Part shown: in pieces, positions 1 to 42,002 of the stretch
Layout of the letters: each line of letters starts with the position of its first letter
How positions within the stretch are numbered: the stretch's first letter is position 1
NCBI GenBank assembly: GCA_005881155.1
Contig: VBHN01000074.1
Coordinates: 1 to 42,002, forward strand
Direction of reading: 5' to 3'
DNA: 42,002 bases
DNA from: Chloroflexota bacterium
GTDB lineage: Bacteria > Chloroflexota > Dormibacteria > Dormibacterales > Dormibacteraceae
The notes under the pieces: model-generated
Database searches by the model: none
Told to the model about the DNA's origin: nothing
What the model saw: only the letters and a program-made list of their open reading frames with translations
Position numbers and translations under genes: made by a program

Positions 1-76
1 TGATGCCGAGGCTGACCGCGAGCTCCACCTAGGTTGGCATTCTCCGCCATCCGGCCACTCGCGAACTCCATGCGAA

Positions 77-100
77 ATACTTGCTGCCGCAATCAAGTAT
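77..100. promoter_or_regulatory. Inverted repeat ATACTTG-N10-CAAGTAT upstream of the YceI gene (candidate operator)
   Basis: 7-bp perfect arms read at 77-83 and 94-100, about 48 bp before the ATG at 148. Confidence 0.4.
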
Positions 101-147
101 CCAAGTGGCAGTAACCAAATCTCTTCTTTCGGAGGAATCGCGAGTCA

Positions 148-696
148 ATGACCAGATACGAGATCGACAAGGCCCACAGCCGGTTCGGCTTCACGGCCAA
201 GCACATGATGTTCACGACCGTCCGCGGGCAGTTCACGGACTACGACGGCCACGTCGAGGTCGAGGGCGACGACTACGCCGGCGCGACCGGCGAGTTCACC
301 GTCAAGGTCGCCAGCATCGAGTCCGGCGTCCAGCAGCGGGACGACCACCTGCGCTCGCCCGACTTCTTCAACGCGCCGGAGTTCCCCGACCTGACCTTCA
401 AGCCCACCGCCATCGTGCCCACCGGCAACGACCACTACCAGGTCACCGGCGACCTCACCATCCGCGGTGTGACCAAGCCCGTGGAGCTCGACGTGACCTT
501 GGAAGGGAGGCTCGACAAGGACGCCTGGGGCAAGCAGCGGGTCGCCATCACCGCGCTCGGCCAGGTCAACCGCAAGGACTGGGGCCTGAACTGGAACCTG
601 GCGCTGGAGACCGGCGGCTGGCTGGTCAGCGACACCATCAAGATCGAGGTCGAGGCCGCCTTCGTGGCCGAGGCCGCCGGCCAGGCCGCAGCCTGA
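148..696 (+). CDS. YceI family protein (lipocalin-like polyisoprenoid-binding fold)
   Basis: MTRYEIDKAHSRFGFTAKHMMFTTVRGQF...GDLTIRGVTKPVELDV, a typical YceI pattern; GGAGGAAT Shine-Dalgarno upstream. Confidence 0.93.
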   Translation: MTRYEIDKAHSRFGFTAKHMMFTTVRGQFTDYDGHVEVEGDDYAGATGEFTVKVASIESGVQQRDDHLRSPDFFNAPEFPDLTFKPTAIVPTGNDHYQVTGDLTIRGVTKPVELDVTLEGRLDKDAWGKQRVAITALGQVNRKDWGLNWNLALETGGWLVSDTIKIEVEAAFVAEAAGQAAA

Positions 697-717
697 AGCA
701 GCCGGTTCGCTTCCGGA

Positions 718-748
718 GGGGTCGGGGCAGCTGCCGCGACCCCTTTTT
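718..748 (+). terminator. Rho-independent terminator after the YceI gene
   Basis: GGGGTCG...CGACCCC stem enclosing GGCAGCTGCC, followed by TTTTT. Confidence 0.8.
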
Positions 749-764
749 CTTGTCTGCCTGTCGC

Positions 765-784
765 AAAAGGTACCCGTACCTTTT
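765..784. promoter_or_regulatory. 20-nt palindrome AAAAGGTAC-CC-GTACCTTTT upstream of amt
   Basis: 9-bp perfect arms, 2-nt centre, about 52 bp before the amt ATG. Confidence 0.5.
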
Positions 785-836
785 CGTTTGAACCGCACGT
801 GGCTCGGCACGCGGGACGCACCTAGCGTTTAGACGC

Positions 837-2249
837 ATGAGACGAAATCTGGTGATCGCGACAGCCGCCGCCCTGGGCCTCGCCCTCCTCCCCGTCGTCG
901 CGTTCGCCGCCGACGCGCCCAAGCCGACCACCGCGGACATCGCCTCCGACACCGTCTGGGTGATCGTGACCGGCGTCTTCGTGATGTTCATGCAGGCCGG
1001 CTTCGCGATGCTCGAGGTCGGCTTCAGCCGGATGAAGAACGTGGGCACGGTGGTGGCCAAGGTGATCACCAACTTCTCGATCAGCTCGATCGTCTACTGG
1101 GCGGTCGGCTTCGGGATCGCCTTCGGCGGCGGGGGCCTCTTCTGGCTGATCGGCGGCAGCGGCTGGTTCCCGAGCTTCTCACCGGGCTCGCAGATGGACC
1201 TGCCGGCGCTGGTCGGCAGCACGGCCCCCGCCTCCGCCAAGTTCTTCTTCGAGTTCGTCTTCTGCGCCGTCTCGCTGGCCATCGTCTGGGGCACGATGCT
1301 GGAGCGCACCAAGTTCATCGTCTACATCCTCTTCGCCATCCCCTTCGCCGGCCTCATTTATCCGCTGATCAGCCACCAGCTCTTCGGCGGCGGCTGGCTG
1401 CAGGCCACGCTCGGCGCCCAGGACTTCGCCGGCTCGACGGTCGTCCACCTCACCGGAGCCACCGCCGGCTTCGCCGGCCTGCTCCTGCTCGGTCCCCGGA
1501 TCGGCAAGTACGGCCGCAAGCGAAAGCCGAACGCGATCCCCGGCCACAGCATGCCGATCGCCCAGCTCGGCGTCCTCATCCTCTGGTTCGGCTGGTTCGG
1601 CTTCAACCCGGGCTCGACCCTGAACGCCATCGCCGCGCTGATCTGCATCTACGCGGTCACCAAGACGATGGACGTCGGCATGATCGGCAACGGCGCCATC
1701 GCGGCGCTGGTCGCCATCACGGCGCCTTCGGGCTACGTCGAGCCCTGGGCCGCGCTGGTCATCGGCGGGGTGGCGGGTGTGATCGTGGTGTTCGGCGTGC
1801 TCGCCATCGACAGGTACCTGGACGACCCCATCGGCGCCATCCCCGCGCACGGGCTGGCGGGCATCTGGGGGACGCTCTCCTGCGGCCTCTTCACCGTCCC
1901 GGCGCTGGCCAAGTTCAACGGCATCGGCGAAGGCGGCCTCTTCTACACCGGCTCCTTCCACCAGCTCGGCGCCCAGGCCGTCGCCGTCGGCGTGTCGGCG
2001 GGAACCGTGTTCGTGCTCAGCTTCGCCTGCTTCTGGGTGATCAAGAAGACGGTCGGGCTGCGCGTCTCCGCCCGCGAGGAGATGGAGGGCCTGGACATCA
2101 GCGAGCACGGCATGTGGGGCTACCCCGAGGCCTTCATGCCGGTCCCCGGCGGCGTCTACCGGCCGGCCGAGATGCCGACCGTCAACCCGCACAACGTCGG
2201 GGAGTATGGTGGCGCCGTCAAACCCAGCCGGGAAGGAGCGGGCGCATGA
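837..2249 (+). CDS. amt: Ammonium transporter (Amt family)
   Basis: 470 aa, signal-like N-terminus, multi-TM; AGFAMLEVGFSRMKN and HLTGATAGFAGLLLLGPR Amt motifs. Confidence 0.95.
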   Translation: MRRNLVIATAAALGLALLPVVAFAADAPKPTTADIASDTVWVIVTGVFVMFMQAGFAMLEVGFSRMKNVGTVVAKVITNFSISSIVYWAVGFGIAFGGGGLFWLIGGSGWFPSFSPGSQMDLPALVGSTAPASAKFFFEFVFCAVSLAIVWGTMLERTKFIVYILFAIPFAGLIYPLISHQLFGGGWLQATLGAQDFAGSTVVHLTGATAGFAGLLLLGPRIGKYGRKRKPNAIPGHSMPIAQLGVLILWFGWFGFNPGSTLNAIAALICIYAVTKTMDVGMIGNGAIAALVAITAPSGYVEPWAALVIGGVAGVIVVFGVLAIDRYLDDPIGAIPAHGLAGIWGTLSCGLFTVPALAKFNGIGEGGLFYTGSFHQLGAQAVAVGVSAGTVFVLSFACFWVIKKTVGLRVSAREEMEGLDISEHGMWGYPEAFMPVPGGVYRPAEMPTVNPHNVGEYGGAVKPSREGAGA

Positions 2250-2614
2250 AGCTGGTCGAAGCGATCATCCGGCACGAGAAGCTGCAGGAGGTGCAGGACG
2301 TGCTGGACGAGTGCGGCGTGTCGGGCGTGACGGTGACCGAGGTCAAGGGCTGCGGGGCGCAGCGCGGCTACACGGAGTCCTACCGCGGCACCCGCGTGAA
2401 CATCTCGCTCCGGCCGCGCCTGAAGATCGAGGCGGTGATGCGCACGGAGATCGTCGACAAGGTGGTCGAGATGATCGCGGCCGCGGCCCGGACCGGGGAG
2501 GTGGGCGACGGCAAGATCTTCGTGATCCCGATCGAGGAGGCGGTCAGGATCCGCACCGGCGAGCGCGGACCCGAAACGGTGCAGCACGCCGAGCGCGCGA
2601 TGTGGGGCCACTGA
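2246..2614 (+). CDS. glnK: P-II family nitrogen regulatory protein
   Basis: MKLVEAIIRHEKLQEVQDVLDECGVSGVTVTEVKGCGAQRGYTESYRG...TGEVGDGKIFVIPIEEAVRIRTGE; ATGA overlap with the amt stop. Confidence 0.95.
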   Translation: MKLVEAIIRHEKLQEVQDVLDECGVSGVTVTEVKGCGAQRGYTESYRGTRVNISLRPRLKIEAVMRTEIVDKVVEMIAAAARTGEVGDGKIFVIPIEEAVRIRTGERGPETVQHAERAMWGH

Positions 2615-2627
2615 AAGCCCCCGCCGG

Positions 2628-3290
2628 CTAACCCCCGGACGGAGCTGCCGGGCCGTGCCCGGCCGCGATCTGGGCAGCCAGGTCGAGGATCCCGTCGGCG
2701 TAGTGCCAGGTGTCGGCGGCATAGTAGCCGCCAAGGATGGCCGGCTCGCCCTGGTAGTAGGCGGCCAGCGCGGTCCGGGTGTCGTACTTGCCGAGCAGGT
2801 CCTTGAGGAGCGCGGCGCCGACCTCGGCGTTGTCGACCGGGTTCTGGATGTCGACCGGCCGGCCGAGGAGGTTGGGGCCGGCCGTCTGCGCGGTCAGCGG
2901 CATCACCTGGAGCAGGCCGACGGCGCCCTCGCTGGAAACGGCGTCCTGGCGCCAGCCGCTCTCCCAGAAGGAGACGGCCAGGAGCAGGTTCTGGTCGACG
3001 CCCTGGTCGGCCGCGGCCTTGAGCAGGATCCCGTGGACGTCGTTCAGCGGCTGGGCCGTGGCGAGGGCCGCGGGAGGCGGGGTCAAGGGGATCCGCGGGT
3101 CGTCCCAGGACAGGCGCCCGGCGATGTTCAGCGCGATCAGGTCGGCGCTGCTGTCGCGGTCGGCCAGGGCCCGTCCGGGCAGGCCGGCAAGCGCAAGCGA
3201 GGCCGCCAGGGGCAGGCCCCAGCGGACGACCTGTCGGAGGCGGGTTCCGTCGAGCACGAGGAGGCATTCAAGCGGGTGGCCCGAACGCAA
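2628..3290 (-). CDS. Lytic transglycosylase domain protein (SLT-like)
   Basis: QNLLLAVSFWESGWRQDAVSSEGAVGLLQVMPLTA..N..DNAEVGAALLKDLL pattern; N-terminal signal/TM. Confidence 0.85.
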   Translation of the reverse strand: MRSGHPLECLLVLDGTRLRQVVRWGLPLAASLALAGLPGRALADRDSSADLIALNIAGRLSWDDPRIPLTPPPAALATAQPLNDVHGILLKAAADQGVDQNLLLAVSFWESGWRQDAVSSEGAVGLLQVMPLTAQTAGPNLLGRPVDIQNPVDNAEVGAALLKDLLGKYDTRTALAAYYQGEPAILGGYYAADTWHYADGILDLAAQIAAGHGPAAPSGG

Positions 3291-3344
3291 TGCAACCCCG
3301 ATCCGCGGACATTTTGTCGGCGCGGTGAAGTTCTCAGATGTTAG

Positions 3345-4133
3345 TCAGGCGGTAGCAGCTTCTCTGAGAAAGCTGGTTACCAGTCCGGCCAGCTCCTCGG
3401 GCTTCTCGGCCGGGAGCATGTGGCCCGACCCGGAGATGATCTCCATGGTCGCGTCGGGGATCCCGGCGGCGATGATCTCGCCGGCGCGGGGAGGGCAGTG
3501 CTGGTCGAGGTCGGCGCAGACGATTAACGTCCGTGCACGGATCTTTACCAGCTCCGGGTCGAGCGGCTCGGGCTTGAGGCGGGCCATGGCGCGCGCGGCG
3601 TTGCGGTAGCCGGCGGGGTCCTGGGTGGACTGGCGGCGGATGGCCAGCCCGGCCTCCAGCTCGCCGGGGCTGATGTGGTACGCGTCGACGGTGTCGTGGT
3701 CGATGGTGGCGCGCAGCTCGGCGCTGCCCATCTCGGCGCGTTCCCGGTACCACTGCGCGGCGGCGCTGCCGACCCGGCTGCTGGTGGCGACCGGGAAGAG
3801 CACCTCGACCTTCTCCGGGTGGTCGATCGCGAAGCGCATGGCGATGGTGCCGCCGAGGCTGAAGCCGGCGACCGCCGCGCTCTCCAGACCGATCGCGTCG
3901 AGCAGGTTGTCCAGGTCGTCGCCCAGCTGCTGGAGCGTGCCCTTGGCAGCACCGAGCGTGGAGTCGCCGTGGCCGCGGACGTCGTAGAGCACCACCCGGT
4001 GCCGGAGGGCGAGGTCGGGGATGACCCGGCGCCAGAGGCGGTGGTCGTCGGCCAGCCCGTGGATGAGGACCAGCGGCGATCCCCGGCCGACCTCGTACCA
4101 GGCGGTCTCGATGTCGCCTGTCCGGGCCAGCAT
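3345..4133 (-). CDS. Alpha/beta hydrolase (3-oxoadipate enol-lactonase-like)
   Basis: PLVLIHGLADDHRLW, GFSLGG nucleophile elbow, C-terminal GSGHMLPAEKPEE. Confidence 0.9.
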   Translation of the reverse strand: MLARTGDIETAWYEVGRGSPLVLIHGLADDHRLWRRVIPDLALRHRVVLYDVRGHGDSTLGAAKGTLQQLGDDLDNLLDAIGLESAAVAGFSLGGTIAMRFAIDHPEKVEVLFPVATSSRVGSAAAQWYRERAEMGSAELRATIDHDTVDAYHISPGELEAGLAIRRQSTQDPAGYRNAARAMARLKPEPLDPELVKIRARTLIVCADLDQHCPPRAGEIIAAGIPDATMEIISGSGHMLPAEKPEELAGLVTSFLREAATA

Positions 4134-4142
4134 GATCGAGAT

Positions 4143-5588
4143 CTACGTTAACAGGGTCTCCCGGAGCGCCTTGCGGTCCACCTTGCCGGGCCCGCCGAGC
4201 GGAATCTCCGGCACAGCTCGGAGCTCTTCCGGCCACTTGTAGCGGGCCATGCCCTGGGCGGCGAGGTGCTCCTGCACGCTCTCCAGGGTCGGCGGGCGCA
4301 GGCCCTGCCTGGCGACCACGAAGGCGACCGCGCGCTCGCCCAGGTCGGCGTCCGGGCGACCTACCACGCAGGCGTCGGCGATGGCCGGGTGGGAGCGGAG
4401 CACCTGCTCGACCTCGTGCGGGTTGATGTTCGAGCCGCCCCGGATGATGAGGTCCTTGGAGCGGCCGGAGACGACCAAGTACCCGTCTTCGTCCAACCGC
4501 CCGAGGTCACCCATGTGGACCCAGCCGTCGGCCGCCTGGGGACCGAACTCTTCGCCCCAGTAGCGCTCCTGGACGGTGTCTCCGCGCATGCAGATCTCGC
4601 CCTCCTCGGTGACCATCACCTCGCAGCAGTCGTGCGGGCGGCCGACCGTGTGGTGGCGCTTCTCGCGCGGGTCGGAAGGGCTGCCGACGCTCAGCTGGCC
4701 GGCGTCCATGGAGCCGTAGAAGATGCAGACCCTGGACCCGGTCCGGTCCTCCCAGCGGGCGGCCAGGTCGGGCGGCATCGGGGCGCCGGCGACGGCTGTG
4801 ACCCGGGCCCCGCGGAGGGCGGCGGGGTCCAGGGCCGGCGACTCCAGGAGCCGGAAGACGTTGGTGGGAACGCCGACCAGCATCGTCGCGCGGTGCTCGG
4901 CGGCCAGCCTTAACACGGTGGCTGGGTTGAACCGGGGCTCGTGCAGCATGATCAGCCCGGCGCCCAGGCGGAGGCAGAAGAGGCACATTCCGCCAATGCC
5001 CTGGGTGAGCGGCGACATGACCAGGACCCGGTCTGCCTCGGTGACCTCGAGGCGGCTGGTGAATCCTTCGAAGGTGGCCTGCTTCAGCTTGGCGCTGAGG
5101 GCCGCCAGCTTGGGCAGCCCGGTCGTGCCGCTGGTCAGCGCGATCTCCACGATCCGCTGGGGGTCTGCAGGCGGGTTGGGGGCGGGGGCGGGCCCGACAG
5201 GCGTCTGGGCCGACGGGGGCGGGAGGGATGAAAAAACGGTCGGCAGGTCGGCCTCGGCGATCACCCGGCGGGCGCCCGATTTGTCCAGCGCCCAGCGCAG
5301 CTCAGCCTCTCCCAGCGTCAGCGGCAGCGGCATGATCACCCCCCCGGCCGCGGGGATGGCGAGCTCCAGCGCCACGTACTCCCAGACGTTCGGCAGGCGC
5401 ACCCCGACCGGCTCTCCCTCGGCCAGTCCGTCCGCTCGGAGCCGCCCCACCAGCCCGTCCACGACCTGCGCCAGCTCGGCGAAGGTGACCCGGCGAACGA
5501 GGTCGTAGACCGCCACCGACGACGGCCGCTCCGCGGCGTTGGCGCGGATGTAGCTCAGCGCGTCGAACCGTCTGCGAATAGCCTCCAC
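4143..5588 (-). CDS. AMP-dependent synthetase/ligase (acyl-CoA ligase family); ORF extends to 5666 but GTG at 5588 is the more likely start
   Basis: IALTSGTTGLPKLA, GEICMRGDTVQERYWG, WVHMGDLGRLDEDGYLVVSGRSKDLIIRGGSNINPHEVE, PLGGPGKVDRKALR; the ORF 5' extension runs into a hairpin. Confidence 0.9.
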   Translation of the reverse strand: MEAIRRRFDALSYIRANAAERPSSVAVYDLVRRVTFAELAQVVDGLVGRLRADGLAEGEPVGVRLPNVWEYVALELAIPAAGGVIMPLPLTLGEAELRWALDKSGARRVIAEADLPTVFSSLPPPSAQTPVGPAPAPNPPADPQRIVEIALTSGTTGLPKLAALSAKLKQATFEGFTSRLEVTEADRVLVMSPLTQGIGGMCLFCLRLGAGLIMLHEPRFNPATVLRLAAEHRATMLVGVPTNVFRLLESPALDPAALRGARVTAVAGAPMPPDLAARWEDRTGSRVCIFYGSMDAGQLSVGSPSDPREKRHHTVGRPHDCCEVMVTEEGEICMRGDTVQERYWGEEFGPQAADGWVHMGDLGRLDEDGYLVVSGRSKDLIIRGGSNINPHEVEQVLRSHPAIADACVVGRPDADLGERAVAFVVARQGLRPPTLESVQEHLAAQGMARYKWPEELRAVPEIPLGGPGKVDRKALRETLLT

Positions 5589-5653
5589 TCCCCCACCACG
5601 CCCTTCGGCTGCTTCAGCCCCCGATCGTCGAAGCTGAGGCCTGGCGTACCGAG

Positions 5654-5680
5654 TTTGGGGGGCCACCGTGGCCCCCCAAA
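5654..5680 (-). terminator. Strong hairpin immediately downstream of clpC (terminator-like, no clear U-tract)
   Basis: TTTGGGGGGCCAC-C-GTGGCCCCCCAAA: 13-bp perfect arms, 1-nt centre, 4 nt after the clpC stop codon. Confidence 0.55.
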
Positions 5681-5684
5681 TCTA

Positions 5685-8180
<2,496 letters not shown>

Positions 8181-8317
8181 AGTCTTTTATCTCCTTTGAC
8201 GTTGGGGCTGTCTCGCGCGGTGGGACCAGCACCTCCTCTGCTGAGATACGGGAATCCAGGTCTGGAAGAGCCTTTCCACCTAACTATAACGCTGGCAGTT
8301 TCGGGTCCCATTCCCGA

Positions 8318-9931
8318 TTGAATCGATCTCCGAGGGCCCTTCCCGAGCGCCTTGCCGCATTGCTTCCGGCGCTCGCTCCGGCCGCCCTCGGCGGTTCTCT
8401 GCCAATCCTCTTCATACCCATTTCCGTCGATGCCTATGTGTTGCCTCGAACCGCCCTCTTGATCGCCGGCGGCGCGGGGGCGGCGATCGTCGGCCTGTGG
8501 GTCCCGGCGGAGCGCCGGAGGGCGCTCGGGAACCTGCTCCTTCCCGCCCTCGCCGTCGCCGCCGCGGCGGTCATCGCCCTGCTTGCCTCAACGTCCCCGG
8601 TGCTCAGCCTGGTCGGCTCCTACAGCCGCTACGAGTCGCTGCCCGTCCGCTTGTCCTACCTGCTCCTCTTCTGCCTGGCGGCGTGGCTGCTGCGGGCGCC
8701 GGCCCAGCGCCGGCTGGTGTTGACCGTCTTCCTGGCCGGGTGCCTGGTGGCCGCCCTGGAGGCCCTCTACCAGGCGCTGACCGGGTTCCCGTCCCGACCC
8801 GACGGGAACCTCGGCCACTCCAACCTGCTCGGCGCCCTGCTGGCGATGGCGATCCCGATCGCGGCCGTTCGCGGACTCCGCTCGGGGCGCTGGGCCCTGG
8901 TCCTGCTCGGGCTGGCGGCCGGACTGGCGGTGAGCGCTTCCCGCTCGGGCTGGCTGGGGGCGCTGGCCGGCTGCGCCCTGGTCCTGCCCCTCTCGGCTCG
9001 CTCCCTCCGGGCGCGCCGGCTGCTCTTGGCGGGCGCCGGCGCGGGTCTGGCGCTGGCGGCCGTCGTCCTGGTCCTCTCGCCGCTGGGGGCGCTCCACAAC
9101 GACACCGGGGCCGCCCGCCTCCATGTCTGGCTGGACTCCCTGCCGATGCTGGCCGCCCGGCCCCTGGCCGGCTGGGGCCCGGACAGCCAGGGCCTGGTGC
9201 TGGGCCGCTACCTGACCGGAGACTGGGAGCCCGGGGTCAGCTTCGACCGGATTCACGAGCTCGGCCTCGACCTGCTCGCCACCCAGGGCCTGCTCGGGCT
9301 GGCAGCCTGCGCCTGGTTCTGGGTCGCCTGGGCCCGGGGCTGCTGGCGAGCCTGGACCGGGTCGCCGGCACTCCGGGCGGCGGCTGAGGAGCTGCCCGGC
9401 CTGCTCGGCGCCGCGGCCGGCTACCTGGTGGTGACCGCTCTGAACTTCGACTGGGCGCCCGCGACGGGGCCGGCCTGGCTGCTTGCCGGCGTGGCCTGGT
9501 CCGCGGTCCCGGGGACAAACGCGCCTCTTCGCCGGCTCAGCGCGTCGCTGCCGGCCCGCCTCGCCGGGACCATGGGCGCGCTGCTGGCAGCCCTCTTCCT
9601 GGCCGGTTTGCCGCTGGCCGCCGACCTGGCCTACTTCCGCGGCGACCTCCGCTCCGCGGTCTCCCTCGATCCGCTCCAGGCCCAGTACCACCGGGCTCTC
9701 GGTGAGCGGCTGCTCGCGAGCGGACACCCGGCGGAAAGCGCGGGCGAGCTGGAGCTGGCGGCCAGCCTGGGCGAGTACGACTCTCAGGCGTTCGTCGAGC
9801 TCGGCGACGCCTACCGATCGTCAGGCGAGAGGACGGCGGCGCTGCGCGCCTACCGGCGCGCGCTGGAGCTGAACCGTTTCGACTCCAGCGCCCGCCAGCG
9901 CTTGGCCGCCTACTCCTCCTCCTCGTCGTAG
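8318..9931 (+). CDS. O-antigen ligase (WzyC)-like multi-TM protein with C-terminal TPR repeats
   Basis: Multi-TM; GNLGHSNLLGALLAMAIPIA, GWGPDSQGLVLGRY...RIHELGLDLLATQGLLGL; C-terminal TPR-like repeats; TTG start. Confidence 0.85.
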   Translation: MNRSPRALPERLAALLPALAPAALGGSLPILFIPISVDAYVLPRTALLIAGGAGAAIVGLWVPAERRRALGNLLLPALAVAAAAVIALLASTSPVLSLVGSYSRYESLPVRLSYLLLFCLAAWLLRAPAQRRLVLTVFLAGCLVAALEALYQALTGFPSRPDGNLGHSNLLGALLAMAIPIAAVRGLRSGRWALVLLGLAAGLAVSASRSGWLGALAGCALVLPLSARSLRARRLLLAGAGAGLALAAVVLVLSPLGALHNDTGAARLHVWLDSLPMLAARPLAGWGPDSQGLVLGRYLTGDWEPGVSFDRIHELGLDLLATQGLLGLAACAWFWVAWARGCWRAWTGSPALRAAAEELPGLLGAAAGYLVVTALNFDWAPATGPAWLLAGVAWSAVPGTNAPLRRLSASLPARLAGTMGALLAALFLAGLPLAADLAYFRGDLRSAVSLDPLQAQYHRALGERLLASGHPAESAGELELAASLGEYDSQAFVELGDAYRSSGERTAALRAYRRALELNRFDSSARQRLAAYSSSSS

Positions 9932-11106
9932 TCGGTGTCGCGCGCGGCGCGACCGACGTAGCCGGCGGGCGGGTTGGTGAGCTGCTTCAGGCTCAGCGAG
10001 ATCCGGCGCCGGGCCGTGTCCACGCCGATTACCTTGACCTGGACCTCGTCGCCGACCTTGAGGACGTCCTCGGTCTTCTCGACGTGGTCCCAGGACAGCT
10101 CCGAGATGTGGAGCAGGCCTTCGATGCCGGGGACGATCTGCAGGAACGCCCCGTACTTCTTGGTCTTCGTCACCTGTCCGCTGACCACCGAGCCGACCGG
10201 GAGGGAGGCCACGACCTGCTCCCAGGGGTCCTGCTGCAGCTGCCGCAAGGAGAGTGAGATCCGGCTCTGGTCGGCGTCCAGCTTGATGACCTTGACCGCC
10301 ACCTCGTCGCCGACCTGGAGCACATCCGAGACCTTCGAGACGCGGTCCCAGGACAGCTCCGAGATGTGGATGAGGCCGTCGGCGCCGCCGATGTCCACGA
10401 AGGCGCCGTAGGTCGTCAGGCCGGAGACCGTGCCCTTGACGGTGTCGCCCACCCCGAGCCGGCCGAAGAGGTCGTCGCGCCGCCGGGCGCGGTCCTCGTC
10501 CTCGGCGGCCTTCTGGCTGACGATCAGCCGGTTCCGCTTCCGGTTGACCTCCAGGATCTTGACCGGGATCCGCTGGCTGACCAGCTGTTCCAGGTTCCCG
10601 GAGTAGGCGCGCGCGACCTGCGAGGAGGGCAGGAACCCGCGCAGGCCGAGGACGTTGACGATCAGGCCGCCCTTGTTCTGCTCCCGGACCTCGGCCTCCA
10701 TGACCTCGCCGGCGGTCTGCTTGTCGGCCGCGGTGAGCCAGGTCGTCTCCGCCCGCGCCCGGCGCAGGCTGAGGACGACGTTGCCCTCCTCGTTCTCGGA
10801 CTGGAGGACGTAGACCTTGATCTGGTCCCCGGGTTCGAGGTCGATGCTGTCGGCCTCGCCGCGGAAGCCGAGCTCCTTGTTCGAGATCACTCCCTCGGCC
10901 TTGGCCCCGACATCGACCAGGACCTCGTCCGGGTCGACCCGGACCACGACCCCGTCGACGATGTCGCCGTGGTTGAGAGTGCGGAATGCCTCCTCCTCGA
11001 ACTGGAGGTAGTCATCCATGGTCAACATGGGAGAGGACTCGGGCTCCTCACCCACCACCGAGGTGATCTTTTCCTCGGTCAAAAGCGCGCCTGTCTCTTT
11101 CGTCAA
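9910..11106 (-). CDS. rpsA: 30S ribosomal protein S1 (four S1 domains)
   Basis: Repeated GxVxxxxxxGAFVDIGGADGLIHISELSWDRV S1 motifs; acidic C-terminal tail. Confidence 0.96.
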   Translation of the reverse strand: MTKETGALLTEEKITSVVGEEPESSPMLTMDDYLQFEEEAFRTLNHGDIVDGVVVRVDPDEVLVDVGAKAEGVISNKELGFRGEADSIDLEPGDQIKVYVLQSENEEGNVVLSLRRARAETTWLTAADKQTAGEVMEAEVREQNKGGLIVNVLGLRGFLPSSQVARAYSGNLEQLVSQRIPVKILEVNRKRNRLIVSQKAAEDEDRARRRDDLFGRLGVGDTVKGTVSGLTTYGAFVDIGGADGLIHISELSWDRVSKVSDVLQVGDEVAVKVIKLDADQSRISLSLRQLQQDPWEQVVASLPVGSVVSGQVTKTKKYGAFLQIVPGIEGLLHISELSWDHVEKTEDVLKVGDEVQVKVIGVDTARRRISLSLKQLTNPPAGYVGRAARDTDYDEEEE

Positions 11107-11183
11107 GAGATTGAACCCCCTAAAAAAGTATTGGTGTGGTCTTGGTCGTCAGAAGATTGCCGCCGCCAAAACGAAAGCCAATT

Positions 11184-12032
11184 CTACCCCGAAGGGGAAG
11201 TCTCGAACCGGACGCCCAGCAGATGGTTGTCGATGAGCCGAGTTGACCCGAAGCGCGCCGCCAGCACGGCCAGCCGGCCGGGCGACCGGAAGTCGGCGGG
11301 GTCGACCAGCTCCGCGTAATCCACCTCCGCAAGGGGCTCGGCGGCCAGCTCCCGCTGCAGAATCGGCCTCAGCCGCCCCGGGTCCTCCTCGCCGGCCAGG
11401 CAGGCCTCGTTGGCCCGCGAGAGGGCCCGGCTGAGCACCAGCGCCGCCTTGCGCTCCGCGGCCGACAGGTAGGCGTTGCGCGAGCTCAGGGCCAGGCCGT
11501 CGGGCTCGCGAACGATCGGACAGACCCGGATCGAGATGCCGGTCAAGAGGTCCTCCGCGAGCCTCGTCACCAGCGCCGCCTGCTGGGCGTCCTTCTGGCC
11601 GAAGTAGGCCCGGTCCGGCTGGGCCGCCCAGAAGAGCTTGGTCACCACCGTCGCCACCCCCTCGAAGTGACCCGGACGCCGGGCGCCTTCCAGGACCTCG
11701 TCGAGCTCGCCGACCCGGACCCGCGTCGTCGCGCCGGACGGGTACATCTCCTCCAGCCGCGGCGCGAACACAGCCCCGACGCCCATCCCGTCCAGGGCCT
11801 CCAGGTCTCCGCCGAGGTCCCGCGGGTAGCGGGCGAAGTCCTCGCCGGGACCGAACTGGAGGGGGTTCACGAAGATGCTGACGACGACCCGTTCGTTCTC
11901 GACCGCCGCCGCCCGGACCAGGCTCAGGTGGCCGGCGTGGAGGGCGCCCATGGTCGGGACCAGTCCGACCGAGAGCCCGTCTCGCCGCCAGCCCGCCACC
12001 AGGTCGCGCAGCAGCGCGGTGGTGGCCACCAC
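11184..12032 (-). CDS. panC: Pantoate--beta-alanine ligase; ORF opens at 12155 but GTG at 12032 fits the family start
   Basis: VGLVPTMGALHAGHLSLVRAA, FVNPLQFGPGEDFARYPR, YFGQKDAQQ, LSSRNAYLS. Confidence 0.96.
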   Translation of the reverse strand: MVATTALLRDLVAGWRRDGLSVGLVPTMGALHAGHLSLVRAAAVENERVVVSIFVNPLQFGPGEDFARYPRDLGGDLEALDGMGVGAVFAPRLEEMYPSGATTRVRVGELDEVLEGARRPGHFEGVATVVTKLFWAAQPDRAYFGQKDAQQAALVTRLAEDLLTGISIRVCPIVREPDGLALSSRNAYLSAAERKAALVLSRALSRANEACLAGEEDPGRLRPILQRELAAEPLAEVDYAELVDPADFRSPGRLAVLAARFGSTRLIDNHLLGVRFETSPSG

Positions 12033-12045
12033 CAGCGGCCGTCTG

Positions 12046-12897
12046 CTAGCGACCGCCGTACTTGACCTCTGGGTTGGCCTCTCCGACGACCTCGAGCGAG
12101 CCCGAGTAGCTGTGCTCGGCGTCCGGGAAAACGCCCTCGGCCACCTCCGCGGCATAGCGGCGGGCAGCCTCGACCACCTGCTCCCCGAGGTTCGCGTAGG
12201 CCTTGACGAAGCGCGGCTTGCGGCCGGTGGTCAGGCCCAGCAGGTCGTGGACGACGAGCACCTGGCCGTCGCAGCCCGGTCCGGCGCCGATCCCGATGGT
12301 GGGGACGGCCAGGGCCGCGGTGATCTTGCTGGCGAGCGGAGAGGGGATTCCCTCGAGCACGATGCTGAACGCCCCCGCCGCTTCCAGCTCACGGGCGTCC
12401 TCGAGGATCCGGGCCGCGACCTTGGGGTCCTTGCCCTGGACCTTGAAGCCGCCCAGCCGGTTCACGCTCTGCGGCGTCAGACCGACGTGGCCCATGACCG
12501 GGATTCCGGCCTCGGTCAGCCGGCGGGTCGCCTCGACCGCGGTCGGCCCGCCGCCCTCCAGCTTCACCGCGTGCATCCCCGCCTCCTTGAGCAGGCGGCC
12601 GCCGTTGTGGACCGCCTCCTCGACCGAGGCCTGGTAGGAGAGGAAGGGCAGGTCACCGACCAGCAAGGCGTTGCTCGCGCCGCGCGACACGGCCCGGCCG
12701 AGCATGACCAGCTCGTCCATCGTGATCGGCAGGGTGGTCGGGTGGCCGAGCATCACCATGCCCGCCGAGTCGCCGACCAACAGGACCGGGATCTCGGCCG
12801 CGTCGAGAAGGCGCGCCGTCGTGTAGTCGTAGGCGGTCAGCATCGCGAATCGCCTGCCCTCGGCCTTGAACCGCTGCAGGTCCAGCACTGTCGTCAT
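12046..12897 (-). CDS. panB: 3-methyl-2-oxobutanoate hydroxymethyltransferase
   Basis: MLTAYDYTTARLLD, LVGDSAGMVMLGHPTTLPITMDE, GHVGLTPQSVNRLGGFKVQGK, IGIGAGPGCDGQVLV; GGAGGT Shine-Dalgarno before ATG 12897. Confidence 0.97.
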   Translation of the reverse strand: MTTVLDLQRFKAEGRRFAMLTAYDYTTARLLDAAEIPVLLVGDSAGMVMLGHPTTLPITMDELVMLGRAVSRGASNALLVGDLPFLSYQASVEEAVHNGGRLLKEAGMHAVKLEGGGPTAVEATRRLTEAGIPVMGHVGLTPQSVNRLGGFKVQGKDPKVAARILEDARELEAAGAFSIVLEGIPSPLASKITAALAVPTIGIGAGPGCDGQVLVVHDLLGLTTGRKPRFVKAYANLGEQVVEAARRYAAEVAEGVFPDAEHSYSGSLEVVGEANPEVKYGGR

Positions 12898-12922
12898 CGA
12901 AACCACCTCCGGTCGCTGCCGG

Positions 12923-13726
12923 CTAGCCGGTCAGCGCCACTTTGATCTCGTCCCCTTTCGCCGGCTCGAGTCCCGCCTCCAGCGCCAGCTCCAGGGTCGC
13001 CATCCCGAGAATACGGTAAACGCGGGCCGCTTCTTCCAATCCGTGCTTCTCGAGCTCTTCCAGGTGACGCCGCACGGTGGCCGGGTCGCCGCGCCGGATG
13101 GGGCCGATGAGGGCGCCCGTCAGCCCCTCCGCGGCCAGGTTCTTGACCACGCCCGAGACCAGCGGGAGCAGCGCCGCCAGGGCCTCCTCCCGGGTCCAGC
13201 CCAATGACTGCAGGATGCCGGCCGAGCGGCCGAGCAGGCCGATCAGCAGGTTCGAGCCCAGCACCGCCGCCACGTGGTAGAGGGCGCGCTGCTCGTCGGG
13301 CACGCGCCGAGGCACGCCGCCCAGGTCACGGGCCAGCTGGAAGAGACGGTCGGCGAGCGCCTCATCGGAGGCGTCGATCCCGATCAGCGAGCCCTCGAAC
13401 GCCGCCGGCGGCCGTTCGAAGGGAAAGGACTGGAAGGGATGGAAGGAGCCGACCACACGCCCCGCCTCGCGGGCCTCGGCCAGGGCGGCCAGGGGAAGCG
13501 ACCCGCTGACGTGCACGATCCGCGCGCCCGGCGGCAGGCTGCGGGCGAGCGCGGCGCCGACCGCGGGCACGGCCGGGTCGGAGACGGCGACGAAGGCGAC
13601 CTGGACCGCCGGCGCCGAGGCAGGCAGCCGGCGAGCCGCGACCAGCTCGGTACGGTGGCCCGCCGCGGCCAGGGCACGGGCCAGCGAGCGCCCGAGGCGG
13701 CCGCGGCCGGCGACGAGGAGGTCGAT
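12923..13726 (-). CDS. Rossmann-like plus DUF2520 domain protein; start codon unresolved (ORF track begins at 13570)
   Basis: Translating upstream of the listed start in frame gives IDLLVAGRGRLGRSLARALAAAGHRTELVAARRLPASAPAVQVAFVAVSDPAVPAVGAA, a complete dinucleotide-binding N-terminus directly after the ftsH TAG. Confidence 0.75.
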   Translation of the reverse strand: MDLLVAGRGRLGRSLARALAAAGHRTELVAARRLPASAPAVQVAFVAVSDPAVPAVGAALARSLPPGARIVHVSGSLPLAALAEAREAGRVVGSFHPFQSFPFERPPAAFEGSLIGIDASDEALADRLFQLARDLGGVPRRVPDEQRALYHVAAVLGSNLLIGLLGRSAGILQSLGWTREEALAALLPLVSGVVKNLAAEGLTGALIGPIRRGDPATVRRHLEELEKHGLEEAARVYRILGMATLELALEAGLEPAKGDEIKVALTG

Positions 13727-15571
13727 CTAGCTGGCGGTCGAGCGGGAGGCCGCCGCAGCCGCCGGCGGCTCCTGGGCCAGCAGCCGGTCGAACTCGGCGG
13801 CGTCGATGGTCTCCACGTTCTTGAGATGCTCGGAGATCAGCTCCAGGTGCCCGCGCCGCTCGGTGAGGATCCGCTTGGCGGTCTCGTAGCCGTCGCTGAC
13901 CAACCCCCGGACCTCCTCGTCGATGAGGGCGGCGATCTCCTCCGAGTAGTTGCGCTGCTCACCGAGATCGCGGCCCAGGAAGACCATCTCCTGCTTGACG
14001 CCCATGGCGACGGTGCCGAGCTTCTCGCTCATGCCCCACTGCGTCACCATCCGGCGGGCGGTGTCGGTGACGCGCTGGATGTCGTCGGAGGCGCCCGAGG
14101 TGATGTCGCCGAAGATGATCGCCTCGGCGGCGCGGCCGCCCATGGTGCCGGCGAGCTGGTCGACCAGCTGGGAGCGGGAGATCAGGTAGCGATCCTCCTC
14201 GGGCAGGCTCATCGTCCAGCCCAGGGCCATGCCCCGGGAGACGATCGAGATCTTGTGCACGGGGTCGCAGTTGGGGAGCGACTTCATGACCAGGGCGTGG
14301 CCGACCTCGTGGTAGGCGATGATCGACTTTTCGTGCTCCGAGATGCGCCGGCTCTTCTTCTCGGGTCCGGCGATGACGCGGGCGATCGACTCCTCCAGCT
14401 CGTCCATCCCGATGACCTTCTTGTTGGCGCGCGCGGCCAGGATGGCGGCCTCGTTGATGAGGTTGGAGAGGTCGGCGCCGCTGAACCCGGGCGTCTGCCG
14501 GGCCAGCACGTCGAGGTCGACGGTGGTGTCGAGCGGCTTGTTTCGGGCGTGCACGTCCAGGATCGCCCGGCGGCCCTTGATGTCGGGCCGGTCGAGCGTG
14601 ACGTGGCGGTCGAAGCGGCCCGGGCGCAGCAGCGCGGGATCGAGGACGTCGGGCCGGTTGGTGGCCGCGATCACGATGACGTGGGTGTTGGTGTCGAAGC
14701 CATCCATCTCGACCAAGAGCTGGTTCAGGGTCTGCTCGCGCTCGTCATGGCCGCCGCCCAGGCCGGCGCCGCGCTGGCGGCCGACGGCGTCGATCTCGTC
14801 GACGAAGACGATGCAGGGAGAGTTCTTCTTGGCCTGGTCGAAGAGGTCGCGGACGCGACTGGCGCCGACGCCGACGAACATCTCGACGAACTCGGAGCCC
14901 GAGATCGAGAAGAAGGGAACGCCGGCCTCGCCGGCGACCGCCTTGGAGAGCAGGGTCTTGCCGGTTCCGGGCGGGCCGACCAGCAGCACGCCCTTGGGGA
15001 TGCGCGCGCCCAGGGCGACGAACTTCTCGGGGTACTTGAGGAACTCCACGATCTCGGTGAGCTCCTGCTTGGCCTCCTCCACCCCGGCCACGTCAGAGAA
15101 GGTGATCGCCGGCTTGTCGCCGGCGATCAGCCGCGCCCGGCTGCGGCCGAAAGACATGGCCTGGTTGTTCCCGCTCTGGGTCTGCCGAAGGATGTAGTAC
15201 ATGAAGCCGCCGATCAGGAGCAGCAGGATCAGGTTCGGCACCAGCACCTGCAGCCAGTAGGTGCTGGAGTTGGCGCTCTCGTAGGTGACGTCCACTCCGT
15301 CGTTCTTGGCCAGGTCGGACGCCAGCTGCTCGGTGTTGTCGGGCAGGTGCACGGCGTGCTTGTTGCCGTTCAGCTCGGTGACCTCGCCGTCGCTGCCCTT
15401 GATAACCAGCGACTTGACCTGGTGGTCGCCGGCCCGGTTGACGAGCTGCGAGTAGGTCCAGTCGTTGGACTTCTGCTGCGATTCGATCCCCTGCCAGGTG
15501 ATCCAGAAGACGACCCCGAGGACGAGAACGAGAGCGAAATAGAAGAGGCTGGAGCGGGGGACGCGAATCAC
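13727..15571 (-). CDS. ftsH: ATP-dependent zinc metalloprotease FtsH
   Basis: [58 protein letters not shown] zinc site; GTG start. Confidence 0.97.
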
Positions 15572-16855
15572 TTAGGAAAAGAACTCCTTGAGTTGGTGGC
15601 TCGATTCTAGCAGGGGCCTTGCGACCCCCACCATCTCGGCGTGGATGGACGGACCGCCGCCGCTGACGGCCCAGCGAGCGTCGATTGCAACCCCTGGGAC
15701 CCAGGCCAGATCACCGTCCGCGAAGACCAGCGGCAGCTGGTCGCGGAGGTGCCGGGGCACGTGCGCGTCGACCAGGATGTCCTGCAGCTTGCGGGTCCTG
15801 CCGGCGGGCAGGGGACGCATGCGAAGGCCCGGGCGGCGGGTGCCGAGGCGGAGCCGGGCGCCGGGCCGGAGGTGAGCGGCGGCGGGATCCGCGCAGCCGG
15901 CGCAGGGCCGGGTGCGGAGGATGGCGGCCGGGCCGGGCGAAGGCTGGGCGCGGGTCATGTCCAGGGAGTGATACCCACGCCGGACACGAATCGATCCAGG
16001 AAGGTCGAGCGAGTCCCCGGGCCGTCCCTCGCGGACGAGCCGGTCCAGGGCCCGGAGCTGCCGCCGGTCGAGCCCGGGTGCGCGCCCGGAGGCGACAGCA
16101 TGGAGGCGGCGGAAGGCCTCGGCCCGCAGCGCCGGGGAGGCGTCTTCGAGGACTTCGAGGTCGGCCTGCCGGGCGCCCTCCCCCAGCAGCCGTCCGGCCT
16201 CGGTCTCGAGTACGGCCTGCAGCCGGGCCGCGCGCCGGGCGGCGGCGTGGAGGTGGCGGGTCAGCCCCGGGCGGTCGGACTCCAGCCGCGGCAGCAGGTC
16301 GAGACGGACGCGCACCCGCGCGAATCGGCGGTCGCCGTTGGAAGGGTCTCGCAGGGACTCCGCACCCCGGGCGGCGAGGAAGGCCTCGACCTCCTCGTGC
16401 CAGACGCCGAGCAGCGGCCGGACGATCGGGCCCCGCCGCTCCGGCATGCCCCGCATGCCAGCCAGGCCCGCCCCCCGGAGAAGATGCAGCACGACCCCCT
16501 CGACGAGATCGTCCGCGGTGTGGCCGAGAGCCATCGTGGCCAGCCGGCTGCCGGCCAGGGCGGTCTCGAAGAAGCGGTAGCGCGCCGCCCGGGCGGCGGC
16601 CTGCAGTGAGCCCCTGGCCAGCGCTTCGCGCCGCCGTGCGCTGACCAGCTCGACGCCTAGGTTCAGGCAGAAGTCCGCCACCTTGGCCGCCTCGGCCTCG
16701 GACCCGGGCCTCAACGCGTGGTCGAAGTGGGCGGCTTTGACTGGCACGCCGGCTTCCAGGAGCCCGAGCAGGAGCGCGGTCGAGTCGGGACCGCCGGAGA
16801 GGGCCACCAGCATTCCTGCGCGATCGACGAGCGGAGAGGTGCGCAGGCTCTCCAC
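15572..16855 (-). CDS. tilS: tRNA(Ile)-lysidine synthase; listed ORF to 16921 reads through a tRNA gene, GTG at 16855 proposed
   Basis: MLVALSGGPDSTALLLGLLEAG PP-loop (SGGPDS), ALGHTADDLVEGVVLHLLRGAGLAGMRGM. Confidence 0.92.
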   Translation of the reverse strand: MESLRTSPLVDRAGMLVALSGGPDSTALLLGLLEAGVPVKAAHFDHALRPGSEAEAAKVADFCLNLGVELVSARRREALARGSLQAAARAARYRFFETALAGSRLATMALGHTADDLVEGVVLHLLRGAGLAGMRGMPERRGPIVRPLLGVWHEEVEAFLAARGAESLRDPSNGDRRFARVRVRLDLLPRLESDRPGLTRHLHAAARRAARLQAVLETEAGRLLGEGARQADLEVLEDASPALRAEAFRRLHAVASGRAPGLDRRQLRALDRLVREGRPGDSLDLPGSIRVRRGYHSLDMTRAQPSPGPAAILRTRPCAGCADPAAAHLRPGARLRLGTRRPGLRMRPLPAGRTRKLQDILVDAHVPRHLRDQLPLVFADGDLAWVPGVAIDARWAVSGGGPSIHAEMVGVARPLLESSHQLKEFFS

Positions 16856-16860
16856 GAGGG

Positions 16861-16935
16861 TGGTGGCGGTGGGTGGGTTCGAACCACCGACAACACGATT
16901 ATGAGTCGTGTGCTCTACCACTGAGCTACACCGCC
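16861..16935 (-). tRNA. tRNA with CAT anticodon, most likely elongator tRNA-Met (tRNA-Ile2 not excluded); CCA encoded
   Basis: GGCGGTG/CACCGCC acceptor, GCTC/GAGC D arm, CACGA-CTCATAA-TCGTG anticodon arm, GGTGG-TTCGAAC-CCACC T arm, ACCA 3' end. Confidence 0.93.
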
Positions 16936-16949
16936 GCGAGCCCGGAAGA

Positions 16950-17033
16950 CTACCTCGAAGGGGTGGCGTGTGCCTTCAGCTTGCGTTTCTTGGCCCGGTG
17001 CTTCGCGATCGCGACCCGCTTGCGCTTGTTCAC
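16950..17033 (-). CDS. 27-aa highly basic mini-protein (candidate ribosome-associated/small ribosomal protein)
   Basis: MNKRKRVAIAKHRAKKRKLKAHATPSR; AAGGAG Shine-Dalgarno 8 nt before the GTG; below the ORF-track length cutoff. Confidence 0.65.
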   Translation of the reverse strand: MNKRKRVAIAKHRAKKRKLKAHATPSR

Positions 17034-17056
17034 CCTGACGTCTCCTTCTCCTCCCG

Positions 17057-17093
17057 CATAAAAGACAAGAGGAGCCGGCACGCCAGCTCCTCC
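17057..17093 (-). terminator. Rho-independent terminator downstream of initiator tRNA
   Basis: Minus strand: GAGGAGC-N10-GCTCCTC stem followed by TTGTCTTTT. Confidence 0.7.
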
Positions 17094-17107
17094 AAATCAA
17101 CTCAGTT

Positions 17108-17182
17108 TGGTTGCGGAGCTTGGATTCGAACCAAGGACCTTCGGGTTATGAGCCCGACGAGCTGCCGCTGCTCCACTCCGCG
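17108..17182 (-). tRNA. Initiator tRNA-fMet (CAT), CCA encoded
   Basis: CGCGGAG/CTCCGCA with C1-A72 mismatch, TCGGG-CTCATAA-CCCGA anticodon arm with three consecutive G-C pairs, TTGG-TTCGAAT-CCAA T arm. Confidence 0.96.
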
Positions 17183-17209
17183 GGAAGCATTATACCCAGC
17201 CTGGCAGCT

Positions 17210-17710
17210 CTACTTGTAGCGGCCGCCCCGCTTGGCTTCGAGGTTCCGCTTGACGTCCAGCAGCCGCTCCTCGCTGGACTTCATGAACTTGGAGAGCTTT
17301 TCTTCGAAGAGCGGATCGGCCCCCTCCGGGAGGACCTTGTCGCGCCGCCCGCGGCGCCATTTCGGGAGCACGGCGGCCGGGGCCTCGCGCGTCTGCTTGA
17401 GGGAGAGGTCGTACTTCCCGTTGGCCGGATTGACCTGGAGGACCTTGACCTTGACCCGCTCGTTGAGCTTCAGGTGGTCGCGCACGTCGCGGACGTACTC
17501 GTAGGCGATCTCGGAGATGTGGATCAGGCCGGTCTGGCCGCCGTCAAGGTTGACGAAGGCGCCGAAGTGGGTGATCCCGGTCACGGTGCCGTCGGCGGTT
17601 TGGCCGACCAGCTCGGCGGGCGCGGCGGCGACGCCGGTGGGCGTGGAGCCGTTCGAGGAAGAACCGTTGGAGCTTTCCGGGTGGGTCTCCGGGAGCACCA
17701 GGTCAGCCAA
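17210..17710 (-). CDS. Single S1 RNA-binding domain protein (YabR/GSP13-like)
   Basis: GTVTGITHFGAFVNLDGGQTGLIHISEIAYEYVRDVRDHLKLNERVKVKVLQVNPANGKYDLSLKQ. Confidence 0.88.
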   Translation of the reverse strand: MADLVLPETHPESSNGSSSNGSTPTGVAAAPAELVGQTADGTVTGITHFGAFVNLDGGQTGLIHISEIAYEYVRDVRDHLKLNERVKVKVLQVNPANGKYDLSLKQTREAPAAVLPKWRRGRRDKVLPEGADPLFEEKLSKFMKSSEERLLDVKRNLEAKRGGRYK

Positions 17711-17750
17711 TGGCTGACCGTCGGCCTGCGGCGGCCGTTCCGTCAGCGTC

Positions 17751-18191
17751 TCACCGGTGCCAGAAATTAGCGATCAACCTCCCGAGCGAATCCCACCAGC
17801 CAGCCAGCCGTCCTGTCACTCCGTCATTGCCGTCGTTGTTCTTCGCCGTCACGGCCGGCGTCGCCGTCGGGGCGGGCCGTCCCACCACGTAGACCCGCTC
17901 GTCATTTCGAGCATACCCATGTTGACGGGCGTCCTCATCCGCGGCGGCCCCGACGCTGCTGGCGAGCAGGTCCTGCCGGTAGCCGCTGTTCGCCGCCGCG
18001 ATGGCTTGGTTCTGCTGCCGCAGGTCGGCGGCCTCGGCGTTCAGCCGGTGGTTGAGCAGCACCTCCTGCGCGAATGCATAGCCCACCCAGACGACCGCCA
18101 CCAAGAGCAGCGCCAGGAGCGCGAACTCTTTCGAAAAGGGCGCGGGCATATTGACTTTTCCGACCGTGGTGACGGGGGTGATGCGACGCAT
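17751..18191 (-). CDS. Septum formation initiator (FtsB/DivIC-like) membrane protein
   Basis: Single N-terminal TM then coiled coil HRLNAEAADLRQQNQAIAAANSGYRQDLL; located upstream of rpsA-like S1 gene and downstream of mazG. Confidence 0.65.
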   Translation of the reverse strand: MRRITPVTTVGKVNMPAPFSKEFALLALLLVAVVWVGYAFAQEVLLNHRLNAEAADLRQQNQAIAAANSGYRQDLLASSVGAAADEDARQHGYARNDERVYVVGRPAPTATPAVTAKNNDGNDGVTGRLAGWWDSLGRLIANFWHR

Positions 18192-18287
18192 GCTGCGATG
18201 TTTTTGCTTCCCGTTTTGGACCCGGCCGCCCGGGAAACGAATGGGGACGATAGCACAGGCCGGATTCGAATGAAACGCCGCCGGCTG

Positions 18288-19085
18288 TTAAGCCGAGTCG
18301 GCCCAGAGCGCCTCCAGCGCGGCCTCGTCGAGGTGGCCCAGGTCGAGCCCGCGCTGCTCCGCGACGGCTTCCATTGCCTTGAACCTGCGCACGAAGCGCT
18401 GCCCGGCCGAGCGAAGCGCATCCTCGGGGTTCACCTTGCGCTTGCGCGCAACGCTGACGAGCGCGAAGAGCAGATCGCCGAACTCGCGGAAGAACTCCTC
18501 CTCGGTGCCTGCCGCGGCGAGCTCGCGCGCCTCCTCGGCGACGCCTGCCAGGGCCGACTCGGCGTCCCCGTAGTCGAACCCGACGCGAGCCGCACGCTTC
18601 TGCACGCCGAGCGACCAGGCCAGCGCGGGCAGCGTCGGCGGCACCTTGTCGACGGGTGACTGGCGCGCCTGGCCGTGCTGGGCGGCGTGCGCGAGCTTGT
18701 CACGCTCCCAGTTGCGGAGCACGTCTTCAGCGTCGCTGACCTCCCGGTCGCCGAACACGTGCGGATGGCGAGCTACCATCTTCGCCGCCTCCTGCTCGGA
18801 GATGGCCGCGGCGTCGAAGCGTCCTTTGTCGGCGGCGATCTGCGCGTGCATGGCCACCTGCAGCAGCACGTCACCCAACTCTTCGCGCAGCTTCGACTCG
18901 TCGCCGGAGTCGATCGCCTCCAACAGCTCGTAGGTCTCCTCGAGCAGGTACGGCCGTAGCGATTCGTGAGTCTGCTCCTTGTCCCACGGGCAGCCGTCGG
19001 GCGCGCGCAGGCGCCGCACGACCTCGAAGACCGCGGCCAGTCCGGGTGGATAGGGCTGCTCAGACACCGGCTTTGATTCTGGCAT
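18288..19085 (-). CDS. mazG: Nucleoside triphosphate pyrophosphohydrolase MazG (listed start at 19112; ATG at 19085 preferred)
   Basis: VVRRLRAPDGCPWDKEQTHESLRPYLLEETYELLEAID..ELREELGDVLLQVAMHAQIA. Confidence 0.94.
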   Translation of the reverse strand: MPESKPVSEQPYPPGLAAVFEVVRRLRAPDGCPWDKEQTHESLRPYLLEETYELLEAIDSGDESKLREELGDVLLQVAMHAQIAADKGRFDAAAISEQEAAKMVARHPHVFGDREVSDAEDVLRNWERDKLAHAAQHGQARQSPVDKVPPTLPALAWSLGVQKRAARVGFDYGDAESALAGVAEEARELAAAGTEEEFFREFGDLLFALVSVARKRKVNPEDALRSAGQRFVRRFKAMEAVAEQRGLDLGHLDEAALEALWADSA

Positions 19086-22000
19086 CTCGATAAAGCTCGG
19101 CCAGGGCGTCAAGCAGGTTCAGCAGGTCCTGCCGCCAGCTCTCCCCGGCGCGCTGCAGGCGCAGGCGGTTGGGCGTGACCCGGAGCTTCGCGCCGAACCG
19201 GTGCACCAGCTCGTCGACCTCGAGCGGCCGGTCGGGGTCGACGGTCAGCACCAGCTGAGCGCCGTCGGCGACGACCGAGCGAAGGCCGAGCTGCTGGCCG
19301 CGCAGCTTCACCCGCAGCGAGAAGGCAAGGTTGTCGAGCTGCGCCGGCGCCGCCCCGTAGCGGTCCCGCAGCGACCGGAAGAGCCCGTCGAGCTGAGCCT
19401 CGTCCTCGGCCGCCGCCAGCTCGCGATAAGCCTGCAGGCGCAGCCGCTCATCGCGGATGTAGGAGCGCGGGATGAAGTGGTCGAGGGGCAGGTTGAGGTT
19501 CATCTCGGGTGTCGTCAGCACGTCCTTGACCAGGTCCTCGTCACCGCCGCTGCGGATCCGCTGCACGGCGTGCCCGAGCATCTGCACGTACATCTCGAAA
19601 CCGACGGCGGCGATGGCGCCGTGCTGCTCGGAGCCGAGCAGGTTGCCCGCGCCGCGGATCTCGAGGTCGCGGAGCGCGATCTTGAAGCCCATCCCGAGCT
19701 CGTGCAGGCCGGACATCACGTCCAGGCGCTTGTCCGCGTTCTCGGTCAACGACCGCGTGGGGTCGAAAAGCAGGTAGCAGTAGGCCCGCTTGCCGGCCCG
19801 GCCGACGCGACCGCGCAGCTGGTAGAGCTGTGACAGACCGAACCGGTCCGCGTTCTCGACCAGGATGGTGTTGACGTTGGGGATGTCGAGGCCGGACTCG
19901 ATGATGGTCGTGCAGACCAGGACGTCGAAGCGGTTCTGGTTGAAGTCGACCATCACCCGCGCGAGGTCGTCCTCGTGCATCTGTCCGTGGCCGATCGCCA
20001 CCCGCGCGCCGGGGACCAGCCGCTGCACGCGCTCGGCGGCGCGCTGGATGGTGCGGACGCGGTTGTGCAGGAAGTAGACCTGGCCGCCGCGGTCGAGCTC
20101 GCGCTCGATGACCTGCTTGACCAGCTCGTCTTCATCTGAGGTGACGTAGGTCTTGATCGGCTGCCGGTCTTCGGGCGGCGTCTGGATGACGCTCATGTCG
20201 CGGAGGCCGGCGACGGCCATGTGGAGCGTGCGGGGGATCGGTGTCGCGCTCAGCGTCAGCACGTCGACGTTGGCGCGGAGGCGCTTGAGCCGCTCCTTCT
20301 GGACGACCCCGAAGCGCTGCTCCTCGTCGATGACGACCAGCCCCAGGCGCTTGAAGCGCACGTCTTTCTGGAGGACGCGGTGGGTGCCGATGACGATGTC
20401 CACAGTGCCCGCCTTGATGCCGGCGACCGCCTTCGCCTCCTCCTCGTCCGAGGCGAACCGGGAGAGCATGGCGAGCTCGACCGGGTAGGGCCTGAGCCGC
20501 TCCTGGAAGACCAGGAAATGCTGCTGCGTGAGGATGGTGGTCGGCACCAGCATGGCGACCTGTTTGCCGCTCTGCACGGCCTTGAAAGCGGCCCGCAGCG
20601 CGAGCTCGGTCTTGCCGAAGCCGACGTCGCCGCAGAGCAGCCGGTCCATGGGCTTCTCCGACTCCATGTCGGACTTGATCTCCACCAGCGCGGTCAGCTG
20701 GTCGGGCGTCTCCTCGAAGGGGAAGGAAGCCTCCAGCTCAGCCTGCCAGGGCGTGTCGGGCTCGAAGGCGAAGCCGGGCTTGGCCTCCCGCGCCGCATAG
20801 AGCTTGAGCAGGTCGTCCGCGATGTCCTCGACCGACTTCTTGGCGCGGCTTCGGGCCTTCTCCCAGGCACCGGTGCCGAGCCGGTTCAGGGACGCCTCCT
20901 CCTCCCCGCCGCCCAGGTACTTCTGGACCCGGTCGAGGGACTCGACGGGGACGAAGAGCCGGTCGCCCTCGGCGTACTCCAGCTCGAGGTACTCGCGCTG
21001 GGTACCGTCGAGCTCCTTCAGGCCGATCCCCTGGAACCGGGCCACCCCGTGGTCGACGTGCACGACCAGCTCGCCGGGCTGAAACTCGAGGCTGACGGTC
21101 GGCAGGCCTCGCCCGGGTCCTCCCCGCCTCACCGCCGGGCGCCGGACCCGGCCGAAGAGCTCGTGGTCGCCGAGCAGCATCAGGCCCAGCTCGACGTTCT
21201 CGGCCCCCACAGGCAGGTCCGCATCCGCGACGGAGAGGCCGCTCCCGATCTCGGCGTCGAGGTCGAGCTCGACCTCTCCCAGCGTTCTTTCGATGCCTGC
21301 CTCGAGGAGAAAGGCTTGGAGCCTCTCCGCCTGCTCGGACGCCAGGACGACCTCCGCGTGCTGCCGGGCCAACTCGACCAGTGCGGTGGGACGCCGGACC
21401 AGCGGCTCGGGTTGGCGCCAGCCGAGGTCGAGGCCGCCTTCGGCCTCGCCCACGCTCACCCGAACCCGCTCCCAACCGTCGGCGCTGAGCCGGCTGCTGG
21501 CGACCAGAGGCGGCCGGAACCCTGCCGGCAGCTCATGGTCCGCGGCCTCCGCCTCGCTGAGGGCGGCCGTCTCCCGCTCCAGCTCGCCGGCCTCCGCCAG
21601 CTGACGGTCCGCTTCGAAGTCGACGATCCGCGCGCCGGCGGGAAGGTGGTCGAAAAGCGTGGGCAGGTCGGGGTCGAGGTAGGCCGCGTAGAACTCCACG
21701 CCGGGGAAGGTCGACCCGGTCTCCAGCCGCGCCAGCTCGTCCTCCCAGTCGGCGCGGACGTCACCCCGCAGCCCGTCCAGCTCGACCGACCCGCGCAGCC
21801 GGGCAACCGCAGCCCGGCCGCGGCTGGCGCCGAGCACGACCTCACGGCCCGGCCGCACCGTCACCCTCGGCACCGACATCACGGAGCGCTGGTTGCCGGG
21901 GTCGAAGAGACGCAGGCTCTCGACCTCGTCGCCGAAGAACTCGGCCCGAACCGGAGCGCGGGCGGCCGCGGGGAAGATGTCGAGGATGCCTCCGCGCACG

Positions 22001-22497
22001 GAGAACTGGCCGGCCTCCTCGACCAGCGGCTCCCGGGAGTAGCCGAGCTCGGTCAGTCGGGCAGCCACCGCGTTGAGGTCGGCCCGGGTGCCGGGGAGCA
22101 GCTCGACTGCTGTGGCGGCCAGCGTCTCCGGCGCCAGCGTCGGCCGCATGGCTGCCCGGCGGGAGGAGACGACCAAGCTCGGTTCGGCGCCGCCCGCCAG
22201 CGCGGTGAGGGCTTCCAGACGGCGGCCCACGGCGGGGTCCACGGCGGGCGGCCGGTCCAGGAAGGAGATCGCGATCTCGGCGAAAAGTGAGGAGGTCGGG
22301 CGGCCCGCCAGCCAGGGGCGCAGCTCGGCCAGGAAGCGGTCCGGGTGGCGGACCAGGACCAGGGTCGTCCTGCCCTGCTCGGCCGCCTCCCGAGCCAGCC
22401 CGCCGGCGACGATCGGCCAAGCCCCGACGGGCAGGGCCGACAGGGTCTGGCCGCCAAGCTGCCGATCTCCCAGGACGCGCCGCCAGAGGGGCGCCAC
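19060..22497 (-). CDS. mfd: Transcription-repair coupling factor
   Basis: 1145 aa; [15 protein letters not shown] CarD-like RID, [24 protein letters not shown] Walker A, [22 protein letters not shown]. Confidence 0.97.
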   Translation of the reverse strand: [1145 protein letters not shown]

Positions 22498-22499
22498 GC

Positions 22500-23093
22500 T
22501 CAGGGGATCTCCTCGCAGCCCAGCGAGCCCGCCCGGTTGAAGGCCTCCATCGCCGCCGGAAGTCCCGAGCGGAGGGCCAGCTCGAGCGCGTCGGCGACCT
22601 TCTCCCGGATCTGGTCGAGGACCGCGGACTCGCGCTTACCGAATTTGCTCAGGACGTACTTGACGCCGTCTCCGTCCGGTCTGCCGATGCCGATGCGGAA
22701 GCGGACGAACTCGTGAGTCTTGAGCGAGCTCATCAGGGAAAGCACGCCGTTGTGGCCCGCCGAGGAGCCGCCGCGGCGGATCCGGAGGCGGCAGAGCGGC
22801 AGGTCGAGCTCGTCGTAGACGACCCAGACCGACTCCGGCTCCAGCTCCAGGTCCCGGACCGCTGCTGCGACCGCCTGGCCGCTGAGGTTCATGTAGGTCT
22901 GCGGCCAGGCCAGCCAGACCCTGCGCTCGGTGGGCAGCTCGGTGAACCCGACCAGGCTCTTCCAGCGCCTGCGGGTCAAATTGACGCCGAGCCGCGCGGC
23001 GAGCACCGACAAGCACTCGCTGCCGAGGTTGTGGCGGGTTCCGGCGTACTCCGCTCCTGGATTGCCCAGGCCCACGATCAAGAGGTTCTCCAA
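22500..23093 (-). CDS. pth: Peptidyl-tRNA hydrolase
   Basis: LLIVGLGNPGAEYAGTRHNLGSECL, PQTYMNLSGQAV, VVYDELDLPLCRLRIRRGGSSAGHNGVLSLMSSL. Confidence 0.96.
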   Translation of the reverse strand: MENLLIVGLGNPGAEYAGTRHNLGSECLSVLAARLGVNLTRRRWKSLVGFTELPTERRVWLAWPQTYMNLSGQAVAAAVRDLELEPESVWVVYDELDLPLCRLRIRRGGSSAGHNGVLSLMSSLKTHEFVRFRIGIGRPDGDGVKYVLSKFGKRESAVLDQIREKVADALELALRSGLPAAMEAFNRAGSLGCEEIP

Positions 23094-23165
23094 GAAGCTC
23101 CCAATGGACGCGAAAAAGCCCGCGGCGACGCCGCAAAGGCTGTGGTTTTCCGGTGACCCCTAAGC

Positions 23166-23663
23166 CTACCCGGGCGAGCTTGATGCCAATAACCGGCCCG
23201 GCGCCGGCCGGATTCGCGCGCGCTCCAGCGCGGCGAGGGTCAGGCGGTTCAGCTCCTCCTCCTCGGTGACCGTGACGTGGTCCCAGCCCAGGAGGTGCAG
23301 GAAGCCGTGGACGACCAGCAGGCCGAGCTCGCTGTCCTCGGGGTGGCCGAACTCAAGGGCCTGGCGGCGCACCGCCGGCCAGGAAACCACGATGTCACCG
23401 AGATGCGGTTCTTCCTGGTCCCCGGCCGGAAAGGAGAGGACGTCGGTCGCGTGATCCTCCTCCAGGTAACGGCGGTTCAAGCGGCGCAGCTCGCGGTCTC
23501 CGGAGATGCGGATGGCGAGCTCCCAATCCGGCCGCGGCAGCCGGGCTTCGAGCTCAGGGAGACCGGCCGCCGCAGCGACCAGCTCCCGGACGCGGGCGGG
23601 CGCGACCGGCGCGCTGACCGCCTTGACCACCGCCACCCGTCTCCGGAGCTCGCTTCGATCCAC
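23166..23663 (-). CDS. ybeY: Endoribonuclease YbeY (GTG start at 23663; listed ORF to 23819 is over-extended)
   Basis: RRLNRRYLEEDHATDVLSFPAG, VVHGFLHLLGWDH zinc motif. Confidence 0.94.
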   Translation of the reverse strand: MDRSELRRRVAVVKAVSAPVAPARVRELVAAAAGLPELEARLPRPDWELAIRISGDRELRRLNRRYLEEDHATDVLSFPAGDQEEPHLGDIVVSWPAVRRQALEFGHPEDSELGLLVVHGFLHLLGWDHVTVTEEEELNRLTLAALERARIRPAPGRLLASSSPG

Positions 23664-23724
23664 CGCGACTCCCTTATTAGAGCGCCGGCCGGCGGCCGAA
23701 CCGGGCTGGGCTACCCTGACCGCA

Positions 23725-24057
23725 GTGAGCGCGGTCGTCCAGTTCCTCCACGTCCGGCTGGCGATCGCGGTGATCCTCTTCGCGGTCCTGCTCGGGCTCT
23801 GGGGGACGTACCAGTACATCCGCCACCGCGCCGTCAGCGGGGGCTACCGGTCCGCCTACCTGATGCTCTGCGGACTGACCGCGGTACAGGGGTTGCTCGG
23901 ACTCGGGAACCTGCTTCTGGGAGCCGGCCTGCACAAACCGCTGCACGTCGTCTATGGGATCTTCGCCGTGCTCTTCCTGCCCGGCCTCTACTTCTATTCG
24001 GTGTCCGGGCGCAGCTCGCCGGCACGCGAGGCCGCCTTCCTTACGGCCGCCTGCTGA
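23725..24057 (+). CDS. Small multi-TM membrane protein, unknown function (GTG start proposed)
   Basis: VQFLHVRLAIAVILFAVLLGLWGTYQYIRHR..AYLMLCGLTAVQGLLGLGNLLL..LHVVYGIFAVLFLPGLYFYS; 3-4 hydrophobic segments. Confidence 0.65.
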   Translation: MSAVVQFLHVRLAIAVILFAVLLGLWGTYQYIRHRAVSGGYRSAYLMLCGLTAVQGLLGLGNLLLGAGLHKPLHVVYGIFAVLFLPGLYFYSVSGRSSPAREAAFLTAAC

Positions 24058-25136
24058 ACCGCGACGAAACTGCCGACCAGCGTCATCTCGAGCCCGGAGC
24101 GGATCGCATTCTTGCCCGTGAAGAAGGTGCGGGCCGCACCCATCAGGAACAAGCAGACGACACAGATGGCGGCCGTTATCACCAGCGCGACCAGCGGCCG
24201 CGGGCCGGCGACGGCGCGCCCGACCAGGTAGCCGACGACGGGTATGAAGCCGCCGAACAGGGTGGCGACGCCAGCTACCGCCGCCTCCCGGGTGGGGTTC
24301 TCGAACTGGCCGGCATCCAGGCCGAGCTCCTCCCGCGCCTGCGTGTCCAACCAGATCTGCTTGTCGCGGGTGATGCGCGCGACGATCGTTTCGGCTTCCG
24401 AGTCGGTCAGGCCCTTGGCCCGGTAGATCGCCCTGAGCTCCCCACGCTCGAACTCGGGCATGGCCTCGATCTCGGCAGCCTCGCGGGCAAGCTGGTCCTC
24501 GTAGATCTCCCGCTGCGACTTGGTCGCCAGGTAGGCCCCGCCGGCCATCGAGACTCCGGAGGCCGTCATCGCCGCCAGCCCGCCGACCAGGACCACGTGC
24601 GGGTCGACCGTGGCGCCGCCGACGCCGGCGAGCACCCCCAGCGTGGCGGTGAGGCCATCGTTCACGCCGTAGATCACGTTCCGAATACTTTCGATGCCGC
24701 CGCTGCCGTGCCATTCCTCGACGGTCTCCGCCGCCGCCTCCACGCCGCGGGCATGACCAGACTCCTCGGGGATCAGCTCCCTGAGGATGCTCTTGGCGCC
24801 GTCGTCGGCGGCGTGGATCTGACCGAGGTAGGAGCGAAGGATCCGGCTTTCGGCCAGCCCCGCCATCGACATCACCGGACCCACGCCGACCACCCGCGCC
24901 AGAGCGGACAGGACGAACGCACCGATGGTCGCCGGCGCCGCCGGCGCGGCGATCCCGCGCTCCTCCAGGTAACCGGCCCAGGCGTCGGCGTGGCGTCGCT
25001 CATCTGCCGCCAAGCGCTGCAGCTGGCGCTTCGCCGCGGGCTCTCGAGCGACCTGTGAGAGCCGCTGGTAGAGCTCGGCCATGCGAGCTTCGCGAGCCCA
25101 GTTCTGGCGGAGGTCCGCCCGTCCGTTCGCGGTCAC
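23994..25136 (-). CDS. VIT1/CCC1-family transporter with N-terminal ferritin-like domain (probable GTG start at 25136)
   Basis: LRQNWAREARMAELYQRLSQ...ADERRHADAWAGYLEERG ferritin-like; NVIYGVNDGLTATLGVLAGV..GLAAMTASGVSMAGGAYLATKSQREIYE VIT1 core. Confidence 0.85.
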   Translation of the reverse strand: MTANGRADLRQNWAREARMAELYQRLSQVAREPAAKRQLQRLAADERRHADAWAGYLEERGIAAPAAPATIGAFVLSALARVVGVGPVMSMAGLAESRILRSYLGQIHAADDGAKSILRELIPEESGHARGVEAAAETVEEWHGSGGIESIRNVIYGVNDGLTATLGVLAGVGGATVDPHVVLVGGLAAMTASGVSMAGGAYLATKSQREIYEDQLAREAAEIEAMPEFERGELRAIYRAKGLTDSEAETIVARITRDKQIWLDTQAREELGLDAGQFENPTREAAVAGVATLFGGFIPVVGYLVGRAVAGPRPLVALVITAAICVVCLFLMGAARTFFTGKNAIRSGLEMTLVGSFVAVQQAAVRKAASRAGELRPDTE

Positions 25137-25943
25137 CGCTGACCGGCACCGGCCTGCGCCAGCCAGTAGTCGCGGAGACCCTCGCGCCAGGCCGGGAGCC
25201 GCGGCCGCCCCGGACTCCGAGGTCCGGATCGGTTTGACCTGGCTGTCGACTCCCGCGCTGCGGAGTATCGCCACGGCGAACTCGTGGTACGAGCAGCAGC
25301 CGTCCGCGACCAGGTGGAGGATCCCGGTCTCCCCCTTCGTGAGGGCGGCCAGGGTTGCTTCAGCCAGGTGGCCGGTGTAGGTCGGGTTCAGCGTCTGGTC
25401 GGCAACCACCGCCAGCTCTTGGCCGGCCCGCGCGCGAGCCAGCATCCGCTCCGGAAAGTTCCCGCCCCTGCTGGCCGAGCCGCCCGGTCCGAAAAGGCCC
25501 GCCGACCTGATCACCAGCGCTTTCGGGTCCTCGGAGAGGGCCTTGAGCTCGCCCTCCCGCTTGGAGCGCGCGTAGGCGCTGAGGGGGCGGGGCTGGTCAC
25601 TCTCCAGATAGGGCTCGGGGGCGGTCCCGTCGAAGACATAGTTGGTGGAGAAGTGGACAAGCCGCGCTCCCGACCGGCGGCAGGCACGGGCGAGGTTGGC
25701 CGGTCCGTCGGCGTTGACCGCCATCGCCAGTTGAGCTTCGGCCTCGGCGCGGTCCACCGCGTTGTAGGCCGCGCAGTTGAGAACGACCTCGGGCCGCAGC
25801 CGCTCGATCGTTTCCTCGACCTGACCCCGGTCGGTGATCGAGAGCTCCTCGCGAGTGCGCAGAACGCTCTCAGGGACGCGCCGGGCGAACTCCTTGGCGA
25901 GCTGACCGCCGCCGCCGGTGATCAAGATCCTGGCACCCGCCAT
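25133..25943 (-). pseudogene. rfbD: dTDP-4-dehydrorhamnose reductase-like gene with a frame disruption near its 3' end (or assembly error)
   Basis: ILITGGGGQLAKEFA, VVLNCAAYNAVDRAE, FSTNYVFDGTAPEPYLESDQPRPLSAYARSKREGE; expected C-terminus RPRLPAWREGLRDYWLAQAGAGQR* lies in another frame. Confidence 0.8.
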
Positions 25944-26021
25944 CCGGCGGTAATGCTGTCACAGTCCGCCGCTGCGCCCGGGTTCGGGAACCCGGCCGAC
26001 GCGAAGCTTCGGGCTCGGCTC

Positions 26022-26198
26022 CTAGCCCTCGTGCTGCGAGCGGAGGCGCTCCAGGCGATCGCGCTTGAGCGCCAGAGCACGCTGAAGGGCGGTGAGCAGC
26101 GCGCCGTCGTTCATCGGAACGACTCGCAGCCGGGCTTCGAGCTCGCGCACTTCGAGCTCTGCCCGGGTCATTTCAAGATCGATGGTTCGTTTTCCCAT
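26022..26198 (-). CDS. Small charged, probably coiled-coil protein, unknown function
   Basis: MGKRTIDLEMTRAELEVRELEARLRVVPMNDGALLTALQRALALKRDRLERLRSQHEG; heptad-like pattern, only ORF in the interval. Confidence 0.5.
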   Translation of the reverse strand: MGKRTIDLEMTRAELEVRELEARLRVVPMNDGALLTALQRALALKRDRLERLRSQHEG

Positions 26199-26294
26199 AG
26201 GACACCCTTCGATTTGAGGGAACCGTTTCGGGGCCGACTTTGTTTCGGCTCCTACCACCTCCAGTTTAGGCGATGTCGCCTGGCCCTTCCGGCA

Positions 26295-27413
26295 TCAGTC
26301 CAGGTTGATCGCCTGGCGGAGCTTGTCGAAGAAGCCCTTGGACACCTTCTCGGGCTTTCCCGTCAGACCGCCCACCTGCTTGAGCAACTGCTTCTGCGCG
26401 GTGCTGAGGTCCTTCGGCACCACGACCTGCGCGACAACGAACTGGTCTCCCCGACGGCCGGTGCGGACGTGAGGCAGGCCCTTGCCGGAGAGTCGGAAGG
26501 TCTGCCCGTACTGCGTTCCGGGCGGGATCGACACCTCGACCGGCCCGTCCACGGTCGGCACCTCGATGCGGTCGCCGAGGGCGGCCTGGACCATGTTGAG
26601 CTTCAGCTCGTAAACGACGTCCTGGTCACGCCGCCCCAGCTGCGGATGCTCTTTAACGCGGATCACGACGTAGAGGTCGCCAGGTGCTCCACCCCGCACC
26701 CCAGCCTCACCTTCGCCGGTAAGACGGATCTGCGATCCGGTGTCGACGCCGGCGGGAATGCGCAGCTTCAGGCGGCGGGTCTTCTCCAGCCGACCCTGAC
26801 CCCGGCACTCCGAGCACGGCTGCCGGACGATCCGGCCCTGCCCCTGGCAGGAAGGGCAGCTGACCACGTTCACGACCTGGCCGAAGATCGACTGCGCGGC
26901 GCGGCGCACCTGGCCGCTGCCGCCGCAGGTGGTACAGGTCTCGACGGAGGTTCCGGGCTGGGCCCCGTTGCCCGAGCACTTCTCGCAGGTGACCAGGCGG
27001 GGCACCTCGATCTCCTTCTCCGAGCCCAGGTAGGCCTCTTCGAAGGCGATCGTCAGGTCGTACCGGAGATCCGAGCCGCGGGTGTTGCGGGACTGACCCC
27101 GGCCCCCGAAGCCGCTTCCGAAGAAGGCGTCGAAGATGTCGCCAAATCCAAAACCTTCAAACCCCTGGCCGAACCCGGCTCCGTTACCGACCCCGGCGTG
27201 GCCGAACATGTCATAGGAGCGCCGGCGTTCCGGGTCCGAGAGCACCTGGTAGGCCTCGGCTGCCGCTTTGAAACGGGATTCCGCCTCCGGGTTCCCAGGA
27301 TTGCGATCCGGATGCAGCTCCATCGCGAGCTTCCGAAAGGAACGCTTGAGCTCCTCCGGAGCGCAGTCCCGGGCTACACCCAGGATCTCGTAGTAGTCCC
27401 GCTTAATCGCCAA
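26295..27413 (-). CDS. dnaJ: Molecular chaperone DnaJ
   Basis: DYYEILGVARDCAPEELKRSFRKLAMELHPDRNPGN J domain; four CxxCxGxG zinc repeats. Confidence 0.97.
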   Translation of the reverse strand: MAIKRDYYEILGVARDCAPEELKRSFRKLAMELHPDRNPGNPEAESRFKAAAEAYQVLSDPERRRSYDMFGHAGVGNGAGFGQGFEGFGFGDIFDAFFGSGFGGRGQSRNTRGSDLRYDLTIAFEEAYLGSEKEIEVPRLVTCEKCSGNGAQPGTSVETCTTCGGSGQVRRAAQSIFGQVVNVVSCPSCQGQGRIVRQPCSECRGQGRLEKTRRLKLRIPAGVDTGSQIRLTGEGEAGVRGGAPGDLYVVIRVKEHPQLGRRDQDVVYELKLNMVQAALGDRIEVPTVDGPVEVSIPPGTQYGQTFRLSGKGLPHVRTGRRGDQFVVAQVVVPKDLSTAQKQLLKQVGGLTGKPEKVSKGFFDKLRQAINLD

Positions 27414-27882
27414 CCGGCCGCGCCACCCTGACCAGTGCCGGCCGGACCACTCGGTCGTGGAGGCGATAACCCTTGCGGATCTCGGTCACGACGGTGTCCT
27501 CCGGGTGCTCGTCGGAATCCTCGTGGCCGATCGCTTCGTGCTCGGTGGGGTCGAAGGGACGTCCCACCGCCTCGATGGGAACCACCCCATAGGCGGCGAG
27601 CAGGTCGTCGAGCTGTTGAAGGGTCAGCTGAAATCCCTTCAGCCAGGCCTCCTCGACACCCTCGGGCGCGGAATCGAGCACGCGGTGGAGATTGTCAACG
27701 ACCGGGAGGAGCTTGCCGATGAGCTCCGCGTTGGCCTGCTTCTGGGCGTCCGCCTGGTCCTGCCGAACACGTTTTTTGTAGTTGTCGAAGTCCGCCGCGA
27801 GCCGGAGGTAGCGTTTGGAGGCCTCTTCAGCCTCGGCTTCGAGCTGCTCGATCCTGGTTCGCAAGTTGGTGGTGGTGGCCAT
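27403..27882 (-). CDS. grpE: Nucleotide exchange factor GrpE
   Basis: RYLRLAADFDNYKKRVRQDQ, LLPVVDNLHRVLD, GRPFDPTEHEAIG, VVTEIRKGYRLHDRVVRPALVRVA. Confidence 0.96.
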   Translation of the reverse strand: MATTTNLRTRIEQLEAEAEEASKRYLRLAADFDNYKKRVRQDQADAQKQANAELIGKLLPVVDNLHRVLDSAPEGVEEAWLKGFQLTLQQLDDLLAAYGVVPIEAVGRPFDPTEHEAIGHEDSDEHPEDTVVTEIRKGYRLHDRVVRPALVRVARPVGD

Positions 27883-27944
27883 CTCGGTTGGTCTAATTCT
27901 TACCGGGATTCCGGCGACCTAATCTTCTTGCCGGCGAGATCGGT

Positions 27945-28961
27945 TCAGGCGCTCATCTCCGCCATCCTCTCGCTGGCCGCCCTCGCGACCGCGCCGAGGC
28001 GCCCCACGATCTGCCCGTACTGCATCCGCGTCGGGCCGACGACGCCCAGCGTCCCCTTGAGCCGGCCGGAGGGCCCATAGGTGGTGAGCGCCACGGTGCA
28101 GGAGCGGAGCTGCTCGGTGCCGTTTTCAGATCCGATCACGACCTGGAGGTCGGACTCGCCGATCAACTCCCGTAGCAGGGCGGAGAGGTGCCGGCTCTCT
28201 TCAAGAATCTCCAGGACCTCCTGCAGGCGGTTCGCGTCGCTGAACTCGGGCTGCTTGAGGAGGTTGCGGACGCCATCGTGAACGACCAGCGTCTCCGCTC
28301 CCTGCTCGAACTTGTCGAGCAGGTCGAGGATTCTCTCCAGCACCTCGCGCTCAGGACCCGCGGACAGCTCGGTGACGCGCTTGGCGATCCCATCGCGGTC
28401 CCTTCCGGAGAGATCGGCAAGGATCCGGTGGGCCAATTCGGTAAGCGCGCCCTGGCCGATCGCCTGGCTGAACTCCAGCACCTGCTGCCGGAGAAGGTTG
28501 CCCTCCATCAGGAGGATCAGGAGGACGGCCTGCGGCTCGAGCGAGACCAGGTCAAGGTGCTTCAACCGCGCCCGGGAACCATGTGGAGCCGTCACCACCG
28601 AGGCGTTTTGGGTCACGGTCGCGACCACCATCGCGACCCGCTCCACGAATGCCTGGCCGTCCGCGGGGGCGGTCCGAATCTGCTCCGTTATGTACTCCGC
28701 AACCTGGGACGACACCGACGCCGACTCCATCAGGAAGTCGACGAAGTAGCGGTAGCCCTGATCGGTGGGAATCCGCCCGGAGGATGTGTGCGGCTGGATC
28801 AGGTAGCCAAGGTCGCCAAGGTTGCTGAGCTCGTTGCGGATGGTCGCGGAGCTCAGGTTGAGGAAGTACCTGCTCGCCAGCACCTGGGACCCCACCGGGA
28901 TGGCGCTCTCGGTGAATTCGTGGACGACCGCCTTCAGGATGGCACGCTTTCGAGGTTCCAT
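27945..28961 (-). CDS. hrcA: Heat-inducible transcription repressor HrcA (ATG at 28961)
   Basis: RKRAILKAVVHEFTESAIPVGSQVLASRYFLNLSSATIRNELSNLGDLGYLIQPHTSSGRIPTDQGYRYFVD. Confidence 0.97.
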   Translation of the reverse strand: MEPRKRAILKAVVHEFTESAIPVGSQVLASRYFLNLSSATIRNELSNLGDLGYLIQPHTSSGRIPTDQGYRYFVDFLMESASVSSQVAEYITEQIRTAPADGQAFVERVAMVVATVTQNASVVTAPHGSRARLKHLDLVSLEPQAVLLILLMEGNLLRQQVLEFSQAIGQGALTELAHRILADLSGRDRDGIAKRVTELSAGPEREVLERILDLLDKFEQGAETLVVHDGVRNLLKQPEFSDANRLQEVLEILEESRHLSALLRELIGESDLQVVIGSENGTEQLRSCTVALTTYGPSGRLKGTLGVVGPTRMQYGQIVGRLGAVARAASERMAEMSA

Positions 28962-28987
28962 TAGCACTCCCTGGCTTCGAGTGCTAA
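28961..28987. promoter_or_regulatory. CIRCE element (HrcA operator)
   Basis: Exact TTAGCACTC-N9-GAGTGCTAA. Confidence 0.98.
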
Positions 28988-29015
28988 TCGTACTGGACCC
29001 AGCGGGGGGCGCCAA
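28987..29015 (-). promoter_or_regulatory. Predicted sigma70-type promoter of hrcA
   Basis: Minus strand TTGGCG-17 nt-TACGAT; the -10 abuts the CIRCE element. Confidence 0.55.
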
Positions 29016-29061
29016 CCGGCGCGACCACTCGTCAATGGTCCACCTATTACAATCAGTAAAA

Positions 29062-30315
29062 GTGATAGGAGAGGCGCATAAAACAGGGCCTCTCCGAATT
29101 GGCCTGCTGACCTACAGGGGCAATCCGCACTCAGGCGGCCAGGGCGTCTACGTTCGCGAGCTCTCAACCGCCCTGGCCGGGCTCGGTCACCAGGTCACCG
29201 TCTTCTCTGGCCAGCCTTACCCGGAGCTCACACCTGGAGTCCCCCTGGTCAAGCTTCCGAGCCTCGACCTGTACCGGCCGGAAGATCCTTTCCGGCGGAG
29301 CCGGCCGTTTGCGGATCCGATCGACCTCCTCGAGTTCGGGATCATGTGCAGCGCCGGCTTTCCAGAGCCTTTGACCTTCAGCCTCCGCGCCTGGCGCCAC
29401 CTGCAGCGCTTACGGCCCGACGCCCTGGACATCGTCCACGACAACCAGTGCCTCGGCTACGGGCTGCTGGCCCTCGATCGACGCGTCCCGGTGATCGCGA
29501 CCGTGCATCACCCGATCGTCGTGGACGCTCGCTTCGAGAGGGTTGGCGCATCCACGGCGCGCAGGATCGGCCTGCGGCGCTGGTACGCATTCACCCGAAT
29601 GCAAGGGCGCGTGGCCCGCCGTCTGCGCCGGCTGATAACTGTTTCTGGAGCCTCCAGGGCCGGGATCGTGAAGGAATTCCGGGTCTCAACCGAGCGCGTC
29701 GCGGTGGTGCCAAACGGAGTCGACGCCGAGCGTTTCCGGCCCCTGGCCAGCAGCAGGCGGGTCGCGGGCAGGATCCTGGCAACAGCGAGCGCTGACATGC
29801 CGATGAAGGGCCTCCGGCCACTGCTCGAGGCGGTGGCGCGTGTGCGGGCAACCCGCGCTGCGGAGCTGATCGTCGTGGGCAAGCCCAAAGCCAACGGATC
29901 GATCTCCTCCCTACTCGACGACCTCGGCATCCGTGACTCGGTCAAGTTCCTGAACGGAATCCACGCGGAGGACCTGGTGCGCCTTTATGCCGAGGCTGCG
30001 GTGGCGGTGGTCCCCTCCCTGTACGAGGGCTTCTCCCTGCCGGCCGTGGAGGCGATGGCATGTGCCGTGCCCCTGGTGACCACCACGGGAGGGGCCTTGC
30101 CGGAGGTGGTCGGGAAAGACGGCGAGGCGGCCTTGCTCGTACCGCCAGGCGACGCCCGGGCGCTGGCCACCGCCATCAACAGGGTCCTCGAGGACGCATC
30201 CCTCGGCCGCCGGCTCGGCACCGCTGGTCGCCGCCGGGTGCTCGACAGGTTCAGCTGGCGAAGGACCGCCGAGCTTACGGCGGACCAATATCGAGGCGTC
30301 CTTTCCGGGTGCTGA
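29062..30315 (+). CDS. Glycosyltransferase family 4 protein (start uncertain: GTG 29062 or ATG 29035)
   Basis: IGLLTYRGNPHSGGQGVYVRELSTALAGLGHQVTVFSG; VVPNGVD; VVPSLYEGFSLPAVEAMACAVPLVTTTGGALPEVV. Confidence 0.92.
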   Translation: MIGEAHKTGPLRIGLLTYRGNPHSGGQGVYVRELSTALAGLGHQVTVFSGQPYPELTPGVPLVKLPSLDLYRPEDPFRRSRPFADPIDLLEFGIMCSAGFPEPLTFSLRAWRHLQRLRPDALDIVHDNQCLGYGLLALDRRVPVIATVHHPIVVDARFERVGASTARRIGLRRWYAFTRMQGRVARRLRRLITVSGASRAGIVKEFRVSTERVAVVPNGVDAERFRPLASSRRVAGRILATASADMPMKGLRPLLEAVARVRATRAAELIVVGKPKANGSISSLLDDLGIRDSVKFLNGIHAEDLVRLYAEAAVAVVPSLYEGFSLPAVEAMACAVPLVTTTGGALPEVVGKDGEAALLVPPGDARALATAINRVLEDASLGRRLGTAGRRRVLDRFSWRRTAELTADQYRGVLSGC

Positions 30316-31019
30316 CGATCGACTTCGACAGACTCCGGCTGGAGCCGGGAGACAGGCTCCTGGACGTCGGGGCAGGCACCGGCAGGCACAGCTTCGAAGG
30401 GCTACGGCGAGGCGCCGACGTTGTCGCACTCGACCTCGACCAGGGCGACCTTGGCAGCGCCGAAGCGACCCTGGTGGCGATGGCGGAGGCGGGCGAGTCG
30501 CACCCGGCGGGACGGAGCCAGACGCTGGTGGCGGATGCGCTCTGCCTGCCCTTTGCTGACGGTACTTTCGACGCGGTGATCGCCTCTGAGGTCCTCGAAC
30601 ACATCGGCGACGACGAGCGCGCTATCGCAGAGATCAGCCGGGTGCTCAAGCCCGGCGGGCGCCTCGCGGTCAGCGTTCCGCGCTGGTATCCCGAGCGAAT
30701 CTGTTGGGCGATCTCGCGCGAATACCACAGCAATGCGGGAGGCCACGTGCGCATCTACCGCGGCCGGGAGCTGCGCCAACAGCTGGAGCGCGCGAGGTTG
30801 AAGGTTGTCGGCTCACATCACGCACATGCGCTCCATTCACCCTACTGGTGGCTTCGCTGCTGGTTCGGAGTCCGCGATGAGCGGCGCCTGATACCGCGTT
30901 TGTACCATCGCCTGCTGGTCTGGGACATCTCTCGCCGGCCTTTGGTCACCCGCCTGGCCGAGCGGGTCCTGAATCCCCTGCTTGGCAAGAGTCTTGTGCT
31001 CTATCTAGAGAAGCGGTGA
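30309..31019 (+). CDS. Class I SAM-dependent methyltransferase
   Basis: LLDVGAGTGRHSFEGLRRGADVVALDLD; FDAVIASEVLEHIGDDERAIAEISRVLKPGGRLAVSVP; 7-bp overlap with the GT4 gene. Confidence 0.9.
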   Translation: MLTIDFDRLRLEPGDRLLDVGAGTGRHSFEGLRRGADVVALDLDQGDLGSAEATLVAMAEAGESHPAGRSQTLVADALCLPFADGTFDAVIASEVLEHIGDDERAIAEISRVLKPGGRLAVSVPRWYPERICWAISREYHSNAGGHVRIYRGRELRQQLERARLKVVGSHHAHALHSPYWWLRCWFGVRDERRLIPRLYHRLLVWDISRRPLVTRLAERVLNPLLGKSLVLYLEKR

Positions 31020-31023
31020 CGGC

Positions 31024-32052
31024 TTGATCTCGAGCCTCCCCGAGGACGTCGGCCTCACGACCGCGGAGGCGGGCGAGAGCGCTGCCTGGATCGCGGGCTT
31101 GCAGACCGACAGTGGCGCCATCCCCTGGGAGGCGTCTCGACACGTCGACACCTGGAACCACGTCGAAGCTGCGATGGGTCTCGACGCTGGCGGCCTTCAC
31201 GATGCCGCCGCGCGTGCCTACGAGTGGCTCCGCACGAGCCAACGCAGAGACGGATCCTGGTTTGCCGGCTATCGAGGCGGCAACGCCTGTGATCGAAGCG
31301 TCGACGTCAACTTCTGCGGCTACGTCGCCGCCGGTGTCTGGCATCACTACCTCTCGACCCGCGACTGCGACTTTCTCAGTCGCCTCTGGCCCTGTGTTGA
31401 GGCGGCCGTCGGCTTCGTCCTGTCGCAACAGGCCGCTGACGGCACCGTCAATTGGGCCATCGACAGGAAGGGAACGCCCTGGCCCCAAGCACTGTTGAGC
31501 TCCTGCTCCTCGATCTTCATGAGCATTGGCTCCGCGCTCGCCATCTCGTCGGTGCTGGGCCGTGAGCGGCTTGCCTGGGAGTCGGGACTCCGGAAGCTGG
31601 GCCAGGCAATCCGGGAGCGGCCGGATAACTTCCTGCCGAAAGAACGCTATTCGATGGACTGGTACTACCCCGTCCTGGTGGGCGCGCTCGATGCGAAGGA
31701 GAGCCAAGGCCGCATCGAGTCCGGTTGGGACACCTTCGTGGTCGAGGGCCTGGGTGTGAGATGCGTTGCGGACCGGCCCTGGGTCACCGTGGCCGAGACC
31801 TGCGAACTGGTCATCGCGCTAACAACCCTGGGTTGGCATGGCGAGGCTGCGCGCCTCTTCGAATGGACGCGCGAGCTTCGCTGCCCGTCCGGTGCCTACT
31901 GGACCGGGGTCACGATCGAGGAACGGACGCCGTGGCCGGTCGAGAAGACCACCTGGACGGCCGGCGCCGTCCTGCTGGCCTCGGGCGCGCTCAGCGGTGA
32001 CAGTGCCGTAGCGGCACTGTTCAGGTCACGCAATCCGGCGCAGGACCCTTAG
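31024..32052 (+). CDS. Alpha/alpha-toroid protein, prenyltransferase/squalene-cyclase-like repeats
   Basis: QW-like motifs QTDSGAIPW, QRRDGSW, QQAADGTVNW; TTG start 4 nt after the methyltransferase. Confidence 0.7.
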   Translation: MISSLPEDVGLTTAEAGESAAWIAGLQTDSGAIPWEASRHVDTWNHVEAAMGLDAGGLHDAAARAYEWLRTSQRRDGSWFAGYRGGNACDRSVDVNFCGYVAAGVWHHYLSTRDCDFLSRLWPCVEAAVGFVLSQQAADGTVNWAIDRKGTPWPQALLSSCSSIFMSIGSALAISSVLGRERLAWESGLRKLGQAIRERPDNFLPKERYSMDWYYPVLVGALDAKESQGRIESGWDTFVVEGLGVRCVADRPWVTVAETCELVIALTTLGWHGEAARLFEWTRELRCPSGAYWTGVTIEERTPWPVEKTTWTAGAVLLASGALSGDSAVAALFRSRNPAQDP

Positions 32053-32643
32053 GCTCGCCTCCTCGACGAGCGGCTCGAAGGCCCCGCTTGCCAGCGCTTC
32101 GGTGAAGATCAGGAAGGGTGCTCCGCCCCCGTCGGCTGGATCCGGGAAGACATCGTGGATGGCCAGGATCCCGCCGGCGATGAGGTGCGGAGACCAGCCC
32201 TGGAAGTCGGCGCGAACGGACTCCTCCGTGTGACTCCCATCGATGAAAACCAGGCCAAGCGGTGTCCTCCAGTAGGTCGAAACGGTGCCCGACCGAGCGA
32301 CGATGATGACGACCTCCTCATCCAGGCCCGCTTCGGCGAGGGTGACGCGGAGGGCGGGCAGGCTGTCGATCCGCCCGTCCGGACCGACCAGCCCGGGTTC
32401 GTAGTAATCCTGCCCCGGCTGCTGTTCCTCGGACCCGCGGTGATGGTCGATGGTGTATAGAACCGTCCGGCATTCGCGAGCCGCCGCGCCGAGGTATACA
32501 GCCGACTTGCCGCAGTAGCTGCCGACCTCCAGGAGGGGGCCCACCTGGCCGCCGATCAGGCCCGCCCCGTGGAGGGCCAAGCCTTCCGACGGGAGCAGGA
32601 AGCCTCGGGCGGCCTCCCCCTGGCGCCGAAGCGTCGGGTCCAC
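32026..32643 (-). CDS. Class I SAM-dependent methyltransferase (Methyltransf_24-like)
   Basis: GPLLEVGSYCGKSAVYLGAAAR; LYTIDHHRGSEEQQPG; GLVFIDGSHTEESVRADFQGWSPHLIAGGILAIHDVFPDP. Confidence 0.85.
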   Translation of the reverse strand: MDPTLRRQGEAARGFLLPSEGLALHGAGLIGGQVGPLLEVGSYCGKSAVYLGAAARECRTVLYTIDHHRGSEEQQPGQDYYEPGLVGPDGRIDSLPALRVTLAEAGLDEEVVIIVARSGTVSTYWRTPLGLVFIDGSHTEESVRADFQGWSPHLIAGGILAIHDVFPDPADGGGAPFLIFTEALASGAFEPLVEEASLRVLRRIA

Positions 32644-32651
32644 CCGTCCTG

Positions 32652-33800
32652 TTAGAGAACGGCCAGCGCGATCTGGTTGTGGAGGTCGAGACCGCGCTCC
32701 GTGGGATGAACCCGGTTGGCCAGCCTTGCGATCAAGCCCGCTTCCTCGAGGTCAGCCAGCTCGGTCTCGAACCCGTGCGGTGGTTCGAGACCGTCGACGG
32801 TCCGCAGCCCCAGCATGATCTGCTCGGCCCTGGCCTTTCGCGGGTCGAGATCCTCGCCGTCCTCCACGAAAGAGGTTGAGGAGATGTACTCCTGCGGTCG
32901 CGACCAGTTCCACCAGCGTCGAGCCGATTCTCCGGAGCGAGCGTAAGAATGAGCCCCACAGCCGGCGCCGTACACCGGCCGGCATTGCCAGTAGGACCGG
33001 TTGTGCCTGGATTCGAAGCCCGGCCGGCTCCAGCTCGAGACCTCGTAACGACGGTAGCCGGCGCCAATGAGCACGGACCGGCACCTCTCGAGGAACTGCC
33101 AGGCGACGTCGACGTCGACGGGAGGTAGCTGGCCGCGGGTCAGGCGGCGGTGGAGCAGCGTCCCCGGCTCGATCGTCAGGCAATAGCAGGAGAGGTGCTC
33201 GGGGTTCAGCTCGAGCGCTTGTGACAGGGTGTGCTCCCACGCGGCCAGCGTCTGGAAGGGCACGGCGTAGATCAGGTCGAGGCTCAGATTTGTGAACCCG
33301 GCTTCGCGCGCTTGGCCGACGGCCCGCCGGGCTTGCGCTCCGTCCGTCCGCCTTTCCAGGACCGCCAAGGCTCGAGGGTCGAATCCCTGGACGCCGATGC
33401 TCAGACGGTTCACTCCGGCTTGGCGCCAGGTCTCGAGTTTCGCTGGATCGGTCGACGCGGGGTTGGCCTCGAGCGTGATCTCGGCGCCGGCTTCGACCTC
33501 GAAGAGGGACCGGATCCGATCCAGAAGTCCCCCGATGGCCGCCGCCGGCAGGAGGCTGGGCGTGCCACCACCGAAATAGACCGTAGCCAAGGGCCCGAAG
33601 GAATGACGCTCGGCGGCGCAGCCAAGCTCTCGTTCGAGAGCCTCCACGTAAGGCTGCATCAAGCCATCGAGGCCGGCGTAGGCGTTGAAGTCGCAGTAAC
33701 CACACTTGTGCCGGCAAAACGGTAGGTGGACGTAGAGGTGATGGAAACGTTCGTTGTTAAGGACGTCGCCGGCGGCTGGATCGGGCCCGGACAGTGTCAT
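32652..33800 (-). CDS. hemW: HemW-type radical SAM protein (coproporphyrinogen III oxidase-like)
   Basis: LYVHLPFCRHKCGYCDFNAYA, TVYFGGGTPSLL, NRLSIGVQGFDP, ESRHNRSYWQ. Confidence 0.94.
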   Translation of the reverse strand: MTLSGPDPAAGDVLNNERFHHLYVHLPFCRHKCGYCDFNAYAGLDGLMQPYVEALERELGCAAERHSFGPLATVYFGGGTPSLLPAAAIGGLLDRIRSLFEVEAGAEITLEANPASTDPAKLETWRQAGVNRLSIGVQGFDPRALAVLERRTDGAQARRAVGQAREAGFTNLSLDLIYAVPFQTLAAWEHTLSQALELNPEHLSCYCLTIEPGTLLHRRLTRGQLPPVDVDVAWQFLERCRSVLIGAGYRRYEVSSWSRPGFESRHNRSYWQCRPVYGAGCGAHSYARSGESARRWWNWSRPQEYISSTSFVEDGEDLDPRKARAEQIMLGLRTVDGLEPPHGFETELADLEEAGLIARLANRVHPTERGLDLHNQIALAVL

Positions 33801-35471
33801 CCCTCGAGCCGTTCCAGCTCCTCCTCCACCAGGCTGACGAGCTCGCCGATCGTCTGCGCGTCAAAGGCCAGCTTGATCCCCGCCGCCTCGTAGAGCTCGG
33901 GAAGCGGCCGGGTCGAACCGAGTCCGAGAGCCTTTCGGTAGGCGGCGACGGTCCCTGATTGATCCTTCAACGCGTTGCGCCATACCTGCAGAGCACCCAG
34001 TTGGGCGATGCCGTACTCGATGTAGTAGAAGGGCACCTCGAAGATGTGGATCTGCTGGTACCAGCGCGCGATCCACTCCGCCTCCAAACCGTCGTAATCG
34101 ATCCCCTCTTCGAACCTCTTGCGCAGCCGCAGCCACTCCCGGTCACGAGCCTCAGCGTCCGAGCCGGCGGGATCGGTGTAGATCCAATGTTGAAAGGCGT
34201 CGACGGTTGCGCAGTGCGGGAAGAACAGGATGATGCGCTCCAGGTGGTCGATCCGGGCCCGGCGATAGTCCTCCTCCGAGTAATAGCCACCCGCCGACCG
34301 AGCCCAGTAGGGGGCCGAAAGCAGCTCCATCGCCATCGACCCCACCTCGGCCATCTCCATCCCCGGCCAGCGCTGGCAGAAGAGAAGGTTGTTGTCGAAT
34401 TGCTCGAAGCCCTGGAAGGCGTGGCCGGCTTCGTGGACCAACGTGACGAGGTCGTCGGCAACTCCTGCCGCATTCATGAAGATGAGCGGTCGCTTTTTCC
34501 TCGGCAGGTCGGTCATGTATCCGCCGGGGGCTTTCCCGCGGCGGCTTTCAAGGTCCAGCAAACCCTCTTGCTGCATGGTCTGGAAATAGCGGCCGAGCTC
34601 AGGGTCGACGCGGTTGAAGACGGACACGCCGCGGTCCACAAACTCGGTTGCTGACTCGAAGGGACGAACCGGTGGCCGGCCCTCTGCGTCGACGCCGACA
34701 TCCCACGGCCGGAGGGCGTCCAGCCGCATCTGCTGCTGCCGCCTCTTCAAGAGGCGGGCCGCCGCCGGCACCACCTTATCGGCGACGGCTTGGTGGAACG
34801 CATAGCAATCGCGCGGCGTGTAGTCGAAGCGATGCTTCTCTCTGGAAGCCTGCGTTGTGCGCGATCTCCTGACGGAGCTTGTACTGCTCGTCGAAGAGGG
34901 CTGCCAACTGCTGGCGCTGCGCGACGTAAGGCGCTCGATGTAAGCGCCAGGCCTTCTCGCGCGTTTCCCGGTCGGGGTCGAGCATGAACGGTCGCAGCCG
35001 AGGCAGGGGTAGGTCCTGGCCGTTCCAGGGAGCGGTCATCGCCCCCGTCACCTTCTGGTACTCGGCGCTCAGCCGCTCCACTTCCGCCTTGAGGGGGACG
35101 TTCTCCTCCCGGAAGATGTCGTTTGTCGTCCGGAATCGGCGGAGTGACTCATCCAGGTCTTCGCGCGTGTAGCCGATCTCCAACAATCGCCGGCTGAGCC
35201 GAACGCGCTGCTCGGCCGCGTTCGGCTCGATCTCGGTTTGGAAGCGCAGGTTGTCGGCCTCCTTGGCGGGGTCGGCGGTGTCGCAGGTGTAGTCGAAGTA
35301 GACCTGCTCGCGCGCTTCACCGAGGAGGTCTTCGAAGGACGACCAGTCGTCCAGCCATTCCGCTGCGTTGTCCAAGCTGAGCGGCCGGTAGAAAAGATCG
35401 TTATAGATCGGCAGGATCTCGTCCCAGCTGAGCTTCGCGAAGTCTTTCGAGGAATCGGGGAGGGCGATCAT
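33797..35471 (-). pseudogene. M3-family oligoendopeptidase split into two frames (ORFs 34776..35471 and 33797..34774)
   Basis: N-half ...YKLRQEIAHNAGFQ; C-half frame reads SREKHRFDYTPRDCYAFHQAVADKVVPAAARLLKRR...LVTLVHEAGHAFQGF (HEXXH). Confidence 0.85.
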
Positions 35472-35477
35472 CGGGCC

Positions 35478-35854
35478 TTACGCTACCTGTCCGACCGATT
35501 TGAGGTCGCCCACCACGCCCTGGCAAAGTTGGAGAAGGCGCTCCGGTTCGATGGCGAAGACGGCGTCGGGCCAGCCGGCGGCTGGATCGCGAAGCCGGTC
35601 GAGATCCTGGCCGTTTCGGCGTCAGCCCTCGCCACCGGCTCGCCGGCGAGGTCTGCGAGCCTGGCCGGGTCGAGGCGGTTCTCTCCACTGACCAGCGCGA
35701 CGACCGGGCGGCCGGCCGCGACGAAGACCAGGGATTTGACGATCTGGCCGAGCCGGCAGCCGATAGCGCGAGCGGCGTCTTCGGCGGTCCGAGTCCCCTC
35801 GGGGAACCGCCGCACCTCGAACTCCTCGAGGAGCTCAGCTAGCCGGGCGGCCAT
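35478..35854 (-). pseudogene. YbaK/aminoacyl-tRNA deacylase family gene with internal frame disruption (observed frame stops at 35483)
   Basis: N-half ...ALVSGENRLDPARLADLAGEPVARADAETARISTGFAI; other frame gives AAGWPDAVFAIEPERLLQLCQGVVGDLKSVGQVA*. Confidence 0.8.
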
Positions 35855-36174
35855 GTCAGCTGGCGGCCGCCCAGCACGTGCAGGTGTACGTGGTAGACCG
35901 TCTGGCCGGCGTTCGGACCCTGGTTGAAGACCAGGCGATAGCCGCCTTCGGCTATGCCGCGCTCCCGAGCGATCCGGTGCGCGACCTGGAAGATGCGGCC
36001 CAGAAGCTGGTGGTCATCGAGCTCGGCGATGGTCTCGACGTGCTGGCGAGGCAGAACCAGGAAATGCACCGGCGCCTGTGGGTTGATGTCGTCCAGAAGG
36101 GCGACGTCGTCGTCCCGGTAGACGGCTATCGATCCGGGGTCGTTGATCAGGCGACAGAAGATGCAGTCCGCCAC
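35839..36174 (-). CDS. HIT domain protein
   Basis: [38 protein letters not shown] (HxHxH). Confidence 0.96.
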   Translation of the reverse strand: MADCIFCRLINDPGSIAVYRDDDVALLDDINPQAPVHFLVLPRQHVETIAELDDHQLLGRIFQVAHRIARERGIAEGGYRLVFNQGPNAGQTVYHVHLHVLGGRQLTWPPG

Positions 36175-37331
36175 ACGACCTCCTCCAGCTGCCCCGGCCG
36201 GCGGCCCTCCGCCGGCTCGCTTGCCTGCAGGTAATTCTCACTCAGACCGCGGATTCGATCCTCGCTGACGCGATCCCAGATCACGCCCAGCCGGCGCCCT
36301 TCGAATGACCCGGCGTAGCGCGCATGCAGCTGGTGGCCGAGCTCGATCAGGCGGTGGCTCCGGTCCTGGGCGATACCCGGCTCGACCTGGTCCGCGTAAC
36401 GCGCCGCGGCCGTGCGCGGCCGAGCCGAAAAGCGGAAGACGTGCAGGCCCATGAAGCCGGCATTCTCGGTGACGGACAAGGTCCGATTGAAATCAGCCTC
36501 GGTCTCCCCCGGGAAGCCGACCATGAAGTCACCGGTCAGGGCCAGGTCCGGCCGGACGCCTTTCGCGAGGGCGACGACCCGCTGGAATTGGGCGACGTCG
36601 TACCGACGGCGCATCCGTGCCAAAACTGCATCAGAGCCGGACTGCAGGGGCAGGTGCAGGTGCGGGCAGAGCCGCGGGTGCTCGAGCAAGCGGCAGAGTG
36701 CCTCATCGACGTGCGAGGGGTCGATCGAGCTCAGGCGGAGTCGGGCTGGAGCGGCGGCGGCCAGCAGCCGCTCGACCAGGGCGGCAAGGCCTCCGCGATA
36801 GGAGCCGAGGTCGATTCCCGTGAGGACGATCTCCTGGTAGCCGGCGGCAGCGGCCGCTCGCGCGCGCGCCTCCAAATAGGAAGGCACGCGTGACAGGGAC
36901 CGGCCCCTCGTCTGCCAGACGATGCAGAAGGTGCAGCGGTTGTCGCAACCGTCCTGGACCTTGAGCAGGAAGCGGGAGCGGCGAGCGCCGGGTGGCGCCA
37001 CTGACGTCTCGGCCTGGAGAGGGGCGGGCTTCCAGGCGTTGGGCACGACGAGGTCGGCGCCCAGGTCCTGACCCGGATGAGCGTCCACGTAGCAGCCCAT
37101 CAGGGCGAGGGCGGCGTCCGGATGCTGGCGCCGAGCTCGATGCACCGCCTTGCGGGTGTCCCGGTCGGCGGCCAGCGTGACCGTGCAGGAGTTCACCACC
37201 ACCACGTTCCGGGCTTGGGCCAGCAGAGCCGCCAGCTCGTCCGTCTCGGCGGCGTTGGTCCGGCAGCCGAGGTTTACGAAGACGGGCCGGGTCTTCGATT
37301 CAATCAAGGGAGAGCACCGCCATGAAGGCAT
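36147..37331 (-). CDS. mtaB: tRNA t6A37 methylthiotransferase MtaB-like radical SAM protein
   Basis: [72 protein letters not shown]. Confidence 0.93.
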
Positions 37332-39105
37332 CCTGCGGGATCTCGACAGAGCCGACCCGCTTCATTCGCTTCTTCCCCTCCTTCTGCTTCTCGAGGAGCT
37401 TGCGCTTGCGGGTGATGTCGCCGCCGTAGCACTTGGCTAGTACGTCCTTGCGCATCGCCGAGACGGTTTCGCGGGCGACCACCTTGCCGCCGATTGCCGC
37501 CTGGATGGGCACCTCGAAAAGCTGGCGAGGAATGATCGTCTTCAGCTTCTCGGTCAGCTTGCGACCCTGGACTGCGGCCTTGTCGCGGTGGACGATCATG
37601 GAGAGCGCGTCAACTGGCGTTCCTCCGACCAGCACGTCGAGCTTGACCAGCTCGGCCTCTCGGAAGCCGACCAGGTCGTAGTCCATCGACGCGTAGCCCT
37701 TGGAGCGTGACTTCAGGGCGTCGTAAAAGTCGTGGATGATCTCGGCAAGCGGTATCTCGTACTCCAACACGACCCGTCCGCCGAGCTGGTGCTCGAGGTT
37801 CCGGAAGCGGCCCCGGCGCTCCTGGCAGAGCTCCATCATCGCCCCCAGGAACTGGGCCGGCACGATTATGGAGAGCTTCACGTAGGGCTCCTCGATATGG
37901 TCGATGGTGGTCACGTCGGGAAGCATCGAAGGGTTGTCGATCTCGATCATCTCGCCCTTCTTGAGCTGGACCCGGTAGGCGACGGTCGGCGCCGTCGTGA
38001 TCAGGTCGAGGTCGAACTCCCGCTCGAGCCGCTCCTGGACGATCTCCATGTGGAGCAGTCCCAGGAACCCACAGCGGAAGCCGAAGCCCAGGGCTGCCGA
38101 GTTCTCGGGCTCGTAGATGAGCGAAGCGTCGTTGAGCTGAAGCTTCTCGAGTGCGTCCTTGAGGTCGGTGTAGTCCTCGGAGATGGTCGGGAAGAGGCCG
38201 GCAAAGACCATCGGCTTCACCGCCCGATAGCCCGGCAGCGCCGACGGAGCCGGGCGGTCCGCGCCGGTGACCGTGTCGCCCACCCTGGCGTCGGCCACGT
38301 TCTTGATCGCCGCGGTAAAGTAGCCGACCTCGCCCGCGGTCAATTCCTCGGAGGGGCGCATGGACGGGGTGAAGACCCCCACCTCATCCACCTCGTGCAC
38401 GCTTCCCGTGTTCATCATCCGGACCCGCATTCCCGGCTTGATCGCGCCATCCACAACGCGGATGTAGACGATGACCCCCCGGTAGGTGTCGTAGTGGGAG
38501 TCGAAGACGAGCGCGCGCAGGGGATCGGCCGGTTCGCCGCTCGGTGCCGGGATCTGCCGGACGACCGCCTCCAGGATCTCCCGGGTGCCGGTCCCCTCCT
38601 TTGCCGAGGCCAGAAGCATCCGTTCCCGGGAGATTCCGGTGACCTCCGCGATCTCCTCGGCGACCAGCTCCGGCTGGGCGGCGTCGAGGTCGATCTTGTT
38701 GATGACGGGCACGATGACAAGTCCGGCCTCGACGGCGTGGTAGAGGTTGGCGAGAGTCTGGGCTTCGATGCCCTGTGCGGCATCCACCACCAGCAAGGCG
38801 CCCTCACAGGCGGCCAGCGATCGCGAGACTTCGTAGGCGAAGTCGACATGGCCGGGCGTGTCGATAAGGTTCAGCTCGTAGACCTGCCCGTCCTCGGCCG
38901 GATAGCTGAGCCGCACCGCTTGGAGCTTGATGGTGATTCCCCGCTCCCGCTCCAGATCCATGCTGTCGAGGACCTGGGCGTGCATGTCCCGCTGGCTGAT
39001 GGCCCCGGTGAGCTCCAGGAGACGGTCGGCGAGGGTTGACTTTCCATGGTCGATGTGGGCGATGATGCAGAAGTTTCGAATACGATCGCGGGGGGTCTGC
39101 GGCAC
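37300..39105 (-). CDS. lepA: Elongation factor 4 (LepA)
   Basis: [83 protein letters not shown]. Confidence 0.98.
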
Positions 39106-39170
39106 CGTGTCATGGTAGGATGCCGGGCCAGAGCGACCGTGGGTAGCGGCCGTTACCTAGGAGGAGTGAA

Positions 39171-40490
39171 GTGATCCGACTGTCCAAGGCGCTCGCATTG
39201 GTGGCCGCCGCGGTGCTCTTCGTAGCCGCCTGTGGCGGCAACGGCACAGGCAGCGCGACCACCACCTTCAAGGGAACCAAGAAGGTTGGCATCTCGCTCC
39301 CGCTGACGGGACAGTCCAACCTCTACGGTCATGCCAAGAGCCAGGCCCTTCGGTTGGCGGCTGAGGACATCAACGCCAAGGGCGGTGTCAACGGCTACAA
39401 GATCGAGATGGACGTCATCGACGATGGCACCACCGTCCCCAAGGCGGTGGACAACGTCAACCAGCTGATCCTTCAGGACCAGGTGATCGCGATGATGGGC
39501 TCCGTCACCTCGGGGCAGTGCGCGGCGCAGACGCCAATCGTCAAGCAGAACAAGATCGTCTACATCGACTCGACCTGCAACAGCTACCAGCTGACCCTGG
39601 AGCCGGACTTGCTCAACCCCTACTGGGTGTCGATCGTCCCCAACACCTATATGGAGGGCACCTCGGCCGGCGCCGAGGCGGCCAAACTGGGTGCCAAGAA
39701 GATCTTCATCGTCTCCCCCAACTATCTATTCGGGACCTCGGAGACCAACGCTTTCGTAGCGGCGCTCACCAAGAAGAACCCGAACGTCACCTTCAATGAC
39801 AAGTCGACCTGGTACGTGCCCTTCCCGACCAACCCGCGCTGGGACTCGACGATCAATGCCATCCAGGCCTTCCAGCCCGACCTGGTCTACTCGAACATCT
39901 TCAGCCAGGACCAGGTCAACTTCGTCAAGCAAGCCTTGGCCGTCGATCCCAACTTCTTCACCAAGTACCAGATGGTGACGCTGTCGAGCATCGACGACTT
40001 CAACGCCCTCGGCCCGCAGTATCCGCAGGGCATGCACGTCTACATGCGGGCGCCATTCTTCCAGCTCAGCAACTCGAAGCTGGACGCCTGGGTCTCCGAG
40101 TACAAGACCAAGTACAACGAGTACCCCTCGGACTGGGCGCTGATGGACACCGATGCCCTCAACCTCTGGGCCCAGGCCGCCAACAAGGCGGGAACCTTCG
40201 ACTCTGACAAGGTCATGTCGCAGATCCTCGGCAAGAGCTTCTCCAGCCTGCGCGGCTACAACTTCACGGTCCGAACCCAGGACCACCAGGCCAACGTCGG
40301 TGAGACGATCGGCACCACCACCGACTCGGCCGGCAAGTACCCGTTCGTGGTCCTCAAGGATTCCTCCAATCTCAAGGGCGACGACATCATGATGAGCACG
40401 ACCCTGATGCAGGAGATGCTGGACGGCAAGTGTGAGAAGGGCGGCGATCCCAAGACCGCCAACTTCGCGCTCTGCCCAAGCTGGAAGTAG
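39171..40490 (+). CDS. ABC transporter substrate-binding lipoprotein (branched-chain amino acid/Liv type)
   Basis: Lipobox VAAC; KVGISLPLTGQSNLYGHAKSQALRLAAEDINAKGGVNGYKIEM; GTG with AGGAGGAG Shine-Dalgarno. Confidence 0.93.
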   Translation: MIRLSKALALVAAAVLFVAACGGNGTGSATTTFKGTKKVGISLPLTGQSNLYGHAKSQALRLAAEDINAKGGVNGYKIEMDVIDDGTTVPKAVDNVNQLILQDQVIAMMGSVTSGQCAAQTPIVKQNKIVYIDSTCNSYQLTLEPDLLNPYWVSIVPNTYMEGTSAGAEAAKLGAKKIFIVSPNYLFGTSETNAFVAALTKKNPNVTFNDKSTWYVPFPTNPRWDSTINAIQAFQPDLVYSNIFSQDQVNFVKQALAVDPNFFTKYQMVTLSSIDDFNALGPQYPQGMHVYMRAPFFQLSNSKLDAWVSEYKTKYNEYPSDWALMDTDALNLWAQAANKAGTFDSDKVMSQILGKSFSSLRGYNFTVRTQDHQANVGETIGTTTDSAGKYPFVVLKDSSNLKGDDIMMSTTLMQEMLDGKCEKGGDPKTANFALCPSWK

Positions 40491-40545
40491 CGACAAACCA
40501 AAAAAAGAACCGCTGATACAGATGTGGGCCCGTTAGGGGTTCCGG

Positions 40546-41433
40546 ATGGACCCCGGTAAGTTCCTGCTGTTCGCTGTAGGCGGCCTCTCGCTGGCCGCCT
40601 ACCTTTTCATCGTCACCGCCGGCCTCTCGCTCGTCTTCGGAGCCCTCCGCGTCATCAACATGGCGCACGGCTCGCTGTACATGATCGCGGCCTTCGTGAC
40701 GGTGGTCGTCGCCAACCAGATCGGCGTCGCGGCCGGCTTCTTCGTCGGCCTGCTGGTGGCCATCCTGGCCGCCGGCGCCGTCGGCGCCGTCATCGAGGTG
40801 ATCGTGCTCCGCCGGGTCTACAACCAGGAGCACCTGGTCCAGCTGCTGGGCACCTACGCCGTGGCCCTGATCATCTCCGGATTGGTGCGCCTGATCTGGG
40901 GCGCCAACTACCGCACGATGCCCGAGCCGAGCCTGTTCAGCGGAACCATCTCGCTGTTCGGTTACAGCTACGCGCGCTACAACCTCTTCATGATCGCGGC
41001 CGCGCTGGTCATCGGAGCCGCTGTCTACCTGATGCTCTACCGGACCGGTCTCGGCCGCAACATCCGGGCGGCCGTCGCCGACTCGCAGCTCCTCTCCACG
41101 ACCGGCGTCAACGTCAAGCTGCTCTTCACGACCGTGTTCGTGATCGGCGCCTGGCTGGCGGGACTGGGCGGTGTCATCGTGGCCCCCAGCCAGGCGGTCG
41201 GCTCAACGATGGACAGCGACATCCTGGTGCTCGCCTTCGCGATCAGCGTCATCGGCGGGCTGGGCAGCATCGTCGGCTCCCTGGTCGGCTCCCTGATCGT
41301 CGGCGAGGTGATCTCCTTCGGACTGGCCAACCCGGCCACCAACGCGTTCGCCCTGGCCTTCGTCTTCCTGATCATGGTCGCGGTTCTCACGGTGCGGCCC
41401 TGGGGTCTCTTCGGGACCCCGGAGACGCAATGA
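40546..41433 (+). CDS. livH: Branched-chain amino acid ABC transporter permease LivH-like
   Basis: GLSLVFGALRVINMAHGSLYMIAAF; MDSDILVLAFAISVIGGLGSIVGSLVGSLIVGEV. Confidence 0.94.
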   Translation: MDPGKFLLFAVGGLSLAAYLFIVTAGLSLVFGALRVINMAHGSLYMIAAFVTVVVANQIGVAAGFFVGLLVAILAAGAVGAVIEVIVLRRVYNQEHLVQLLGTYAVALIISGLVRLIWGANYRTMPEPSLFSGTISLFGYSYARYNLFMIAAALVIGAAVYLMLYRTGLGRNIRAAVADSQLLSTTGVNVKLLFTTVFVIGAWLAGLGGVIVAPSQAVGSTMDSDILVLAFAISVIGGLGSIVGSLVGSLIVGEVISFGLANPATNAFALAFVFLIMVAVLTVRPWGLFGTPETQ

Positions 41434-42002
41434 CACGGCTGGGGCTGCTGGCGAGCGGCCGCCTCCGCTGGGTTGCCGCTGCGATCGGGCTGCTCTTCGT
41501 GCTCGCCATCCCGCAGCTGGCGGCGCTGCAGGAGAACCTGAACCCCGATTACAGCGCCAGGTGATGCTGGGCTACGCGGGGATGGTCTCCTTCGCTCACG
41601 CCGCCTACTACGGGATCGGCGCCTACACGGTCGGTTATCTCTACTCCCGCTTCCACCTGACCGCCCCGTTGGGATTCATCGCGGTTCCCTTTGTCGGCGC
41701 CGCCTTCGGGTTCGTCACCGGGCTGATCGCGCTCCGGGCCGTTCGCCTCTACTTCTCGCTCCTGACGCTGGCAATCTCGCAGGTGCTCTTCGCCATCGCT
41801 TTCAGCTGGCAGCCACTGGGCGGCGAGACCGGGATCCACGCCATCACCATCCCTGACGCGCTTTCGGACCGGACGACGATGTACTACTTCGTGGTCGCGA
41901 TCACGATCGTCTGCCTGCTGGTGATGTGGACCATCGTCCGGGCGCCCTTCGGCGCGGCGATGCTGACAATCCGCGAGAACCGGGAACGCGCCCGCTCGGT
42001 CG
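41430..42002 (+). pseudogene. livM: LivM-like permease, frame-disrupted near the N-terminus and truncated by the window edge
   Basis: ATGA overlap with livH; frame 1 MTRLGLLASGRLRWVAAAIGLLFVLAIPQLAALQENLNPDYSAR* (stop 41562-41564); frame 2 QVMLGYAGMVSFAHAAYYGIGAYTVGYLYSRF... open to the edge. Confidence 0.8.

Follow-up and report, generated by a model that had tools for sequence, protein, structure and literature searches.

The 649-aa open reading frame (ORF) that runs in a single frame from a dTDP-4-dehydrorhamnose reductase (RmlD) into a ferritin-like/VIT1 (MbfA-like) putative iron transporter (23994..25943 on the minus strand, with an ATG start) probably represents two separate genes, with approximately 47 nt missing near the 3′ end of rmlD, most likely through an error in the assembly. 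The ORF is located in a window of 42,002 nt (the whole stretch of DNA that was analyzed) of a metagenome-assembled genome (MAG) of Dormibacterota (2.80 Mb in 235 contigs, 85% complete), of which stretches totaling ~656 kb, including the window, were read. Pfam and NCBIfam place RmlD at residues 5–248 and VIT1 at residues 420–629 of the ORF. The interval given for the fusion in a preliminary description of the locus (25133–25943) covers the RmlD part only and not the whole fused ORF.

Two genes in one reading frame

RmlD produces dTDP-L-rhamnose. The first part of the ORF matches the RmlD/RfbD family (TIGR01214, PF04321; solved relatives 1vl0, 4wpg, 3sc6, and 1kbz) over profile positions 1–250 of 285, with 242 bits against a curated cut-off of 224, and is the single copy of rmlD above this cut-off in the MAG; another contig carries rmlB and, next to it, a weak rmlC-like match. 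Unlike the rest of the family, the protein has neither the RPLNGCL-type block nor the correct frame for its last ~20 residues. The RPxNGxL block of the RmlD C-terminus is absent from the reading frame, and the WxxxL helix is present solely in frame +1, where the peptide PGRPRLPAWREGLRDYWLAQAGAGQR, its stop codon, and the GTGA at 25136–25133 are found exactly as previously described. The resemblance of this relic to the C-terminus of RmlD exceeds chance, because its alignment score with the homolog of UBA6019 (G012), a Dormibacterota MAG and the nearest relative, was equaled in just 1 of 10,000 shuffles; the scores with the C-termini of four other relatives were equaled in 6 to 130 of 5,000 shuffles. 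The in-frame linker scores far below the relic.

Table 1. Features of the fused ORF and its surroundings (window coordinates)
Feature	Position	Strand	Remarks
rmlD (dTDP-4-dehydrorhamnose reductase), frame 0	25212..25943	-	Intact to approximately residue 244–250; TIGR01214, PF04321
Deletion junction in rmlD	25194..25214	-	~47 nt (44–47) that in relatives encode the RPLNGCL-type block are lost; exact breakpoint placed only to within this interval
Relic of the RmlD C-terminus, frame +1, LPAWREGLRDYWLAQAGAGQR followed by stop	25133..25198	-	TGA at the end overlaps GTG
GTGA stop/start overlap, presumed ancestral site of translational coupling	25133..25136	-	Also in UBA6019 (L008 1492–1495)
Ferritin-like/VIT1 (MbfA-like) putative iron transporter	23994..25136	-	GTG start at 25136; alignment A1, PF01988; C-terminal tail changed by the second deletion
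Second deletion junction	24045..24065	.	~97 nt fewer than in UBA6019; VIT and the convergent CtaA-like gene both lose their ends
COX15/CtaA-like gene	23506..24057	+	PF02628; C-terminus cut off at the junction 24045..24065

In the alignment of RmlD from relatives, an RPLNGCLxSxR-type block is followed by LPAW or LRxW in 18 of 18 sequences; here, LPAW nearly adjoins TSES. The distance between the Glu codon of TSE and the Leu codon of LPAW is 16 nt versus 63 nt in UBA6019, which amounts to a loss of 47 nt (44 nt when measured against the shorter sequence L020). The loss is not a multiple of three and therefore shifts the frame of rmlD. The preliminary description had proposed a frameshift artefact and had singled out the stretch near 25198–25213 for a read-level check, which agrees with the position of the junction (~25194–25214); the frame change is, however, no slip of a single base or homopolymer in the GC run GGGGCGGCCGCGG but the loss of ~47 nt, whose encoded block is kept in all 18 relatives.

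The second part of the ORF comprises a VIT1 membrane domain (PF01988, 194.7 bits) and a ferritin-like N-terminal domain, in which E16, E46, H49, E96, E124, E125, and H128 are invariant in alignment A1. The protein is 77% identical to its counterpart in UBA6019, which has weak matches to Rubrerythrin/COQ7. The same combination of domains is found in MbfA-type exporters and is conserved across the Dormibacterota family, so that the second gene encodes, as predicted from its sequence, an MbfA-like ferritin-like/VIT1 protein and putative iron exporter. MbfA exports iron in alphaproteobacteria (PMC7762939). Unlike the characterized MbfA, which is from alphaproteobacteria only (PMC7762939), the protein described here stems from outside this group, and its C-terminal tail is altered by a second deletion.

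UBA6019 encodes rmlD (644..1495) and VIT (1492..2604; both on L008) as separate ORFs that have an identical GTGA in common. This confirms that the 649-aa ORF joins two genes and supports the earlier proposal that two genes with overlapping stop and start codons are the ancestral state. A genome of the same genus was not found among the relatives; UBA6019, the closest, has a DNA identity of only ~77%. Several other genera of the family also have rmlD and VIT on one contig and in the same direction, but some kilobases apart, and their adjacency therefore seems to be particular to two genera, those of the source MAG and UBA6019.

The search for the fusion architecture in related genomes that the preliminary description had suggested yielded no second case, either among 60 relatives or across the phylum (300 genomes). 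One candidate (G003), in which the VIT match begins at query residue 230, was rejected; the RmlD search gave just a 30%-identical, epimerase-level match on the opposite strand of the locus. That the ORF is a genuine, selected fusion that tethers RmlD to the iron transporter is extremely improbable: although 649 codons are open and both domains score well, it has no counterpart in the genomes searched, its linker is the conserved C-terminus of RmlD read out of frame, and it would combine an RmlD without the family-wide block with a VIT protein without its normal C-terminal tail.

Further deletions on the contig

The window contains other deletions. Relative to UBA6019, a loss of ~97 nt at 24.05 kb takes the tails of both VIT and the convergent CtaA-like gene. 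A peptidase M3/PepF-like gene (34406–35471, minus strand) is split by a 23-nt deletion at ~34841 (34.84 kb), which leaves the HEAGH-containing part in the next frame; past the break, 144 codons are 83% identical, with differences mainly in third positions. A gene for a YbaK-like aminoacyl-tRNA editing domain (35475–35854, minus strand) has lost ~82 nt (35.57 kb), including the conserved GGVPPFGH loop. Downstream of each break on the contig, the protein frame resumes and the coding sequence is intact. Nonsense codons or indels of 1–2 nt are absent from the compared genes, in which deletions of 23–97 nt are the only damage. The genes mfd, dnaJ, grpE, hrcA, and hemW, among others, are intact in the window.

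These deletions bear on an alternative explanation, namely that RmlD was inactivated, and VIT brought into its frame, by a real and recent deletion of ~47 nt in a living population, so that the cell either makes the fusion or loses both functions; the deletions in the VIT tail, YbaK, and M3 would then be further pseudogenizing events. The short repeat CGGCTCCC, which could have flanked both ends of the rmlD deletion, and the location of all four deletions of the window in plausibly dispensable genes, with core genes intact, would fit such a scenario, but the restriction of the damage to deletions of 23–97 nt, the constraint on coding that persists past each break, the presence of rmlB from the same pathway, a similar break in the single-copy uvrA, and the undersized runs of N in the MAG (see below) make it rather unlikely. 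Considerably more doubtful is the possibility that the deletion is real and that the truncated RmlD is tethered to the membrane-bound ferritin-like iron exporter, in a new fusion caught soon after the loss of the coupling site.

An apparent 157-nt deletion at 17.6 kb is no defect in the window but reflects a run of N in UBA6019, and Ns likewise interrupt the M3 peptidase of UBA6019, which is not truncated. The strength of hairpins at the junctions is not unusual after GC matching and was dismissed as a cause of the deletions. In the hrcA of UBA6019 (L045 ~5348–5458), the last ~37 residues do not match those of the window. The UBA6019 MAG may carry a similar fault in this gene, because hrcA of the window matches that of other relatives to its end. 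The stretch of ~3.6 kb between hrcA and hemW (28993–32653) has no counterpart in UBA6019.

Similar faults elsewhere in the MAG

Breaks of the same kind occur in other genes of the MAG. The single-copy uvrA has an out-of-frame loss of profile positions 198–209 (197 is followed by 210), and uvrC is broken out of frame by a loss of positions 462–477 (461 is followed by 478), both without Ns; a second copy of uvrC on another contig is whole. The breaks in uvrA and uvrC share one contig (G000 contig 6; L169 3625 and 10589). A URO-D-like gene has lost ~12 aa without Ns, and a gene for a dehydrogenase E1-beta-like protein has an N-free break (identified by reading). In the gene for UDP-glucose dehydrogenase (UGD), 26 residues of the profile (78 nt) are missing but the run of N measures 24 nt, and in a gene of the D-cysteine desulfhydrase family (DcyD-like), a run of ~28–31 nt is found where ~34 residues (~100 nt) are missing; the in-gene runs of N in the MAG are 50–75 nt too short. 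A ribonucleotide-reductase-like gene (named from a reading of its peptide) is put out of frame by an exact tandem duplication of 61 bp (L182 3730–3851). The duplication resembles two overlapping contig ends set end to end. Three such exact duplications occur in 447 kb of the MAG, one of them a repeat of only 21 bp, and none in either a further 209 kb of the MAG or 686 kb of relatives.

A wrong gap size at joined contig ends accounts jointly for the short runs of N, the N-free losses, and the duplicated overlap. Selection in a free-living bacterium would hardly account for the loss of uvrA through a clean deletion of ~36 nt without other decay. In a codon-usage scan, in-gene frame changes amounted to 4.0 per 100 kb in the MAG versus 1.0–7.7 in relatives, with a higher value in UBA6019, so that the scan alone does not set the MAG clearly apart. 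A pairwise scan of frame changes between HSPs was noisy, because upstream extensions of ORFs were scored as frame changes; only its in-gene breaks were used.

Origin and meaning of the apparent fusion

The gap in rmlD is most likely technical rather than a real mutation. A faulty joining of contigs is favored because of the N-free losses, the undersized runs of N, and the 61-bp duplication elsewhere in the MAG, and the artefact proposed in the preliminary description is thus the probable and better-supported cause. Confidence in an artefact is limited to a probable one because the rate of in-gene frame changes in the MAG lies between those of its relatives and because all four deletions of the window fall in possibly dispensable genes and spare core genes, as decay under selection would give, although the latter argument is post hoc.

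The following sequence of events would explain the assembled locus. The organism presumably has, or recently had, separate genes for RmlD and the ferritin-like/VIT1 putative iron exporter, whose GTGA overlap would mediate translational coupling: ribosomes that end RmlD could restart on the transporter. Contig ends would have been joined over a short unassembled interval without Ns, which would leave ~47 nt missing. Because the missing length is not divisible by three, the frame of rmlD would overrun its own stop and enter that of the transporter, yielding the 649-aa ORF with a meaningless linker. In the assembled sequence, ribosomes would not terminate at the GTGA, and the coupling would be lost.

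There is precedent for such false gene breaks. Indels that are not a multiple of three cause them, and “Many purported pseudogenes in bacterial genomes are bona fide genes” (PMC11017572). The breaks described here resemble these but differ from that study, whose scope does not include MAGs, in that the indels comprise tens of bases and are contig-join-like. The absence of a short stretch from a metagenome-derived genome can mimic a domain fusion. In practice, an apparent fusion can be tested by searching the adjacent frame for a conserved C-terminus and a stop/start overlap, and by checking whether core genes from that assembly show similar faults. Neither the fused protein nor its linker should be taken as biology; if the fusion is an artefact, the rmlD–VIT pair in the real genome would be an ordinary one.
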